Below, one piece after another: positions 1 through 64,000 of a stretch of DNA of 64,000 nt. The DNA comes from Armatimonadota bacterium (GTDB lineage Bacteria > Armatimonadota > Fimbriimonadia > Fimbriimonadales > Fimbriimonadaceae). The position numbers and the translations under genes were made by a program. The notes beneath the pieces are model-generated. The model did not search any database. It saw nothing but the letters and a program-made list of their open reading frames with translations, and was not told the DNA's origin. How positions within the stretch are numbered: position 1 is the first letter of the stretch; each line of letters opens with the position of its first letter. The DNA lies in contig JAFDWX010000001.1 in NCBI GenBank assembly GCA_018268255.1, positions 124,001 to 188,000 of the forward strand, read 5' to 3'.

Positions 1-1
1 G

Positions 2-1369
2 TTGTTGATGCTCACCAAAGCACTCCAACGACGCGGACACCAGGTGATCGGCACTGCAAATGGTGAGGAGGCTTTGCGTCTTCTTGATCGCGAGTCGTTC
101 CAAGTGGTGATCTCCGACTGGATCATGCCGAAGCTCGATGGGTTGCAACTGTGTCGCATCTTGCGCGCATCGGAGCAAAACACTTACACCTACTATCTGA
201 TGCTCACCGCGGCCGATCAGCACAAGGACCGCTTGATGGCACTCGAGGAAGGGGCCGACGACATGATGGTGAAGCCGTTCCACCTGTCGGAGCTCAATGC
301 TCGCCTCCGCGTCGCTGAGCGAATCTTGGCGATGAACGAAGAAGTGCAGCGGAAGAGCGTGGAAATGGAGCAGCTGAGCAATGTTCTTCAGTTTTCAAAC
401 CGCCGCATCTCCGAGATGTTCAAAGGCCTGCCCATTCCATGCGTGACCATCAGTCAAGATGGCTCAGTCATGGAGTGGAATACAGCGGCAGAGAATCTCT
501 TCCATCTGAAATCCTACGAAGTCTACATGCAGCCTCTGTGGACGGTAATCACCTCTCCAAGGTACAAGCGCCAGGCTGAAGAGCTGACTTGGGCAGCTGT
601 TTCTGGTGAGGACATCAAAGAGGAAGATTGGACGTGCCCACTGAAAAGCGGCAAAAAGGTGCATCTACTCGTAAGCACCTTCCCAATCCGAAACCACCTG
701 AACGAAGTTGTTGGGTCTGTGTTGGCCTATGTTGACGTCACCAAACAGAAGCAGCTCGAGCACCAGATTAAGGAGCAGTTGCAGGTGGCGCGAAGCCTCA
801 GCAATGAGCTCCAAGAGAAAAACACGGACCTCAAGCGACTCACCGACCAGCTTGAAGAACTGGCCTCCACGGACGGACTGACTGGATTGCCGAACTATCG
901 AACATTTAAGGAGAAACTGGAATTCGAGTTGAAGGAAGTCGTCCACCATGGACGGCCTCTCTCGATCATTCTCACGGATATCGATAAGTTTAAGACCTTT
1001 AATGACGACTTTGGACACCTCGTTGGAGATGAAGTGCTTCGCAAAGTCTCAAGCGTCTTCAAAACGCTCATAGCAGAAGTACCTGCAGGAATCGTCGCGC
1101 GATATGGCGGAGAAGAATTTGTCGTGGTCTTGCCCAACTCCACCGAATCCCAGGCGACCGAATTCGCAGAGAAACTCAGGCTGGGAGTGGAGCAAGAAAA
1201 ATGGCCGTGGCGCCAAGTCACCTCCAGTTTTGGAGTCGCCACGTGGGACTCAAGCATCGTGGATGTGAAGCAATTTGTTGATCTGGCAGATAAGGCTCTC
1301 TACTTCTCCAAGGAGAATGGGCGCAATCAGGTTAACCACTTCAAAACACTGCCAGCCCAGGCCGCTTGA
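2..1369 (+). CDS. Receiver-PAS-GGDEF protein (putative diguanylate cyclase), 5' truncated
   Basis: A phosphorylation-controlled enzyme expected to make the second messenger c-di-GMP. The receiver domain spans about residues 1-110, with a phospho-acceptor Asp at about residue 39 (ISDWIMP) and the conserved Lys in VKPFH. It lacks the usual N-terminal acidic pair, so the gene is cut by the window edge. A PAS segment follows (about 135-250), then a coiled coil (about 250-285) and a GGDEF domain with signature GGEEF at about 369-373, which is compatible with activity. The RxxD inhibitory site that usually lies five residues before the signature is absent (VPAG instead), so product inhibition through that site is unlikely. 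It ends 97 bases before rpoN. The domain assignment is secure; cyclase activity is inferred. Confidence 0.9.
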   Translation: MLMLTKALQRRGHQVIGTANGEEALRLLDRESFQVVISDWIMPKLDGLQLCRILRASEQNTYTYYLMLTAADQHKDRLMALEEGADDMMVKPFHLSELNARLRVAERILAMNEEVQRKSVEMEQLSNVLQFSNRRISEMFKGLPIPCVTISQDGSVMEWNTAAENLFHLKSYEVYMQPLWTVITSPRYKRQAEELTWAAVSGEDIKEEDWTCPLKSGKKVHLLVSTFPIRNHLNEVVGSVLAYVDVTKQKQLEHQIKEQLQVARSLSNELQEKNTDLKRLTDQLEELASTDGLTGLPNYRTFKEKLEFELKEVVHHGRPLSIILTDIDKFKTFNDDFGHLVGDEVLRKVSSVFKTLIAEVPAGIVARYGGEEFVVVLPNSTESQATEFAEKLRLGVEQEKWPWRQVTSSFGVATWDSSIVDVKQFVDLADKALYFSKENGRNQVNHFKTLPAQAA

Positions 1370-1466
1370 GTTAATTCAAGTAATATCCCGGGTAATCGAA
1401 AGGCCGGTAAGTGCCCACGATCATCTTAGTGGTGTCCAAGGACGGACATTGTTGGGGTGAAGGGAT

Positions 1467-2813
1467 ATGTCACAAGGCTTTCGATTTAACGCTGATCTGC
1501 ATTTAACGACGCAGACAAAGGTTGATCCCAGAATTGTTCTTACGAGCAAGCTTATCGAACTCAGTTCAATTGAGTTGGAGACGGCTATTTCACGGGAAAT
1601 CGAAGAAAATCCGGCTCTTGAACGCGTGGAAGAGGAAGAAGCGACCGAAGAGAACAGGCCCGAGGATATTCTCTCCAAGGTTTCGAACGACCATGATGAT
1701 TATGAGAGTCGAAGAGGCCTCCCGGACCGCGACGAAGAAGCCAACGATTGGCTGGACTATGTCTCAGATTTGCCCGATCTTCAAGATCATCTCGAAGCGC
1801 AGCTTCTGCCTCGCCTTGAGCCACAGTTCCGAAACCTCGGATCGTTCGTAATCGGATCGCTGAACGAGCACGGATATCTGGGCACGCCGATCGAGGAGAT
1901 CGCGATGGCGACTGGTAATTCGTTTGAGGAGATTGAGGCGGTTATCGCTCAACTCCAGCAGTGCGAACCGCGAGGAGTTGGCGCGCGTGGTGTGGTCGAA
2001 TGTTTGATCCTTCAACTGTCTGATGAAGACGACAACATGTCCTGTCACGCAAAGTTGCTTTTGACCGAGCACCTGACCGATCTCATCGCTCGAAACGCCA
2101 AGTCTCTTGCCAAAAAGCTGTGTGCAGATATCAAGTATGTCTATAAGCTCTTCGATCACGTCAGCAGCTTGAACCCTTACCCAGCGGAAGGATTTTCGGT
2201 CGGGCCATCCTCCCTACAGGCGTCGCACGCTCACCGAGCACAGCCTGAAATCGTGCTTACGAGAAGTGAGATTGGGTGGACCGTGGAAACACCTGGATAC
2301 GATCAAATCACGCTCAAGGTCAACCATCAGTTTCAAAAGCATGCCGAAAAAGGTGAAAACCACGCTCGCCACTACGTGGTAAGAGCGAATCGATTTCTTC
2401 AGGCTCTTGGTCAACGTCGAAACGTACTCCACCGAATTGGGCGATACCTGATCGAGAATCAGGCGGGGTTCGTCACCACCGGTCAGTTCAAGTTCGTAAA
2501 CGAGTTGACTCGGTCCAAAATGGCCAAGGATCTTGGAGTCCACGAGAGTACGATCAGTCGTGCGACTATGGATAAGTTCGTCCAAATCGCTACAGGGGAG
2601 ATTATTAGTTTCGACTTGTTCTTCGATTCCAGTCTGAAGATCAAACAGCTCATCGCCGAGATCCTCGCCTATGAGAATCCGAATAATCGCCTCTCAGACG
2701 AAAAAATCTCTAAGCTTCTGGCGGACCAAGGGATTAAAGTAGCCCGCAGAACCGTGAACAAATATCGCGATCATTCGAAGCTCCTGAATTCCAGAAAGCG
2801 ACGCGCTGCGTGA
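1467..2813 (+). CDS. rpoN: RNA polymerase sigma-54 factor
   Basis: Alternative sigma factor that directs polymerase to -24/-12 promoters and needs an AAA+ activator. The N-terminal region I is present (LTSKLIELSSIELETAI, then EENPAL), followed by an acidic linker of region II, a core-binding domain, a helix-turn-helix and a C-terminal RpoN box ARRTVNKYRD followed by a basic tail. Its 448 residues are normal for the family. The start ATG has AGGGAT just upstream. A strong terminator follows at 2920-2961. No enhancer-binding activator and no obvious GG-N10-GC promoter was recognised in the window, so its targets lie elsewhere. Pseudopilins are classic sigma-54 targets in other bacteria, but the pseudopilin at 42.6 kb here has a sigma-70-like promoter. 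Confidence 0.95.
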   Translation: MSQGFRFNADLHLTTQTKVDPRIVLTSKLIELSSIELETAISREIEENPALERVEEEEATEENRPEDILSKVSNDHDDYESRRGLPDRDEEANDWLDYVSDLPDLQDHLEAQLLPRLEPQFRNLGSFVIGSLNEHGYLGTPIEEIAMATGNSFEEIEAVIAQLQQCEPRGVGARGVVECLILQLSDEDDNMSCHAKLLLTEHLTDLIARNAKSLAKKLCADIKYVYKLFDHVSSLNPYPAEGFSVGPSSLQASHAHRAQPEIVLTRSEIGWTVETPGYDQITLKVNHQFQKHAEKGENHARHYVVRANRFLQALGQRRNVLHRIGRYLIENQAGFVTTGQFKFVNELTRSKMAKDLGVHESTISRATMDKFVQIATGEIISFDLFFDSSLKIKQLIAEILAYENPNNRLSDEKISKLLADQGIKVARRTVNKYRDHSKLLNSRKRRAA

Positions 2814-2919
2814 TAAGAAACTTATAAAGTCCCGCGAGAACTTGCCGATATAAGTGGTAGCAGTGGCGAAAGCACGGTCCACTAGCAAAAGCGACTCAGA
2901 GCTACACGAAGCAACGGTT

Positions 2920-2961
2920 GCCCAGCGAGTTTTGTCCTCTCCTTCTCGCTGGGCTCTTTTT
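2920..2961 (+). terminator. Rho-independent terminator after rpoN
   Basis: A perfect 10-bp stem, GCCCAGCGAG (2920-2929) paired with CTCGCTGGGC (2945-2954), is followed by TCTTTTT. The stop codon of rpoN is about 107 bases upstream. The region between holds nested short inverted repeats and could be a small RNA or a long 3' untranslated region. Confidence 0.85.
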
Positions 2962-2971
2962 ATGGATCGTG

Positions 2972-3880
2972 CTACCAGCCCCGGCCGGCCATCTGCTCAT
3001 CCGGCTTAAGCGAGGAGCAGTTGATTCCAACCATCGGCTCGCCCAGGTTGCGGCTGATCTCCGCTAGTCGCTTGGGGTCCTTGTGGAAGAGCACTGACTC
3101 GACGATCGCCTTTGCTCGCCGCGCTGGGTCTCCGCTCTTGAATATCCCCGATCCCACAAACACAGTTTCGGCACCGAGTTGCATCATGAGCGCGGCATCA
3201 GCGGGTGTCGCGATTCCGCCGGCACTGAAGTTCGGCACGGGAAGTTTGCCGGTTTCGTGGACAGTTCTAATCATATCCAGTGGTGCCTGATGCTCCTTGG
3301 CCAGGACGTACAACTCATCCTCTCGCGCGTTCTGAACGGAGCGAATCTGGCTCATGATCGTGCGCATATGGCGAACTGCTTCGACGACGTCGCCTGTTCC
3401 AGCTTCTCCCTTCGTGCGGATCATGGCTGCACCTTCACCGCATCGGCGAAGCGCTTCTCCTAGGTTCCGTGCACCGCAGACAAAAGGAACCGTGAACACG
3501 TGCTTATCAACGTGATTCTCTTCGTCAGCGGGGGTTAAGACTTCACTCTCGTCGATGAAATCGACCTCGATCGCCTCAAGGATTTGGGCCTCGGCAAAGT
3601 GGCCGATACGGCACTTTGCCATCACCGGAATGGTGACCACGCTCTTGATTTCCAAGATCATTTCCGGGTCACTCATGCGGGCCACGCCACCATCGCGACG
3701 GATGTCGGCGGGAACACGTTCCAGCGCCATCACGGCTACGGCTCCTGCGTCTTCCGCGATTCGGGCCTGTTCAGGGGTGACCACGTCCATGATCACGCCA
3801 CCCTTCAGCATTTCGGCGAGGCCAACCTTTTCGCGCCAAGTCTTGTGCCCAAGCCTGGGCGGTTCAATCGTACTGCTCAT
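2972..3880 (-). CDS. pdxS: Pyridoxal 5'-phosphate synthase lyase subunit PdxS
   Basis: Synthase subunit of the DXP-independent vitamin B6 pathway. It builds PLP from ribose 5-phosphate, glyceraldehyde 3-phosphate and ammonia delivered by PdxT. The sequence shows the family hallmarks: an N-terminal region with [20 protein letters not shown], the [12 protein letters not shown] segment, the VMAKCRIGH lysine region, [14 protein letters not shown] and the phosphate-binding [20 protein letters not shown]. Length (302 aa) is typical. It is transcribed away from the MFS gene at 4008; the 127-base gap holds both promoters, and TACAAT reads toward pdxS about 18 bases before the start. The glutaminase partner PdxT is not adjacent, which is unusual because the two are commonly paired. 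PLP users in the window include alanine racemase. Confidence 0.97.
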
Positions 3881-3994
3881 ATTAGATAACCTACATTGTA
3901 CTAGAGCGGAAATTAGTGGCCGGTTCCACTAAAGCTTCCAAGTCAATTCTCCGCAAATTCCAACGGCCAAGCAACTCGCGCCGTCCAAAATCAT

Positions 3995-4000
3995 TAGAAT
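3995..4000 (+). promoter_or_regulatory. -10 box of MFS gene, start probably leaderless
   Basis: TAGAAT lies 7 bases before the GTG at 4008, so the transcription start would fall on or next to the start codon. The AAGGA between them is too close to the GTG to act as a normal ribosome binding site. Confidence 0.5.
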
Positions 4001-4007
4001 AAGGAAC

Positions 4008-5258
4008 GTGATCCAGCTTCGAGTCCCGCCGGCGCTCCAACAGGTTGAGTTTCGGCGCTATCTAGCTGGAGCGTTTATTTCCAACGTTGGCAGCAACATC
4101 CAAGCGTGGGCTATCGGTTGGCATGTCTACCAACTCACGCACCAATCCTACATGGTGGGCCTGCTCGGGTTGGTGAGAGTCGGCCCGCTTGTCGTGTTCT
4201 CGCTTTTTGGTGGCGTTCTGGCGGATCATGCCGACCGCCGAAAGATCATGTTGGCCACGCAGACTGCGATGGCTACCATCGCGGGTGTGCTCGCCATTAC
4301 TTCTTGGCTGCATCTTGTCTCGGTGTATCTCATCTACGCCATGGTAGGTCTGTTTGCCATTGCGCGATCGTTCGACGGACCCGCGCGACAAGCCTTGCAG
4401 GTCAACCTGGTTCCTAAGGAGATCTTTCCCAACGCGGCCAGCATGAATGGTGTTGCCTGGCGGCTCAGCGACGTCCTGGGACCGATTATCACCGGCGTCC
4501 TCGTCGGATTCAACACCAAGAATCCGACCCTGGGGTTGACGATGTGCTACAGCATCAACAGCCTTTCGTTTCTGGCTCTGATCTACGCGGTTTGGCGAAC
4601 TCCTTATCGGTACGAACCATCCATTGCAGATCGGCCCCGATCCGTCCAACAGGTCATCCGCCAGATTGGAGAAGGCATCAAATTCGTCAATCGCACGCCT
4701 GTAGTCCGCAGCGCGATGTGGATTGATTTTTGGGCCACATTCCTTTCAGGAGCGGAGGCTCTGCTGCCCGCTTTTGCGGCAACTGTTCTGGGCCTTGGCG
4801 CAAGCGGATATGGAGTTTTGGCGGCAAGCTCCGGCGTGGGAGCTTTGATCGCAGCATCGGGGTTGACCTATCTTCCCACCATCACCCATCAGGGTCGCGT
4901 CGTTGTAACGATGATCGCCCTGTTCGGGCTGGCGACGATAGGTTTCGGAGCCGCTCCCAACTTGTGGGTAGCTTCGGTGTGCTTGGCTCTGGTGGGTGCC
5001 AGTGATATGATCAGTACGGTTCTTCGGCAGACCATCCGCCAGCTTGCAACGCCGGACGACCTACGCGGACGCATGAATGCGACCAGCAGCTTGTTCCACA
5101 TCTCCGGACCCCAACTCGGTGACTACGAGGCTGGGTTGATCGCCCACTCTTTCGGTGAGCGATTCTCCATCATCCTCGGCGGATCCCTATGCCTTTTTGT
5201 GGCGGCGCATTGGTCGCGGGCCAAGGCTTTGACTGGTTACGTCCACCGAGCGGATTGA
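4008..5258 (+). CDS. Major facilitator superfamily transporter, EntS/MdtG-like exporter
   Basis: Predicted inner-membrane secondary transporter of about 12 transmembrane helices (416 aa) resembling the enterobactin-exporter/macrolide-efflux branch of the MFS. The cytoplasmic loop motif A after helix 2 is clear (GGVLADHADRRKIM), and the sequence is hydrophobic throughout, with charged residues confined to loops. A mid-protein loop (about residues 205-225) separates the two six-helix halves. The start is a GTG; a -10-like box ends 7 bases upstream, suggesting a leaderless mRNA. It stands alone between pdxS (divergent) and purM (convergent, stop codons abutting). The substrate cannot be told from sequence; no siderophore genes are nearby. 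Confidence 0.85.
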   Translation: MIQLRVPPALQQVEFRRYLAGAFISNVGSNIQAWAIGWHVYQLTHQSYMVGLLGLVRVGPLVVFSLFGGVLADHADRRKIMLATQTAMATIAGVLAITSWLHLVSVYLIYAMVGLFAIARSFDGPARQALQVNLVPKEIFPNAASMNGVAWRLSDVLGPIITGVLVGFNTKNPTLGLTMCYSINSLSFLALIYAVWRTPYRYEPSIADRPRSVQQVIRQIGEGIKFVNRTPVVRSAMWIDFWATFLSGAEALLPAFAATVLGLGASGYGVLAASSGVGALIAASGLTYLPTITHQGRVVVTMIALFGLATIGFGAAPNLWVASVCLALVGASDMISTVLRQTIRQLATPDDLRGRMNATSSLFHISGPQLGDYEAGLIAHSFGERFSIILGGSLCLFVAAHWSRAKALTGYVHRAD

Positions 5259-6299
5259 TCAGACGATCTGCACTTCCTGGCCGCCGCGCTGAACCTCGCC
5301 AATGACCATCGCCGTCTCTCCAGCCTGATTGAGCCGCTGGACAATGGCAGGAGCCACGTCACGGTTGACGATCAGAACCATGCCGATGCCGCAATTGAAT
5401 GTTTTGTACATCTCTGGCCATGGCACATGGGCAATATCCTGGATGAGGTTAAAGATCGGCAGCACCGACCAACTTCGCCGTTCAAGAACTACTTTGATGT
5501 CGCTGGGCAGCACGCGCGGGATGTTGTCGGTGAGTCCACCGCCCGTGATATGAGCCATCGCGTAGATATCCGGGCTGTCCTGCAAAATCGGATAGATCGA
5601 GTTGTAATAGCATCTGTGGGGTCGAAGCAACTCCTCGCCGATCGTCGTGGACAAACCGGGCATTGCGTCGCGAACGGACATTCCGCCCACCTCGAAAATG
5701 GCTTTTCGGGCCAGAGAATAGCCGTTGGTGTGAAGCCCGTCGCTTGCGAGCCCGATGACAAAATCCCCAGCTTTCATCTTCGGCCTGGGTAATTTTTGAT
5801 CAGCATCGACCACACCCACGATTGTCCCGACAATGTCCACTTCGTCATCGACATAGGTGCCGGGAAGCTCAGCTGTTTCGCCTCCGATTAAGGCGCAGTT
5901 AACACTGCTGCAGGATTGAACCATCCCCCGAACGATGGCCTCAAAAACTTCCGAATGAATGTGCGAGCAACCGTAGTAATCGAGGAAGAACAGCGGCTTC
6001 GCACCTTGACACAAGATATCGTTGACGCAGTGGTTGACCAAATCCATGCCGATTCCGCTAAAATCTCCAGCCATCGCGGCGACCCTAGTCTTGGTTCCGA
6101 CACCGTCGATGCTGCTCACCAAGACCGGCCGTTCGATTCCTGGAAATTGGCCGCTGAACATCGCGCCGAACCCGCCGATGCTCGCCATAACTTGTTCGTT
6201 GTGGGTCTGGCGAATTTCGGGAATCACGTTGCGTAGAACGCGCTGGGCCTCATCGATGTGGACGCCTGCAGCCGAGTAAGTGAGCGAATGCTCGGACAT
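5259..6299 (-). CDS. purM: Phosphoribosylformylglycinamidine cyclo-ligase (AIR synthetase)
   Basis: Fifth step of purine synthesis: ATP-dependent ring closure of FGAM to 5-aminoimidazole ribotide. Recognised by SSIDGVGTKTRVA (ATP-grasping loop), DLVNHCVNDILCQGAKPLFFLDYYG, the ALIGGETAELPGTY motif, and ASDGLHTNGYSLAR followed by HITGGGLTDNIPR. Length (346 aa) is standard. The gene is transcribed toward the MFS gene and its stop abuts that of the MFS gene. No other pur gene is in the window, so it is not part of a purine operon here. Confidence 0.97.
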   Translation of the reverse strand: MSEHSLTYSAAGVHIDEAQRVLRNVIPEIRQTHNEQVMASIGGFGAMFSGQFPGIERPVLVSSIDGVGTKTRVAAMAGDFSGIGMDLVNHCVNDILCQGAKPLFFLDYYGCSHIHSEVFEAIVRGMVQSCSSVNCALIGGETAELPGTYVDDEVDIVGTIVGVVDADQKLPRPKMKAGDFVIGLASDGLHTNGYSLARKAIFEVGGMSVRDAMPGLSTTIGEELLRPHRCYYNSIYPILQDSPDIYAMAHITGGGLTDNIPRVLPSDIKVVLERRSWSVLPIFNLIQDIAHVPWPEMYKTFNCGIGMVLIVNRDVAPAIVQRLNQAGETAMVIGEVQRGGQEVQIV

Positions 6300-6348
6300 T
6301 CGGCAAGCCTACCCGGGTCGCCTCGCCATTCGGGCCGATTTGCGCGGG

Positions 6349-6354
6349 TATAAC
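6349..6354 (+). promoter_or_regulatory. -10 box of tRNA-Lys
   Basis: TATAAC ends 10 bases before the first base of the tRNA, the spacing expected for a tRNA promoter with a very short leader. The -35 region is not obvious. Confidence 0.5.
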
Positions 6355-6364
6355 ATCAAGGTTC

Positions 6365-6437
6365 GAGTCGGTAGCTCAGTCGGTAGAGCAACGCCCTTTT
6401 AAGGCGTGGGTCCTGGGTTCGAGTCCCAGCCGACTCA
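6365..6437 (+). tRNA. tRNA-Lys (anticodon UUU)
   Basis: A full cloverleaf can be drawn by eye. The acceptor stem GAGTCGG/CCGACTC is perfect; the D arm is GCTC..GAGC; the anticodon arm is ACGCC-CTTTTAA-GGCGT with anticodon TTT; the T arm is CTGGG-TTCGAGT-CCCAG; the discriminator base is A. Length is 73 nt. The 3' CCA is not encoded (CTT follows), so it must be added enzymatically. Confidence 0.97.
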
Positions 6438-6445
6438 CTTCTTTT

Positions 6446-7381
6446 TCAAGGTCGCCAGACAAATCGCATCCCCAGCGAAAAATCAGCCGCCACGCTGGCG
6501 ACACCCCGAGAATTCAAGAAGTCAAAATTCTCGCTGAAGAAAAGTTCAAGGGCCTTTTCCTCCGTTAGCTTTCTGCGGTACCCAAAAGTCACCTGCCGGT
6601 TGGGCTGATCCAGTTTGCGGATATTTGTTCTCAGCGGAGCCGATTCGCTCTGGCTTTGAATGATCCACGCATCTCGTGAGTTTGGTGTCCATTCCAAGGC
6701 TGCCCCCAACTGCCAGCCTGGCTTCCCTGAACCGGCCCAAGCCGATCGAGCGGAGGTGGTGACTGCGGCCGCCTGCCAAGTCAGCGCTACTTGGCGCATT
6801 ACCTGCATCGTTCCGGCTATTCCCACGCCGAGATTCGGTCGACCAGATCCAGTCATCCTGGAGGGGCGCCCGAACGGCAAGCTGAGTGCCGCTGTAGCGG
6901 TTACCCCGGCAACAAGTTCACGACTAAATCCGACTTGGGCATCCGTAAGTCCAGTCGTACCTCCGAGACGATAGTTAGCGCCGTCGGTGACCAGCGTACG
7001 GTTTTTGGGATATCCGGTGCGGGAAAGGTCTTTGAACCCGATCATCCGGTGCCACCATTCGATCGTTGAGTCCATAAAGCCGCCAGACCGTTCCAATAGT
7101 CCGATCTGGGCGTAGAGTTCTCCACTCTCGATTCCCCATCTGCCAGAAATCCGGAGTGCGTGACTCTCAGCATCTTCAATAACTGACCCTTCGCGATAGG
7201 ATTCATTTGCGATCGCAAGCAGTGCGCCGAACTCTCGCTGTCGGGCTTTGAGAACTGAAGATCGAAACGGGAGTCTGAGAACGGGAGTGCTCACCGTACG
7301 AAAATTCGAAGTTTCCACCGGGCCTGCTGCAGCAAAAGAACCCATTCCCATAACCAAAAACCACACCACCCACTTGCCCAT
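6446..7381 (-). CDS. Secreted outer-membrane-like protein (DUF3187-like)
   Basis: Function unknown. It begins with a signal peptide (MGKWVVWFLVMGMGSFAAAG) and continues as alternating amphipathic beta-strands with many Gly, aromatic and Arg residues, as in outer-membrane beta-barrels; the last strand ends in GMRFVWRP. A WWHRMIGFKDLSR segment followed by a glycine-rich GLTDAQVGFSREL segment resembles the DUF3187 family, but that link is from memory and unproved. The 8-base distance from a GATAAT box to the ATG suggests a leaderless message. The stop lies 9 bases past the convergent tRNA-Lys. Confidence 0.65.
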   Translation of the reverse strand: MGKWVVWFLVMGMGSFAAAGPVETSNFRTVSTPVLRLPFRSSVLKARQREFGALLAIANESYREGSVIEDAESHALRISGRWGIESGELYAQIGLLERSGGFMDSTIEWWHRMIGFKDLSRTGYPKNRTLVTDGANYRLGGTTGLTDAQVGFSRELVAGVTATAALSLPFGRPSRMTGSGRPNLGVGIAGTMQVMRQVALTWQAAAVTTSARSAWAGSGKPGWQLGAALEWTPNSRDAWIIQSQSESAPLRTNIRKLDQPNRQVTFGYRRKLTEEKALELFFSENFDFLNSRGVASVAADFSLGMRFVWRP

Positions 7382-7458
7382 TCACCGATATTATCACGGC
7401 ACGAGTCCCATTCAACCTGTGTCAAACTATCGACAGACTCCAACCATTCGGTGCAACG

Positions 7459-8949
7459 ATGCCCAAAGTAGCAATCCAAATCCCCCAAATTGGCGAAGGC
7501 CTGCAGGAAGCACGGTTAGTTGCCTATCTCAAGCAACCCGGCGACAAGGTTCGGCGTGACGAGCCGATTTACCAGATGGAGACCGATAAGGCCGTGATGG
7601 ATGTTGAATCCCCTTATGAGGGGGTACTCGTCCAATGGCTTGCCGCAATCGATACGATCCTACCCATCGGCGCAGATGTTGCACAAATGGAGATTGCTAT
7701 CGAAAATGAAAATAATGAGTCGGTGGTATCCGAACCTGCAACCTCAGGGAACCAGATCAGCCTGTGCATCCCGATGATCGGCGAAGGTTTGCAGGAAGCG
7801 CGCCTAGTCTCCGTATTGAAGCAGCCCGGAGACATCATCCATCGAGACGAACCGATCTACCAGATGGAAACCGACAAGGCTGTGATGGACGTCGAATCGC
7901 CCTACGAAGGAAGGCTGATCGGTTGGAAAGTTCCTGTGGATACGGTTCTCCCGATTGGCGCAGAGGTTGGCACGATCGAGCTGTTCGGCGAGGCACCCAC
8001 GACCAGTGTTGCGGCAACCCACGCACCTAAGCCTACGCCTGCCGCCGCCCCAGTCGCTTCGGACCCAGGGGCTGGAACCCCTTCGGCACGGCGAACCGAT
8101 GTGCCCCCTCGAACCCGGGCATACGCAAAAGAGAAAGGAATCGACGACGCGACCCTCGCACAAATCCCAGCCACGGGAAGCAAATTGATGCCTGCCGACA
8201 TCGATGCTTATCTAGCAGGCGGCGTCGTGTCCCACGCTCCGAAATCATCCTATGTTGTTTCCAGCGAGCATTATGCCGAGCGCGAACTCTCCCAAAAACA
8301 GCGCTTGCTGAGTTCACGACTCGTCCGAGGATCTCAGCTCGTCGTTCCCGGCACCATGTCGATGCCGATCGCCTGGGCTCCGATCGAAGCGGAGCGAGCC
8401 CGACTTAAAGCGGCCGGAGGGGACTTCCAACCGAGCGCATTTACGATGTTTGCCTACGCCGCCGCGAAAGCTGTCGCCCAGTTTCCCGCCTTCCGTTCGA
8501 CGATGATCGGAGACAGCACGCTCCGGACCTATCACCATGTGAATCTTGGCATTGCCGTGGCGTTGCCCGGAGATGAACTCGTCATCGCGGTCGTCGACCA
8601 AGCGGACACATTGGCATGGCCAGACTTCGCCAAGAAGGCCCGCGAGAGTATCGATCTTGCCCGAAACGGCAAGGATCAGGTCAATGAAAGCGTGACGATC
8701 AGCCTCACGAACATGCAGTCGTACAACCTGCGCGACGCTGTAGCTGTCGTCGTACCTCCAGCGGTCGCGACACTGTTCCTTGGCGCGCCGTATTACGCGC
8801 AGGATCCCGATTCGCCCACGCCGAACATCAAGCGGCAGGTCAATATCGCGCTGACGTTTGATCATCGAATCCTCAACGGTGTTGGTGCGAGCGAGTTCTT
8901 ACTGGCAATTAAAAAGAATGTTGAGGAAATCCAAAGCATTCTTTCATGA
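7459..8949 (+). CDS. 2-oxoacid dehydrogenase E2 acyltransferase with two lipoyl domains
   Basis: Core component of a pyruvate- or branched-chain-type dehydrogenase complex: its lipoyl arms carry the acyl group from E1 to CoA and then to E3. Two near-identical lipoyl domains (about residues 1-80 and 97-175) each carry the lipoylation motif METDKAVMDVESP; an Ala/Pro-rich linker follows, then a peripheral-subunit-binding domain (PPRTRAYAKEKGIDDATL, about 213-255) and a CAT-like catalytic domain (about 270-496). In the catalytic HxxxDG motif the His is kept (H469) but the Asp is Asn (DHRILNG, N473), so catalysis may be changed. No E1 or E3 gene is adjacent. It is first in an operon with the 8946 hydrolase (4-base overlap). 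Confidence 0.9.
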   Translation: MPKVAIQIPQIGEGLQEARLVAYLKQPGDKVRRDEPIYQMETDKAVMDVESPYEGVLVQWLAAIDTILPIGADVAQMEIAIENENNESVVSEPATSGNQISLCIPMIGEGLQEARLVSVLKQPGDIIHRDEPIYQMETDKAVMDVESPYEGRLIGWKVPVDTVLPIGAEVGTIELFGEAPTTSVAATHAPKPTPAAAPVASDPGAGTPSARRTDVPPRTRAYAKEKGIDDATLAQIPATGSKLMPADIDAYLAGGVVSHAPKSSYVVSSEHYAERELSQKQRLLSSRLVRGSQLVVPGTMSMPIAWAPIEAERARLKAAGGDFQPSAFTMFAYAAAKAVAQFPAFRSTMIGDSTLRTYHHVNLGIAVALPGDELVIAVVDQADTLAWPDFAKKARESIDLARNGKDQVNESVTISLTNMQSYNLRDAVAVVVPPAVATLFLGAPYYAQDPDSPTPNIKRQVNIALTFDHRILNGVGASEFLLAIKKNVEEIQSILS

Positions 8950-9665
8950 AACCGATTATCGCAATCACGGTTGAGAGCAAATTTGACCCCGAGACCCCTC
9001 GCTCTCGGGGCAAGCTTGAGTTGAACTGGAACTATCCAGAGGAAATTGTCAAAGCTGGAGGGGTTCCCATCATCGTGGCTCCCATGGCAGATATGGCAGA
9101 GCTTGCTCCGATCGTCGATGGTTGGCTGATCCCGGGTGGCGCAGACATCAACTCAAGCGAGTGGGGCGAAGAGCTCCACCCCGAGGCCGAAGTTCAAGAC
9201 GGAACTCGATTCAATGCCGAGAAGCAGCTCTTCACGCATCTCGATCCACAAGTTCCAATTCTCGGGATTTGCTATGGTGCCCAGGCGCTCAATGTACTGC
9301 ACGGAGGTTCTTTGGAGCAGCATGTTCCAGACAGAACGGGGCACGAACACCACTCGGGAGGAACCCCGCAGGACTACACCCTGGATGAATCGAGCCGCCT
9401 CGCTCGCATGCTGGGTCAAACCAAGGTCCATGGCCCGAGCTACCATCACCAGGCGATTGCCCGACTGGGTGAAGGAATTAGCGCTGTTGGACACCACGAT
9501 GACGGCACGATCGAAGCCATTGAAGCCAACGGGTCTCGGTGGCTTTTCGGCCTGCAGTGCCACCCCGAGCGAGCTCCTGGAGAAAATTGGACCCAGACTT
9601 TGTTCCGCGAGTTCATTCAGGCCGCCGCCGCGTATCGACAAACGAAAGAGGTGCGCCACCGATGA
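8946..9665 (+). CDS. Class-I glutamine amidotransferase-like hydrolase (gamma-glutamyl-GABA hydrolase family, C26)
   Basis: Likely cytoplasmic cysteine hydrolase that cleaves gamma-glutamyl bonds. The nucleophile elbow GICYGAQALNVLHGG has the catalytic Cys and the family-typical N and GG after it; the His-Glu pair is in LQCHPER near the C-terminus. An N-terminal PGGADI segment also fits the PuuD family. Its 239 aa are typical. It overlaps E2 upstream by 4 bases and the biotin-carrier gene downstream by 4 bases (ATGA), so all three are probably co-translated, although no pathway joining these functions is known to me. The substrate is not determined. Confidence 0.88.
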   Translation: MKPIIAITVESKFDPETPRSRGKLELNWNYPEEIVKAGGVPIIVAPMADMAELAPIVDGWLIPGGADINSSEWGEELHPEAEVQDGTRFNAEKQLFTHLDPQVPILGICYGAQALNVLHGGSLEQHVPDRTGHEHHSGGTPQDYTLDESSRLARMLGQTKVHGPSYHHQAIARLGEGISAVGHHDDGTIEAIEANGSRWLFGLQCHPERAPGENWTQTLFREFIQAAAAYRQTKEVRHR

Positions 9666-10126
9666 AGTGGTTGGTGAATGGGATAGAAACTCAGTTGGAA
9701 CCGTGCGCCCACGCCACGCTCACGCCAATCGGTGAGCGAATCTACGTCAGGACGCCAGAAGGGATGCAGACAGCAGCTGTGGTGAAGCATCTGGGCAAAA
9801 CCTATGTTTCTTACGCAGGCAATACCTACGTATTCGAGCGCGCCGACCACGCAAAACGGTCAGCCGGGAAAACCGCCGGATCGGGTGATTTTCTCGCACC
9901 CATGCCAGGAATGATCACGGAAGTTCTCGTGGAACAAGGTGAACACGTACAACTCGGTCAACGGCTTTTGGTCCTAGAAGCCATGAAGACTCAGCAACCG
10001 GTCACAGCGCCTTTTGAAGGCATCGTCGAAGTGATCAAAGTGAGTCGAGGGCAGCAAGTGGCAGAAGGGGAGCTGTTGGTTCGGGTTGTGCCTCCCACCC
10101 CCGACCATGAGCGCCCAAAGACATGA
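9662..10126 (+). CDS. Biotin carboxyl carrier protein
   Basis: Carries carboxyl groups on a biotinylated lysine for an acyl-CoA carboxylase or similar enzyme. The C-terminal half (about residues 78-147) is a biotinyl/lipoyl fold with MPGMITEVLVEQGEHVQLGQ and the biotinylation motif LEAMKT (Lys109). The N-terminal half is a small uncharacterised domain. The ATG at 9662 overlaps the previous stop (ATGA); an open frame continues upstream to 9539 inside the hydrolase, but its sequence looks non-coding. No biotin carboxylase or carboxyltransferase is adjacent, so its partner is unknown. It differs from the second carrier at 19060 (EAMKM), which belongs to the transcarboxylase. Confidence 0.85.
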   Translation: MKWLVNGIETQLEPCAHATLTPIGERIYVRTPEGMQTAAVVKHLGKTYVSYAGNTYVFERADHAKRSAGKTAGSGDFLAPMPGMITEVLVEQGEHVQLGQRLLVLEAMKTQQPVTAPFEGIVEVIKVSRGQQVAEGELLVRVVPPTPDHERPKT

Positions 10127-10502
10127 ACTTGAATTCAACAGCCTGTGCCGCCAATGGGTGAACGCGGGCTACCAGATCCATCCCTTCTACCTTGACCAGA
10201 TCAAGGAGAAATGGCTCACCTGTTTGCGCCGGTACACCTACATGTATGGGATGCGGTGCATGGATAGCTGGCGTGGAAATCCGCAGTTCGAAATCCGCGG
10301 CAGCTACCGAGTTTTGCCCGGTGTAGCACTGATCATAGAAGAGGATCTTGTCGGACTCTGGACCCGACATATGAGCAAGGGACTTCGCTCGCTCCACTTC
10401 TTCGAAATCGTCGACGGCGTGATTATGTTCGGCTTCGCCGGGCGATACGAGGACGGTACGTTTGTTGCAGGCAAAATTATCTTAGAACCCGAGAAGGCAT
10501 AG
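10107..10502 (+). CDS. Uncharacterised protein, paralogue A of a tandem pair
   Basis: Not recognised. The protein (131 aa) is soluble, with many aromatic residues and no signal peptide or metal motif. It shares a clear pattern with the next gene: RQWxN near residue 18, HP, KEKW, LRR, NPxFE, a central acidic ED, LRxxH, and an ending GRxxDGTFVxGKxxLxP. The start ATG at 10107 overlaps the biotin-carrier gene by 20 bases, so it is probably translated in the same operon. The conserved Trp, Arg and His residues suggest a binding or catalytic fold, but no function can be named. Confidence 0.7.
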   Translation: MSAQRHELEFNSLCRQWVNAGYQIHPFYLDQIKEKWLTCLRRYTYMYGMRCMDSWRGNPQFEIRGSYRVLPGVALIIEEDLVGLWTRHMSKGLRSLHFFEIVDGVIMFGFAGRYEDGTFVAGKIILEPEKA

Positions 10503-10578
10503 TCAGCTTCGAACCAAACGAATTGCATCTTCCGTCTCTGATCAGATAGCCTTTTGGGGCCGATTAAGAGAAGAGAGA

Positions 10579-11019
10579 ATGAGCCTAGCTTACGAGCCCG
10601 TCGAATACGTCAGTTTGACCCGGCAGTGGATGAACACGTACAACGCAATGCACCCACTGGATGCTGATGCCTGGAAGGAGAAGTGGTGCATTATGCTGCG
10701 CCGTTTCGATTACCTCAGCGCCGTGCGTTCCAATGAGAACTACACCGCCAATCCCATGTTCGAATTGAAGGCATTCTACGATCCGGCAGTGGACTTCGAG
10801 AAGCAGGTGGTCGAAGACATAATGCGGATTTGGGAGATCACCCTCTCCCGCAACCTTCGGGCCGTGCACTGCTGGCGCGACGGAATGGAAGATCGGGAGT
10901 TCCTATTTGGGGGTCGAACCAGCGACGGCACTTTTGTCACCGGCAAACTCTGCTTAAGACCGGCGGACGTTCCCACGTCTTCAACCGCTAACTCATCAGA
11001 CGAAGCTGTTGCGACCTAA
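10579..11019 (+). CDS. Uncharacterised protein, paralogue B of a tandem pair
   Basis: Not recognised; a diverged copy of the gene just upstream, with the same layout (RQWMN, HPLD, KEKW, LRRF, NPMFE, LRAVHCW, GRTSDGTFVTGK). It has 146 aa and a longer, Ser/Thr-rich C-terminal tail. The 76-base gap from its partner has no clear terminator, and GAGAGA precedes its ATG. Its end overlaps the end of the convergent LacI gene by 4 bases. The duplication with retained core residues implies selection for two related roles. Confidence 0.75.
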   Translation: MSLAYEPVEYVSLTRQWMNTYNAMHPLDADAWKEKWCIMLRRFDYLSAVRSNENYTANPMFELKAFYDPAVDFEKQVVEDIMRIWEITLSRNLRAVHCWRDGMEDREFLFGGRTSDGTFVTGKLCLRPADVPTSSTANSSDEAVAT

Positions 11020-12038
11020 GCCTTGCGTGCTGGAGGCGCAGTCGTTTCGCGGATCACCAGTTCAGTTGGGAACCGGACAATCTCGGGCACTTTGACTCCT
11101 TCGATCAGTTGCACGAGGCAACGGAAAGCTTCGCTGGCCATCTCCTCCACGGGCTGATTAACGGTGGTGAGAGGCGGATGGGAAAGCCAGGACACAGGAA
11201 CGTTGTCGAACCCCGTGATGCTCAACTCTCCGGGGACGTCGATTCCCAGCGCGCGGGCAGCTTCAATGACTCCATAAGCCAAATCATCGTTACCGCAGAT
11301 GATCGCGGTCGGTCTGGGTGATTTTGAAAGAAGCTTGGTCGCAGCCGCATTGCCATGCTCTATTGAGAAGATTGTGCGTACACAAAGATCCTCCCGCAAA
11401 GCAATCTTGAGCTCAGCAGCGCGAGATCGAAATCCTGCTTCCCGCTCGTCAGCGTCGAACATGCCTTTCTGACCATTCACAAAGGCGATATTCTCGTGGC
11501 CCAAACCGATGAGGTAATCCAGAGCGGATCCGATCCCAATCTGGTTTTCGCACGCAAACACGGGCACTCCTGGCACGGGTTCTCCTCCCACGAGTACAAC
11601 TGGAACACCTTTGGAAGCGAGAATCTCGATATGCCTGCGCACACCGGTTGGAGCGATCATGACAAAGCCGTCGGCACGCCGATCCATAAGCGTGCGGTAA
11701 AGGTCGGCATCTGAAATATGCTCCGAATGGGCATACAGAAGCATATCGTGACGAACTTCGACCGCGGTCTTGCCCAACCCGACCATTGCGGCCTGAATAT
11801 AGGGGTAGCCCAACATGTCAGGGCCGATCTTTCCGGGAATGATGCCGATGGTTTTGCTTCTGCCGGTAACCATCGCCCGCGCGATCCGGTTAGGACGATA
11901 GTCCAAATCGGCAGCGACCTTAAGGATGCGCTCACGCAAGGCGGAATTGACCGGCTTCGGGCCGCCATTCAGCGCGTAGCTCACCGTGCTGACCGAAACC
12001 CCCACGGCCTTCGCGATATCCTTGAGTGAAGCAGTCAT
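11016..12038 (-). CDS. LacI-family transcriptional regulator
   Basis: DNA-binding repressor with an N-terminal helix-turn-helix (SLKDIAKAVGVSVSTVSYALNG, within the first 25 residues) and a periplasmic-binding-protein-like ligand domain (about 60-330), usually sensing a sugar. It includes the typical KTIGIIPGKIG, AIICGNDDLAYGVIEAARALG and ITGFDNVPVSWLSHPPLTTVNQP segments. The ATG at 12038 starts directly before the helix-turn-helix; an upstream in-frame ATG at 12077 would add 13 atypical residues. It is divergent from the dockerin-like gene at 12231, whose promoter carries a LacI-type palindrome (12165-12180), a likely target. The inducer is unknown. Confidence 0.93.
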   Translation of the reverse strand: MTASLKDIAKAVGVSVSTVSYALNGGPKPVNSALRERILKVAADLDYRPNRIARAMVTGRSKTIGIIPGKIGPDMLGYPYIQAAMVGLGKTAVEVRHDMLLYAHSEHISDADLYRTLMDRRADGFVMIAPTGVRRHIEILASKGVPVVLVGGEPVPGVPVFACENQIGIGSALDYLIGLGHENIAFVNGQKGMFDADEREAGFRSRAAELKIALREDLCVRTIFSIEHGNAAATKLLSKSPRPTAIICGNDDLAYGVIEAARALGIDVPGELSITGFDNVPVSWLSHPPLTTVNQPVEEMASEAFRCLVQLIEGVKVPEIVRFPTELVIRETTAPPARKA

Positions 12039-12164
12039 TGATCGTCTTGTCGTCTCATTGTGACCCCAGGACGGCAAAGTTTACAGGACCGACCGCACTC
12101 TCACCAGGTATTACCCACGCAAAATTGCCAGATTGAGCAAACGAGATTGTCTCGCTTCGTTCCT

Positions 12165-12187
12165 GTCGAAACGATTCGACTTATAAT
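12165..12187 (+). promoter_or_regulatory. LacI-type operator overlapping the promoter of the dockerin-like gene
   Basis: GTCGAAACGATTCGAC (12165-12180) is an inverted repeat with 6-bp arms and the central CG seen in many LacI-family operators. A perfect -10 box, TATAAT (12182-12187), follows after one base, so a bound repressor would block polymerase. A second short inverted repeat, CGAGA-N3-TCTCG, lies about 20 bases upstream (12141-12153). Confidence 0.6.
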
Positions 12188-12230
12188 ACTAAAGGTAACA
12201 CCGGCATCTAAGTCGGATAGGAGATCGAAC

Positions 12231-13463
12231 ATGCATCGAACACAACGAGGAGTTCTTTTTGCGGCCGCCGCGATCGGCATGGCCACCCCAACACTGGCAA
12301 TCGTCGAAGACTTTAACTCGGGTCTGAAGTCGACCATCCCCTGGACATATAACGTTCCTGGTCGAAGTCCCCTCAGCAGCGAGAACGCAGCTTTGCGCAC
12401 GTACGGAGCTGACTCGCTCGGCGTGAACTTCGGTGCTTTCCTCTATCAGCAATTCAACAACTGCGACAACGTTTTGAATCTGGCGTTCGCCAACGATGTC
12501 ACGCGCAATTGGGAATTCGCAGTTACCTTCCGTGCCAAATTCAGCCAACTTCAGCAGAATAACGATCCCTACGGCAGCGCGGGCATCGTGGTTGGCAGCG
12601 ATGTGGACAACTACATGATCATCTACATCGGCCGAGATGGCATCAACACCGGCTTGACCTTGGCTGGCGAGTTGAACGGCGGATGGTTCTTTGCCCGCGG
12701 CGATTATCCAGGTCCTTGGAACGATGACGAAGTCTACAAAATCAAGATCGTTCGACAGGTCCCGCGCGCTTCTGCAACACCGCAGTTCGATGTGTTCTTC
12801 TATCGCAATGGTGGTGGCGTCGGACCCTCGGGCGGATACATGTACAGCTTTGATTCGATGAACGGCCTGTTCTACGACACGCTAAACACCCTTGGTGGGA
12901 AATTTGTAGGAATCTTCTCCGATACTGCAGGCAACACCGACATTTCCGGTGCCAGTCGATCAGTCTTCTTCGACAAGATTGAGACCTCCCTGCCGATGGC
13001 TGGAGTAAAAACTCTTACCGGTACGTGCACCTTGGGAGATGCCGACCCTGCGTGGGCACCGACGGGAATGGTTGCGGATGTGAAGATCGTTCGCAACGGA
13101 CAGGTAGTTCAAGCAGAAGAGTCAACCCTCGGAGCAAACGGCGAGTTCACACTCACGACGGACTTGTCAGCAGGCCCTGCGGATATGTACGTCAAAGTCG
13201 CTCACTGGCTCACGAAGAAGGTGCCTCTCAACATCACCGCTACCGGACAGACCAACGTGAACTTCACGTTGCTCAACGGCGACGTCGATCGAGATGACAG
13301 CGTCACGATTTTTGACTACCTGGCGATTTCGGATGCGTTCGACTCCAATGCTGGCGATCCAACTTACAACTGGAATGCCGATCTGGACAAAGACAACTCG
13401 GTCACCATCTTCGACTATCTGATCCTGTCGACCAACTTTGATCTCACCGGCGATTCGTTCTAA
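12231..13463 (+). CDS. Secreted protein with dockerin-like C-terminus
   Basis: Exported protein of unknown role (410 aa). The signal peptide (hydrophobic AAAAIGMATPTLA) is followed by a beta-rich region (about residues 25-250) resembling concanavalin/LamG-type folds, a short carboxypeptidase-regulatory-like beta-sandwich (about 255-345), and a C-terminal pair of calcium-loop repeats (NGDVDRDDSVTIFDYLAIS, then DLDKDNSVTIFDYLILS) matching a type-I dockerin plan. The ATG at 12231 has GATAGGAG upstream; the frame is open further upstream but only through promoter sequence. It is probably repressed by the divergent LacI. Similar ends occur at 39.5 kb and 46.8 kb; no cohesin partner was seen in the window. 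Confidence 0.85.
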   Translation: MHRTQRGVLFAAAAIGMATPTLAIVEDFNSGLKSTIPWTYNVPGRSPLSSENAALRTYGADSLGVNFGAFLYQQFNNCDNVLNLAFANDVTRNWEFAVTFRAKFSQLQQNNDPYGSAGIVVGSDVDNYMIIYIGRDGINTGLTLAGELNGGWFFARGDYPGPWNDDEVYKIKIVRQVPRASATPQFDVFFYRNGGGVGPSGGYMYSFDSMNGLFYDTLNTLGGKFVGIFSDTAGNTDISGASRSVFFDKIETSLPMAGVKTLTGTCTLGDADPAWAPTGMVADVKIVRNGQVVQAEESTLGANGEFTLTTDLSAGPADMYVKVAHWLTKKVPLNITATGQTNVNFTLLNGDVDRDDSVTIFDYLAISDAFDSNAGDPTYNWNADLDKDNSVTIFDYLILSTNFDLTGDSF

Positions 13464-13488
13464 CTCGATCGCTTCATAGGATAGCCTC

Positions 13489-13528
13489 AAGCGGTTCCGG
13501 TGCCTTTGGTACTGGGGCCGCTTTTCTT
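13489..13528 (+). terminator. Terminator after the dockerin-like gene
   Basis: A two-part hairpin: AAGCGG (13489-13494) pairs with CCGCTT (13518-13523), and inside it CCGGTGCC pairs with GGTACTGG around a TTT loop. TTCTT follows. It lies 25 bases after the stop at 13463. Confidence 0.65.
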
Positions 13529-13585
13529 ACGGATTTCCTGCGCAAACCTGGGCTCCAGTTTGGCTTTCCGGCGTTTTGTATTTTG

Positions 13586-13744
13586 ATGTTGCACTACGCC
13601 TTGGTATTTCTCGTCATCGCTCTGATTGCGGGAGCGTTGGGCTTCGCGGCACTCAGCGGACTCGCGGCGGTTATTGCCAAGGTTTGCTTCGTTTTGTTTC
13701 TGATTGTCGCAGTCCTCTCCTTGCTCACTAAAAAGAGGATCTAG
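13586..13744 (+). CDS. Small DUF1328-family membrane protein (YtjA-like)
   Basis: A 52-residue protein with two transmembrane helices. The pattern is that of the DUF1328 family: an N-terminal MLHYALVFLVIALIAGALGF helix, a short loop GLAAVIAK, then a second helix and a KKR end. The family is widespread, often stress-linked, and without a known biochemical role. It lies between the terminator of the dockerin-like gene and the transcarboxylase operon, so it is probably its own unit. An opposite-strand frame of 134 codons (13487-13891) covers the same stretch but looks non-coding. TTG at 13583 is a possible alternative start. Confidence 0.8.
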   Translation: MLHYALVFLVIALIAGALGFAALSGLAAVIAKVCFVLFLIVAVLSLLTKKRI

Positions 13745-13928
13745 GGGAGGATCCAAATCTGTTTGACCCTCAGTGACTGAGCTGATTGTTCCAGTCTCTG
13801 AATGGGTGGAACCAGAGCCGACCGCCTTCCACACCGGGTGCTGTTTCTCAATAGGTGTCTCTTGATCAAAATGATGCAGTTTTGACCACAATGGTGGACC
13901 GTACTTCCGGTCATGCAGGACCCTGAAT

Positions 13929-13957
13929 CTCCGATGCCGAATAGACTGATATCGGAG
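13929..13957. promoter_or_regulatory. Inverted repeat enclosing the ribosome binding site of the transcarboxylase operon
   Basis: CTCCGAT (13929-13935) and ATCGGAG (13951-13957) form a 7-bp inverted repeat. The right arm contains GGAG, the likely ribosome binding site of the ATG at 13966 (8-base spacing). In RNA the hairpin would hide that site. As DNA, the arms lie about two helical turns apart and flank a TAGACT box, so it could instead be an operator. Confidence 0.45.
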
Positions 13958-13965
13958 ACCCCCGA

Positions 13966-15456
13966 ATGGGAAGAAAAATAGAAGTTACCGATGTCATTCT
14001 CCGAGATGCCCACCAATCGCTCATGGCCACTCGTATGGCCATGGAAGATATGGTTCCGGCTTGTGAATATCTCGACAAAGCTGGATACTGGTCCCTGGAA
14101 TGCTGGGGCGGAGCCACTTTTGACTCCTGCATCCGCTTTTTGAACGAGGATCCCTGGGAACGACTTCGGACATTCAAACAGTTATTGCCAAACACCCGAA
14201 CCCAGATGCTGCTTCGCGGCCAAAACTTACTGGGATATCGCCACTACGAAGACAGCGTCGTCTCCAAATTTGTTGAAAAAGCCGCCGAAAACGGCATGGA
14301 CGTCTTCCGCGTTTTTGATGCGCTGAACGATCCGCGCAACCTGGAAGTCGCCCTCAATGCGGTCAAGCGCACGGGCAAGCATGCTCAGGGCACCATCTGC
14401 TACACCATCTCACCAGTCCACACGGTGGAGAAGTTCGTTGAAATGGCGGAGCAACTGGTGGAGATGGGAGTCGATTCCATCTGCATTAAAGACATGGCAG
14501 CCTTGCTGAAGCCGCAGCCAGCCTACGACATAGTCAAGGGGATCAAGGACCGATGCGGTAAAGACTTGTTGGTCCATGTCCACGTCCACAGCACAACGGG
14601 CGTGACTCTGGTGAGTCTGATGAAAGCGATCGAGGCGGGAGCCGACATCGTGGACACGTCCGTCAGTTCCATCAGCCTTGGCCCCGGGCATAACCCCACC
14701 GAATCTCTGGTGGAGATGCTGGAAGGCACGGGCTATGAAACCGGGCTGGACCTCGAACTCATCTACAAGGCTCGGGATCATTTCGCGCAGATCAGACCTC
14801 GATACAAGGAGTTCCTGAGCGAGGTCACCGGTGTGGAAACCGAGATCTTCAAGAGCCAAATTCCCGGTGGCATGCTGAGCAACATGGAATCCCAGTTGAA
14901 GCAGCAGGGACAAGGTGACCGGATGAAGGAGGTTCTGGAAGAAGTGCCTCGAGTTCGAGAAGATGCCGGATTCCCGCCGCTCGTCACGCCATCCAGCCAA
15001 ATTGTCGGGACGCAAGCTGTATTCAACGTCATGATGGGCAAATACAAAGTCATGACCGGCGAATTTAGCGACCTCATGTTGGGCTACTACGGCAAGACTG
15101 CCGCAGGCAAGAATCCCGACGTCGTGGCGACCGCCAAGGAATTTGGCAAGAAGGATGAGATCACCTGCCGGCCGGCAGACTTGCTTCTGCCTGAATGGGA
15201 GAAACTCGAATCCGAAGCATTCAAGCTCGAAGGCAACAATGGGACCCCTGAGGACGTGTTGACTTACGCAATGTTCCCACAGGTCGCTCCCAAGTTCTTC
15301 AAAGAGCGAGCGGATGGTCCGATTAATGTCGGAAAAGATCCGGCACTTACCTCGGCCAAAGCAGATTCATCCCATCCGGGATACTTGGCGGGTCCGATCG
15401 AATATGAGGTCACGCTCAACGGCAACAAGCGCAAGGTGACGGTGGCTCCCGTATGA
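13966..15456 (+). CDS. Methylmalonyl-CoA carboxyltransferase 5S subunit
   Basis: Transfers a carboxyl group from carboxybiotin to pyruvate, giving oxaloacetate. The TIM-barrel carboxyltransferase carries the metal site residues D14 (LRDAHQSLMATRMAMEDM), K175 (ICIKDMAALLKPQPAYD, the carbamylated lysine), H206 and H208 (VHVHSTTG). Long stretches, including ECWGGATFDSCIRFLNEDPW and IFKSQIPGGMLSNMESQL, closely match what I recall of the Propionibacterium 5S subunit, with a constant offset of 9 residues at the metal site. There is no C-terminal biotin domain, unlike many OadA or pyruvate carboxylase proteins; biotin is on the separate 1.3S protein at 19060. The alternative reading, oxaloacetate decarboxylase alpha, is less likely because no membrane beta subunit is present. 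First gene of a nine-gene operon; the next gene overlaps by 4 bases. Confidence 0.92.
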   Translation: MGRKIEVTDVILRDAHQSLMATRMAMEDMVPACEYLDKAGYWSLECWGGATFDSCIRFLNEDPWERLRTFKQLLPNTRTQMLLRGQNLLGYRHYEDSVVSKFVEKAAENGMDVFRVFDALNDPRNLEVALNAVKRTGKHAQGTICYTISPVHTVEKFVEMAEQLVEMGVDSICIKDMAALLKPQPAYDIVKGIKDRCGKDLLVHVHVHSTTGVTLVSLMKAIEAGADIVDTSVSSISLGPGHNPTESLVEMLEGTGYETGLDLELIYKARDHFAQIRPRYKEFLSEVTGVETEIFKSQIPGGMLSNMESQLKQQGQGDRMKEVLEEVPRVREDAGFPPLVTPSSQIVGTQAVFNVMMGKYKVMTGEFSDLMLGYYGKTAAGKNPDVVATAKEFGKKDEITCRPADLLLPEWEKLESEAFKLEGNNGTPEDVLTYAMFPQVAPKFFKERADGPINVGKDPALTSAKADSSHPGYLAGPIEYEVTLNGNKRKVTVAPV

Positions 15457-15722
15457 ACGAAACCGTGACACGCGCCGAATTCGACCAACTCCGCAAGGAG
15501 ATCGCCGACCTGCGCAAGTTGCTCGGGCAACTGAAAACGCAGGAGCCTGAGATCGACCAGGAAACGATTCAAATTCTCGCTGCATCGGTAGCCGCTTACC
15601 TCGGAAAACGCGCCACGATTCGAATGGTGCGCCGTGTTTCTGGAGTCACAGAACCCTGGAGAACCGAAGGTCGAGTCTCAATTGCAGCATCACACCAAAT
15701 GAAAACACTCAGGGGCTGGTAA
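15453..15722 (+). CDS. Small putative transcarboxylase/decarboxylase accessory protein
   Basis: An 89-residue protein whose ATG overlaps the stop of the 5S gene. It has an N-terminal coiled coil (about residues 5-30: heptads in FDQLRKEIADLRKLLGQLK) and a C-terminal domain (about 35-85) with LAASVAAYLGKRATIRMVRRV and WRTEGRVSIAASH. Similar small proteins of this W..GR..I..SH style are, as I recall, common beside mmdA and biotin-carrier genes in propionate and glutaconate pathways, where they are thought to help subunit assembly. Function here is inferred from context only. Confidence 0.75.
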   Translation: MNETVTRAEFDQLRKEIADLRKLLGQLKTQEPEIDQETIQILAASVAAYLGKRATIRMVRRVSGVTEPWRTEGRVSIAASHQMKTLRGW

Positions 15723-15772
15723 AGCAGGAGTTTCAGCCCCAGACATTGAATTTTAAGACGGAGGAACGAACC

Positions 15773-16090
15773 ATGACCCCAATCCTCAGCGAGAGAGACA
15801 AAACAGTCCTCAAACTCATCGGATCTTATTGTGAAATCTACTGGTCGGCCAACAACCGACTCGCTAAACGCCAATGCGAAAAGTGCGTGTACGTTGTACG
15901 CGGAATGGAAGGCGAGATGGTCTGTGTCGAACTGATTTACGATTCGATAGACGGTGAGCACCATCGGGATTCGATTTTCTGGGTACCGGTCAGTTCCATT
16001 CAATACATGCGCGTCCTCAGCGAAGCGGCCGCCATGCGAAGGATCGAAACGCTTGAACGTGAGGTGATCGAAAACTTCCCTCGCGACTGA
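15773..16090 (+). CDS. Uncharacterised small protein in the transcarboxylase operon
   Basis: Not recognised. The 105-residue soluble protein starts at an ATG preceded by GGAGG. It contains CEKC (about residues 34-37) in a mixed alpha/beta context, a central acidic patch and a C-terminal helix rich in Glu and Arg. There is no signal peptide or membrane segment. It lies between the accessory protein and the CoA-transferase, with no promoter seen between, so it is probably co-transcribed with the propionate genes. The CxxC could be redox- or metal-linked, but a single pair is weak evidence. Confidence 0.65.
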   Translation: MTPILSERDKTVLKLIGSYCEIYWSANNRLAKRQCEKCVYVVRGMEGEMVCVELIYDSIDGEHHRDSIFWVPVSSIQYMRVLSEAAAMRRIETLEREVIENFPRD

Positions 16091-16116
16091 TTTCTCGATC
16101 TCCAGTCACAGACTTG

Positions 16117-16144
16117 CCCCGGCCGGAGATACTCCGTTCCGGGG
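16117..16144 (+). terminator. Intra-operon hairpin before the CoA-transferase gene
   Basis: CCCCGG (16117-16122) pairs with CCGGGG (16139-16144), enclosing a second stem GGAG/CTCC; TCCTTTCTT follows. It resembles a weak terminator or an mRNA-processing or stability hairpin that would set the expression of downstream genes apart from the 5S gene. Confidence 0.4.
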
Positions 16145-16166
16145 TCCTTTCTTGAAAGAGCTTCCC

Positions 16167-17489
16167 ATGGTACAGCAAAGTCAATCCGCACCCTATGTCC
16201 AAACGGGCCAAAGGCCTCAATTTGTATCCGCTCGCGAGGCAGTCAGCCACATCAAATCCGGTGACCGCGTGTTTATCCACGGCATGGCCGCGTTTCCGCA
16301 AACCCTTGTGGATGCGATGGTTGAGCGCGCCGATGAACTCCGTGCTGTTGAACTCATCCACCTCCACGTTGAAGGTCGAGCCGCGTACACCAACTCGGAA
16401 TACAAAGACAGCTTCTTCCTCAATAACCTCTTTATCGGCGGTTCGGCCCGCAAAGCGGTCGATGAGGGTCGAGCCGACTACATTCCCGTCTTCCTCAGCG
16501 AAATTCCGCTCATGTTCCGTCGCCGCGTTCTACCGCTCAATGTGGCGATGGTTACGGTTTCACCGCCAGATCGGCACGGCTATTGCTCGATGGGTGTCTC
16601 GGTCGACGCATCGTTAGCGGCTGTGCAGTCCGCCGATGTCGTAATCGCGCAGGTTAACCCCTACATGCCTCGTGTGATGGGTGACGGCAACATCCACCTT
16701 TCGAGGTTCGCAGCCTTGTGCGAAGTTGAGGAGCCTCTCATCGAGCACATCGGAGGTGCTCCCACGGACGAGGAAGCGAAAATCGGTGCCAAAGTCGCAG
16801 AACTGGTCGAAGATGGCTCTTGTCTTCAGATGGGCATCGGTGCCATTCCCAATGCGGTCTTGGCATCCCTTACCAACCACAAACGACTGGGCATCCATAC
16901 GGAGATGTTCAGCGACGGCGTGGTACCTCTGGTTGAAAAGGGTGTTATCACGGGCGAGGAAAAGAAGATCCACCCACGCAAAATTATTGCGGGATTTGTT
17001 AGCGGCTCCCGAGTCCTTTACGATTTTGTCCACGAAAACCCGCTTGTCAATCTGCTAGACATCACGTATGTCAACGACACAAGCGTCATTCGCAAACTTA
17101 GCAAGATGGTTTCCATCAACAGTGCGATCGAGGTCGATCTCACTGGTCAAGTTTGTGCGGATTCTATTGGCACACGAATGTTCAGCGGCGTTGGTGGCCA
17201 GATGGACTTCGTCCGCGGTGCCAGCCTCAGCGAAGGCGGCAAACCGATCATCGCAATTTCAAGTCGAACTTCCAAAGGTGTAAGTCGCATCGTCCCCATG
17301 CTCAAACCGGGCGCAGGAGTTGTGACCACCCGCGCTCATATGCACTACGTGGTCACCGAATTTGGCATTGCCGATCTCTACGGCAAGAACCTGCGCCAGC
17401 GTGCCACGGCGCTCATCAGCATCGCCCACCCCGACGATCGGGAAGATCTGGAACGGGCGGCCTTTGAACGATTCAAACGGAGCGAATAA
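16167..17489 (+). CDS. Acetyl-CoA hydrolase/transferase family CoA-transferase (likely propionyl-CoA:succinate type)
   Basis: Exchanges CoA between acyl-CoA and a carboxylate through a glutamyl-CoA intermediate. The catalytic Glu is expected at residue 246 in LGIHTEMFSDGVV, and the GGQMDFVRGA and PPDRHGYCSMG motifs fit the family. At 440 aa it is closer in length to 4-hydroxybutyrate or butyryl-CoA:acetate CoA-transferases than to the roughly 500-aa Cat1 propionyl-CoA:succinate enzymes. Operon context nevertheless points to propionyl-CoA + succinate giving propionate + succinyl-CoA, closing the Wood-Werkman cycle. The ATG at 16167 follows GAAAGAG; a TTG at 16152 is the alternative. The stop abuts the 12S start. 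Confidence 0.88.
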   Translation: MVQQSQSAPYVQTGQRPQFVSAREAVSHIKSGDRVFIHGMAAFPQTLVDAMVERADELRAVELIHLHVEGRAAYTNSEYKDSFFLNNLFIGGSARKAVDEGRADYIPVFLSEIPLMFRRRVLPLNVAMVTVSPPDRHGYCSMGVSVDASLAAVQSADVVIAQVNPYMPRVMGDGNIHLSRFAALCEVEEPLIEHIGGAPTDEEAKIGAKVAELVEDGSCLQMGIGAIPNAVLASLTNHKRLGIHTEMFSDGVVPLVEKGVITGEEKKIHPRKIIAGFVSGSRVLYDFVHENPLVNLLDITYVNDTSVIRKLSKMVSINSAIEVDLTGQVCADSIGTRMFSGVGGQMDFVRGASLSEGGKPIIAISSRTSKGVSRIVPMLKPGAGVVTTRAHMHYVVTEFGIADLYGKNLRQRATALISIAHPDDREDLERAAFERFKRSE

Positions 17490-19043
17490 ATGCCCACTAT
17501 TACCAACGTCGACAAAATCACGGAACTCAGAAAGCGAACGGAAGAGCTTCATCTGGGCGGCGGTAAGGACCGCATCGAAAAGCAGCATGCGCAGGGCAAG
17601 CTCTCCGCGCGGGAGCGAATTGACCAATTCTGCGACCGCAATACATTCTTGGAATTCTCCGCTTTCGCAGAGCATCGGTGCACCCTTTTTGGCATGGCCG
17701 GCAAGCCTGCCCCAGCTGATGGCGTAGTCACCGGCTCAGGTCGAGTGGATGGACGATTTGTCCATATGGCAAGCCAAGACTTCACCGTTTTTGGTGGATC
17801 GGCAGGCGAGGTCCATTGCGACAAAGTTGTCGAGGCCATGAACTCGGCTCTCAAAACAGGCACGCCGTTCGTGTTCATGAACGACTCCGGAGGAGCCCGA
17901 ATCCAGGAAGGAGTCGATTCTCTCAGCGGGTACGCCAAGGTCTTCTATGCTAACACGGAGCTTAGCGGCGTCGTGCCGCAGATTTCCATGATCTGCGGAC
18001 CGTGCGCTGGTGGCGCAGCCTATTCCCCAGCTCTTACAGACTTCATCATCCAGACTCGACAAGCTCAGATGTTCATCACGGGGCCGTCGGTCATAAAGCA
18101 GGTCACGGGCGAGGTTGTCTCGGCAGAAGAACTCGGCGGCGCAGAAGCGCAGATGCACTATTCGGGCGTGGTCCACTTTATCGCCGAGGATGATGAACAT
18201 GCGATCGGAGTCTGCAGGCGACTCCTGAGTTTCCTTCCCTCCAACAACTTGGAAGATCCTCCGATGCTTCCAGGCGAGTATTCGCTTGAGCCCGAGCCTT
18301 CGCTCAACGAATTGATCCCAGACGATCCCAAGAAGCCCTACGACGTCCGAGATGCCATTTCGAAAGTTGTCGACTTTGGCGACTTCATGGAAGTCCAAGA
18401 GACTTTTGCTGAAAACATCGTGGTTGGCTTCGGTCGTCTCGCTGGACGAACCATCGGTGTCCTGGCCAACCAGCCCAAGTTCTTCGCGGGTGTTCTGGAC
18501 ATCAACTCAAGCGACAAAGCCGCGCGATTTATCCGGTTCTGCAACGCGTTCAACATCCCCTTGGTCACCTTCGTGGACACCCCGGGATTCCTTCCGGGCG
18601 TTAGCCAAGAATACGGTGGCATCATTCGCCACGGCGCCAAGATGCTCTTTGCGTACTCGGCAGCAACCGTCCCCAAACTTACGGTCATCATGCGCAAAGC
18701 CTATGGCGGAGCCTATGTTGCCATGTGCAGCCGCGAGCTCGGAGCCGATCGGGTCTTTGCCTGGCCGACAGCCGAAATCGCCGTGATGGGTGCAGAAGGC
18801 GCAGCCGAAATCGTGTTCAAACGCGAAATTGAACAGGCTGAAGACAAAGCTGCGGCTCGAGCTAACTTCACCAAGCAGTACCGCGATACGTTTTCCACTC
18901 CATATGTGGCCGGTGCACGCCGACTCGTCGATAACATCATTGAACCCAGCCAGACCCGGCTGCTCTTGGCTCAGGCACTCGAAAGCCTCGTGACCAAACG
19001 TGAGCTTCGTCCTTCGAAGAAACACGGTCTGATGCCGCTGTAA
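17490..19043 (+). CDS. Methylmalonyl-CoA carboxyltransferase 12S subunit (MmdA/PccB family)
   Basis: Takes the carboxyl group from (S)-methylmalonyl-CoA onto biotin, releasing propionyl-CoA. This double-crotonase carboxyltransferase (517 aa) has both oxyanion-hole/acyl-CoA regions: FMNDSGGARIQEGVDSL with GPCAGGAAYSPALTDFI in the N-half, and VDTPGFLPGVSQEYGG with MRKAYGGAYVAMCSRELGAD in the C-half. The ATG follows directly on the previous stop. By sequence alone it could serve propionyl-CoA carboxylase or Na+-pumping methylmalonyl-CoA decarboxylase; the 5S subunit in the operon, and the absence of biotin carboxylase and a membrane subunit, favour the transcarboxylase. Confidence 0.92.
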   Translation: MPTITNVDKITELRKRTEELHLGGGKDRIEKQHAQGKLSARERIDQFCDRNTFLEFSAFAEHRCTLFGMAGKPAPADGVVTGSGRVDGRFVHMASQDFTVFGGSAGEVHCDKVVEAMNSALKTGTPFVFMNDSGGARIQEGVDSLSGYAKVFYANTELSGVVPQISMICGPCAGGAAYSPALTDFIIQTRQAQMFITGPSVIKQVTGEVVSAEELGGAEAQMHYSGVVHFIAEDDEHAIGVCRRLLSFLPSNNLEDPPMLPGEYSLEPEPSLNELIPDDPKKPYDVRDAISKVVDFGDFMEVQETFAENIVVGFGRLAGRTIGVLANQPKFFAGVLDINSSDKAARFIRFCNAFNIPLVTFVDTPGFLPGVSQEYGGIIRHGAKMLFAYSAATVPKLTVIMRKAYGGAYVAMCSRELGADRVFAWPTAEIAVMGAEGAAEIVFKREIEQAEDKAAARANFTKQYRDTFSTPYVAGARRLVDNIIEPSQTRLLLAQALESLVTKRELRPSKKHGLMPL

Positions 19044-19059
19044 GGAGCATGAATCTGCA

Positions 19060-19455
19060 ATGAAACTAAAGATTTCTATCGATAACAAAAGCTACGAGGT
19101 TGATGTGGAGGTTGCGGAAACCGAATCTCCAACCGCAGTGAGATATGTGACTTCAGGAGGCGGACGAACGGCTGGCCCTGCCGCGCCCACACCGAGTTCC
19201 AACGGATCTGGTGGCGGAGAAGGCAAACAGCCGGCAGATGAGGCTAAGGCGTGCCGAAGTCCTCTCGCGGGAGTGGTTTCTGAAGTGAGCGTCGCGGTGG
19301 GAGACAGCGTTGAGCTGGACCAGTCGGTGCTAGTTCTGGAAGCCATGAAGATGTTCACCACCATCACCTCTCCCGTCAGCGGAAAGGTCATGTCCATCGA
19401 GGTCGCAGTGGGGGACTCCGTCAAACAGGGTCAGCTGTTGATTGAGTTTGAATGA
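19060..19455 (+). CDS. Transcarboxylase 1.3S biotin carrier subunit
   Basis: Shuttles carboxyl groups between the 12S and 5S subunits on a biotinylated lysine. The C-terminal biotinyl domain (about residues 64-131) has CRSPLAGVVSEVSVAVGD and VLEAMKM with Lys97 as the expected biotin site. The N-terminal strand KLKISIDNKSYEVDVEV and the Gly/Pro/Ala-rich linker (about 33-60) match the layout of 1.3S and OadA-type carriers. Its 131 aa are close to the propionibacterial 1.3S. It lies 16 bases after 12S, with AAGGAGC just downstream of that gene's stop as its ribosome binding site. Confidence 0.9.
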   Translation: MKLKISIDNKSYEVDVEVAETESPTAVRYVTSGGGRTAGPAAPTPSSNGSGGGEGKQPADEAKACRSPLAGVVSEVSVAVGDSVELDQSVLVLEAMKMFTTITSPVSGKVMSIEVAVGDSVKQGQLLIEFE

Positions 19456-19464
19456 GGTAGCGCA

Positions 19465-19941
19465 ATGGCAACCAAAGTCGATTCAAAAGTCGGCGTGAGT
19501 CTCATCGACCACGTCGCGATTGCAGTGCCACAAGGTCAGCTCGATGCGCACGTCGCGTTGTATGAACGCATAGGCTTTCGCGAAATCCACCGAGAGGAAG
19601 TCTATGGTGGAGACCAAGTTCGAGAAGTGCTGCTCCAAGTCGGAGACAGCGGAAACTTGATCCAGCTACTAGAGCCACTGTCGGCAGATTCGCCGGTTGC
19701 AAAACAGGTTGAAAAGCAAGGTGGCCGTCCCGGCATGGCCCACGTCGCGTTCCGTGTTGAGAACATCCAAGAGACGTTCGATGCATTGAAGTCAGACGGA
19801 TTCCAGATCATCGATCCTGCGCCAAGAGCAGGATCGCGCGGAACCACCGTCTTCTTTATGCACCCAAAGAGCCATTCGACAGACGGAGCACTCGGAGTGT
19901 TGTACGAATTCGTCCAGGAAAACGATCATGAAACTACTTGA
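19465..19941 (+). CDS. mce: Methylmalonyl-CoA epimerase
   Basis: Interconverts (R)- and (S)-methylmalonyl-CoA, linking the mutase (R isomer) to the transcarboxylase (S isomer). A VOC-fold metalloenzyme of 158 aa with metal ligands in the expected places: His in LIDHVAIAV, Gln in NLIQLLEP, His in MAHVAFRV and Glu in VLYEFVQ. It starts 9 bases after the 1.3S gene, and its 3' end overlaps the mutA start by 14 bases, so translation is probably coupled. Confidence 0.93.
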   Translation: MATKVDSKVGVSLIDHVAIAVPQGQLDAHVALYERIGFREIHREEVYGGDQVREVLLQVGDSGNLIQLLEPLSADSPVAKQVEKQGGRPGMAHVAFRVENIQETFDALKSDGFQIIDPAPRAGSRGTTVFFMHPKSHSTDGALGVLYEFVQENDHETT

Positions 19942-21856
19942 GGAATTTCCGCCGATCTCTACCCAGGAGTGGATGTCGGTGGTCGAGAAGGACCTCAAAG
20001 GTCAGGATTTTGAGAAGAAGCTCCTCAAAAAATCGCTTGACGGAGTGATCCTCAAGCCATTTTATCGAGCCGAAGATCTGCCGTCCAATCTGGCAGAGTT
20101 GGATCACCGCGGTGCGCGGCAATGGAACATGCGCGAAGAAATTCGCGATACCGAGATCGCATCTGCGAACGAACATGCTCTGCGCGCATTGGAGCGCGGT
20201 CCCGAAGAGCTGGCATTCTATACCTTTCCCATTGGTCCCCCAGTGCGAACGGCGGAGGATATGCGCAACCTCCTCATCGATATCTACATCGATGCTCTGC
20301 CGATCCACTTTTTGTGCGGTCCTCTTGCCTCTGCCACTTTCGGCCTCTTTGCCAACGAAGTCCGCGAGCGGAACATGAACCCAGCGTCCATTCGCGGGTC
20401 TGTGGATTTAGATCCGATCACCGACCGATGTGCAGGCTGGACGAAAGCTCATCTGGACTCATGGAAAAAGGAATTCCTGCTTCGGGTCAAAGAGTTTGAT
20501 AGCGAGCTTCCCAACTTCGGCACGTGGGTCGTCCGGGGAGCGTTGTTCGAGAAGGCCGGAGCAAGTTTGGTTCAGGAGCTGTCCTACTCCTTGGCTCTGT
20601 TCGCCGACTACCTAGCCGCGGCATCCGAGGAGTTTGAACCCGAAAAACTGGCCCATCTTGTCGGACGTTCGGAGATTCGACTCGGGGTGGGGACGCACTA
20701 TTTCCTGGAGATCGCCAAACTCCGAGCGATCCGAGTTCTCATTGCTCGGGTCATGGAAGCGGCGGGAATAGCGGGGCACGGTCCAAAGATCCATGCCGTG
20801 ACCACCAGCAGCAACAAAACGCTGTACGATCCGCACAACAACCTTTTGCGCGGCACGATCGAAGCGATGGCAGCGGCGATTGCCGGGGCCGATTCGCTCA
20901 CCGTGGCCGCTTATGACCAAGGCTATCACTCGCCCGACGAATTTAGTGTCCACCTCGCCCGCAACACGGAGACGCTCCTCAAAGAAGAAGCGCATCTCGG
21001 CAAAGTTGCCGACCCGTTAGCGGGCAGTTACACTGTCGAGAGACTCACCGCCGACTTAGTCGACCTTGCGTGGGAGTCGTTCCTGGTGATCGAGGATCAA
21101 GGCGGATTTGTTGAATCTTGGCGCGACGGACTGATCGGCAGCCAACTTCAGGTCATTCGCACCAAGCGAAACCTGCTCCTCAGCCAACGGCGACGAACTA
21201 TCGTCGGTACCACCGTCTATCCCAACACCCAAGAAACTCGACTCGATCAGGTCCAGCCTGCGCCTAGAAGTACGAAGCTCAGGGACTTGAGCGAAACGGA
21301 CCTACTTCAACTCAGCAAAGTCGAGTCGTTGGCCGACCTGCTGACCGATGAACCACTCGATTCGACTCCACTGGACTCCTATCGCCCGAGTTGGCCGTTC
21401 GAGCACCTCCGGCTTCGAGTGGAGCGGCACGCGGCGAAGGGCGGAAAACGGCCCAAGATTCTCCTCGCAAAATTGGGCGACCTGAAGATGCGCCAAGCCC
21501 GAGCCGCATTTTGCGGCGGCTTCTTCGGAGCCGGTGGCTACGAGATCATCGAAGAGAACTTCGACGCACTCAGCCAAGCAGCGATGAAGGCCATGGAACT
21601 CAATGCCGACGCGCTCGTTTTGTGTAGCTCTGATTCGGAGTATCAGGAGTTTTTAAAACCACTATCACTTTCGATACCAATCCTGATCGCAGGTAATCCG
21701 GTTGAAAGTCTCGAAGAACTGAAAGCCGCAGGAGCCAAGGACTTCATCCACGTCAAGCTCGAAATGCTCGAAACCCTCCATCGATACCACGAAATGTTCG
21801 GTGTGCCAGAAATTCCACTGGACGAGCCGCTCAATCCGAAGGCGGTGAAATCATGA
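19928..21856 (+). CDS. mutA: Methylmalonyl-CoA mutase small (beta) subunit
   Basis: Non-catalytic partner of MutB. The N-terminal TIM-barrel-like domain (about residues 50-470) is related to MutB but lacks its substrate-binding residues. The C-terminal cobalamin-like domain (about 500-630) has lost the DxHxxG cobalt-ligand motif ([14 protein letters not shown] instead), as is normal for small subunits. Its 642 aa are typical. The start lies inside the epimerase gene (14-base overlap) and the end overlaps mutB by 4 bases, consistent with 1:1 synthesis of a heterodimer. Confidence 0.93.
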
Positions 21857-23988
21857 GATTTAACTACCGTTCGATTCAGACTAGCTCTCCTGCGGAACCG
21901 ATGCCCAACCCATCGGCTTGGTCCACACCTGAGAACATCGATATCCAGGCTCGATATTCAGCAGACGATCTGCTCGAACTGGAGCATTTGGATTACGCAG
22001 CCGGATTGCCTCCGTACTTGCGAGGACCCTACTCCACGATGTACGCGATGCAGCCGTGGACAATCAGGCAATATGCCGGTTTTTCCACCGCAGAGGAAAG
22101 CAACGCGTTCTACCGCGCCAACCTCGCCATGGGCCAAAAAGGTCTGAGCGTCGCCTTTGACCTTCCGACCCACCGAGGTTACGACAGCGACCATGAGCGC
22201 GTAACCGGAGACGTCGGCAAGGCTGGAGTCGCTATTGATTCTGTCGAGGATATGAAGGTCCTTTTCGACCAAATTCCTCTAGACCAAATGAGCGTCTCCA
22301 TGACGATGAACGGAGCCGTTCTTCCGGTCATGGCGTTTTACATTGTCGCTGCAGAAGAGCAGGGTGTTTCACCCGACAAGCTCAGTGGGACCATCCAGAA
22401 CGACATTCTCAAAGAGTTCATGGTTCGCAATACTTACATCTATCCGCCGCAACCAAGCATGCGGATTATTGGAGATATATTTAAGTATTGCGCAGAAAAA
22501 ATGCCAAAATTCAACTGCATCAGTATCTCCGGATATCACATGCAGGAAGCAGGGGCAACAAGCGATCTGGAGCTCGCTTACACCCTGGCAGATGGACTGG
22601 AATACCTTCGTACCGGTATCCAAACCGGACTGAGCGTCGATGAATTCGCTCCCCGCATCAGCTTTTTCTGGGATATCGGCATGAACCACTTCATGGAAGT
22701 GGCTAAAATGCGCGCTGCCCGAGCTCTGTGGGCGAAGATCGTCAAGCAGTTCAATCCCAAAAACGCCAAGTCGATGGCGCTTCGCACTCACAGCCAAACC
22801 AGCGGGTGGAGTCTTACGGAGCAAGATCCGTACAACAACGTTATGCGCACGTGCGTCGAAGCCATGACAGCGGCCATCGGCCACACTCAGAGTCTGCACA
22901 CAAATGCTCTGGACGAAGCCATCGCACTGCCGACGGCATTCTCTGCGCGCATCGCTCGAAACACCCAGCTTGTGATTCAGGAAGAAACGGGCGTCTGCCA
23001 GTTCGTCGATCCCTACGCAGGATCCTACTACGTTGAGAGGTTGACCCATGATCTGATGCAGCGAGCCTGGTCGCTCATCCAAGAAGTCGAGGAACTCGGC
23101 GGGATGGCGAAGGCGATTGAGTCCGGTTTGCCAAAACAACGCATCGAAGAGGCTGCGGCTCGCAAGCAAGCGAGAATCGACTCGGGCAGAGACGTGATCG
23201 TAGGAATCAACCGGTTCCGGCTCGAACGAGAGGAACCCATTGAAGTTCTCAGCATCGACAACACCGCAGTTCGCGAAAAGCAGGTCCAGCGTCTCAAGGA
23301 TCTCAAGTCCAGTCGGGATGAGGCAAAGGTGCAGGAACTGCTGTCCAAAATCAAGGACTGCGCACAAACGGGCGACGGAAACCTCCTTGAGCTTAGTGTT
23401 CAAGCAGCCCGCGCTCGCGCCACGTTAGGTGAGATCTCCGAAGCCATGGTTAAGGTATTTGGACGCTATCAAGCAGTGGCCACAGCCTCTTCGGGAGTCT
23501 ATATCGCGGAGGCCGGAAAGACGAGTCAAATCGCGGAGGCTCGGGACCTCGCCGACAAGTTTGCGGAACTAGAAGGCCGGCGTCCGCGCATGCTGGTTGC
23601 CAAAATGGGCCAGGATGGTCACGATAGAGGCCAGAAGGCCGTTGCCACTGCCTTTGCCGATCTTGGCTGGGACGTGGACGTCGGACCTCTTTTCCAAACC
23701 CCGTCGGAAGTGGCGCAACAAGCGGCTGACAACGACGTCCATGTCGTTGGCGTGACCTCGCTTGCCGGAGGACACAACACACTCGTTCCCGAGTTGATCC
23801 AAGAGTTGGCAAAGATCGGCCGTGATGATATCCTTGTGGTCACGGGAGGGGTCATCCCCGCACAGGATTACCAGCATCTTTTCAACAGCGGTGTTGCGGC
23901 GGTGTTTGGCCCTGGCACAGTGCTTCCGGAGGCTGCAACCAAAATTCTGGATGCAATGATGAAGCAATTCGATCCTGTGCGTGCGTAA
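21853..23988 (+). CDS. mutB: Methylmalonyl-CoA mutase large (alpha) subunit
   Basis: Adenosylcobalamin-dependent isomerase converting succinyl-CoA and (R)-methylmalonyl-CoA. The TIM-barrel substrate domain (about residues 40-560) has [27 protein letters not shown] and the glutamate-mutase-like [13 protein letters not shown]. The C-terminal B12 domain (about 575-705) carries MGQDGHDRG with His590 as lower cobalt ligand, then [12 protein letters not shown] and GGVIPAQDY. Length 711 aa is normal. It is the last gene of the operon; the following gene starts 27 bases later with its own ribosome binding site. The chaperone MeaB is encoded far off at 49391. Confidence 0.97.
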
Positions 23989-24015
23989 ACTCCCAGTAAA
24001 TCGGAGGTTTGCACC

Positions 24016-24531
24016 GTGGATCGCAAGGATCGAGTTGTATTAGCGCTCATCGCTGTTGGGTTTTTGTTGACACTGATTGAAGTGCGTTCGCTGCACATGG
24101 AAGTGGTGGAGCGACACTGGGAAGGTCGGATACCGATTGTTTACTCGGGTCTGGCCATCCTGGTGTCGTTCCTGGCTATGGCCAGGTCGAATACCGCACG
24201 AATGGTAGCTGGAATCTTCTTTCTCATCGGAATCCCAATAGGACTTTTTGGATTCTGGAAGCACACTGACGGCGATCTTTCTCGCACTTCAAGGCTGTTC
24301 ACCCAGTCCACAGTGACTGCCAATGCCCAAGAACGGGATGACGACGATGATGAGAGGGACCGTCGGCCGAATCCGGAGTTCCGACGCCGCCCTCGGCGCG
24401 GTGGAGGTGGTCCACCGCTTCTGGCTCCCATGGGCCTTTCTGGACTTGCTGCCATCGGGGCCGCCATTGTTATGATCCGACGGCGGGAAGAGGAAGAGGA
24501 CCTCACAACCCTGGATTCAAATAAGCCGTAG
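24016..24531 (+). CDS. Uncharacterised membrane protein
   Basis: Not recognised (171 aa). It has three predicted membrane helices in the N-terminal half (about residues 6-24, 41-58 and 64-84), then a loop with a run of Asp/Arg and Pro/Gly-rich basic sequence (RRRPRRGGGG), and a final helix (about 135-152) followed by RRREEEE. That last part resembles small C-terminal membrane anchors with a basic stop-transfer. The GTG start is supported by GGAGG 8-10 bases upstream. It lies 27 bases after mutB and may be transcribed with it, but nothing in it suggests a role in propionate metabolism. Confidence 0.7.
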   Translation: MDRKDRVVLALIAVGFLLTLIEVRSLHMEVVERHWEGRIPIVYSGLAILVSFLAMARSNTARMVAGIFFLIGIPIGLFGFWKHTDGDLSRTSRLFTQSTVTANAQERDDDDDERDRRPNPEFRRRPRRGGGGPPLLAPMGLSGLAAIGAAIVMIRRREEEEDLTTLDSNKP

Positions 24532-24553
24532 TAGTTTGGCAGGAGTTGAAAAA

Positions 24554-24817
24554 ATGCAATCTCATGGATGGGTTTGTGAGAAATGCGGTGAACCCAACAG
24601 CGGAGAAATGTGTGTCAAGTGTGGCGGGGCAACACCACTAGACGGACCTGATGTCGTCCGTGCTGGTTGGTTTGCCGCCTATCTCGGTCCATCGTCCAGC
24701 GGGAGACCTCCCAAGACCGCCCGCGTCGGAGCACGATTTGTCATGCTTTTATTTTTGTCCTTCCTGCTGTGGAGGCTTGGGGTCGTTGTTTTCCAGGCTT
24801 TCTCTCCCGTCAGGTAA
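24554..24817 (+). CDS. Zinc-ribbon membrane protein
   Basis: An 87-residue protein with an N-terminal zinc ribbon made of two knuckles (CEKC, about residues 8-11, and CVKC, about 20-23), as in zinc-ribbon domains of membrane and signalling proteins, and one transmembrane helix near the C-terminus (about 64-82). The ATG at 24554 has AGGAG 8 bases upstream; an in-frame upstream codon at 24536 is less likely. Function unknown. It lies 22 bases after the previous membrane gene and is followed by the promoter of the metallopeptidase. Confidence 0.72.
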   Translation: MQSHGWVCEKCGEPNSGEMCVKCGGATPLDGPDVVRAGWFAAYLGPSSSGRPPKTARVGARFVMLLFLSFLLWRLGVVVFQAFSPVR

Positions 24818-24824
24818 TTCAGCC

Positions 24825-24851
24825 TTGACTTCGAAGCTGGACTAGTATAAT
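24825..24851 (+). promoter_or_regulatory. Promoter of the metallopeptidase gene, leaderless start
   Basis: TTGACT (24825-24830) and a consensus -10 TATAAT (24846-24851) are 15 bases apart. The ATG begins 6 bases after the -10 box at 24858, leaving no room for a ribosome binding site. Confidence 0.6.
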
Positions 24852-24857
24852 TTCGCC

Positions 24858-25718
24858 ATGCGCTGGAAAGGTCGGGAAGAAAGCACAAATATCGAGGACA
24901 TTCGCGGGCAGGGGTTTTCTGGCGGCAAGACCGCTGGGGTTGGGGGCTTAGGCCTTCTAGTGATCTTGGCCATCGCGTACTTTACCGGCACCGATCCTCG
25001 GCAACTCATCGGTGCTGTTGAGCAGCAATCAGGCAAGGCTCAGGGTCAGGCTGGATCATACACTCCGACAGCTGAAGAGCAAGAACTCAAGGAATTTACA
25101 GCAGTCACTCTTCGCGATACAGAGGTCGTATGGACAAAGCTCTTCCAAGATTTGGGAAGAACCTACGAACCCCCGACCCTCGTTCTGTTTTCCGGCCAGG
25201 TCCAGAGCGCCTGCGGCTATGCCTCGGCAGCTTCAGGGCCATTTTACTGCGGAGGCGACCGAAAGCTCTTTATCGACCTGAGCTTCTACGATGAGATGAA
25301 GCAGAAGCTCGGTGCTCGGGGCGACTTTGCCCAAGCGTATGTGGTCGCTCACGAGGTGGGCCACCACGTCCAAAACCAACTGGGGACCTTGGACAAAGTT
25401 CACGGAATGCAGGAGCGGCTCAGCGAGGCGGAGTACAACGCTCTGTCTGTTCGCTTGGAACTTCAGGCAGACTATTACGCTGGAGTTTGGGCGCATCACG
25501 CCCAGCAGATGGCTGGAATCGACCAGGGCGACGTTGAGGAAGCCATCGAGGCGGCCAACGCGATCGGTGACGATACGCTCCAAAAGAAGTCCCAGGGATA
25601 CGTCGTTCCGGACGCATTTACCCACGGTACTTCAGCTCAGCGCGTTCGCTGGTTTATGAAAGGTTTTGAGAGCGGCGAGGTCCGCGGCGGCGACACCTTT
25701 AACGCCCGAAGCTTGTGA
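24858..25718 (+). CDS. Neutral zinc metallopeptidase, YpfJ family
   Basis: Predicted membrane-anchored zinc protease of unknown substrate. Residues 1-25 are cytoplasmic and basic; one transmembrane helix follows (about 32-50), and the peptidase domain is extracytoplasmic. The zinc motif HEVGHH (165-170) is clear, with the downstream LELQADYYAGVWAHH segment that supplies the third ligand. The family-typical FSGQVQSACGYASAASGPFYC and the C-terminal THGTSAQRVRWFMKGFESG are present. Its 286 aa are standard. The gene has a strong promoter but no leader. Confidence 0.93.
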   Translation: MRWKGREESTNIEDIRGQGFSGGKTAGVGGLGLLVILAIAYFTGTDPRQLIGAVEQQSGKAQGQAGSYTPTAEEQELKEFTAVTLRDTEVVWTKLFQDLGRTYEPPTLVLFSGQVQSACGYASAASGPFYCGGDRKLFIDLSFYDEMKQKLGARGDFAQAYVVAHEVGHHVQNQLGTLDKVHGMQERLSEAEYNALSVRLELQADYYAGVWAHHAQQMAGIDQGDVEEAIEAANAIGDDTLQKKSQGYVVPDAFTHGTSAQRVRWFMKGFESGEVRGGDTFNARSL

Positions 25719-25827
25719 TGTCCTGGTTAGCACTATAGAGATTGGACGAATCGGCTGACCGTGCTCGGACGGCTGATGGACGCTTGAATAGAGCCGTTCG
25801 TAGCCGCAATACGGAAATAAAGGCTTC

Positions 25828-25861
25828 CCCCCTCAGCGCGCGCTGAGAGCTTGTGAGGGGG
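25828..25861 (+). repeat. Overlapping alternative hairpins between metallopeptidase and lysine dehydrogenase-like genes
   Basis: CTCAGCGC/GCGCTGAG (25832-25847) is a perfect 16-bp palindrome. CCCCCTCA (25828-25835) can instead pair with TGAGGGGG (25854-25861). The two structures share CTCA and exclude each other. They could terminate the metallopeptidase transcript or act as a switch. The rest of the 269-base gap holds the promoter at 25927 and nothing else recognisable. Confidence 0.45.
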
Positions 25862-25926
25862 ACTTTGCGACTCCTCACTTCATTTGGTGCGGGGGACCTC
25901 CAAAGACTGGATGCCGGCCTCACGGG

Positions 25927-25979
25927 TACAATTTGAACTTGGACAAGCCCCTCCGACAACGGGGTCTTCTAGAGAGGAG
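25927..25979 (+). promoter_or_regulatory. Promoter, leader hairpin and RBS of the lysine dehydrogenase-like gene
   Basis: TACAAT (25927-25932) fits a -10 box. The short leader contains CCCC-TCCGACAA-CGGGG, a small hairpin, and then GAGAGGAG (25972-25979), a strong ribosome binding site 8 bases before the ATG at 25988. Confidence 0.5.
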
Positions 25980-25987
25980 TATTTCCA

Positions 25988-27142
25988 ATGAGTCATGTGT
26001 TCGCCGTTTTAGGTGCGGGCATGCAGGGCACTGCTGCCGCCTACGATCTCGCCAAATTTGCCAACCCTGAACGAGTTTTGCTCGGTGATGTGTCCTTCGA
26101 TCAGGCGAAGGCCAGCGCCCATAGAGTCAACACGCTCTTGGGAACTTCGATCGTGGAACCCCACAAGGTGGATGCCATGGATCCCCAGAGCCTCGCAGGA
26201 TTTTTGCACGACTCCGATATCGTGCTCAGCTGCGTTCCCTACTGGATGCATCCGCGCATCGCCAAGGTTGCGGTCGCCACCAAAACCAACATGGTCGATC
26301 TGGGCGGAAACACCGATATCACCCATGAAACGCTCGCCTTGGATGAAGAAGCCAAAGCGGCTGGCGTCACCCTGGTGCCCGATACAGGACTTGCTCCAGG
26401 CCTGGTCAATAGCCTGGGACTTTGGGCCATCGAGCAGATGGATGAAGCCGAAATGGTCAAGCTCTATTGCGGCGTTCTCCCTCAGAATCCTGTTCCGCCG
26501 CTCAATTACAAGCTCACATTCAACGTCGAAGGCTTGGTCACGGAATACGATTTTCAGGGAGTCACTCTCCGCGACGGCAATATCCACATGGTGGATACGC
26601 TGACCGAGTTGGAAGAACTGGAAATAGACGAATTGGGCAAGATGGAAGCTTTTGTCACCAGCGGAGGTACCAGCACAGCTCCTTACACGCTCAAGGGACG
26701 CGTCCCCAATTACGAATACAAGACGATCCGCTTTCCGGGCCACTGCCAGTTCATGAAGCTCTTCAAGGATTCGGGCCTCTGGTCGTTTGATGCGGTAACC
26801 GTTCCGAGCGGTTCAGCCAAACCCCGCGAGATTTGGTACAAAGTCTTTGGCGATTACCTATCCCAGTTTGTGGATAAGGATCTCTGCGCCATCCGCGCCA
26901 TCGGCATTGGCAAGAAGAACGGCCAGCCCGTACGACACCAGATCGACATTCTGGACCGCCAGTGCGAGGAAACCGGATTCACTTCCATGGAACGCCTGAC
27001 CGGCTTCTCGATGTCGATCTATGCCATCGAAGTGGTTGAGGGCCGAACTCCGAAAGGTGGCGTTCGGTACGAAAACGCCGTCACCGGCACCAAGTTTGTG
27101 GAAGAGATCCAGAAGCGCGGTATCAAGCTGCGATTCAGCTAA
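25988..27142 (+). CDS. Saccharopine dehydrogenase family enzyme, lysine 6-dehydrogenase-like
   Basis: NAD(P)-dependent oxidoreductase of amino-acid metabolism (384 aa). The N-terminal Rossmann motif VLGAGMQGTAAAYDLAKF binds the dinucleotide. VDLGGNTDITHETLALDEEAKAAG, then VPDTGLAPGLVNSLG and TSGGTSTAPYTLKGRVPNYEYKTIRFPGH, closely follow what I know of lysine 6-dehydrogenase (lysine to allysine). Saccharopine reductase is the alternative. It has its own promoter and a strong terminator (27167-27203), so it is monocistronic. No other lysine-degradation gene is near. Confidence 0.85.
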   Translation: MSHVFAVLGAGMQGTAAAYDLAKFANPERVLLGDVSFDQAKASAHRVNTLLGTSIVEPHKVDAMDPQSLAGFLHDSDIVLSCVPYWMHPRIAKVAVATKTNMVDLGGNTDITHETLALDEEAKAAGVTLVPDTGLAPGLVNSLGLWAIEQMDEAEMVKLYCGVLPQNPVPPLNYKLTFNVEGLVTEYDFQGVTLRDGNIHMVDTLTELEELEIDELGKMEAFVTSGGTSTAPYTLKGRVPNYEYKTIRFPGHCQFMKLFKDSGLWSFDAVTVPSGSAKPREIWYKVFGDYLSQFVDKDLCAIRAIGIGKKNGQPVRHQIDILDRQCEETGFTSMERLTGFSMSIYAIEVVEGRTPKGGVRYENAVTGTKFVEEIQKRGIKLRFS

Positions 27143-27166
27143 ACAACTGACGGCCAACTTAACCAT

Positions 27167-27203
27167 AGCCTCTGGGCACGAGCCTAGGGGCTTTCGGCTT
27201 TTT
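27167..27203 (+). terminator. Terminator after the lysine dehydrogenase-like gene
   Basis: AGCCTCTGGGC (27167-27177) and GCCTAGGGGCT (27182-27192) form an 11-bp stem with two G-T pairs around an ACGA loop. TTCGGCTTTTTG follows. Confidence 0.75.
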
Positions 27204-27229
27204 GCTATTCAGATGTATGCTCATGAACG

Positions 27230-28522
27230 ATGCCATTCCCTCTTACGGTTCCCGCTGACGTGAGCGGGGAATATTTCGACTGGACCAAGACTCTGAAACC
27301 AGAGACACCTTGGCAGCACGATTACTCCCAAAGTTTGGTGATGAAGCTGTTTCTCTGCAATCGAGACAGCCAGGGCCAAGTTGGGCGGGTCTATCTCACT
27401 TTCGAAGACGCACTACAGTTGATCAAGCGACTGGACGCCATCACCTTCCAAATTCCGAAAATCGCCTATTTAGTGGGGTGGCAGTATAACGGCCACGATA
27501 GCAAATATCCGTCCTGGGACCAAGTAAATTCAGCTCTCAAGCGACCGCAGGACAAGTCCGCTCTGGACAGTCTCAAATGGGTCATTCGTGAGGCCCGGAA
27601 GTACCACACCGATGTCAGCCTGCACGTCAATATGATCGACGCGTATAAAGATAGCCCACTGTGGCAGGACTATTTTGATCAGGACATTATCGCCAAGGAC
27701 CAAAGTGGGAATCCCATCCCTGGCGAGACTTTCGATGGTATCCAAAGTTATCAGATCAGCTATGCCCAGGAGTGGAGGAAGGGACGTACTCAGAAGCGGA
27801 TCGACAACCTCATCAAAATGCTTCCGGAATTGAAGAAGAGTGGAACCATTCATCTCGATGCATTCCATTCGATGCGACCCTCGGGCGTGGGCGAGATGAT
27901 CAGTCCCTACCTGGGTATTTCAACTGACGAAGAAGTAGCCACCCAGCGTAAGATTTTCCGATACTTTCGAAAGTACGGGATCGATGCTACGTGCGAGGGA
28001 GGCATGTACTGGCTGCGCCGCGATCCTTTTGTCGGCCTACAGCCGATGGCTTGGCACTTTCATGCAGAAAATTTTGCTAATGAAGATTGGTTAGGGAAAC
28101 CGAAAGGATTTGCTGGATTGCCACCGCAGCTTTACTGCGGGACGCCCTTCAATACGGAGGTCATCGCGATGAAAGATCCCGTTGCACTTCCGGAATACAT
28201 CCCCAATGTTTGCCTCAAGTTGGCACCCTGGTATCTCCGCAATCGCGTTCCACAGCCAAAAGGAGTCAACGCAGTCGTGGAAGACCGTATGGTGTTCTGC
28301 CCTGCGTTGTGGACCAAGAACCTAATTCTGGCGTACAGTGCCGACGTTATAGGTCCGCGGAAATTCCAACTTCCAGATTCGTGGCCAAAAGCAAAAGCCG
28401 TAAAAGTGAGCCACTATACGTTGGAGGGCGAACTCAATTCCCGAGCGGTTAATGTTGACAATAGCCAGATTGAGATTGAAATGCGAGCGGGCCAAGCTCT
28501 GACAATTCGTCCAGTTCGTTAG
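27230..28522 (+). CDS. Putative glycoside hydrolase, GH101/GH129-like barrel
   Basis: A 430-residue protein without signal peptide that reads as a (beta/alpha)8 glycosidase barrel. An Asp at the end of a strand (TIHLDAFHSMRPSG, about residue 205-212) and a Glu/Asp-containing strand (YGIDATCEGGMYWLRRD, about 250-262) would be the catalytic pair; a beta-sandwich C-terminus follows (about 345-430). The arrangement recalls endo-alpha-N-acetylgalactosaminidase-type families, but I cannot fix the family or the substrate. The ATG at 27230 was taken because the protein begins directly with a coherent strand. Being cytoplasmic, it would act on imported oligosaccharides. Confidence 0.6.
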   Translation: MPFPLTVPADVSGEYFDWTKTLKPETPWQHDYSQSLVMKLFLCNRDSQGQVGRVYLTFEDALQLIKRLDAITFQIPKIAYLVGWQYNGHDSKYPSWDQVNSALKRPQDKSALDSLKWVIREARKYHTDVSLHVNMIDAYKDSPLWQDYFDQDIIAKDQSGNPIPGETFDGIQSYQISYAQEWRKGRTQKRIDNLIKMLPELKKSGTIHLDAFHSMRPSGVGEMISPYLGISTDEEVATQRKIFRYFRKYGIDATCEGGMYWLRRDPFVGLQPMAWHFHAENFANEDWLGKPKGFAGLPPQLYCGTPFNTEVIAMKDPVALPEYIPNVCLKLAPWYLRNRVPQPKGVNAVVEDRMVFCPALWTKNLILAYSADVIGPRKFQLPDSWPKAKAVKVSHYTLEGELNSRAVNVDNSQIEIEMRAGQALTIRPVR

Positions 28523-28562
28523 CCCTGGAAGCCAGTATTTATACTGGCAACGACATTCAGAC

Positions 28563-28620
28563 AAAAAAATAGCCGACCAGAGGGAGAGGACAGAAGCTGG
28601 TCGGCAGATATTTCGTTTTT
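28563..28620. terminator. Bidirectional terminator hairpin
   Basis: A perfect 9-bp stem, GCCGACCAG (28572-28580) with CTGGTCGGC (28597-28605), has an A7 run on its left and a T-rich run on its right. It ends the 27230 gene on the plus strand and would also stop minus-strand transcription, although no minus-strand gene lies to the right. Confidence 0.65.
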
Positions 28621-28751
28621 GCTGTCTCAGGCATTTCGCGGACGCTCAGCCTTGAGTAGATTCTTTCGTAGATATATCGGGGACAAGCCCTTGTATTTGT
28701 GACAACGATATTTCCACTGCCACAAAAATTCTCTAATTTCGGGCATCCAAG

Positions 28752-28757
28752 TATAAT
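28752..28757 (+). promoter_or_regulatory. -10 box of the small membrane ORF, leaderless start
   Basis: A consensus TATAAT ends 7 bases before the GTG at 28765. There is no ribosome binding site between them. Confidence 0.5.
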
Positions 28758-28764
28758 TCCACCC

Positions 28765-28914
28765 GTGCCGTTGAACTCGGAACAGCCGAAATTGCCGCAA
28801 GAAAAATTCCCATGGGTGCCATTGGTGCTTTTGGTGATCGGCATTCTCGTGTTCTGGGTCTTGCCATTCCAGCTTAAGGATCGATCCCAAGAAATCCAGT
28901 TCAGCGCACGCTAG
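28765..28914 (+). CDS. Small single-pass membrane protein
   Basis: A 49-residue protein, not recognised. It has a polar Pro/Gln-rich N-terminus, one transmembrane helix (about residues 17-36) and a short polar tail. The GTG at 28765 is chosen because a perfect -10 box ends 7 bases upstream; the frame is open to 28699, but that part would lie upstream of the promoter. It precedes the YchF-like gene by 9 bases, so the two are probably co-transcribed. Too short for homology by eye. Confidence 0.5.
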   Translation: MPLNSEQPKLPQEKFPWVPLVLLVIGILVFWVLPFQLKDRSQEIQFSAR

Positions 28915-28923
28915 CCAAACCCC

Positions 28924-29982
28924 ATGAAAGTCGGACTGATCGGTTATTCGCAATCGGGCCGCAGCGCGCTTTACCGTGCCTGCGCCAAAGGCCAAGCCAA
29001 AGGCAGCGTCACAGCAGTGCCTGTACCCGATGAACGCTTCGACAAAATCGTCGATCAGGTCAAACCCAAAAAGGTCACTCCCGCGACGGTGATCTTGGAT
29101 GATGACCACGAGCCGATCTCGGGTGGGCAGGGCAAGGCATTTTCAACACGCCTCTTGGATTCGGCCCGCAAAATGGACGTTCTGCTCCACGTTGTGCGCG
29201 CATTCGAAAGCAACATCGCTCCCTATCATGCGGAGGTCAATCCCACTCGCGACCAGCAACTCGTGGACGAAGAGCTCCTGCTTGCCGACCTCCAGATCAT
29301 CGAAAATCGGCTGGAAAAGCTGGCCAAGAGCCTGAACGCTCGACAGCCCGGCCACCAAGATTATCTGGAGAAAGCTTTCTTTGAGCGCATCCAGCCCATC
29401 TTGGAAGAAGGCACTCCTTTGAGGGCAGTGGAGTTCACAGAGGACGAGCAAGGGATCGTTCGCAACTTCCAGTTCCTCAGCGCAAAGCAGATGGTGGTGG
29501 CCTTTAACGTCGCCGAGGACGAGGCGGCTCAGCCTAGCCAAGCTATCCAAGACCGAATGGCGCACCTCAAAACTCAAGGAACCGAGAGTTTTGCCGTTTG
29601 TGCGACCATTGAGGAGGAAATCGCCCAGCTCGATCCGGCGGACCAGCCCGAATTCCTTTCCAGCTTGGGTCTCACCGAGCCAGCCAGCACGCGCCTGATC
29701 CAAGCGATCTACCGCGCATTGGGGCTGATCACTTTCTTCACTGCGGGTGAGTCGGAAACCCGAGCTTGGCCTCTTCGGTCAGGTTCCAATGCGCTGAAGG
29801 CAGCGGGCACCATCCACACCGATATCGCCAAGGGCTTCATTCGGTCTGAAACCGTGAGCTATGCCGATTACTGCGAGTTCGGCTCCCTGGATGCGGCCTA
29901 CGCGGCGGGCAAGATGCGGCTGGAAGGCAAGGAGTATGTCGTTCAGGACGGCGATCTCCTCCATATCCGCAACAAGAGCTGA
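28924..29982 (+). CDS. YchF-like (DUF933/TGS) protein with degenerate nucleotide site
   Basis: Related to the ribosome-associated ATPase YchF/OLA1. The C-terminal half is a clear match: coiled coil (about residues 125-155), then LITFFTAGESETRAWPLRSGSNALKAAG split around the TGS domain, HTDIAKGFIR and GKEYVVQDGDLLHI. The N-terminal GTPase-like domain is worn: the P-loop reads G7YSQSG12R13S14, with Arg for the invariant Lys, and the switch-2 DxAG motif is replaced by acidic DDDHEP. It may still bind RNA or ribosomes, but hydrolysis is doubtful. At 352 aa it is near the usual 363. It follows a tiny membrane ORF and precedes the methyltransferase gene by 41 bases. Confidence 0.85.
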   Translation: MKVGLIGYSQSGRSALYRACAKGQAKGSVTAVPVPDERFDKIVDQVKPKKVTPATVILDDDHEPISGGQGKAFSTRLLDSARKMDVLLHVVRAFESNIAPYHAEVNPTRDQQLVDEELLLADLQIIENRLEKLAKSLNARQPGHQDYLEKAFFERIQPILEEGTPLRAVEFTEDEQGIVRNFQFLSAKQMVVAFNVAEDEAAQPSQAIQDRMAHLKTQGTESFAVCATIEEEIAQLDPADQPEFLSSLGLTEPASTRLIQAIYRALGLITFFTAGESETRAWPLRSGSNALKAAGTIHTDIAKGFIRSETVSYADYCEFGSLDAAYAAGKMRLEGKEYVVQDGDLLHIRNKS

Positions 29983-30023
29983 GGTCCGACATCTTCACTC
30001 CGGAACGTCCCACGCCGGTTGAG

Positions 30024-31121
30024 TTGCAGGCTTTGGAGATTGCCAAGGGCCTGGAAGCCACCCCCAAGAACTTGGAGGCTGTAGCCGCGCGGACGAGCCC
30101 GGAAGCGGCTCGATGGGCCTTTACGCAATGGCGTCTGCGCGATCGAGCCAAAGCCAAGTTCGATTGGGCCCTGGACGGCCTTTTTGTTGATGAGGCCCTG
30201 CAACAAGCGTCCCACCAGGCCATCGCTCGGTACCATGCGTCGCTTTTTCCAACTGGAGTCCCTGTGGCGGACCTCACTTGTGGCATTGGGGGTGACCTCC
30301 GCGAATTAAGCGCACGGGGACCAGCGATCGGCTTCGACCTGGATGCGGAACGGCTTAGCTACGCCGACCACAATTGCCGATCGGCGGTTCAACTGTATCA
30401 CGAAGATTCGCTCTCGGCAACGTGGAATTTTGAGTACGCCATCGCCGATCCAGCGCGGCGAGTTTCGGGCCAAAGGACGCTCGACCCGAGCCAGTTTTCA
30501 CCCGATCCTGTTAAGTTGAGAGAGCGCATGAGAGCCCTCAAACTGGGTGCTATTAAGCTCTCGCCCATGCTCCCCGACTCGTTTCTTGCTCTGTTGGGAG
30601 GGAGCGTCCAATTTCTCTCAAACCATGGTGAGTGCAGCGAAGCACTTGTGCTTCTCGGTCGGGACCTGGAGCAATTGCCACCGCGAGCAGTCCACATTCG
30701 CTCCGGCGAATCCCTCTTGGCTTCGGTTGCTTCGTTCCCACAGGTCGAGACGCCAGGTAATTTCATTTTCGAGGCGGATCCTGCAGCCATTCGAGCTCAC
30801 TGTCTCCCTGCGCTAGCCGAGGCGCACCAATTGCAGCTTTTGGGAGATTCGAACGGCTATTTGACGGGCGATGTGCTCGCCTCCACTCCCTTTCTAACTT
30901 GCTTCGAAGTGATTGCAGTCTCGAAATTGGATGCAGGTGCTCTTCTGAATGAGCTGCGCCGCCACGGGCTCAAGGCAGAGTCTATCAAACCTCGCGGGGT
31001 TCAGATCGAACCAGCGGAATGGGTGAAGCGACTGCAGAAGGCCGAGGGGCATCCCGCCTCGGTGCTCGTTTTTTCCACCCAGGTTGGCGTTCGGTGCGCA
31101 ATTTGCAGACGGCGACCCTAA
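30024..31121 (+). CDS. Class-I SAM-dependent methyltransferase with THUMP-like domain
   Basis: Predicted RNA or protein methyltransferase. The SAM-binding motif I is VADLTCGIGGDLREL (about residues 81-95), followed by AIGFDLDAERL (acidic ribose contact) and the motif-IV-like YAIADPARR. An N-terminal helical segment (about 1-75) and a C-terminal beta-rich domain (about 255-365) ending in CAICRRRP fit the THUMP-like class annotated in many bacteria without a known substrate. The start is uncertain: TTG at 30024 is the first usable codon, though the frame is open back to the YchF-like stop and GAGGT lies at 29981. Confidence 0.78.
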   Translation: MQALEIAKGLEATPKNLEAVAARTSPEAARWAFTQWRLRDRAKAKFDWALDGLFVDEALQQASHQAIARYHASLFPTGVPVADLTCGIGGDLRELSARGPAIGFDLDAERLSYADHNCRSAVQLYHEDSLSATWNFEYAIADPARRVSGQRTLDPSQFSPDPVKLRERMRALKLGAIKLSPMLPDSFLALLGGSVQFLSNHGECSEALVLLGRDLEQLPPRAVHIRSGESLLASVASFPQVETPGNFIFEADPAAIRAHCLPALAEAHQLQLLGDSNGYLTGDVLASTPFLTCFEVIAVSKLDAGALLNELRRHGLKAESIKPRGVQIEPAEWVKRLQKAEGHPASVLVFSTQVGVRCAICRRRP

Positions 31122-31200
31122 AGATCGCTGATTTTCATCCCGAAACCAATGAATGGTTGAGAGCGAGTCACGCTCAAAAACCTAAAGTGAGTTGTTAGAG

Positions 31201-32754
31201 ATGGATCTCTTAAACATCGAATGCCAGTTGACCCAAGCCCAGATGGCACGCTATCTGGCGGGTGAAAATTTGCCCGCCGATACGGTGAAACAACTCGAAC
31301 GGCATCTCGCGGAATGCGCCAATTGCCGTGACGCCGCAGAAGCCAAGAAACAAGATCTTGAACTCGCGGCGCAATCTCCGAGCACCCCAGCACCGGAACC
31401 AACACCCGAAATCACGCCAACCGCCACGCAGGCCCAGCCGGAGCCTGCAGCAGCAGCGGAATCAAGCGGTGGAAACCTATCGGATGACGACATCGCTGCA
31501 CTCTTCAACCAGATGGAGCCAGAACCTGTCGGTGTGGTGGCGGAGTCACCGCCAGAACCTGAAACCGAGCCTATTGTCGAAGACCTGCCCATTCCTTCGA
31601 CCTCCGACTCCATCTCCGATGACGATATTGCCAATCTCATAAGCGAAATGCACGAGGCAGAAGCTGCTTCGGCTTCGGCGGCACAGGAAGCAAGCCCCGC
31701 GGAATCGCCGACCCCGGCCACGCCCGCATCATCTCAACCGGTATCGAGCACTGCCGCTGAAAAACCAAAACAGGCCGAGCCAACTTCAGCTCCATCGCGG
31801 CCGATGGATCTCGGTGGTCCGTCCCCAAGAGATCTCTCTGAAGAGGATCTTGACAACATCTTTGCGGAGCTGGCAAGCGGCCCGAGCCAGTTCCTTTCGA
31901 AGCCTGAAGAACCTAAGGCATCCCCGCTCGATGACTTGCAGCCAGCGGAGGACATCCTCTCTCCAGACGAATTGGAAGCGCTCATCTCGGGATCGAGTGA
32001 CCCCGAAGAAGCCCGAGCTGCCAAAGCCTCAGAGGACCCACCTCCGGCACCAGTGCCGAGCCCCTCTCCCGCCGATAGTGCTATTTCGGACCCAAAGCCT
32101 TCCGAAGAGGATACAGAGGCGGAAGAAGTCCCGGCGAAAATGAGCTTCCTCACGGCGCTCAAGACCCTTCCATTACCCGTCGTCATCAAGCAGAACGCCA
32201 AGATGATCGCTCTTGCGGGCGGTCTTGCAGTCGTTCTCGCCACGATGAGTTTCATGATGAAAGGTGGTGGAGGAATCACCGGCGATAAGGTTTTGAAGCC
32301 AGGAGAGACTCTCGAAGCCGAAAAAGCAAGTTCGGAGCACGCCAAAGAGGATAGCAAGCCTGAAAAGGCACAAGCCAACCATGGCGAAACCAAGCCGAGC
32401 AAGGCTCAGGAGGAGGAACCGATCGATGCGTCGGGCGAGGATTGGAGTTCTGAAAATCCGGAACGCGACCACAACGAAGCAACTCATGCGACCAAAGAGG
32501 AGTTCGTCGTTGCCACGGGTGACGGGTCGGTAACCAAACACGAGTACAGCAACGGGAAGCCAGCGACCTCAGCCAACAAAAAGGCACTTCGACCCGCGCA
32601 ACCGAAGACTCGTACGAAACGCGTGAACAGGTCTCCCCAAAAACACAAAGCAAGTTCTGAAAAGCCCGCTGGAGGCACCAAGAAACTATCGGGAAGCGGC
32701 GTTACCGTCCACGACGAACATGGAGCCGGAAGCTCCGTAAAGGTTTACGACTGA
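31201..32754 (+). CDS. Zinc-finger membrane protein with four FliM-like motifs
   Basis: A 517-residue protein of unknown role. The N-terminus is an anti-sigma-like zinc finger (HLAECANC: H-x3-C-x2-C, about residues 36-43). A long Pro/Ala/Glu-rich disordered region (about 55-315) contains four evenly styled peptides: LSDDDIAALF (93), ISDDDIANLI (138), LSEEDLDNIF (212) and LSPDELEALI (253). They resemble the N-terminal CheY-binding peptide of FliM (LSQDEIDALL). One transmembrane helix (about 335-353) follows, then a Lys/Glu-rich and basic C-terminal tail outside the membrane. The ATG at 31201 is preferred over TTG at 31192. The next gene, a periplasmic STN protein, may be its partner. Confidence 0.75.
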   Translation: MDLLNIECQLTQAQMARYLAGENLPADTVKQLERHLAECANCRDAAEAKKQDLELAAQSPSTPAPEPTPEITPTATQAQPEPAAAAESSGGNLSDDDIAALFNQMEPEPVGVVAESPPEPETEPIVEDLPIPSTSDSISDDDIANLISEMHEAEAASASAAQEASPAESPTPATPASSQPVSSTAAEKPKQAEPTSAPSRPMDLGGPSPRDLSEEDLDNIFAELASGPSQFLSKPEEPKASPLDDLQPAEDILSPDELEALISGSSDPEEARAAKASEDPPPAPVPSPSPADSAISDPKPSEEDTEAEEVPAKMSFLTALKTLPLPVVIKQNAKMIALAGGLAVVLATMSFMMKGGGGITGDKVLKPGETLEAEKASSEHAKEDSKPEKAQANHGETKPSKAQEEEPIDASGEDWSSENPERDHNEATHATKEEFVVATGDGSVTKHEYSNGKPATSANKKALRPAQPKTRTKRVNRSPQKHKASSEKPAGGTKKLSGSGVTVHDEHGAGSSVKVYD

Positions 32755-32844
32755 TTTGACTTGGCTAGCGAATCGAATCGCCCTTAGTGGTTCGTCTGTA
32801 TCACTAGCCCAATCTATGGCAATTTGCCAGACAAGGACAAACGG

Positions 32845-33561
32845 ATGAAGAAGATCTTGATTGCACTGCTCGCGATGGCTGTGGGAACGTCAGCTTTTGC
32901 TGATCCAACGACACCAGACGGCACCACAAGTGGAACAAACAAAGTACCCGTCGAGAAGATGGTGGACACCAACAAGGATGGAACGGTTTCCATTCTTTCG
33001 AAAGGTAAGGATGTTCGCGATGTCCTAACCGACCTGTTCACCCAGGCCAAGAAGAATTTTGTCGTTGACAAACTCAGCCGAATCGACCTCTATCTGTCGC
33101 TCAACAATATTGAGTTTGACGAAACGCTTCAAATCATCTGTAAGCTGGCAAATCTCGACTTCGAGATTCAGAACGGAATTTACTACATTACAAAATTCGA
33201 TCCCAACAAAAAGCAGATCAAGGATCCTGAACCCGGGAAGACCGGTATGGGAACCCCGACTCAGCCCAAGTACGTTGGCAAGCTCTCTCCAGTTGTATTG
33301 GACAAGAAGGTGACCGTGCGATACAACAAGACGGATTTCCGTGAGGTGATCAAAGGTATCGCGCGACAAGCCGACATTTGGATCGAGGTGGATGCCAATC
33401 TTCCTGAGCGAAAGGTCGATGCGTATCTCATCGAGACCTCTGTCAAACAGAGCTTGGATATGCTCACCAGCGCGCTCGGTTTGGAGTACAAATTCACCGA
33501 GAATATGTCGATCATGATCTACAAGCCCCAGAAGAACGAAGTTAAAATCGCGGACAACTAA
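32845..33561 (+). CDS. Periplasmic protein with two STN/secretin-N-like domains
   Basis: Exported 238-residue protein. After the signal peptide (KKILIALLAMAVGTSAFA) come two copies of a short beta-alpha-beta domain: residues about 50-115 (KDVRDVLTDLFTQAKKNFVV..LSLNNIEFDETLQIICKLANL) and about 155-230 (TDFREVIKGIARQADIWIEV..VKQSLDMLTSALGL). This is the plan of the STN and secretin N-domains of PilQ/GspD and TonB receptors. There is no secretin barrel, so it may be an accessory or scaffold for a type IV pilus-like machine, or it may bind another envelope complex. The ATG at 32845 follows AAGGAC. It sits 90 bases after the zinc-finger membrane gene and ends at a strong terminator. Confidence 0.75.
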   Translation: MKKILIALLAMAVGTSAFADPTTPDGTTSGTNKVPVEKMVDTNKDGTVSILSKGKDVRDVLTDLFTQAKKNFVVDKLSRIDLYLSLNNIEFDETLQIICKLANLDFEIQNGIYYITKFDPNKKQIKDPEPGKTGMGTPTQPKYVGKLSPVVLDKKVTVRYNKTDFREVIKGIARQADIWIEVDANLPERKVDAYLIETSVKQSLDMLTSALGLEYKFTENMSIMIYKPQKNEVKIADN

Positions 33562-33580
33562 ACCGCACTTCAGATTGGGT

Positions 33581-33623
33581 GAAAGCTGGAACTCGCTAAC
33601 GGCGAGTTTCAGCTTTCTTTTTT
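33581..33623 (+). terminator. Strong terminator after the STN-domain gene
   Basis: A 16-bp stem, GAAAGCTGGAACTCGC (33581-33596) with GCGAGTTTCAGCTTTC (33602-33617), has a single G-T pair, a 5-base loop and T6 directly after. Confidence 0.9.
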
Positions 33624-33805
33624 GCTCTTGCCCACTCGAGTATCAACACGACGATCCCAAACACGGCAAACAGCACTGCCAGCCAATCTGGCCCATTGAG
33701 CCGCTTCATCTGGATTCCACCCATGATGGAGACAGCACCCACCCAGATCACGAGCGCGTGCATTATTCGCTCCCATAGTGCCTTTAGCCGCTGAACCCAG
33801 CTCAC
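33596..33805 (-). CDS. Small two-helix membrane protein
   Basis: A 69-residue protein with two transmembrane helices (about 13-31 and 41-58), a basic N-terminus and a Lys/Arg-rich tail. It starts with GTG 2 bases after the stop of the acyl-CoA synthetase on the same strand, so it is probably co-transcribed. Its stop lies inside the terminator stem of the opposite gene. No family recognised; the membrane topology and spacing are the only support. Confidence 0.5.
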   Translation of the reverse strand: MSWVQRLKALWERIMHALVIWVGAVSIMGGIQMKRLNGPDWLAVLFAVFGIVVLILEWARAKKKAETRR

Positions 33806-33807
33806 GC

Positions 33808-35520
33808 TTATCGAAACAGTCCTTTGATTTGGTCTTCGTAACGCTCGCGAATCACTTTTCGCTTAACCTTTAAACTCGGAGTGAGCTCTCCAGTATCTAC
33901 TGAGAATTTCGCGTTGATGAGTTCAAACTTCTTCACCTTTTCAAAGTCCGCAAGAAGCTTGTTAACCTTATCAACCTCCGACTTAATGAGTGCGCGGATC
34001 GGAGCCATCTCCAGCATTTTGGATGGATCAGATTCCTTAATTCCTTCTAGCTTGAGATGCTTTTCGATTCGCTCAAAATCCGGAACAATGAGACCTCCAA
34101 CGTACGACTGGCTGTCTCCGAATAGGATAGCTTCGGCGATAAACGGAGATGAGCGGAGCTTATCCTCGATAGGTTGAGGAGCAACGTTCTTACCATTTCC
34201 CAGCACCAGAATGTCCTTCTTTCGGTCGGTGATTTTGAGATGCTTGCCGACGAACTCTCCCACGTCTCCCGTGTGAAACCACCCTTCTGAATCGATAGCT
34301 TCGGCAGTCGCCTTTTCGTTGTGGAAGTACTCTTTCATCACACAAGCTCCCCGAATGAGAATCTCTCCATCACCGGCGATTTTCACTTCCACTCCCGGAA
34401 TGGGGATGCCGACTGTATTGGGATCGTTGTCGTCTGGCGGATTGAAGACCACTCCAGAAGTTGTTTCGGTGAGTCCATATCCCTGAAGGACCTTGATCCC
34501 ACAGGCACCAAAGAACTCAAAAACGTGCATGGGCATCGCCATGCCTCCGCTGACAAAGAACTTGAGTCGGCCCCCAGTACGGGCGCGGAGTTGCTTTCCA
34601 ACCACACCATCGAGCAAACCGTGCAAGGGCGCAAATCCACCTCGCAGTTTCTTAACGCCCTGCGCAATGTACAAATCAAACAATCGTTTGCGTAAAGGAG
34701 GAAGCTTCGCCGAGCCATCCAAAATCCGCTCCTTCATGGCCTCCAAGAACCGAGGCACACAAAGCATGATGGTTGGCTTCATCGAGACCAAATCGTTGGA
34801 TAGAGTTGCCAAAGACTGGGCATAGGCGATGGTGGCACCCAAGGTAATCGGAAGTACGTGGCCATCTGCCCGCTCGTAAACATGAGACAGCGGCAGGAAA
34901 CTCAAGAATGTGTCGTTTTCGTCGACAGGAAGGGATTCGCGAATATGATGCGTGATTTCGATGAATCCCTTATTGAGGAGCACCGCACCTTTGGGATCGC
35001 CTGTGGTCCCGCTCGTATAAATGATCGTGGCGATGTCTTCAGGATGGGTGGCGTCGATTCCGCGTTCCCATTCCTGACGAGATAAACTGTGGGAGTTGGT
35101 TCGCTCGCTGATGGACCCGTCCCCTTTCAGTTGATAAACCGGAAGGTCAACGGTTCCCTTGAGCTTGGTTGCCAACTCCTCCGAACCTGTAACCAACAGC
35201 TTGGCTTCACAATCCTGCACGATGTAATTGGCCTGGTTGGCTGGCAATGTTGGGTAGATCGGCACCAAACAGGCGCCAAGAGTGTGGCACCCCCAATCCA
35301 GCAGGGCCCACTCGACGCAGTTCTCTGAATAGATGCAGAGCTTGTCTCCCCGACGGATTCCCAAGTCATGAAGCGCGCCGGCATAGCTATAGGCGAGTTC
35401 GTACAGCTCCTTGTATGTGATCTCCCGGGTTCCAGTCTTACTCGGCACAATCATCGCGACGCGATCAGCCCATTGCGCGCACGATTTTCGAAGGGCATCT
35501 CCCAAAGAGTTTGCGATCAC
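33808..35520 (-). CDS. Long-chain acyl-CoA synthetase (AMP-forming)
   Basis: Activates fatty acids to acyl-CoA via acyl-adenylate. The AMP-binding signature TIIYTSGTTGDPKGAVL, the PLSHVYERADGH segment, QGYGLTETTSGVVFNPP and EGWFHTGDVGEF with ITDRKKDILVLGNGKNVAP are all present; the length and the PLSHVYER form place it in the FadD15-type branch. The GTG at 35520 is chosen because AAGGTG lies 5 bases upstream and the protein then begins at SLGDALRKSCAQWADRVA; a TTG at 35619 would extend it by 33 poorly conserved residues and leave only 12 bases to the divergent alr. Confidence 0.92.
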   Translation of the reverse strand: MIANSLGDALRKSCAQWADRVAMIVPSKTGTREITYKELYELAYSYAGALHDLGIRRGDKLCIYSENCVEWALLDWGCHTLGACLVPIYPTLPANQANYIVQDCEAKLLVTGSEELATKLKGTVDLPVYQLKGDGSISERTNSHSLSRQEWERGIDATHPEDIATIIYTSGTTGDPKGAVLLNKGFIEITHHIRESLPVDENDTFLSFLPLSHVYERADGHVLPITLGATIAYAQSLATLSNDLVSMKPTIMLCVPRFLEAMKERILDGSAKLPPLRKRLFDLYIAQGVKKLRGGFAPLHGLLDGVVGKQLRARTGGRLKFFVSGGMAMPMHVFEFFGACGIKVLQGYGLTETTSGVVFNPPDDNDPNTVGIPIPGVEVKIAGDGEILIRGACVMKEYFHNEKATAEAIDSEGWFHTGDVGEFVGKHLKITDRKKDILVLGNGKNVAPQPIEDKLRSSPFIAEAILFGDSQSYVGGLIVPDFERIEKHLKLEGIKESDPSKMLEMAPIRALIKSEVDKVNKLLADFEKVKKFELINAKFSVDTGELTPSLKVKRKVIRERYEDQIKGLFR

Positions 35521-35631
35521 GAGATCACCTTGTAATTTGGAATGAGGGAAATCCAGAGCGTCGTTGCCACGCAGGCACCCTACCTGGAGTTCGCGAAAAA
35601 CGTCAACCAGGCTGCACAATAGGAGCTAGAC

Positions 35632-36726
35632 GTGGTCCCATATCCTCGCACCTGGATCGAAGTTGATTTGCCCGCTTTGCGGCAAAACCTTAGTTTGGTT
35701 CGAGAGAACATTGGGCCCGATGTTTTGATTGCATTGGTGGCAAAAGCCGATGCGTACGGCCATGGTCTTGTTCCCGTGTGTCGCTACGCGGCGCATCACG
35801 GTGCGGATTGGATCGCAGTCGCAACGGTGCAGGAAGGAATCGCTCTTCGAGATGCTGGTCTTTCGCTCCCGATCTTGGTTCTGTCCCCCATTTTGGAAGT
35901 CGAGGCAGAGCAGGCCGTTTTTTACGACCTGAGAGTGATGGTCGAACGAATCGAACTGGCCCAAGAACTTGACCAAGCGGCCAAGAACCAGAATCGGATC
36001 GCTCGAATCCACATTCCTGTGGACACCGGAGTTTCTCGCTTCGGATGCACTCCCGAAGAGGCATGCGGGCTACTTGAGAGCCTGAGTTCCTATGAGAACT
36101 TGATCATCGAAGGCATCGGCACACACTTTGCGGACAGCGGATTTGATCGAGCTCGTACCGAGGCTCAGCTCGCTGAATTCCGGAAGCTCGTTGATCGCCT
36201 CCCCCAACCAAACCTCATCATCCACGCTGCTAACAGCGCAGGTGCCATGCACTATCCCGATGCGATCTTCGGCATGGTGCGAATCGGAATTGGTGCCTAC
36301 GGCATTGACCCCTATGGTCTGTTTGGGGGACACGGGAAGCCGATCCTGCAGTGGAAAGCACGAGTGATGAGCGTTCGCACTCGTCCTGCGGGAACTCCCG
36401 TCAGCTACAGCGGCACCCACATCTGCAGCCGAGAAACTGTGATCGCCACTTTAGGCGTGGGGTATGGCGATGGATATGGGCGCGCCCAGAGCAACTCTGG
36501 TTTCGTGGATATCGACGGATGCCGCGCATCCATCATCGGCCTGGTCTGCATGGACCAAATGCTGGTCGATGTCACCGACATCCCGGGTGTAACTGTAGGT
36601 GATGAAGCGCTCCTGATTGGCGGAGAGGCAACGGTCGAAGAATTGGCCAAGACAGGCAAGACCAACGTGCACGAAGTCATCACCCGGATCATGTCGCGTG
36701 TCCCTCGCCGGTATCGGTACGAGTAA
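35632..36726 (+). CDS. alr: Alanine racemase
   Basis: PLP enzyme interconverting L- and D-alanine for peptidoglycan. The PLP lysine is K38 in VAKADAYGHG. The C-terminal domain holds the second catalytic residue, Tyr, in PVSYSGTHI, and the signature LGVGYGDGYGRAQSN. Length is 364 aa, standard. The GTG at 35632 has AGGAG 6 bases upstream. It is divergent from the acyl-CoA synthetase gene. The next gene (36844) has its own promoter. Confidence 0.96.
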   Translation: MVPYPRTWIEVDLPALRQNLSLVRENIGPDVLIALVAKADAYGHGLVPVCRYAAHHGADWIAVATVQEGIALRDAGLSLPILVLSPILEVEAEQAVFYDLRVMVERIELAQELDQAAKNQNRIARIHIPVDTGVSRFGCTPEEACGLLESLSSYENLIIEGIGTHFADSGFDRARTEAQLAEFRKLVDRLPQPNLIIHAANSAGAMHYPDAIFGMVRIGIGAYGIDPYGLFGGHGKPILQWKARVMSVRTRPAGTPVSYSGTHICSRETVIATLGVGYGDGYGRAQSNSGFVDIDGCRASIIGLVCMDQMLVDVTDIPGVTVGDEALLIGGEATVEELAKTGKTNVHEVITRIMSRVPRRYRYE

Positions 36727-36818
36727 CAGGGGTGCTAGATTCCCGAACGCCTGTTGATCTCAAAACTTTTCGCAGCGCAGATAGGCCAAATTCGGCACTC
36801 TATTTTGTCACTCTCCTG

Positions 36819-36834
36819 TACAATGAATGTGGAG
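36819..36834 (+). promoter_or_regulatory. -10 box and RBS of the large secreted PD40 protein gene
   Basis: TACAAT (36819-36824) is a plausible -10 box, and GGAG (36831-36834) lies 9 bases before the ATG at 36844, which begins a clear signal peptide. Confidence 0.4.
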
Positions 36835-36843
36835 CAACTCTTT

Positions 36844-39660
36844 ATGGGACCTTCGCGCAAAATAGCATCCATTGTCCTTCTTCTTATGCCGATACAATTA
36901 CTGGCTGCATTCGGGGATCTTTCGCCCATTAATGTCCCCATACTCAATACACCAAACGGCTCATCGACTGATCCAGCACTCTCTGCCGATGGAAGAGTTT
37001 TCGCATTCGCTTCAAAAGCGACAAATATTGTCTTTAATTCAGGCGCTTACTATCTCATTTTTGCGCAATCGGTCGATACAAATTCAATTCACCTCGTTAG
37101 TACTGGGGACAATCCTCCAAGTGGAGATTCGCGAAACCCCTCGATCTCCGCTGACGGAAGATATGTAGCATTTCAATCAACGGCTGGCCTGGTGGCGGGA
37201 ACCAATAATAAAAAGTCCCAGATCTATGTTCGGGATCTCTACCTAAGACGGACATATTGCGTCTCGAAGACGGCTTTGGGAATACTGGCAAACTCAGACT
37301 GTTCACTGCCAGCAATCTCCGCCGATGGTCAGAAAGTAGCTTTCCTCTCTTATGCTTCAAATCTAGATGGCACTGGGTCAACCCGAGCTGTTTTTGTGGC
37401 TGATCTCCCCCTGGGGACAGTTGAACTTGTCAGCAAGAACCTGCAAGGCTTACGATCAACAAGTGACGTGGAAAGCCCTTCGATCAGTGCCGACGGGTAC
37501 AAGGTTTCTTTTGTGTCATCTGCCAATGACTTGGTGGCTGGCGATGCAAATGGCTTTGCAGATGTTTTTGTGCGTGACCTACTAACCAAGAGCACTACCC
37601 TCGGGAGCCTAAACTCCGATGGCACCCAAATACAGGCATTGAGCTTTGCGGGTCAGCTGTCTGGAGATGGCAAACATTTGGTATTCATGACATCTGCAAA
37701 GCTAGCCTCAGAAGACAGGAACTTTCTTGATTGGTATATTCGCGACCTAACAAGCGGAGCGCTAAAGCTAGTGACAGCAACGAGTGCTGCCATATCCCTA
37801 GAGGGGCCAGCTACGACCTCCAGAAACGGAAAGAGAGTCATGTTTACGGGTGCTTCTCAGAATGTGACAAATGGCGATGCCCAAGGCAATGATACATTCT
37901 GCGCAGACTTGGAAAATAACAGTATCGTAAAAGTGAGCAGCAATGGCCTAGGAATAGGAACCCAAGGCACCACAGATGTTACGAGAAGATTTGCCTCTGA
38001 CGATGCCGCAACACAGGCAATATTCCTGACAAGTTCTAAGGATTTTGATGGAAAGGTAAGCGATTTTCAAGATATCTACTTTCGAGACCTTGGATCTGGA
38101 ACCACAAGAAGACTGTCGATTGCCCCCGTCCCGCGTCCTTACACGGGTGTCGGCATTCCGTCTTCAGATGGCAATAAAGTCCTATTAAGTGCATTGGGAA
38201 TCTGGACAAGCGACCACCAGGAGCCCGTTGATGTTTTCACTGATGAAGCAGGAAAACATATTAACACTTACTTTCTAGACTCCATTTCCGATGACTGGAC
38301 GAGGCTGATGATCTATTCGGGAAGTGGTTCAGGTTCTGTCCCGGGTGAGCAAATCGTCACAAAGGATCTACCAAGCGGCCAATGGAAAGTCGCATCTTCT
38401 TCCAGCCAAGGTGCCATCGCAAACTCCTTCATTTACGATTGGGGAATGACGTCGGATGGGAAGTATGGGATTTTTGTCAGTTCAGCCAATAACTTGGTGC
38501 CAGACAACTTGGGCGGAATGACCGGAGCGTACTTGAAGGATCTCTCCACTGGGGCCATCTCCTTTGTTTCGAGGAATGCCGATAATCAAATTGCCAATTA
38601 CTACTCAAGGTGTTGCGCAATATCGAAGACTGGCCGCTATATTGCATTCACTTCTCCTGCTACCAACTTAACATCGGAGATTGCTACCAAGTATGAAGAA
38701 GTTTTTATTAAGGATCTCGTGCTAGGTTGGGTAAAGAGAGTTCCCCCCGATCAACTCCCAGCAAGCAATAAGTACTATCCGATGTTCAGTCGATCCGAGA
38801 GGTTTGTCTACTTTGGAATTGGCAATGACCCTTATGGTGGGTCAGGAAGTGTTTATCGTTATGACATGTTGAACAACAAGGTTCAATACTGCTTCTCGTG
38901 TAGTTACACGGATCGCTTTATGGTCGCGCTTGGGCAATCTGACAGATATGTCTATTTTGAAACTGTGGCAAAGCTCACTGCTGAAGATACAGATACCAAG
39001 TCCGACATATATTTGTGGGATAGTCTCCTCGGCACATATCAGTTGGTTGACTATCGTTCTCCAGGGAAGAAGTTTGTCTATGCTTCGCGCCCTGTACTTG
39101 ATCCTACCGGGAGCTACCTAGTTTTCCTCGCTCCAGCCTTTGATCCAAACGGCTATGAAGCTGCGGGCTCAGTTCTCTATCGAATGGATGTTCGCAGGTT
39201 CACTCTAACTGGCGTTCTTTCGCTTGCCGATTACGCAAAATCCGGTGAGTTGATGTCAGTAGAAGTGTATAAGAACGGCGAGTTAGCTGAACATGCCGTA
39301 GCGAATTTAACAAGCGATTTCAATTACGAGACGGTGATCAATACTACTGGAGACCTGGTTCTCAAGTTCAAATTTAGAAAGTGCCTCGTCAAAGCTGTTG
39401 CAATTCATTCCGAGCCTGGGACTTCGGTGATAAGGAACGTAACCTTGGTTAATGGCGACGTGGATGGTGATAACGCCGTTACAATCTTTGATTATCTGGC
39501 AATTTCAGACTACTACGGTAAGCGATCCAAGGATTCTGATTGGAACACTATTGGCCCCAACGGTGTAGCACCAGCGGACGCCGACATTTTCTCTGACGAG
39601 AGCGTGGAATATTCTGACTATCAGATACTACTCTCTAACTTTGATCGAGTAGGAGACTAA
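36844..39660 (+). CDS. Large secreted PD40-repeat protein with dockerin-like C-terminus
   Basis: A 938-residue exported protein. The signal peptide (KIASIVLLLMPIQLLAAFG) is followed by about a dozen TolB/PD40-type blades of the form SADGxxVAFxSxAxxL...DIYVRDL, for example SISADGRYVAFQSTAG, AISADGQKVAFLSYASNL and SISADGYKVSFVSSANDL, which should fold into one or two beta-propellers. A short beta-sandwich comes next (about 800-865), then a degenerate dockerin-like end (NGDVDGDNAVTIFDYLAIS... and a second, weaker loop). The ATG at 36844 was chosen for the signal peptide. The gene is visibly richer in A+T than its neighbours, which may mean recent transfer. Possibly surface-displayed; ligand unknown. 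Confidence 0.85.
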   Translation: MGPSRKIASIVLLLMPIQLLAAFGDLSPINVPILNTPNGSSTDPALSADGRVFAFASKATNIVFNSGAYYLIFAQSVDTNSIHLVSTGDNPPSGDSRNPSISADGRYVAFQSTAGLVAGTNNKKSQIYVRDLYLRRTYCVSKTALGILANSDCSLPAISADGQKVAFLSYASNLDGTGSTRAVFVADLPLGTVELVSKNLQGLRSTSDVESPSISADGYKVSFVSSANDLVAGDANGFADVFVRDLLTKSTTLGSLNSDGTQIQALSFAGQLSGDGKHLVFMTSAKLASEDRNFLDWYIRDLTSGALKLVTATSAAISLEGPATTSRNGKRVMFTGASQNVTNGDAQGNDTFCADLENNSIVKVSSNGLGIGTQGTTDVTRRFASDDAATQAIFLTSSKDFDGKVSDFQDIYFRDLGSGTTRRLSIAPVPRPYTGVGIPSSDGNKVLLSALGIWTSDHQEPVDVFTDEAGKHINTYFLDSISDDWTRLMIYSGSGSGSVPGEQIVTKDLPSGQWKVASSSSQGAIANSFIYDWGMTSDGKYGIFVSSANNLVPDNLGGMTGAYLKDLSTGAISFVSRNADNQIANYYSRCCAISKTGRYIAFTSPATNLTSEIATKYEEVFIKDLVLGWVKRVPPDQLPASNKYYPMFSRSERFVYFGIGNDPYGGSGSVYRYDMLNNKVQYCFSCSYTDRFMVALGQSDRYVYFETVAKLTAEDTDTKSDIYLWDSLLGTYQLVDYRSPGKKFVYASRPVLDPTGSYLVFLAPAFDPNGYEAAGSVLYRMDVRRFTLTGVLSLADYAKSGELMSVEVYKNGELAEHAVANLTSDFNYETVINTTGDLVLKFKFRKCLVKAVAIHSEPGTSVIRNVTLVNGDVDGDNAVTIFDYLAISDYYGKRSKDSDWNTIGPNGVAPADADIFSDESVEYSDYQILLSNFDRVGD

Positions 39661-39722
39661 ACGCGTGGGGTCCCTGCCACTCAATCCTGGAAACCGTAAT
39701 GCGAATAGGGACTTCTTGACGC

Positions 39723-42191
39723 CTAATTCGAGCCAACAGGTATCCAAAAACTGGCCTGCTTTCCGGCAGGAAGTTTCATGCGCATCCTTCCGTCTGGGAG
39801 AAGTTCCTGACCTCCCGTAAGATCACTTCGAGAATTGGCAGGAAGTTCTACAACTCCAGAACCCGCAGGTGGGATGAGTAGTCGGACCTCGTGGAAACCC
39901 TGGTTAACGGTGCTTTGCCAATGCAGCGCACCGATCGGCAAGTAGGCCGTGGTACGGAACCCGGGAAAATCGGCCAGATGCGGACGGATTGTGTACTCGG
40001 CAAAGCCCGGGCGACGAGCAAACAGCCCCATGAGCCCATCAAAAACGTCGAGGACAGGAGCGATTGCGCAATGACTCCACTGGCTGGTGGAATCAGGGAC
40101 GACCTCCCAAAACTCGCCTATAGTCAGATTCTCGCGCACCGACCGCATCGGCACCCAACGCTCGCGGAGTTCTCGGACCACACGGTCCATCCGACCGGCC
40201 TTCGCCAGCGCCCAGTGCCGCCAAACTGCGTTGGCAGGATAGCTTCTCCCCACGTGGCCGGGCATTTCGGCTAGCAGGCGAACCGACTCGCCAACACGAC
40301 CGCCTGGACACTGGTCGAACAGAATGGCCGTCGCCAGAGAGCGGTCACAACACCTCGCTTGGTCGAGGCTCCGAATCTCGGGCAGATTGTTGACCCACGT
40401 TTGCAGAGATTCGTGCCAATAATTTTCGACGCAAGCCTTGAGCAGCCGCTGCCCTTCTTGTCGGAACCCAGCCCCGGACACACCAAGCTCTTCCGAAAGT
40501 GGTGCCAACGCACGCGTCAACATCGCGGCTGCATAGAGGTTGAAAGCCAACCGCTTTTCGCCCTGAGTTCGATAAGCCTCATGGTCGATCCAAACGCTGC
40601 AACCCTCCAAATTCTCCACCGGCAATAGGCCGTCAGCCTCGCTCATCGCCAGGAGCGCTTTGGCAAATTTCACCAAACGGGGGTGGACCTTTCGCACATC
40701 GTCCAATTGCCCCGTGGCCATGTAGTGGTCCCAGCAGTCAAACACAAAGCCAATCCCATGGTCCAGCAGCGGCCCCCACGATGTGAGCCCGAGTGGAAGT
40801 TGGGAAAGGCGCGCCATGCGATCCCAGGCCGGCCAGCAGTCCATGAAGATGCCGTTTTCCAGCTGGCCCTTGCTAAATGTGTCGATGAACCTCGCCGACA
40901 TTTGGGTTGCGCCAAAGAGTGGTCGAATAGCTCGCACTTGGTGGCTGCCATCGCCCGCATACTGCTGTCGCTCGCGCGCCATCCCGTCTACGCAAGTTTC
41001 CTGAGCCGAGTTGTGTAGGGTATTGACCGCCGCATCCATCAACCGCTGAAGTTCCGGATCATCCACGACGATCTCAGGTTGGTGCGGCCATTGCTGCTGC
41101 CGGCGAATGATGCTGACCCGCTTGATATCGACTGGACCATGGTTGTTCCGAACAACCAGTTGGAGCCATCGAAGGGACTCGTACTCGAAGGTTCGATAAA
41201 CCTGTGGTCCGCCCCGGCAGATCAGGCGCGACCATGCATAAAACTGAGTATCCAACAAGACGGCTTTCGAAGGATCATGTCCTTCGCACGGGATGAGTTC
41301 AATAATGGTCCCTTCAGGCGCATCAATCTCGATTTCGGGCCAACCGACGATTTGCCGATCAAACTCAATGGTAATTCCAGTCGCACGGCTCGGCTCCTGC
41401 GCCTCCAAGTGAACCGGTAGACCTCCAGCACCGGTCCGTCGGGCCGAGAACCCATCTTTAGCGCGGAAATCAAACCAATCCTCCGGGTCGAGTTTCCATT
41501 CGATGGAAGAAGTGGTCATCCGCTCTCCATCCACCTGTTCCAGCGCCATGAGTGGGATCGAGCGCGGTCTCAGGGCAGTATTCTCGGGATGAGTCATCCA
41601 GATGTCAGCCGAGTAATGCGAATATCCGCTTGAAATTGGTGGGCGAGAGGCAGCCAGATTGAGCACCTGAGCGAAGACCCAGCCGGGACCTGCATCAAGC
41701 GATAGCTTCCAGGCAGCAGGTGATTTCCGTGAGTCGTAGATCTCCTGAAACGCTCTCAGGAACCACCTCGGAGCACGGCCCGGAGAAAAGCCTCGGTCGA
41801 TTCTGCAAGCCCAAGAGTCATCCGTAATCACGTCTGCCGCCTCACCTGAGCAGTTCATGATGAATCCGGGCTTGCCTATGGGATGGGTACCGTCGCCTTG
41901 GCCATAGTACAGAACCTCAACGACAATCAGGTTATCACCCACCTTGAGATGGGGGCCCAAGTCGAGGGGATCGACTTCGGGTTCGCGCGGGTCGCTTGGC
42001 GCAGGTCCCCACTGGACAATCTTGCCGTTTACCCAGATGCGATATCGGCTGTCTGCGAATATCCACCCAGCGCAGGAACCCAATTTGGCGAGCGTCACGA
42101 GCTTCCGAAACAGTACAACCGTGCAAGGCAGGGTGCGCTGAGACGGAAACCAGATCCACCGCGCAGGACTAAGATCGAACAGTTCTTCCAT
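39723..42191 (-). CDS. GH78-like alpha-L-rhamnosidase
   Basis: Large glycosidase (822 aa), no signal peptide seen. The N-terminal beta-sandwich (about residues 1-330) has a carbohydrate-binding style (WIFADSRYRIWVNGKIV, then GPAPSDPREPEVDPLDL). The six-hairpin barrel (about 370-740) has the GH78-typical CVDGMARERQQYAGDGSHQVRAI near its start, likely holding the catalytic acids, and a C-terminal beta domain with GEFWEVVPDSTSQWSHCAIAP. Its substrate is probably rhamnose-capped plant or microbial glycans. A TATACT box lies 11 bases before the start. It is divergent from the ArsR-pseudopilin operon. Confidence 0.85.
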   Translation of the reverse strand: MEELFDLSPARWIWFPSQRTLPCTVVLFRKLVTLAKLGSCAGWIFADSRYRIWVNGKIVQWGPAPSDPREPEVDPLDLGPHLKVGDNLIVVEVLYYGQGDGTHPIGKPGFIMNCSGEAADVITDDSWACRIDRGFSPGRAPRWFLRAFQEIYDSRKSPAAWKLSLDAGPGWVFAQVLNLAASRPPISSGYSHYSADIWMTHPENTALRPRSIPLMALEQVDGERMTTSSIEWKLDPEDWFDFRAKDGFSARRTGAGGLPVHLEAQEPSRATGITIEFDRQIVGWPEIEIDAPEGTIIELIPCEGHDPSKAVLLDTQFYAWSRLICRGGPQVYRTFEYESLRWLQLVVRNNHGPVDIKRVSIIRRQQQWPHQPEIVVDDPELQRLMDAAVNTLHNSAQETCVDGMARERQQYAGDGSHQVRAIRPLFGATQMSARFIDTFSKGQLENGIFMDCWPAWDRMARLSQLPLGLTSWGPLLDHGIGFVFDCWDHYMATGQLDDVRKVHPRLVKFAKALLAMSEADGLLPVENLEGCSVWIDHEAYRTQGEKRLAFNLYAAAMLTRALAPLSEELGVSGAGFRQEGQRLLKACVENYWHESLQTWVNNLPEIRSLDQARCCDRSLATAILFDQCPGGRVGESVRLLAEMPGHVGRSYPANAVWRHWALAKAGRMDRVVRELRERWVPMRSVRENLTIGEFWEVVPDSTSQWSHCAIAPVLDVFDGLMGLFARRPGFAEYTIRPHLADFPGFRTTAYLPIGALHWQSTVNQGFHEVRLLIPPAGSGVVELPANSRSDLTGGQELLPDGRMRMKLPAGKQASFWIPVGSN

Positions 42192-42263
42192 CGCCTGCTC
42201 TCAGTATAGGGCCAGTTCCTCTCGGCAGTTGACAACAAATGCGCCAGGATAATTCGATGAGGA

Positions 42264-42293
42264 TTGAATTATTTGATGGCCATCGAATAATAT
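42264..42293 (+). promoter_or_regulatory. Promoter with 24-bp palindromic operator for the ArsR-pseudopilin operon
   Basis: TTGAAT (42264-42269) and TAATAT (42288-42293) are 18 bases apart. Between and over them lies ATTATTTGATGG/CCATCGAATAAT (42268-42291), a palindrome with 11 of 12 positions symmetric. A third partial half-site (TAATTCGATGAGG, 42250-42262) lies upstream. The placement fits autorepression by the ArsR protein at 42303. Confidence 0.65.
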
Positions 42294-42302
42294 GGTCGAA
42301 TC

Positions 42303-42617
42303 ATGGACGTACTGAAGGCGTTGCAGGCCTTAGCAGATCCCACACGGATGGCCGTTTTCAACTGCATTCGTGGTTGTGGCGGAGCATCCGCGTACGATTG
42401 CGAAACAGGCGAATGCGACGCCAACGAACCGGGAGGAGTTGCCCTGTGCGACGTCAAATGCAAGGTCCCTTGTTCGCCAAGCACCCTAACCCACCACCTG
42501 AACGTGTTGCGCGACGCGGATTTGGTCTGGACCGAACGCCGAGGACGGAAGGCGTATGTACAGATTCGCGTTGAGACCCTCCGGGCGCTCGCAGCATTCC
42601 TATTGGAGACCAAATGA
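42303..42617 (+). CDS. ArsR-family regulator with Cys-rich insert
   Basis: A winged-helix DNA-binding protein (104 aa): LKALQALADPTRMAVFNCI (helices 1-2), the recognition region CSPSTLTHHLNVLRDADLV, and the wing TERRGRKAYVQIRVE. Between helices 2 and 3 it carries seven Cys in 37 residues (C21, C25, C33, C38, C49, C53, C57), many more than usual, suggesting a metal- or redox-sensing site. The ATG at 42303 lies 9 bases after a -10 box. Its stop overlaps the pseudopilin ATG by 4 bases (ATGA), so the two are co-translated. It likely binds the palindrome just upstream. Confidence 0.88.
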   Translation: MDVLKALQALADPTRMAVFNCIRGCGGASAYDCETGECDANEPGGVALCDVKCKVPCSPSTLTHHLNVLRDADLVWTERRGRKAYVQIRVETLRALAAFLLETK

Positions 42618-43342
42618 AGAAAGCCTTTACCCTCATCGAGCTTCTGGTCGTAATCGCGATCATCGCAATTCTCGCTGCAATTCTCTTCCCTGTGTTTGCC
42701 CAAGCAAAGGAAAGTGCCAAAAAGACTGGCTGCCTTTCCAACATGAAGCAGATGGGCACTGCATTCGCGCTCTATCTACATGACAGCGACGGGGTCTACC
42801 CGACCTGCGACAACGACAAGGCAAAGATTGATGGCAAGCCGCCGGAGCCAGAGAGCTTCGAAGCGGATGGCCCCCCAGAGCGAGATTGGACCATTACCAC
42901 GCAACCCTACGTCAAAAACTTCGACATTTTTCGATGCGGCTCCGATGGATCGCTGAAGCCAAAAGACCCAAAAAATCCAGACCTCACCAGGGAGTATCGA
43001 TCGAGTTTCACCATCAACGGTTGGGCTGAGTACAACCTCGCCGAGAGCACCGTCTCCAAACCATCCGAGTGGATTCTTCTTGGCGAGCGCAATAACGTCA
43101 GCCGAGGTCCCAAAACTTGGTGGATGTTCTACTGGTGGATCTGGCAAGGGTCGGGGTCAAAAGCGGTCTGGCCCCCGACTTCAACTCCAGATCCAACTCT
43201 GGAAGCAGCCAAGGACTTGGCAATCGATCGACACAGCAAGAACCCGAATTGGCTCTTTGGCGACGGCCACGCTAAGTCAATGCCATTCTCGGCGACCTGG
43301 AAGGCCGGTACAGACAACAAATACTGGCCAAACCCACACTAG
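42614..43342 (+). CDS. Type IV pilin-like protein (pseudopilin, DUF1559-type)
   Basis: Exported by the prepilin route. The N-terminus MKKAFTLIELLVVIAIIAIL is a class-III signal: cleavage is expected before Phe5, with Glu at mature position 5 (E9). The segment FPVFAQAKESAKKTGCLSNMKQMG follows, then a C-terminal globular domain (about residues 60-242) ending with a DGHAKSMPF motif. Proteins of this plan are abundant in planctomycetes and Armatimonadota; their role is mostly unknown (surface filaments or secretion). No pilin assembly genes are nearby. It is translated together with the ArsR protein. Confidence 0.92.
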   Translation: MKKAFTLIELLVVIAIIAILAAILFPVFAQAKESAKKTGCLSNMKQMGTAFALYLHDSDGVYPTCDNDKAKIDGKPPEPESFEADGPPERDWTITTQPYVKNFDIFRCGSDGSLKPKDPKNPDLTREYRSSFTINGWAEYNLAESTVSKPSEWILLGERNNVSRGPKTWWMFYWWIWQGSGSKAVWPPTSTPDPTLEAAKDLAIDRHSKNPNWLFGDGHAKSMPFSATWKAGTDNKYWPNPH

Positions 43343-43396
43343 TTACGGATCGGCAACCGCCGAAGCACTATCACCTGATTCAGGCCTTCCAGCGAG

Positions 43397-44611
43397 CTAG
43401 AACTTGCCCTGGAGGGCTTGTCTTCCCTTCACAACCACAGGATGGTTCCCGACCAGCTTCTGGATGCAGTGCGGCTTGAGCACTTGGGCCAGGGCGACGA
43501 ACATCATCCCCTGGTCCCAAACCAAAAAACGCTTGCCGACTTTGCCGCTGGTCAGGTCAACGGAATCATAGAAGCCGAGTTTTTCGCTTCGCGCGCCCAT
43601 GGACTCCAGGGCTCGCAAATTGGCAGCCGCTTCACTTGGCAAAAACTCTGCAGCAAGAGCACACGCGTGCGGGGTCACAACGCTTTCCTTGAGCGCGCCC
43701 CATCCGAGATACTCACCCGTGGGCGAATCGCTGGCAGACCATCCCCAAGCCTTCAGTTTCTTTTCCTGCGCAAGTTTGTACTGCGACCACGCGAAGGCAC
43801 TTGCCGATTTGCCGACCAATGAACCGCGCAGATCCAGCCAAAGCCCGGAAACGCGCTGCATGAAGAGACCGCCCCCGTTCCAACCAGGCTCCAAGTAGGT
43901 CACCCCCGCCCGAGTCTCTGTGCCCGTTCTCAGCCCGTCAAACACCTTGGGAGGTGCTTGGTCGGTCGCGACCGCGAAGAACTGGGCGAGCAGCGCGTCA
44001 GAGGCAAGGAGATCGAGATGCCATGCTTCGTTGAACTCGTGCTTTTCGGCATTGTAGCCACCCACGAGATACTTCCCGTCGTCTCGCACAAATTTGGACC
44101 ATTGAAGTTCATTGAACAGAGCATTGGCTCTTCTTGCCAATGCTGGGTCGGCTGAGGCAACGGTCAGCAATCCCGCCGCAAGGTTTCCCGTGTCCAATAT
44201 TGAAATCCAGGGATCGTGTTTGGCCGGCTTCAAGGTCGTCACACTATTCCAGGTCTGCTGAAAGCCAAAATTCTTCTCAAATCGCTCCATGCTCCCGAGC
44301 GTCTTTTGGATCCGTTTCCGAGCGTCGTTCACGGAGATATAACCCAGATCTCGGGCGGCGATCACGCTGGTCAGCCAGATGCCGATGTTGGATACGGAGG
44401 TGTACTCGCCCTTATCGCTATTGTCGTAGGGCAATCCGGTGGTCGGATTCTCCAGCGAGACCATACACGCCCATGTTTCTTTGCAGGCTTTTTCCAAATA
44501 CTGTCGATCGGCCGCGGTTAATGGACCAGCCGCGGGAGGCAGCGGACCTATTGGCTGGGCATCGGCAAACGATGAGCTGGCGATCACAAACATGGCAAGA
44601 AGGCACTTCAT
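43397..44611 (-). CDS. Secreted glucoamylase-like enzyme (GH144/PF10091-like)
   Basis: Exported glycosidase-like protein (404 aa). After the signal peptide (LLAMFVIASSSFADA) comes an alpha/alpha barrel with YTSVSNIGIWLTSVIAARDLGY and LDTGNLAAGLLTVA, as in the glycoamylase-like family that includes GH144 beta-1,2-glucanases; WGALKESVVTPHACALAAEF and FLVWDQGMMFVALAQVL match the later helices. The substrate is not certain. Its gene ends 54 bases from the pseudopilin gene (convergent). Confidence 0.7.
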   Translation of the reverse strand: MKCLLAMFVIASSSFADAQPIGPLPPAAGPLTAADRQYLEKACKETWACMVSLENPTTGLPYDNSDKGEYTSVSNIGIWLTSVIAARDLGYISVNDARKRIQKTLGSMERFEKNFGFQQTWNSVTTLKPAKHDPWISILDTGNLAAGLLTVASADPALARRANALFNELQWSKFVRDDGKYLVGGYNAEKHEFNEAWHLDLLASDALLAQFFAVATDQAPPKVFDGLRTGTETRAGVTYLEPGWNGGGLFMQRVSGLWLDLRGSLVGKSASAFAWSQYKLAQEKKLKAWGWSASDSPTGEYLGWGALKESVVTPHACALAAEFLPSEAAANLRALESMGARSEKLGFYDSVDLTSGKVGKRFLVWDQGMMFVALAQVLKPHCIQKLVGNHPVVVKGRQALQGKF

Positions 44612-44729
44612 GGCATTTCAATCCAGTGTGGTGGCACGTTTCAATCTAGCAGGCTGTTATCCCTAGCATACTGACTGGTGCGTTTGACGGGCCAAAATCG
44701 GCCCACCCAGCCGGAAATAGGACTTTCGC

Positions 44730-45056
44730 ATGATCACACGATCAGGTTGGATAGCTCGCCTAGTGGCTTGGATGCTTTCGATGGCTCTCGCCAAGGCTTG
44801 GGTTGACCGAACCACCTACATCAGCCCCACTGTTCTCGCAGGTGCCAGAGTGCAGTTGGGCGCCCCGGCCAAACACCACAACGGCTATGAAGCAATCAGC
44901 TATCCCAACGGAGACCTTCCCGCGTCGTGGGGTTCTTGCGCAGATGTCTCAGGCCGTGCGCATCGGATTTGCGGGCCACTACCGTGCCAAGCTCCTGCCC
45001 AATTTCCAGAAAGTCATCTTTCTAAAACGAGCGATTTGAGGTTTCTTGGGAGATAA
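44730..45056 (+). pseudogene. Decayed tandem copy of the DUF1287 gene
   Basis: The N-terminal part (about residues 37-82) matches the intact neighbour: AGARVQLGAPAKHHNGYEAI against AAAKAQLKNPAKYRNGYEQI, then YPNGDLPASWGSCADV against YPNGDIPKGWGSCADV. It then jumps: in the +1 frame, from about 44970, the sequence reads RIGFAGHYRAK, matching the end of the neighbour (KITGHFRVK). About 100 central residues are therefore deleted and the frame is shifted, so the 108-codon reading frame ends in nonsense. It is not expected to be functional. Confidence 0.75.
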
Positions 45057-45058
45057 CA

Positions 45059-45610
45059 ATGGTTAAGCGTTACGCTGGTTGGGTTTTGGCTCTGGGATTG
45101 CTTTGTGGAGCATTCGCCGCGCCGAAACTAAGCTCTAGGAATACTCTGGCGGCGGCCAAGGCCCAGCTCAAGAACCCGGCGAAATATCGGAACGGATACG
45201 AACAGATCAAGTACCCCAACGGCGACATCCCCAAAGGGTGGGGATCCTGCGCGGACGTAGCGGTTCGTGCCTTGCGAGGCTGTGGGCTGGACTTGCAGAA
45301 GGCCATTCATGAGGACGCCAAGCGCAACCGATATCCCGGGATGGGCAAACTGGACACCAATATCGACCACAGGCGGGTCCGGAATCAGGTGGTGTACTTT
45401 ACTCGGCGAGGCTGGCGGGTGAAGGGGCTGGACTTTAAGCCGGGTGACTTTGTAGTGTGGAAATTGCCCAGCGGCTATGACCATATCGGCGTGGTGAGCG
45501 ATCGGAAGGGCGCATCGGGCAACCCACTCGTGATCCACAACATCTGGCAGGTCGCCGAAGAAGATGTGCTCAAACGTTGGAAGATCACCGGGCACTTTCG
45601 CGTGAAGTGA
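45059..45610 (+). CDS. DUF1287 family secreted protein
   Basis: A 183-residue exported protein with an N-terminal signal peptide (WVLALGLLCGAFAA). The conserved set is GWGSCADVAVRALRGCGLDLQ (Cys), DTNIDHRRVRN (His), FKPGDFVVWKLPSGYDHIGVVSD (Asp-His) and PLVIHNI, giving a Cys-His-Asp-like arrangement reminiscent of NlpC/P60-type amidases; the family is uncharacterised. A truncated copy lies just upstream. It ends at the compound hairpin element (45617-45685). Confidence 0.85.
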   Translation: MVKRYAGWVLALGLLCGAFAAPKLSSRNTLAAAKAQLKNPAKYRNGYEQIKYPNGDIPKGWGSCADVAVRALRGCGLDLQKAIHEDAKRNRYPGMGKLDTNIDHRRVRNQVVYFTRRGWRVKGLDFKPGDFVVWKLPSGYDHIGVVSDRKGASGNPLVIHNIWQVAEEDVLKRWKITGHFRVK

Positions 45611-45616
45611 ACCGTT

Positions 45617-45685
45617 TTCGGCACCTAGGCCCGAGGCCAATCCCTCGTCCCGACTCACGTCGGGACTCCGCCCCCAGGTGCCGAA
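45617..45685. repeat. Compound inverted repeat between convergent genes
   Basis: Outer arms TTCGGCACCT (45617-45626) and AGGTGCCGAA (45676-45685) are perfectly complementary; inside them GTCCCGAC-TCAC-GTCGGGAC (45647-45666) forms a second perfect hairpin. It may be a bidirectional terminator for the two convergent genes or an extragenic palindromic (REP-like) element. No second copy was noticed in the window. Confidence 0.6.
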
Positions 45686-45691
45686 TAATGG

Positions 45692-46798
45692 TTACCTCGT
45701 TTTCCTCCGCCCGACGCAGATCGCCAGACCGAGTCCCAAAGTTGCCAGGCTCAAAGGCTCGGGAACCGGGGAGAAGAGCACGGCTCGCGTCTTTCCGGTT
45801 TGCGGGTCGAAAGTCCATCCGCCGATGACTCCCGCATCATTAATCCGGTAGGCGTTGTATTGCAAGCCAGCCTGCTTGTTTTCCAGCAGGTCATCGAACT
45901 TATAGGTCGTGCCACCCAGAACGGCGTAGTACTCCTCGTTCCAACGATGGCCAAACATATCGCCCTCGTAGGCCGAGAACAGGATATCGCCGTTGTTGTT
46001 GAAGCCCCCGGTCAGGTCCCAATACTGCTGAGAATGGATTGTGGGGAACCGCGTGATCTCACCATCTTTCCAGATCGCTGGAGCGTAAACCTTCTTTCCA
46101 AGGTCGTTGGTGTAATACTCCCAACCCAGTATCTGATCGTTGTTGTTCACGGCTGCCAAGCCACCGAAGATCTTTGGCTGATTGATGATCTCGATGTATT
46201 CACCATTTCGCCACGCTATCGGATAGAACATGTAGTCCCCTTTCCGATACATATAGCCGATAGCCAATCCGTGATCGTTGATCCCCATGGCTTCACCATA
46301 ATCCAACGGATTGTAAAGCTCGCGCATTGTTCCGTTCTCGAATAGCGCGGGACGAGGAGATGATCCAGCACTGTAAAAAGAACCTGCATAAGTACCGGAA
46401 TTATTCAACCCACGTGCCCAGCTCTTGTCTGTCCAAACTTGAGAAGTAATCAGGTGTGAGGCAGAGACTGCAATACGATACTGATTATCCTGAGAAGTTT
46501 CAATACCGCATATGGTTCCTTGAACGTTCATAGCCGACGCAAACATCCGATTACCAGCACTAATCGGCATGACCTCACCTACGAACTGGTTTTGGTCGTA
46601 CCGAAATAGTCTGTATGAATTCACGGAAGACACGGTAAACGCGCCTCGGTTATTGATTGTGGTCAGGTATGTGCTCTCGCCATTCAACTCAGTCGGAAGA
46701 TCAATTTCGCGAATGCGGTAACTTGGAGGTGAAGCGACCAAAATTGGAGCGAGTGAGCAAAGGACGAGCGTTGCTAGATTGCGGACAAAATTACTCAT
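45692..46798 (-). CDS. PEP-CTERM protein with HAF-type repeats
   Basis: Exported surface protein (368 aa). It has a signal peptide (NLATLVLCSLAPILVA) and repeats of the HAF type (NNRGAFTVSSVN, NNSGTYAGSFYSAG, NDHGLAIGYMYRKG, NNNDQILGWEYY, NNNGDILFSAYEG, NDAGVIGGWTF). The C-terminus is a PEP-CTERM sorting signal (SPVPEPLSLATLGLGLAICVGRRKTR: PEP, hydrophobic helix, basic end), to be processed by an exosortase not found here. The ATG at 46798 has AGGTGG upstream. The start overlaps an orphan dockerin-like ORF by 8 bases. Confidence 0.85.
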   Translation of the reverse strand: MSNFVRNLATLVLCSLAPILVASPPSYRIREIDLPTELNGESTYLTTINNRGAFTVSSVNSYRLFRYDQNQFVGEVMPISAGNRMFASAMNVQGTICGIETSQDNQYRIAVSASHLITSQVWTDKSWARGLNNSGTYAGSFYSAGSSPRPALFENGTMRELYNPLDYGEAMGINDHGLAIGYMYRKGDYMFYPIAWRNGEYIEIINQPKIFGGLAAVNNNDQILGWEYYTNDLGKKVYAPAIWKDGEITRFPTIHSQQYWDLTGGFNNNGDILFSAYEGDMFGHRWNEEYYAVLGGTTYKFDDLLENKQAGLQYNAYRINDAGVIGGWTFDPQTGKTRAVLFSPVPEPLSLATLGLGLAICVGRRKTR

Positions 46799-46940
46799 CA
46801 CCCACCTGATCAAAATGATCCGAGAGGATTTGGTAGTCGAAAGCGGTTACCGACTCATCTCTGTCTAAGTCCGCACGAGGATCCCAATTACTGTCTCCCG
46901 GCCGACGGTCATAAACCGCGATGAAAAATGTTCTTCGCAT
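46791..46940 (-). CDS. Orphan dockerin-like ORF
   Basis: A 49-residue frame reading a complete dockerin-style calcium loop (ADLDRDESVTAFDYQILSDHF, about residues 23-43), ending in DQVGDE, very like the ends of the secreted proteins at 12231 and 36844. GGAGAGG lies just before its ATG. There is no signal peptide. It overlaps the start of the PEP-CTERM gene by 8 bases. Either it is the surviving end of a lost dockerin-like gene or it makes a short protein; on this evidence a remnant is more likely. Confidence 0.5.
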   Translation of the reverse strand: MRRTFFIAVYDRRPGDSNWDPRADLDRDESVTAFDYQILSDHFDQVGDE

Positions 46941-47072
46941 AGGCCTCTCCAGAACTTGCACCCAATGGTGCAGTCATCTATAGTCTATCAAGAACGTTGA
47001 GCAGAAGTGTTAAGAAGGTATTCACCAAGGAGACTTTCTTCCACCCATCACTTTACAACGTCCCGCGATAAC

Positions 47073-47459
47073 TCACCTTAAGGCCCGGACTAAGACCCAA
47101 AATCCTGCGGCACAACCGCCGACAGTCATCGCCAGCGATCCCGCCATGTAGCCGAACGCAGCCACAAATCGATCTTCGCGCAATAGCGTATAACTCTCCA
47201 GCGCAAACGCGCTAAAGGTCGTAAATCCGCCCAAGCAGCCGGTAATTGCAAAGAGCCGCCAACCTTCGCGGACGTCGCGCACGGTCCACCATCCCGCCAA
47301 GGCACCGATCAAAAAACTCCCCAGAACATTGATGGCGAAGGTGCCCCAAGGAAATCCGGTACCGAATCGACTGCTCACCAGTTGCCCCACGAGCAACCGC
47401 ATGGCGCCACCGAGTCCAGCGCCTACAAACACGATGAGAACTTTTTGCCAAAGCGGCAA
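47073..47459 (-). CDS. crcB: Fluoride channel CrcB/Fluc
   Basis: Fluoride exporter of the inner membrane, working as a dual-topology dimer. Four transmembrane helices in 128 aa. Family motifs: GAGLGGAMRLLVG in helix 1, PWGTFAINVLGSFLIGAL (the conserved Asn), and GGFTTFSAFALES with the Phe-box and central Na+-site residues. It follows a small gene by 3 bases. No convincing fluoride riboswitch was found upstream. Confidence 0.95.
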   Translation of the reverse strand: MPLWQKVLIVFVGAGLGGAMRLLVGQLVSSRFGTGFPWGTFAINVLGSFLIGALAGWWTVRDVREGWRLFAITGCLGGFTTFSAFALESYTLLREDRFVAAFGYMAGSLAMTVGGCAAGFWVLVRALR

Positions 47460-47462
47460 AGC

Positions 47463-47699
47463 TTAGGAAAGCTCCCCTTCGCCGACCAACTCCGATAGAG
47501 TCTCAAGAACACCGTCGGACGGGTTGAAATAGATCGGGCGTTCGTTGCGAAGGACATCTACAATCGCGTGGAATTCCGTTCCATCCATGCCATCCATTTC
47601 AAACTCGCCTTGTGGAGTAATCAGGGTTACCTTGCCCGTGTGGGAGCCGAAATGCCAGGCAGCTTTGTAGTAGGAAACCGGAATCATCGGCTGGAGCAT
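47463..47699 (-). CDS. Small uncharacterised protein upstream of crcB
   Basis: A 78-residue soluble protein without signal or membrane segment; beta-rich N-terminal half (WHFGSHTGKVTLITPQGEF), acidic C-terminus. It stops 3 bases before crcB and is presumably co-transcribed with it. An alternative ATG lies 4 codons downstream (47687). No family recognised; support is reading frame and spacing. Confidence 0.5.
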   Translation of the reverse strand: MLQPMIPVSYYKAAWHFGSHTGKVTLITPQGEFEMDGMDGTEFHAIVDVLRNERPIYFNPSDGVLETLSELVGEGELS

Positions 47700-47714
47700 A
47701 CACGAAAAGAACGC

Positions 47715-47742
47715 GGCGACCCTTGGAACACCATGAGTCGCC
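47715..47742 (-). terminator. Hairpin after the fibro-slime PEP-CTERM gene
   Basis: On the minus strand GGCGAC and GTCGCC form a 6-bp stem, with an inner TGG/CCA stem around TGTT. GCGTTCTTTTCG follows. It probably ends the 47757 gene or lies in the leader of the crcB pair; it contains ATGGTGTTC, which only superficially resembles a fluoride riboswitch. Confidence 0.4.
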
Positions 47743-47756
47743 CGCTACGAGGGATA

Positions 47757-48491
47757 CTAGCGCTTCTTGCGCCGGACGACAATCCCAACTCCGGCCATCA
47801 AAGCCAGCATCGAGGCAGGTTCCGGCACCAAGCCAAAGCTAGTCTGCATGCGGAAGTGCGAACCCGTGGTGTGGCGCTCGGCAAAGAACAAATCGAAATC
47901 GTACGACTTTCCGGCAGTCAGCCCCAGCGTATCCAGGTTGATCGACTGCGACGTTTCACTGTGAACTCCTCCGATATCTACGGCCAACTTGTTGTCGATA
48001 AAGACCCAAACATCGTCGTCGCCGCTGAACGTGAACGTCTGCCCTGGGTTGTAATCGAAGGCTCCGTGGTACTCAAACGTGAACGAGTAGTTGTGAGGCT
48101 GCTCTTGGTTGCCAAATCCTTGGCCGTCGACTGGGAAGAACTCATCATTGGAATAGGAGTAGATCGTGCCCGATCCGCCGTTATCCAAAGTCAATGTCAA
48201 CGGAATCGCCTCGTTGACTCCGGGGGTATCGGCAAACCACTGCGCGAACGTCTCGGCGCTGGTTACTCCGCCGTAGTTATTGGTGCCGATGTAGGTCGGA
48301 TTTTTGGAAGCATCGAGTGTTGCTGCCACCATTCCCGGAGAGAAGCCGGGGTCCAGCCACTCGAAGTCGGGATGGCCGCCGTCCGTTCCCCGCATCTTAA
48401 AATCGTGGATGGTGCCCGTGATGTTAAACGTGTCCGCGTTGCCTGCAGCCCCAAGTCCGGCGAATAACAAAAGTCCAAGTAGTTTTTTCAT
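47757..48491 (-). CDS. PEP-CTERM fibro-slime domain protein
   Basis: Exported 244-residue protein. The signal peptide (KKLLGLLLFAGLGAAGNA) is followed by a fibro-slime/PA14-like domain with TFNITGTIHDFKMRGTDGGHPDFEW near the start, FTFSGDDDVWVFIDNKLAVDIGGVH (calcium-loop style) and LFFAERHTTGSHFRMQTSF, and by a PEP-CTERM tail (LVPEPASMLALMAGVGIVVRRKKR). The ATG at 48491 has GGAGGAAG upstream; a longer frame reaches 48758, but the added sequence looks non-coding and crosses the divergent gene. Expected at the cell surface or in exopolysaccharide. Confidence 0.9.
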   Translation of the reverse strand: MKKLLGLLLFAGLGAAGNADTFNITGTIHDFKMRGTDGGHPDFEWLDPGFSPGMVAATLDASKNPTYIGTNNYGGVTSAETFAQWFADTPGVNEAIPLTLTLDNGGSGTIYSYSNDEFFPVDGQGFGNQEQPHNYSFTFEYHGAFDYNPGQTFTFSGDDDVWVFIDNKLAVDIGGVHSETSQSINLDTLGLTAGKSYDFDLFFAERHTTGSHFRMQTSFGLVPEPASMLALMAGVGIVVRRKKR

Positions 48492-48686
48492 TCCTTCCTC
48501 CCAATCAACATCCAAGAGCGTTACCGGGTCCACAATCGGTTGCCCATGCTCTTGATCGCGCAGCAAAATTCTGCTGCACCTATGCAATTCTACAGGTTTT
48601 GATTTGAATTGCGCAAGATTCCTGCATAGGATTGTAGGCTTGGTATGGAATAAGCTGGAGCCCAAACTTAAGGTAGTTTGTCCAAT

Positions 48687-49382
48687 ATGCGAACGATCAT
48701 CGCGATCGGAGGTGGAACGAGCTTTGAAGATGGGACCGGGCTTCCCATTCATCGACACCTTTTAGACCGTACGGGAGCGGCAAAACCCAAGATCACATAC
48801 ATTCCGACAGCCTCCTCGGAGAACATCGAAGGGATGCTCATCGCTCGCATCGGGTTCCAGTCGCTTGGTGCCACTGTCCAGGTGCTGTCCTTGTTCAGCC
48901 TTCCCAGCAACGATCTCATAGACTGGATGGCCGATAGCGATCTGATTTATGTCGGTGGCGGCAACACCAAGAGCATGTTAGCGTTGTGGAAGGAATGGGA
49001 GGTGGATACTGCTCTGAAACACCACTATGATCAAGGCAAGCTCATCGCAGGCGTAAGCGCTGGCGCCAACTGCTGGTTCGAAAGCTGCAGCACCGACTCC
49101 TATTTCGGGCCCTATCGCGCCCTGCCCGCTCTCGGTTGGATCAAGGGGAGCTTTTGCCCGCATCTTGAGAGCGAACCCGAACGCCGACCAACGCTGGAAA
49201 CCTTCCTCAGCACAGGTGCTATGGCCAGTGGATACACAACCACAGATGGAGCGGCCCTGGAGTTTCACGATGAGAACCTGGTTGGGGCGATGGGATGGTT
49301 GGACTCAGCCAAAGCCTTCCGCACGTTCGCTGGCACTCCGCCTCGCTTTGAGCCGATCGAGCTCACTTGGCTCCACCGATAG
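48687..49382 (+). CDS. Peptidase S51 (dipeptidase E/cyanophycinase-like)
   Basis: Serine peptidase of the S51 family (231 aa). The nucleophile is S124 in AGVSAGANCWF. The family motif YVGGGNTKSMLALW and an N-terminal TIIAIGGG strand are present; the acidic substrate-binding loop is CPHLESEPERR. By length it resembles E. coli PepE, cleaving Asp-X dipeptides, more than cyanophycinase (about 270 aa or more). The ATG at 48687 is preferred over a TTG at 48678. Its stop at 49380-49382 lies 8 bases before the likely meaB start. Confidence 0.85.
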   Translation: MRTIIAIGGGTSFEDGTGLPIHRHLLDRTGAAKPKITYIPTASSENIEGMLIARIGFQSLGATVQVLSLFSLPSNDLIDWMADSDLIYVGGGNTKSMLALWKEWEVDTALKHHYDQGKLIAGVSAGANCWFESCSTDSYFGPYRALPALGWIKGSFCPHLESEPERRPTLETFLSTGAMASGYTTTDGAALEFHDENLVGAMGWLDSAKAFRTFAGTPPRFEPIELTWLHR

Positions 49383-49390
49383 GATTTGCC

Positions 49391-50482
49391 GTGCCGGATA
49401 CCGAAAACCCAGATGGGATGATCCAAAAATCCGCGATGGCGGAACTGCCCGGAATCGCGCAACCCTCAACGCTCAACCCCAGGCTGGTTGTCAAACGCCG
49501 ACGCAGCGACTCGCCCGAGAGCATCTTCGAGCAGCTCCGAAATGGAGATCGCATCGCGCTGGCACGTGCGATCACCCTATGCGAAAGCACCCATCCCGTC
49601 CACGCTTCCCACGCTGAAGTCATTTTGGACTTGGCATTGAAGCACGCGACCCCTTCACGAAGGTTCGGCATAACCGGCATCCCTGGCGTGGGCAAAAGCA
49701 CACTCATCGAAGCGCTCGGCAACGAGGTGCTCGCCGATGAACGAAACAAGCTCGCGATCTTGGCCATCGACCCGACCAGTGCATACTCCCACGGCAGCAT
49801 CTTGGGTGACAAAAGCCGGATGCCAACCTTAGCTGTCCATCCGCGGGCATTCATTCGCCCAAGCCCGACCGGCGGCCACCTGGGTGGAGTCGCACATCAA
49901 ACCAGAGAATCCATTTTGCTTTGCGAAGCCGCCGGCTACAACGTTATTTTTGTTGAAACGGTAGGAGTTGGCCAGAGTGAGTTCATGGTCCGCGAGATGG
50001 TGGATTGCTTCTTGCTCCTGATCCTTGCTGGCGCCGGAGACGAACTCCAAGGGATCAAGCGCGGTGTCATGGAGATGGCGAACGTCTTGGCTATCACCAA
50101 ATGCGATGGGGATAACATCATCCGCGCGAAGATCGCTCGCCAGCAGGTGCTCAACGCTCTCCACCTTTCGGCGGACCCAGGTCGAGGTCTTCCGCCCGTC
50201 ATTTTGACTTCTGCTGTGTCCAAATCCGGCATTCAAGACCTCTGGACAGAGTTGCTCGAGTTCTGCATTCTCGACGAAGCATCGGGCCGATTGTCGGCTC
50301 GGAGGACCGCGCAAGCGGTCCACTGGATGCAGGATCTCGTCCGGGAAGGTGCTCTCGAACGGCTTAGCCGCAAGCCGGGCTTCGATGCGCTGGAGCAGAA
50401 CCTGCGAGCAAGTGTCACGACAGGCGAACTCACTCCGCGATCTGCAGCTCAGCAACTGCTGAATTTCGCCACGAACCGCTGA
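49391..50482 (+). CDS. meaB: Methylmalonyl-CoA mutase-associated GTPase MeaB (ArgK family)
   Basis: G3E-type GTPase that guards methylmalonyl-CoA mutase: it gates loading of adenosylcobalamin and ejects damaged cofactor. The Walker A motif is GIPGVGKST (about residues 96-104), followed by AIDPTSAYSHGSILGDKSRM, the switch region FIRPSPTGGHLGG, FVETVGVGQSE (DxxG-like) and TKCDGD (base recognition, TKxD). The GTG at 49391 (AGGA 6 bases before) is favoured; TTG 49367 and ATG 49418 are alternatives. It lies far from mutAB at 20-24 kb, but its role ties it to that operon. A C-terminal dimerisation arm is present. Confidence 0.93.
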   Translation: MPDTENPDGMIQKSAMAELPGIAQPSTLNPRLVVKRRRSDSPESIFEQLRNGDRIALARAITLCESTHPVHASHAEVILDLALKHATPSRRFGITGIPGVGKSTLIEALGNEVLADERNKLAILAIDPTSAYSHGSILGDKSRMPTLAVHPRAFIRPSPTGGHLGGVAHQTRESILLCEAAGYNVIFVETVGVGQSEFMVREMVDCFLLLILAGAGDELQGIKRGVMEMANVLAITKCDGDNIIRAKIARQQVLNALHLSADPGRGLPPVILTSAVSKSGIQDLWTELLEFCILDEASGRLSARRTAQAVHWMQDLVREGALERLSRKPGFDALEQNLRASVTTGELTPRSAAQQLLNFATNR

Positions 50483-50505
50483 GTCCAAGTGCTAATCTAT
50501 CCAGC

Positions 50506-51039
50506 ATGGTACTCACCTCACTTGCGCTGCTTTTAGCGGCTCCAAAAGTCACGCCTTTTACGGGTCCGACGATCACCGTGATGATGGCAAGCAAGAAGTC
50601 TTTCGTCATCCAGACCGAAACGGCGAATTCACCCAAAACCGTCGCCCAAATCGTTGGCCTCTGCAACAAAAAGTTCTATGACGGTCAGCTGGTCCACCGA
50701 GTCGAAGATTGGGTGGTCCAGTGGGGCGACCCGACCAGCCGCAAGGGTGTGGATGCTCCGGGGGTCGGAGAGGGCGGTTCAGGCAAGGATCTTCCGTTCG
50801 AGGAGTCGCCAGTTGAGTTCAAGCGCGGCATTGTGGGCATCGCTTCCACAGGCATGAAAGTCGGGGGTGACTCGCAGATTTTCATTCTCACCAAGGATGC
50901 GGAGCGACTCACTAAGAACTATGCCGTTCTGGGCAAAGTGATCAAGGGCATGGATGTTGTGGACGGCATTAAGCGAGGCGACAAGATCGTGTCCATGCGA
51001 GCAGCAGAGATCAAGATAACCCGACGAAAGAAGAATTGA
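50506..51039 (+). CDS. Cyclophilin-type peptidyl-prolyl isomerase
   Basis: Proline isomerase (177 aa) of the cyclophilin fold. Its N-terminal 12 residues are hydrophobic (MVLTSLALLLAA), so it may be exported. The core has NSPKTVAQIVGLCNKKFYDGQLVHRVEDWVVQWGDPT (the catalytic Arg in the R of FHR-like VHR), then GSGKDLPFEE, GIVGIAS and DSQIFILTKD. The ATG at 50506 is 23 bases after the meaB stop. Its end overlaps the nitroreductase start by 4 bases. Confidence 0.93.
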   Translation: MVLTSLALLLAAPKVTPFTGPTITVMMASKKSFVIQTETANSPKTVAQIVGLCNKKFYDGQLVHRVEDWVVQWGDPTSRKGVDAPGVGEGGSGKDLPFEESPVEFKRGIVGIASTGMKVGGDSQIFILTKDAERLTKNYAVLGKVIKGMDVVDGIKRGDKIVSMRAAEIKITRRKKN

Positions 51040-51845
51040 TCGTGTTCGAAGAATCGTTTTTGCAGGCGTGGGAGTTGCGCTACGGAGCGCAACCGAGTGC
51101 TGAATATCCGGAGTTGGCCCGGTTCTTGAATCACCGGTCGGTACGCACCTATTCACCCAAACCGATCCCCGAAAGTCTGGTCGCAGCGCTCATAGGATGC
51201 GCCCAAAGCGCGGCGACCAGCAGCAATCTCCAGCTATGGAGCGTTGTTTCCGTCCAGGATCCTGAGCGAAGGGAGAAAATCGCCGAGCTAGCAGGCGATC
51301 AAGATCAAATCCGCAACGCCACCTGGTTTCTGGCATTCATCGCGGATCACCATCGCATTCGAGAAGCGGCTGGACTCGTTGGCGAGGACGCAGCGGGTTT
51401 GGATTACACCGAGTTCGAGTTGATGGCCTGCATCGACGCTGCTCTCGCCGCAGAACGATTGGTCTGCGCCGCTGAGTCGCTGGGCATCGGAATTTGCTAC
51501 ATCGGCGCACTCCGAAACAATCCGGATGCCATTTCTGGGCTACTGGGCTTGCCCGAAGGAACGTTTGGCGTGTTTGGCCTTTGCCTGGGATATCCCGCCG
51601 AAGATGCAAATGCGCCCATCAAACCGCGGTTTGGCCAAAGCGAGGTGTGGTTTCGGGAGATCTATCCATCCGATCTCAGTTTCGAGGATCATGATCGCCG
51701 AGCCTCAGCCTTCTACGACTCCCAGAAAATGAAGGGCGATGTGAACTGGTCTATGCGAAGCGGTCGACGGGTCGACGGCAATCATATGACCGGTCGCGAG
51801 GTCCTGAAGGAGTGGCTTGCCAAGAAGGGTTTTGGACGCCGATGA
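51036..51845 (+). CDS. Nitroreductase family flavoprotein (NfsA-like)
   Basis: FMN-dependent NAD(P)H oxidoreductase (269 aa), likely reducing nitro compounds, quinones or flavins. The FMN-phosphate motif HRSVRTYSPKPIPE is at about residues 30-45; AATSSNLQLWSVVSV and LESLGIGICYIGALRNNPDAI-like segments follow, with the family's C-terminal FGLCLGYP. Length is closer to NfsA (about 240) than to NfsB (about 217). The start is TTG (51036, overlapping the previous stop) or GTG at 51042. Confidence 0.9.
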   Translation: MIVFEESFLQAWELRYGAQPSAEYPELARFLNHRSVRTYSPKPIPESLVAALIGCAQSAATSSNLQLWSVVSVQDPERREKIAELAGDQDQIRNATWFLAFIADHHRIREAAGLVGEDAAGLDYTEFELMACIDAALAAERLVCAAESLGIGICYIGALRNNPDAISGLLGLPEGTFGVFGLCLGYPAEDANAPIKPRFGQSEVWFREIYPSDLSFEDHDRRASAFYDSQKMKGDVNWSMRSGRRVDGNHMTGREVLKEWLAKKGFGRR

Positions 51846-51941
51846 GGCGGGGAAATGGCTGATCCGGACTTTTTTGGCAACGAAGCGTTACTTTTTCCCG
51901 TCATACTTGGTTGAGGGTCATCTCGCATCCCGAGTGTCAGG

Positions 51942-51991
51942 TATAACGCGGGCGCGGGCTATCCGCAACTAAAAATCCAAAAACTAGGAGG
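51942..51991 (+). promoter_or_regulatory. -10 box and RBS of the small lipoprotein gene
   Basis: TATAAC (51942-51947) could be the -10 box. A consensus AGGAGG (51986-51991) stands 15 bases before the ATG at 52007, farther than usual. Confidence 0.4.
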
Positions 51992-52006
51992 TCTGGAAAA
52001 AACAAC

Positions 52007-52141
52007 ATGAAAAAGTTTAGTCTTATTTTGGCGATCGTGAGCGTGATGAGCCTGGTGCTCGTAGGATGCAGTGGTGGTGCGAAGGAAGAGGGTGGTGCAA
52101 CAGACACCAAGACCGAAACCCCAGCAGCTGAAACCAAGTAA
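52007..52141 (+). CDS. Small lipoprotein
   Basis: A 44-residue lipoprotein: MKKFSLILAIVSVMSLVLVGC gives a lipobox LVGC with Cys21, expected to be lipidated and cleaved. The mature part is a short, acidic, Gly/Thr/Pro-rich tail (SGGAKEEGGATDTKTETPAAETK). It stands alone between a promoter region and a strong terminator. Such tiny lipoproteins are common in bacteria; no specific role can be given. It is short enough to be missed by gene callers. Confidence 0.75.
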   Translation: MKKFSLILAIVSVMSLVLVGCSGGAKEEGGATDTKTETPAAETK

Positions 52142-52179
52142 ACGACACCAATAAGTAGGCTTTAACGCCGAACGAAGCC

Positions 52180-52218
52180 GGGTGGCTCTGCAGAAGTGTA
52201 GAGCCACCCTTCCGTTTG
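52180..52218 (+). terminator. Terminator after the small lipoprotein
   Basis: A 13-bp stem, GGGTGGCTCTGCA (52180-52192) with TGTAGAGCCACCC (52197-52209), has one G-T pair and a GAAG loop; TTCCGTTTG follows. The stem matches a high-quality terminator with a weak T tail. Confidence 0.75.
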
Positions 52219-52231
52219 TCGGATCGCCGGA

Positions 52232-52237
52232 TACACT
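52232..52237 (+). promoter_or_regulatory. -10 box of the alpha/beta hydrolase gene, leaderless start
   Basis: TACACT ends 6 bases before the GTG at 52244; no ribosome binding site lies between. Confidence 0.4.
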
Positions 52238-52243
52238 GGTTGA

Positions 52244-53398
52244 GTGCTGAAATGGAGTTCCACAGACGGTCGAATTGAAGCTCAATTCCAGTCGCCCTTG
52301 ACGGATGACCCGGCGAGTACACCCATCAATCTTAAGGCCAGACTGCTTCGACCTTACGATTCCACAACGCAAGACGCAATATTCCTTTCGGGAGGCCCGG
52401 GCATCTCTGCCACCGAGTTGGTAGACCATCCCACGTTGAGGCCGCGGTTCGAGCCGTTTGCGGAGCGGTTCAATTTCTGTGTGTTGGATCAGCGCGGAAC
52501 GGGCGGTAGCGGCCTTTCCTGGCCTTTGGATCCACAGCATTTCAAATCGGATATCTCCAACGCGGGAGTACGAGAGTCGATCCGGTCGCAGATTTCACAA
52601 TGGCAGCTTGATCATCCGGGAGTGGCGGAATATGTAAACCCGTGGAATTCTGCCCGTGATGTGGTATTTCTGGCTCAGTCGCTTCGTCAGCCGACCCTGA
52701 TCGCGGTCAGCTATGGGACCCATCTCGCTATGGCAGCCCTTAAGTTGAACTCTGCCAGCTTTGGCCCCGCTATCCTGCTGGGATTCGAAGGGCCTGACCA
52801 AACTTTCAAATATCCCCAGACAACGGAGGAGTATCTCGAAAAGATCGACCCGGAACTGCCGGAGCTGATTCGTCGGGCCACAGGAGCCGTTGATCCTGAG
52901 GAGCAGTTTTTGTTTCAGTGGATGCTCTCCACGTGGTATGGACTGTCCACTCTGGCTGCAAGAATGAAACCGCTTTGCATCGCCGTTCTAGATGGCGAAT
53001 TCGAGCCATGGACCAAGGCTAAGGCGGCCTTCCTCAGGCGGACGGCGACCAAACCAGCCGCGTTTTACCTGTGCGACGCCGGTTCCCATGCTTCGCCAGC
53101 GAGAGCAGAGGCAATTCATCGACAGGAATCGGTCTGTTGCCTCGGCGGCACGGCGAACTTCCCTTTCTTCGACATCGAACTTCCACGGCTTCCCGATTGG
53201 TATCGAGAACCCCTCAAATCCGAGCACGAGATGCTTGTGGTCACTGGGGCTATGGATGGGTTTACTCCGACTTCCAACTATCTGGAATCGCGAGAATGGC
53301 TTCCCAATTCAACCCACGTCGAGGTGGACGGGGCATTTCACGATGATCTGCTACTCAGCCCAAAGACATCCCAGGTTGTTCAGGAATATCTGGGCTGA
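52244..53398 (+). CDS. Alpha/beta hydrolase, proline iminopeptidase-like
   Basis: Cytoplasmic serine hydrolase (384 aa) of the proline-iminopeptidase/tricorn-interacting factor style: oxyanion motif FLSGGPGISATELV, then VLDQRGTGGSGLSWP, the nucleophile elbow in AVSYGTHLAMAAL (A rather than G at the first position), a helical cap domain (about residues 165-300), and the acid and base in VTGAMDGFTP and VDGAFHDDLL. No signal peptide, so it probably acts on small peptides inside the cell. The GTG at 52244 follows closely on a -10 box. Confidence 0.85.
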   Translation: MLKWSSTDGRIEAQFQSPLTDDPASTPINLKARLLRPYDSTTQDAIFLSGGPGISATELVDHPTLRPRFEPFAERFNFCVLDQRGTGGSGLSWPLDPQHFKSDISNAGVRESIRSQISQWQLDHPGVAEYVNPWNSARDVVFLAQSLRQPTLIAVSYGTHLAMAALKLNSASFGPAILLGFEGPDQTFKYPQTTEEYLEKIDPELPELIRRATGAVDPEEQFLFQWMLSTWYGLSTLAARMKPLCIAVLDGEFEPWTKAKAAFLRRTATKPAAFYLCDAGSHASPARAEAIHRQESVCCLGGTANFPFFDIELPRLPDWYREPLKSEHEMLVVTGAMDGFTPTSNYLESREWLPNSTHVEVDGAFHDDLLLSPKTSQVVQEYLG

Positions 53399-53514
53399 GA
53401 AGGGACTGTTGATACCTGCGACCATCGAAAAAGCGAAAAGGCCCATCTGAGCTACGCACCGTACAACGGTGTGCCCTGCGCCAATTAATTCGCTCGTATC
53501 CCTTCTTGCGACGA

Positions 53515-55350
53515 TCAACGACCAGGAAGGGAGGGCATCCACACTCGCATTGGGGAATTCGCCCGATTGGCGCAAAGCGCATAGGGGATCGCCTTGAGTT
53601 CAACTGACGCCGTGTCGGCCACAGGACGATAGAGCTGGCTTTCTGCGGGCCGTGGAGACTTTACTCCCGAGACTTTGAGCACAATGCAGCCGCCAAGAGT
53701 CTCCGGCTCCCAAACGGCCGTTGCATCGGCCAGAAGTAGCACGAGTGACTCTTCGATCGGAATGGGCTGGTCAATCTCCTCGAAGGCGTAGACCAGGGGT
53801 CCCCGTTGAAAGGCTGTTGCGCAAGTCAGCTCTTTTGCCGCAGGGTGGGCGGTCACTTGCCGGATCGGCATCTCAAATTTCAGATCGATCACGGTCCCCA
53901 CTTGATAGGGACCCTGGACGACGATGTAGCCCAGTTCGTTGGGTTCCGTGGTTACCGAGGTGCCATCCTTGGTAAGCGTTACCGCACCCGCCCACTCGGG
54001 TACGCGGAATTTCATCGCCGCAAGTCCGCCTTGGGTCTCCAGAAGCGTGTACTTCATCTTTCCGCCCCAGGGCATTTCACCCTCTGCGCGCCAACTGCTC
54101 TGCTTAGTCGCGACCTCGCCTGGGATGTAGAGATTCACGATGAGCGAATCTTTGTCCTCGGCATAGGCGTATTGACCGAGACGACCGATGGTGCGCAAAA
54201 TGTTGGGCGGGCAGCAGGCGCAGTCGAACCAGGGCTGACGGCGATGAGTCCCATCGCTCGCCAGCGGATTGTCATAGTAATATGAGATGCCGTCGAGTCC
54301 AACTCCAGAAAGCACCGCATTGTATAAGGCGCGTTCCGCCGCATCCATGTAGTGGCTTTCGCCGGTCAATAGCATCATCCGATAGCCCCACATGGCAAGC
54401 GAAATCGAGGCACAGGTCTCTTGGTAGGCGCTGAACGTCGGCAGATCGTAATCGACCGTAAAGCCCTCGTTGTCATGGCTTGGACCGATGCCACCTGTGA
54501 GGAAGATCCGGCGTTCCATGAGGTTCTGCCAGCAGCGCTCAAGCATGGGCAAGACGCCGGGTGCCTCTCCAGTGCGGGCTAAATCAGCCGCTCCAGAAAA
54601 CAGATAGGCTGCTCGCACCGCATGGCCCTTGATGGTTTGGTGGTCGACCAGCGGCACATCATCCAGGGCGTACGTCCCGTCATACTGGTCGTCTGGGATG
54701 CCCTCTTCCCGAGCGAACAGGTGGGAGCCTCGATTCATAAGCATGCGCTCCGCCAAGACCCGCCATTTTGAATCCCCCGTGAATTCGCAGAGATCCATTA
54801 AGGCAAGTTCGCACTCAGGGTGGCCACAATAGCCTACCTCTCCATCCGGACCGAACAGAGTGTTCAGCATTTCGGCAACTTTCAAGGCGATGTTCAGGAA
54901 ATTCTGCTTCCCCGTGATCTGCGCATGATGGACTGCGGCTTCGATCATGTGGCCCAGGCAGTACATCTCGTGATCATGCCTGAGGTTGGTCCACTTCTTG
55001 TCTGGCTTTTTGATTTGATAGAACGTGTTGATGTAACCGTCTGAGTCTTGGGCCTTTCCGATCTCGTCGATCCAAACATTCATTTCATCGAGATATTCCT
55101 CATTCGGAAAGTGGTGAAGGGTTGAGGAAATACCTTCGATCACCTTATACATATCCGAATCAGCGAACCAAAATCCCTCGAATCCTGTTCTGACTCCCTG
55201 GATCACGCGCCGCAGGTTGCGACCGTTGCCGTGATCTTCCATCATCTTGAATTGATGCGGCACCGCCTTCTCGGCATTCGTGCGTTGCCGAGGAGACCAG
55301 AATTGGTCCTGAATTTTGACCTGAGTGTGGGGGATTTTTGCGAGGCTCAC
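53515..55350 (-). CDS. GH127 beta-L-arabinofuranosidase-like enzyme
   Basis: Retaining glycosidase using a Zn-bound cysteine nucleophile. It is an alpha/alpha barrel of 611 aa with the GH127 pattern: QDSDGYINTFYQI, GHMIEAAVHHAQITG, the catalytic and zinc-binding cluster FDCACCPPNILRTIGRLGQYAYAEDKD (split here), and a Glu in FTVDYDLPTFSAYQETCAS. A beta-sandwich C-terminus follows. No signal peptide, so it works inside the cell on imported arabinosides. GTG start with TAATAT 6 bases upstream, suggesting its own promoter inside the operon. It follows the LacI gene by 24 bases. Confidence 0.92.
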   Translation of the reverse strand: MSLAKIPHTQVKIQDQFWSPRQRTNAEKAVPHQFKMMEDHGNGRNLRRVIQGVRTGFEGFWFADSDMYKVIEGISSTLHHFPNEEYLDEMNVWIDEIGKAQDSDGYINTFYQIKKPDKKWTNLRHDHEMYCLGHMIEAAVHHAQITGKQNFLNIALKVAEMLNTLFGPDGEVGYCGHPECELALMDLCEFTGDSKWRVLAERMLMNRGSHLFAREEGIPDDQYDGTYALDDVPLVDHQTIKGHAVRAAYLFSGAADLARTGEAPGVLPMLERCWQNLMERRIFLTGGIGPSHDNEGFTVDYDLPTFSAYQETCASISLAMWGYRMMLLTGESHYMDAAERALYNAVLSGVGLDGISYYYDNPLASDGTHRRQPWFDCACCPPNILRTIGRLGQYAYAEDKDSLIVNLYIPGEVATKQSSWRAEGEMPWGGKMKYTLLETQGGLAAMKFRVPEWAGAVTLTKDGTSVTTEPNELGYIVVQGPYQVGTVIDLKFEMPIRQVTAHPAAKELTCATAFQRGPLVYAFEEIDQPIPIEESLVLLLADATAVWEPETLGGCIVLKVSGVKSPRPAESQLYRPVADTASVELKAIPYALCANRANSPMRVWMPSLPGR

Positions 55351-55374
55351 ACCTGGATATTACTGAATTAGAAC

Positions 55375-56385
55375 CTATTCGCGATTTGTGGAATCCCTCG
55401 CCAAAAGGTGCCCTTTCAACAAGATCTTCTCTGGCTCTCCCTTATAACCGGCCATGCGCCGTTCAAGCAAATTCCAGCTTTGAGAAACCATTTCCGCAAT
55501 GGGCAAAGCAAAAGTGGTCAGAGAAGTGCGATGGTATTCCATCTCTTTGATGCCGTCGCAACCGGCGATGAGCACATCGGTCGGCACCCTAAATCCGCCA
55601 TCGACCAAACCACGGTAGCACCCGATGGCGGTGTCGTCGTTGAAGCAGAAGAAGGCATCCGGGAGTTTGCGGTTCTTGCCGTGATAGGCGTGCATTGCTC
55701 GGCGGGCCGATTCGCGCAAATCTCCCCGTGTATAGATGAAATCCGGCTCCATTCCATGCTCTTCGCAGAATTCCGCGTAGCCCTGACCCCGCAAATCATT
55801 GATTCGGAGAGCCTTATCTTGGAGGATCATGATCACCTCTCGGGCGCCCTGATCATACAGGTGCTGCATAATTTGCCGCGAGGCGTCGTACAAGTCGACT
55901 GCGACCGAGTCCACATTGCGTGGGAATAGCTGGCCCATCCCAACAACGGGAATGTTGAGCTTAATGAACTCGTCGGCGTAATTATTCTGCTCGACCGCGA
56001 TGTCGATCGCGATAATTCCGTCCACACCGTACAGGAACTCTGATCTTCGGATCGGCTCATCGCTGTCGGCGTTCTGTGGGTTGTAGGTGCAGTCCAGTAC
56101 CATCGAGTATCCGCGGCCAGCAGCCATATGGGCTACATGCTGGGCAACACTGGAATAGTACGGGGCAAACGGATCGTCGGTGAGATAGTTGATGATTCCG
56201 GTTCGACCGCCCACCAAAGCCCGCCCGATGACGTTTGGCCTATAGCCAATCTCCTGGGCAACGGATTGAACCAGTTCTCTTGTAGCGGGGGAGACCATCG
56301 AGGCCTGTTCCGGATTGAGCGCTCGCGAAACCGTGGCTTGGGAAAGACCCGTTTTCCGAGCTATGTCAACGATCGTAACTCTCAC
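55375..56385 (-). CDS. LacI-family regulator of the GH127 locus
   Basis: Transcriptional regulator of 336 aa: N-terminal helix-turn-helix VTIVDIARKTGLSQATVSRALNP, then a periplasmic-binding-protein-like sensor domain (INYLTDDPFAPYYSSVAQHVA, RRSEFLYGVDGIIAIDIAVEQ, FFCFNDDTAIGCYRGLVDGG, IAGCDGIKEMEYHRTSLTTF). It lies between two glycosidase genes, overlapping the upstream GHL10 gene by 4 bases, so it probably controls their operon and senses an arabinoside-type sugar. I could not find a matching operator with confidence in the 57375-57430 gap. Confidence 0.93.
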   Translation of the reverse strand: MRVTIVDIARKTGLSQATVSRALNPEQASMVSPATRELVQSVAQEIGYRPNVIGRALVGGRTGIINYLTDDPFAPYYSSVAQHVAHMAAGRGYSMVLDCTYNPQNADSDEPIRRSEFLYGVDGIIAIDIAVEQNNYADEFIKLNIPVVGMGQLFPRNVDSVAVDLYDASRQIMQHLYDQGAREVIMILQDKALRINDLRGQGYAEFCEEHGMEPDFIYTRGDLRESARRAMHAYHGKNRKLPDAFFCFNDDTAIGCYRGLVDGGFRVPTDVLIAGCDGIKEMEYHRTSLTTFALPIAEMVSQSWNLLERRMAGYKGEPEKILLKGHLLARDSTNRE

Positions 56386-57374
56386 TTCTCTAGATTATAG
56401 GCATATTCTCCCAACAGGTCTGAACACAGCTTCATTTGATCGGGTGCAGGCGCGCCGAAGAGAGAGACTCCAGCCGCGCCATTCTCCATCGCGGACCGGA
56501 CTGCTGCCTCCAGGTCTCCTGACCCTTCGAGCGCTGGCAGGAAGAGTCCTGCAACGATCCGACTCCCGCTCTCGGCTACGCCTTCCACGACGGCGTGTCC
56601 GATCCAATCGATGCCCTCCAGATAGAAGGACTGGTAGAGCATGGGGAAAATGGACTCTAAGCCCCAATCGCTCCAGCTTTGGCGACAGATCTTTCGCGCC
56701 AGGGAAGGTGTGGGAAACACGGCGGCCGAGACCCCTTTCCCACGCATCGACACCTCCCGTTTGATCTCGCTAACAAGGTCCGAAATGGATTGGTATCGAA
56801 ATTGATACCAATAAACATTTTTGATCAATTCTGAAGGTTTTAAGGCTTTCGTATTGTAGTTTTCGGAGAATTTTTCGAGGCAATGGCGACAGTAGCAGTA
56901 GTCGAACTGGGGCAGCTCGGTCGTCTGATCCAACCCATACTTTTCCCACAGCCCCCTCGGCAGGACGACGTCTGGAAATCGGACATAGTCCAGATGTACG
57001 GAGGCTGAGCGCGGGTGCTCGGCGATGGTCACCGCTTTTTCGATGATGTAGCGCCGACCCTGTGGGTGGTTCGGGCAAATCCATCGGTAATACGGCACGT
57101 AGGGAGCTTCGACAGCGCAGGAGATCCCGTTTCGATTGACCTGGTACCAATCCGGGTGGTCCAAAAGAAGCTCTTCGACAGGATTATTTACGGTCCACAT
57201 CCATGTGTGAGTCTCCAGCCCCGCGCTCTGGGCGACCTCATATTCTCTGTCGTCGATGTCACCCTCGATCAGCACACACTCCAACCCAGCCGACGCCAAA
57301 TCCTGATAGTGTCTTCTGAGTTGATCGTCCGCCCAATCTGGGTGAGGACCCGTCCAATGCCAAAGCCGCTTCAT
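56382..57374 (-). CDS. Glycosyl-hydrolase-like 10 (GHL10) family protein
   Basis: A 330-residue TIM-barrel protein of a family related to GH10/GH13-like barrels and described as glycosyl hydrolase-like 10. The most telling motif is HLDYVRFPDVVLPRG (Asp at a strand end), with an early ECVLIEGDIDDREYEVAQSAG and a later GIDWIGHAVVEGV. The catalytic residues are not fully clear. The ATG at 57374 starts the conserved part; the frame runs open to 57497 through the start of the divergent hutH, which is unlikely. First gene of the GHL10-LacI-GH127 operon. No signal peptide. Confidence 0.7.
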   Translation of the reverse strand: MKRLWHWTGPHPDWADDQLRRHYQDLASAGLECVLIEGDIDDREYEVAQSAGLETHTWMWTVNNPVEELLLDHPDWYQVNRNGISCAVEAPYVPYYRWICPNHPQGRRYIIEKAVTIAEHPRSASVHLDYVRFPDVVLPRGLWEKYGLDQTTELPQFDYCYCRHCLEKFSENYNTKALKPSELIKNVYWYQFRYQSISDLVSEIKREVSMRGKGVSAAVFPTPSLARKICRQSWSDWGLESIFPMLYQSFYLEGIDWIGHAVVEGVAESGSRIVAGLFLPALEGSGDLEAAVRSAMENGAAGVSLFGAPAPDQMKLCSDLLGEYAYNLEK

Positions 57375-57430
57375 AAAGTAAGTTTGCCCAATTCGGTCGG
57401 AGCCAACGGGGCATAGGTACTCTCGGAAGC

Positions 57431-58948
57431 GTGATTGAACTGGGAAAACCGGAGATCTCGCTCCAAGAGTTGGCGGAGATTGCTCACCGTCGAGCAACGG
57501 TTTCTATTGCTCCTGAAGTGCGCCCAAGAGTGGACGCAGGGCGCCAAGTTATCGACGATATTCTGTCGACGGACGCTGTGGTTTATGGTGTGAACACTGG
57601 CTTCGGCCGTCTTGCAGATCGCCGAATCAGTGAAACCCAGTTGGCCGAGCTTCAGTTGAACTTGGTTCGAAGCCATGCGGTCGGTGTAGGACAGCCCCTC
57701 AGCATCGCGGAGACCCGGGCGATGATGGTTTTGCGTGCCCAGGTGCTCTCGCTTGGGTACAGCGGTGCTCGCTATGAGCTCTTGGATCTACTGATCGAAA
57801 TGATCAACAGAGGGGTCCACCCAATTGTGCCCTCGCGCGGTTCCGTCGGTGCGAGCGGAGACTTGGCCCCGTTGGCACACCTAGCCCTAGCTCTTATCGG
57901 CGAAGGTCAATGCTGGAGCGACAGTGGCCCAATCCCTTCCGCCGATGCTCTCGCAGCAGCTGGGCTCACACCAGCTGTACTCCTAGCCAAGGAAGGGCTG
58001 GCGCTCCTCAATGGAACCCAGGCGATCGGGGCTGTGGGTGGTTTGGCCCTCCATCGGGCGCTCCGATGCGCACATATCGCGGATGTAGCCGGAGCGATGA
58101 CCCTAGAAGCCCTCACCGACACCCCTGCAGCTTTTGACCCCAGGATCAGCGAGGTGAGGAAGCACGCAGGCCAAATTCAGGCAGCTCTTCATCTACGCGA
58201 AATCCTGTTCGACTCCGAGATTCGCGAAAGTCACCGCGAGCACGACACTCGGGTGCAGGATGCCTATTCCATTCGATGCATGCCCCAGGTTCATGGCGCA
58301 GTTCGAACCGCTTTGGACCACGTTCGGTCGATCCTGCGGGCGGAAACCGGGGCTGCCACAGACAATCCGCTGGTTTTTGCCACTGAAAACGAGGTCATTT
58401 CAGGCGGAAACTTCCACGCGGCGCCGCTTGCGTATGCATTGGACTATGCAGCGATTGTTCTGACCGACCTCATGTCCATTTCCGAGCGACGGATCGACCG
58501 ATTGGTGAACCCTGATTCGAGCGAAGGTCTCCCCGCCTTCCTCAGCCGCGATCCGGGAGTCTCGTCAGGCTTCATGATGGCGCACGTCACGGTTGCTGCA
58601 CTGCTTTCCGAAGCCAAAGTTCTGGCCCACCCGTCCAGTGTTGACAGCGTTCCCACCAGCGGAGGCAAGGAAGACCACGTCAGCATGGGCATGACCTCTG
58701 CTCTCAAACTTCGGTCTATTGTCGATCTGCTCGAGCACGTTCTCGCTATCGAACTCCTGGCGGGATGGACAGGTTTGGAGTTTCGGCGACCGCTAAGAGG
58801 CGGGAGAGGAGTGGAAACCGCGCGAGCGGTCTTGGAAGAGCATATTGCTCCGGTGACACAGGACCGATCTCTGTCGGCGGACATCGAAGCTGTGGCGAGC
58901 ATCATCCGATCAGGAGCGCTCGACTCGGGCCTCGAGCACTGGGAGTAA
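57431..58948 (+). CDS. hutH: Histidine ammonia-lyase
   Basis: Deaminates histidine to urocanate, the first step of histidine use. The autocatalytic MIO cofactor forms from A141-S142-G143 in GSVGASGDLAPLAHLAL. The catalytic Tyr is in VYGVNTGFGRLAD; CMPQVHGAVR, TDNPLVF and SGGNFHAAPLAYALD match the family. Length 505 aa. GTG start. It is divergent from the GHL10 gene; no other hut gene follows, so the rest of the pathway is elsewhere. Confidence 0.95.
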   Translation: MIELGKPEISLQELAEIAHRRATVSIAPEVRPRVDAGRQVIDDILSTDAVVYGVNTGFGRLADRRISETQLAELQLNLVRSHAVGVGQPLSIAETRAMMVLRAQVLSLGYSGARYELLDLLIEMINRGVHPIVPSRGSVGASGDLAPLAHLALALIGEGQCWSDSGPIPSADALAAAGLTPAVLLAKEGLALLNGTQAIGAVGGLALHRALRCAHIADVAGAMTLEALTDTPAAFDPRISEVRKHAGQIQAALHLREILFDSEIRESHREHDTRVQDAYSIRCMPQVHGAVRTALDHVRSILRAETGAATDNPLVFATENEVISGGNFHAAPLAYALDYAAIVLTDLMSISERRIDRLVNPDSSEGLPAFLSRDPGVSSGFMMAHVTVAALLSEAKVLAHPSSVDSVPTSGGKEDHVSMGMTSALKLRSIVDLLEHVLAIELLAGWTGLEFRRPLRGGRGVETARAVLEEHIAPVTQDRSLSADIEAVASIIRSGALDSGLEHWE

Positions 58949-59030
58949 TTTTCAGACGCCGACCAGAGGGCGGAGACGCCCGGCAGGGGCGTCGAGGGCG
59001 CGGCTTCGGGCCGGGTCGGCGAACTTGAGT

Positions 59031-59068
59031 GGCCCCGGAGAAGCACGTTCTCCGGGGCCTTACAATTT
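59031..59068. terminator. Terminator between hutH and the alpha-mannosidase gene
   Basis: A perfect 12-bp stem, GGCCCCGGAGAA (59031-59042) with TTCTCCGGGGCC (59048-59059), has a GCACG loop; TTACAATTT follows. It serves hutH, and its right arm sits just before the convergent GH38 gene's stop. Confidence 0.8.
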
Positions 59069-62000
59069 ACACTTCGAGCATGATCGTTATGATCTCAAAT
59101 GGCTTGTACTCAAAGAGCGGCATGCCATCGTGCATTTCGAGTTCGGTAATGGGATCTTCGTTAAGATCTACCAGCCACGCGCGCTTGATCGGTCGAGCGC
59201 AGCTGATTTCGGCTTGGCCCCGCGTGTTGTGGCACTCATACATGCGCACCACAAGCCGATTGCTATCCTCAGCCTTTTTGACGGCCTCCACGACAAGATG
59301 TCGCGTGCTCACCTGAACAAGTTTGGGCATAACTCCCTGAACGCCCGACTGCGGTTTGATCCGAGCCACTCGAGGTTGTGCGTTGAGCGCGTACGAGGCT
59401 GCCACAACATCGCTGTGCAGAATTTGGTCGTAGTGCGGCAACAGCGCATAGGTGAACTGGTGCACGCCACGATCGCAGTCTGGATCCGGTGCGTTAGGTG
59501 CTCTGAGTAGGGACAGGCGCATTACGTTGTCGGTGCAGTCGTGACCGTATTTGCTCGAGTTGAGCAAGGCCACACCGTAGTCTCCCTGGCTCATGTCGAC
59601 CCACTTCTGGGCGCAAACCTCGAACTTGCCCATGTCCCAGCTCGTGTTCCTATGAGTGGGTCGCTGGAGGTTCCCAAATTGGACCTCATACGTTGCTTGG
59701 GTCGTGTTCAGGTTGAGCGGGAATGCGACTTTGAGCCACTTGCGCTCTTCTTGCCAGTCGACCCAAGTGTCAAAGCGAATTCCCGGTGTAGGTCCAAGGC
59801 TGATTCGTTGCCGAATGGTGGATTTCCCAAATTTCTTAACGACTTCTGCCGCAACTCGCACGGGACCACGCTCGACGATCTCGAAGCTCTCGCTCTTGAT
59901 CAGATCGACACCGGTCTCATACGAGAAGACGTCCACATCCCACGCTTCCCAAAACAGCGGCCGGTCATCAAAGAGTTGGAACAGGTTGCCCAGCATGCCC
60001 GGTTCGATGAATTCGATTGGCTGATCGTCCATCGAAAGGATGCTTGTGATGTTTCCGCTCGAATCGAAGCGAACGCTGAATTCGTTGTTTTCGATCTTGC
60101 GGTTGCCCGCCTTCAGACGAGTCCGCGGGGAGGCAGTTTGATTGCCGAGGTCGCCCACCGCCACCGATCCGAGTGCCGATTCGGGCACTTCGAACACCAA
60201 GTTTCGCTCTCCGAACGCTTCGACGAGCTGTACGGGATAGGACTCGCCTTGGAAGGTGATGCTTGTTGGGGTTTCCGACTTATCCCACGCCAATCGGGCT
60301 TCGGATCCGATGGTCGAGTTCTGGAAAACAACAACGGGCTCAGCCAAGGCGCTGGTGTCGCACTGCTCACCGATTCGGACCAGGCTCTGCTGCACGAGTT
60401 CTTTCCCTTCCGTTAGTATTTTCTCGTAGTCCTTATCGCTGTCGCGGTAGACCTCGTTGACTGACGATCCGGGAATGATATCGTGGAACTGGTTGAGGAG
60501 CACGAGTTTCCAAAGCTCCTCGATTTTCTCCTGCGGATACGTTCCGCCATCGAAACAGGCGAGCAGTTCCGCATCGCGCATCAGGAATTCGCTCTTGCGG
60601 TTCCACTTTTTGTTGTTGGCCTGGCTCGTGAGCGTGCCGCGGTGGAGTTCAAGGTAAAGCTCACCCGACCATGTCAGAAGGTCCTTGCTCTTGTTGCGTG
60701 CGTCCCGGTAGAAGTCCCGGGCCGTCTTGTTCTTCTCGACATCCGGGAGATACGGAGAGGTCCGTGCACGACGCATGAACTCCAGGTGCTTTTCGGTCGG
60801 ACCTCCACCTCCATCGCCAAATCCGAACAGGTACATCGAGTGGTCGCTTCGGGCATGGTCTCGATGCTTGCGAACGCTTTCAATAATTTCTTTGGGGGTG
60901 CAGTTTCCGCAGTAGGTATCTGCCGGTGGAAAGTGCGTCCAAATCTTCGTGCCGTCGATGCCCTGCCACCAGAACGTGTTGTGCGGGAATTTGTTGAATT
61001 GATTCCAGCTGATTTTCTGAGTCAAGAAATACTTGATTCCGAACTTATTCAAGATCTGGGGAAGAGCAGCTGCGTAGCCAAACACATCGGGTAGGAACAT
61101 GTCCACCGTTTCCACCCCAAAGTGCTTTTTGAAGTATCGCCGGCCATACAGGAACTGGCGAACGAGCGACTCGCTTCCGGTGAGGTTGCAGTCGGCCTCC
61201 ACCCACATCGAGCCGAGCGGCTCCCATTGGCCCTTTTCGATGGCAGCCTTTACTCGGGCAAACACTTCCGGATACTCCTTTTCGAGCCACTCGTATTGGC
61301 TCGCTTGGGAGTGAACAAAAACGTACTCCGGATACCGCTCGGTGAGATAGAGCTGGTTAGTTGCCGTGTGCGCCATCTTGAGGTGGGTCACGCGCAACGG
61401 CCAGAGCCACGCCGTATCGAGGTGCGCGTGGCCCAGCGGATACAGAGTGTGTTTGAGCTCGCCGGTCAAGGTGCCCAGTGCGTCTCGGATAATTTTGCGG
61501 CACCGAGCGATGCTTTCCTTTCCGTTGGCTGCGTAGGCGTTGGCGCAGTCGTTGAGAGCGCGCAGAATGGTTGCATAGGCAGGCTCGGTTTCAGCGATCG
61601 TGCTGAGCAGACTCAACGTAAATTCAAGATCATAGGCGAGATCTTGGAGTTCGGTATGGACCACCGCAAGCTTGCACTCTCCAACCCGTTCCACTTTGTC
61701 TTTGCGCGGTGGCATATCGCCGGAGACGCGCACGTGAGGTGCCCGAGCATAGGCTTGGATATAAAGATCGATCTTCTCGCCGCCCTTTGCATCATCGGCA
61801 AGACGGTAGCGGGGATGCTCGTCGTCGATCCCACGCACAGGGCTGGCGCCTTCCCACACGGTCCGTTCTCCGCCAACAGGGGCCAACAGTGCGACTTCTT
61901 GCCCAGCCCACTCTTTGGGTACCTGGCCTCGAACCCGGAACCACGCCTCAGCATAGGCTGGCCCCCACTCGAATCCCTCTTCGACTGGTTGCCAAGGGCC

Positions 62001-62147
62001 TTTCTTGTCGGCTGTTGGGCGATCTTTGTGAGGCTCGGGACAGAACTCGACCTGCACAGGTGAGAATTCGGTCAGGATGGACGGTTGAATCTGGTCGCGA
62101 AGCCAATTGGAAACGCGGGAAAGAGTAAGACTGGGGTGCTTGAGCAT
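59067..62147 (-). CDS. GH38 alpha-mannosidase
   Basis: Zinc-dependent alpha-mannosidase (1026 aa). The catalytic domain (about residues 240-570) has the zinc motif PLGHAHLDTAWLWPLRVT (His-x-Asp), the nucleophile Asp in GSMWVEADCNLTG, DVFGYAAALPQIL and FGDGGGGPTEKHLE. A middle helical part and C-terminal beta domains (about 650-1026) follow. No signal peptide, so it likely trims imported mannosides. The start ATG follows GAAGG. It ends near the terminator of hutH. Confidence 0.95.
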   Translation of the reverse strand: MLKHPSLTLSRVSNWLRDQIQPSILTEFSPVQVEFCPEPHKDRPTADKKGPWQPVEEGFEWGPAYAEAWFRVRGQVPKEWAGQEVALLAPVGGERTVWEGASPVRGIDDEHPRYRLADDAKGGEKIDLYIQAYARAPHVRVSGDMPPRKDKVERVGECKLAVVHTELQDLAYDLEFTLSLLSTIAETEPAYATILRALNDCANAYAANGKESIARCRKIIRDALGTLTGELKHTLYPLGHAHLDTAWLWPLRVTHLKMAHTATNQLYLTERYPEYVFVHSQASQYEWLEKEYPEVFARVKAAIEKGQWEPLGSMWVEADCNLTGSESLVRQFLYGRRYFKKHFGVETVDMFLPDVFGYAAALPQILNKFGIKYFLTQKISWNQFNKFPHNTFWWQGIDGTKIWTHFPPADTYCGNCTPKEIIESVRKHRDHARSDHSMYLFGFGDGGGGPTEKHLEFMRRARTSPYLPDVEKNKTARDFYRDARNKSKDLLTWSGELYLELHRGTLTSQANNKKWNRKSEFLMRDAELLACFDGGTYPQEKIEELWKLVLLNQFHDIIPGSSVNEVYRDSDKDYEKILTEGKELVQQSLVRIGEQCDTSALAEPVVVFQNSTIGSEARLAWDKSETPTSITFQGESYPVQLVEAFGERNLVFEVPESALGSVAVGDLGNQTASPRTRLKAGNRKIENNEFSVRFDSSGNITSILSMDDQPIEFIEPGMLGNLFQLFDDRPLFWEAWDVDVFSYETGVDLIKSESFEIVERGPVRVAAEVVKKFGKSTIRQRISLGPTPGIRFDTWVDWQEERKWLKVAFPLNLNTTQATYEVQFGNLQRPTHRNTSWDMGKFEVCAQKWVDMSQGDYGVALLNSSKYGHDCTDNVMRLSLLRAPNAPDPDCDRGVHQFTYALLPHYDQILHSDVVAASYALNAQPRVARIKPQSGVQGVMPKLVQVSTRHLVVEAVKKAEDSNRLVVRMYECHNTRGQAEISCARPIKRAWLVDLNEDPITELEMHDGMPLFEYKPFEIITIMLEV

Positions 62148-62209
62148 GACGATGCCTTCAAAACGAGTTTACTGAATCTGCCACACTGCGGTGCGGCGTT
62201 ATACTGTCG

Positions 62210-62215
62210 TATAAT
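62210..62215 (+). promoter_or_regulatory. -10 box of the DprA-like gene, leaderless start
   Basis: A consensus TATAAT ends 6 bases before the ATG at 62222; the intervening AGATAT holds no ribosome binding site. Confidence 0.55.
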
Positions 62216-62221
62216 AGATAT

Positions 62222-63160
62222 ATGAGTGCGCATGAAGGTGCCATTGCCCTCTGTACGATTTATGGGCGAGGCGGCCCCAACTGGGTTCAAAATCCCCCCA
62301 GATATCGGTGGGCGATGGTCCTCGATCTCATGCAGTCTCAGGGGCTGAGTGCATCTGGAGCCGCCAGTGCATTGATCCGAAAGGGGTTGCACGAGGAAGC
62401 CGCTCTTCTGCGAGACTCGCAACGCCTGGAATGGGCTCATCAGTGCTGTGCACGTGGGAAAATCCTCACCCCCGCCCATCCCGGATATCCCCTGCTGTGG
62501 CGTCGTCGTTTGATGGCGCAGACTCCGCCCGTGGTCTTTGTGCGAGGCACCCTACCCAGCGGGACGACTGTGGGAATCGTCGGCAGCCGTGTCCTCAACG
62601 CGAGCGAAAGAAAGTTCGCACGCACTGCCGGAGCCTCGGCGTCTCGCAACAACCTCACTGTGGTCTCTGGCGGCGCAAATGGCACCGACCAGTACGCGGT
62701 GATGGCTTGCGCGGCCGCCGGCGGTGCTACCGTGGAGATTTGGCCTTATGGCTTGGGATCGACCGACGCTGCTGCTCGCCTCCATCGCCCGGCACCCACA
62801 TGCGCGCTTTCCCTTTGCGCGGATTCCGAGCCCTTTTCCAGCGGCATGGCACTGGCGCGCAACCTTCTCATCTACGCCATGTCCAGCCAAGCTATCGTCG
62901 TGGCGGCACGATTCAAAACCGGTGGCTCGTGGCACGGAGCAGTCGATGCTCTTCGTCGCCGAGTCACACCCATCTGGGTGCGACAAGGCGTGGCCGACCC
63001 GGAGACCCAGCGAGGAGCAGCAGCCCTGGTCGGCCTGGGAGCAATGCCCTTGGTCGAGGCTGCACCATCATCGCTTGATGCTGTGATGATGCACATCGCG
63101 GCTGGCACCCTTGGTCCAAGCATAAGCGCCCAGCCTCCGCTGTTCGCCCATTGGGTGTGA
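62222..63160 (+). CDS. DprA-like (DNA-processing) protein
   Basis: A Rossmann-fold protein of 312 aa resembling DprA/Smf, which loads RecA on incoming DNA during transformation. The nucleotide-fold core reads VGIVGSRVLNASERKFA, VVSGGANGTDQYAVMACAAAGG and GMALARNLLIYAMSSQAIVVAA, matching the DprA pattern (GIVGSR, SGGAxGxD, RNxxI, VVVAA) but with unusual spacing, and lacking the usual serine-glycine SGSL loop (KTGGSW instead). No C-terminal winged helix (DML1). It may be a diverged member with another nucleic-acid role. It directly precedes lepA. Confidence 0.75.
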   Translation: MSAHEGAIALCTIYGRGGPNWVQNPPRYRWAMVLDLMQSQGLSASGAASALIRKGLHEEAALLRDSQRLEWAHQCCARGKILTPAHPGYPLLWRRRLMAQTPPVVFVRGTLPSGTTVGIVGSRVLNASERKFARTAGASASRNNLTVVSGGANGTDQYAVMACAAAGGATVEIWPYGLGSTDAAARLHRPAPTCALSLCADSEPFSSGMALARNLLIYAMSSQAIVVAARFKTGGSWHGAVDALRRRVTPIWVRQGVADPETQRGAAALVGLGAMPLVEAAPSSLDAVMMHIAAGTLGPSISAQPPLFAHWV

Positions 63161-63244
63161 GGCGCAGCACAAGCCTTCCGGAAGGCTCAAACAGGGTAAT
63201 CCGAGAGGTCCGGGCGGTACACTAAGGGTCTTCCGACTTCGTCC

Positions 63245-64000
63245 ATGAATCGCTCAAACATCCGCAATTTCTGCATCATTGCTCACATCGATCATGGCAA
63301 GTCGACTCTCGCCGACCGCCTGATCGAGAAAACGGGCATGATTCGCGGCACCGCCCAAGAGCAGATGCTGGACAGCATGGATTTGGAACGCGAGCGCGGC
63401 ATCACCATCAAGATGGCTGCGATCCGGTTGACCTATCGCGCGAACGACGGGCAGGACTATGAGCTGAACCTCATCGATACGCCCGGGCACGTCGATTTCA
63501 CGTATGAGGTCAGCCGAGCCCTGGCCGCGTGCGAAGGGGCCCTTCTCATCGTCGATGCCAGCCAGGGTGTGGAAGCTCAGACCATCGCCAACGCCAGCAT
63601 GGCGATGAACCAGAACCTCGAAATCGTGCCAGTCATCAACAAAATCGATCTTCCCCACGCAGATGTGGACCGCGCGAAAGAAGAAATCGAAAGCTCTGTT
63701 GTGATTCCGGCTGACGATGCCGTCTTGACCTCTGCCAAATCGGGGTTGGGTATCGAGGACTTGCTGGAAGCTATTGTGCAGAAGGTTCCCGCTCCAGCAG
63801 GCGATGTGAACAAGCCTCTCAGAGCACTTATTTACGATTCACACTTTGACCCGTACCAGGGCGCAGTGGCATACGTTCGCGTTTACGACGGTTCCATCAA
63901 GCCGGGCGACAAGATGATGATGATGTCGACCGGCAACGTGTTCGATGTCGATTCGGTTGGGTTTTTCAGTCCCAAACTGGAACGGAGCGACATCTTGGAG
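63245..64000 (+). CDS. lepA: Elongation factor 4 (LepA), 3' truncated
   Basis: Ribosome-associated GTPase helping recovery of stalled or mistranslocated ribosomes. The visible 252 residues hold the G domain: [19 protein letters not shown] (P-loop), the switch-1 [22 protein letters not shown] (switch 2), NKIDL (base recognition) and TSAKSGLG, then the start of domain 2 ([16 protein letters not shown]). The reading frame is open to the right edge of the window, so the gene is cut. The ATG at 63245 lies 84 bases after the DprA-like gene; a TACACT box at about 63219 may be its promoter. Confidence 0.96.

Follow-up and report, generated by a model that had tools for sequence, protein, structure and literature searches.

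Two neighboring genes of an Armatimonadota bacterium (family Fimbriimonadaceae) code for a zinc-finger membrane protein and a partner with two STN domains, and are probably associated with flagella, a strength that is our judgement and not a computed figure. We tentatively propose, at somewhat below an even chance, that they specify a flagellum-associated transmembrane pair in which the cytoplasmic linker of the zinc-finger protein has gained FliM-like docking for CheY, mainly through a single peptide (peptide 4) that would bind CheY. The window – the whole stretch of DNA that was analyzed – is 64,000 nucleotides long (positions 124,001 to 188,000 of contig JAFDWX010000001.1, assembly GCA_018268255.1), and the features of the pair within it are as follows.

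31201..32754, plus strand: zinc-finger membrane protein, 517 aa, the 5′ gene of the pair (open reading frame, Pfam, orthologues)
31222..31329, plus strand: zf-HC2 anti-sigma-type finger, aa 8-43 (Pfam, orthologue alignment)
31477..31506, plus strand: peptide 1, LSDDDIAALF, aa 93 (moderate FliM likeness)
31612..31641, plus strand: peptide 2, ISDDDIANLI, aa 138 (FliM score within background)
31834..31863, plus strand: peptide 3, LSEEDLDNIF, aa 212 (FliM score within background)
31957..31986, plus strand: peptide 4, LSPDELEALI, aa 253, nearest the membrane (best FliM mimic)
32191..32259, plus strand: single transmembrane helix, aa 331-353 (AlphaFold, hydrophobicity, conserved motif among orthologues)
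32701..32751, plus strand: hairpin-like C-terminal tail, aa 501-517, ending SSVKVYD (AlphaFold, orthologues)
32845..33561, plus strand: partner, 238 aa, with a signal-peptide-like N-terminus and two STN domains (Pfam, fold comparison)
32980..33201, plus strand: STN domain 1 (closest folds: N0 domains of secretins)
33283..33534, plus strand: STN domain 2 (closest folds: the C-terminal domain of a FecR-like anti-sigma factor, and secretin N0)

The original prediction for this region, made from the sequence alone, described a zinc finger at one end of the protein, four peptides in a disordered region and a transmembrane helix after them, and this architecture was recovered throughout, with all four peptides encoded in frame in the linker at the predicted places. 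The finger matches zf-HC2 in Pfam (E 9e-6, passing the curated cut-off), and its C8 and H35-x3-C39-x2-C42 residues are invariant in 35 aligned orthologues; no other Pfam domain scores above cut-off in this protein, and the FliM middle and SpoA domains are absent. Pro, Ser, Ala and Thr make up 52% of the linker, and Asp and Glu a further 21%. An AlphaFold model built on the alignment of 35 orthologues is confident for the finger alone (pLDDT above 90), with lower confidence in the final hairpin, whose SSVKVYD ending has a conserved orthologue counterpart of the form IxVYDxxGxP. Most of the linker is modeled at a pLDDT of about 40-60, and peptides 2 and 3 form short helices in it; Foldseek with this low-confidence model returned nothing usable. 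The type of zinc finger, together with the lysines preceding the helix, suggests a cytoplasmic location for finger and linker.

The zinc-finger and STN genes are adjacent and on the same strand in 56 of 58 family loci, and the other neighbors vary: the commonest, an upstream methyltransferase (THUMP-like in the window), adjoins it in 11 loci. Recurrent neighbors named by Pfam are the THUMP-like methyltransferase, TatD, PdxS-type SOR/SNZ, rhomboid and RecA, with no sigma factor or flagellar gene among them, and no sigma factor was recognized when the sigma-sized upstream genes were inspected by eye; an adjacently encoded cognate sigma factor was therefore rejected, none having been recognized among the neighbors in the loci inspected. 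The pair as a whole matches no Pfam or NCBIfam model searched, and it is also present in order families f2, f3, f4 and f5 and in f19. An enlarged form of the pair accompanies a retained FliM in one reduced genome of 1.5 Mb (G063, locus L091). In the partner, the best match of STN domain 2 (Z 11.4) is the C-terminal domain of a FecR-like anti-sigma factor, and PupR is near as well.

The association with flagella comes from a comparison of the STN partner (detected with profile A2 at E below 1e-20) with FliM in 85 family genomes, using an E threshold that was set after the values had been seen, these forming two groups (below 1e-24 and above 1e-13). The zinc-finger gene adjoins the STN gene in the inspected loci, but its fast divergence rules out a profile as clean, and co-occurrence was therefore scored on the STN gene. 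Among genomes at least 90% complete, 60 have both genes, one has FliM only, none has STN only and nine have neither; the STN partner is thus in 60 of 61 FliM-positive genomes and in none of the nine FliM-negative ones (Fisher p 1.5e-10, ignoring relatedness). The corresponding counts are 65, 1, 0 and 10 at 85% completeness, and 66, 2, 4 and 13 when all genomes, some very incomplete, are included. On an RpoB tree the genomes lacking both genes are a subclade of genus g6 (possibly more than one event), g19 and g24, and because these lie in separate places there have been at least three apparent co-losses of the STN partner and FliM, still a small number of independent events behind the co-occurrence. 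In family f5, genus g47 also lacks both.

The sole FliM-positive genome at least 90% complete with no strong STN match (G035) may reflect an assembly gap or a real exception; in family f2, one 85% complete genome (G176) has STN without FliM, and the FliM of G048 matches in two pieces (C1:1971952-1972517), perhaps through a frameshift or a fault in the assembly. FlgM, unlike the STN partner, is retained in six of the nine FliM-less genomes that are at least 90% complete, and so close a tracking of FliM is therefore not common to all flagellar regulators; those keeping FlgM after loss of FliM include G009 and other FliM-less g6 genomes. Replacement of FlgM by the zinc-finger protein was rejected, FlgM being present in this genome and in most of the family.

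The four peptides had been predicted to match the FliM N-terminal form, which holds for peptide 4 and weakly for peptide 1, but not, by FliM score, for peptides 2 and 3. The score is a BLOSUM average against 23 FliM N-termini from the same order as this genome, and the background consists of 168,635 12-mers from 538 proteins around orthologous loci in relatives. Peptide 4 (ILSPDELEALIS) outscores all 168,635 of these, whereas 20 background 12-mers lie above peptide 1, 231 above peptide 2 and 375 above peptide 3; a PSSM scoring with unsuitable pseudocounts also ranks peptide 4 first and peptide 1 second. For comparison, DILSQSEIEALL opens the FliM of this genome and DILSPEEIEALL some FliMs from its order, and the peptide 4 region reads DILSPDELEALI. 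The pattern [LI]Sx[DE][DE][IL]xx[LIM][LIFM], which is post hoc in having been derived from the peptides themselves, matches four times in the linker, at most once in any of 100,000 linker shuffles, and never in the 538 neighboring proteins of relatives. Only one to five of ten third codon positions are common to the copies, which speaks against recent DNA duplication, an origin that was rejected. These comparisons confirm the repetition, but they mark only peptide 4, and weakly peptide 1, as specifically FliM-like.

Profile and structure-database searches bear on how specific this likeness is. A linker-motif profile run against the own genome matched only the four sites themselves. A FliM-peptide profile found a match in a FliM-sized frame in each of the 11 genomes covered, and its sole non-FliM match below E 0.01 in them was the zinc-finger orthologue of the sister species G001 (E 0.0011); against the own genome FliM alone passed E 10, and peptide 4 did not. 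PDB sequence searches with three of the peptides gave no FliM; among them, the sister's peptide returned TAL-effector repeats and p53 activation-domain peptides, and the peptide 4 query gave nothing useful. The form LSPxEhxxhh is a generic capped amphipathic helix used by many proteins, and the FliM likeness therefore does not name the partner.

Conservation of the motif, whose absence from orthologues would have counted against the original prediction, fails across the family, though not within this genus. Peptide 4 is kept in the sister species as LSPEEIEAML (ILSPEEIEAMLN), in a conserved, membrane-proximal block of a linker that diverges fast; the sister gene is broken by contig ends, and conservation can be read there for peptide 4 but not for peptides 1 and 2. 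No clear motif is present in the congener G002. Genus g12 includes one genome (G038) with three LSADQIAAMM-like copies and another (G039) with one IDPDEIADLF, and no motif was found in about 50 further family orthologues or in order-level ones, confining the motifs to this genus (g1) and one related genus. The STN-partner tree places g1 and g12 in one group with g14, which has no motif, at a support (88/84) below the level treated as firm; a single gain with losses would fit, and so would two gains. Searching genome contigs with the zinc-finger protein gave no orthologue match, while the STN alignment found six loci, with no new congener and one distant Spirochaetaceae match. Most orthologues have the flagellar association without the motif, so the core function of the pair must be something other than CheY docking.

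A candidate receiver for such a peptide is encoded in the same genome, as the original prediction had asked to be checked. There are 17 receiver domains, among them one stand-alone CheY whose gene cluster also encodes CheC, CheD, an HDOD protein, CheB, CheR and CheX; this CheY aligns over its length, across 118 residues, with Thermotoga maritima CheY (E 2e-51) and is of the Thermotoga type. Contig C5 encodes FliM and FliN, and CheY is accompanied in this genome by a FliM with the canonical peptide. The claim that the region has no flagellar genes stands for those window proteins that were scanned, but flagellar and chemotaxis genes are present elsewhere in the genome. The HDOD protein of the chemotaxis cluster (G000 contig C7, L121:6323-7183) has ISTDDLDEII near its C-terminus, in the pattern of the linker peptides. 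The window itself has dockerin-type matches in two proteins (12060-13463 and 36754-39660), the second of which also has PD40 propeller repeats and a dockerin match below cut-off, and two adjacent methylmalonyl-CoA mutase genes (19928-23988) with a MeaB-type GTPase gene (49367-50482) about 25 kb away.

Taken on its own, docking of CheY by peptide 4 would seem to us an evenly balanced question, a judgement that was not computed. Four working docking sites are improbable, again as a matter of judgement; the interpretation originally offered, a multivalent receiver scaffold, is supported in part: docking through peptide 4 is plausible, and the four-site form, unsupported by the scores, would at present count as weakly supported.

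Other readings of the pair account for parts of this evidence. Its zf-HC2 match and weak RsrA and ChrR matches below cut-off, the closeness of STN domain 2 to the FecR-like C-terminal domain and PupR, and the binding of STN domains to periplasmic domains of inner-membrane proteins (PMC11637429) would all suit a split cell-surface-signaling device, with the finger a working anti-sigma for an ECF sigma from another locus and the STN partner a periplasmic sensor of FecR type that has become its own polypeptide. The linker peptides would then be unrelated to CheY and serve as contacts for sigma, as cues for a protease or as helix caps. We regard this as unlikely, since neither the recurrent neighbors nor the sigma-sized upstream genes yielded a recognized sigma factor, and the link to FliM is not predicted unless the sigma controls flagellar genes, where FlgM is already present. 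The co-occurrence with FliM would also fit a flagellar accessory of a structural kind, in which the zinc-finger protein tethers a periplasmic ring of STN domains and its linker peptides bind some other helix receptor, for example another motor part or the protein itself. STN/N0 domains form rings in secretins and injectisomes, to which the folds here match, and the pair is kept in orthologues with no motif; however, no recognized flagellar genes lie beside it in the loci inspected and the specific FliM likeness of peptide 4 is left unexplained, making this distinctly unlikely.

The peptides could also be accidental, with drift under a helix-capping preference in an acidic low-complexity linker yielding LSxDE-type strings that have no dedicated partner. 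The ordinary FliM scores of peptides 2 and 3, the p53 and TALE segments of matching form and the many orthologues with no motif all agree with this, but four pattern matches against at most one in the shuffles, the retention of peptide 4 despite fast linker divergence, and the separate set in the related genus g12 make it improbable.

Under the tentatively favored reading, a flagellum-associated pair with CheY docking, the zinc-finger protein would be the inner-membrane half of a two-protein envelope module, presumably with its finger and acidic linker in the cytoplasm, one helix across the membrane and a long periplasmic tail, the terminal hairpin of which probably meets the co-encoded periplasmic double-STN protein. 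FliM-like peptides would have been gained in the cytoplasmic linker in this genus, with a related form in one other genus. The membrane-proximal peptide 4 would bind phosphorylated CheY as does the N-terminus of FliM, so that CheY-P might be brought to the module or buffered near the membrane, and the weaker copies may add avidity.

The near-universal presence of the pair in FliM-bearing family members, and its absence where FliM has been lost, point to a previously unrecognized flagellum-associated module in Armatimonadota, a phylum of which few species have been cultured. Should peptide 4 bind CheY-P, the protein would give chemotaxis signaling a receptor that is not part of the switch complex, one that evolved by placement of a FliM-like peptide in a membrane protein. 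We consider it rather unlikely, though worth stating, that CheY-P has, in some Armatimonadota, a second output besides the motor, in which a membrane-anchored docking protein of a lineage-specific flagellar module couples the chemotaxis state to a periplasmic STN protein.

The closest known counterpart of peptide 4 is the CheY-binding N-terminal peptide of FliM, LSQxEIDxLL (PMC5677366, PMC9126983), with which it shares I-L-S, a Glu, the hydrophobic register and a disordered setting; FliM and a Thermotoga-type CheY are both encoded in the same genome. Peptide 4 differs in being internal, within an inner-membrane zinc-finger protein without FliM domains, in the changes of Q to P, I to L and the last L to I, and in having further weaker copies in the linker. 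The N-terminal C..HxxxCxxC finger followed by a single transmembrane helix is reminiscent of zf-HC2/ZAS anti-sigma factors of the RsrA and ChrR type, although here no adjacent sigma was found, the linker is of about 270 aa, and the NCBIfam matches are below cut-off. The cell-surface-signaling anti-sigmas FecR, PupR and FoxR (PMC11637429) similarly combine a cytoplasmic regulator-type domain, one transmembrane helix and a periplasmic STN module, whereas here the STN module is on a separate downstream protein with two STN domains, and no adjacent TonB-dependent transducer was noticed. STN domain 1 has the fold of secretin N0 domains (PilQ, GspD, InvG), but the partner is a short soluble protein without a secretin pore domain. 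Finally, FssF of Caulobacter is comparable as a flagellar accessory linking chemotaxis and motor, but is a FliN homologue (PMC11580411), whereas the protein described here is a membrane zinc-finger protein.
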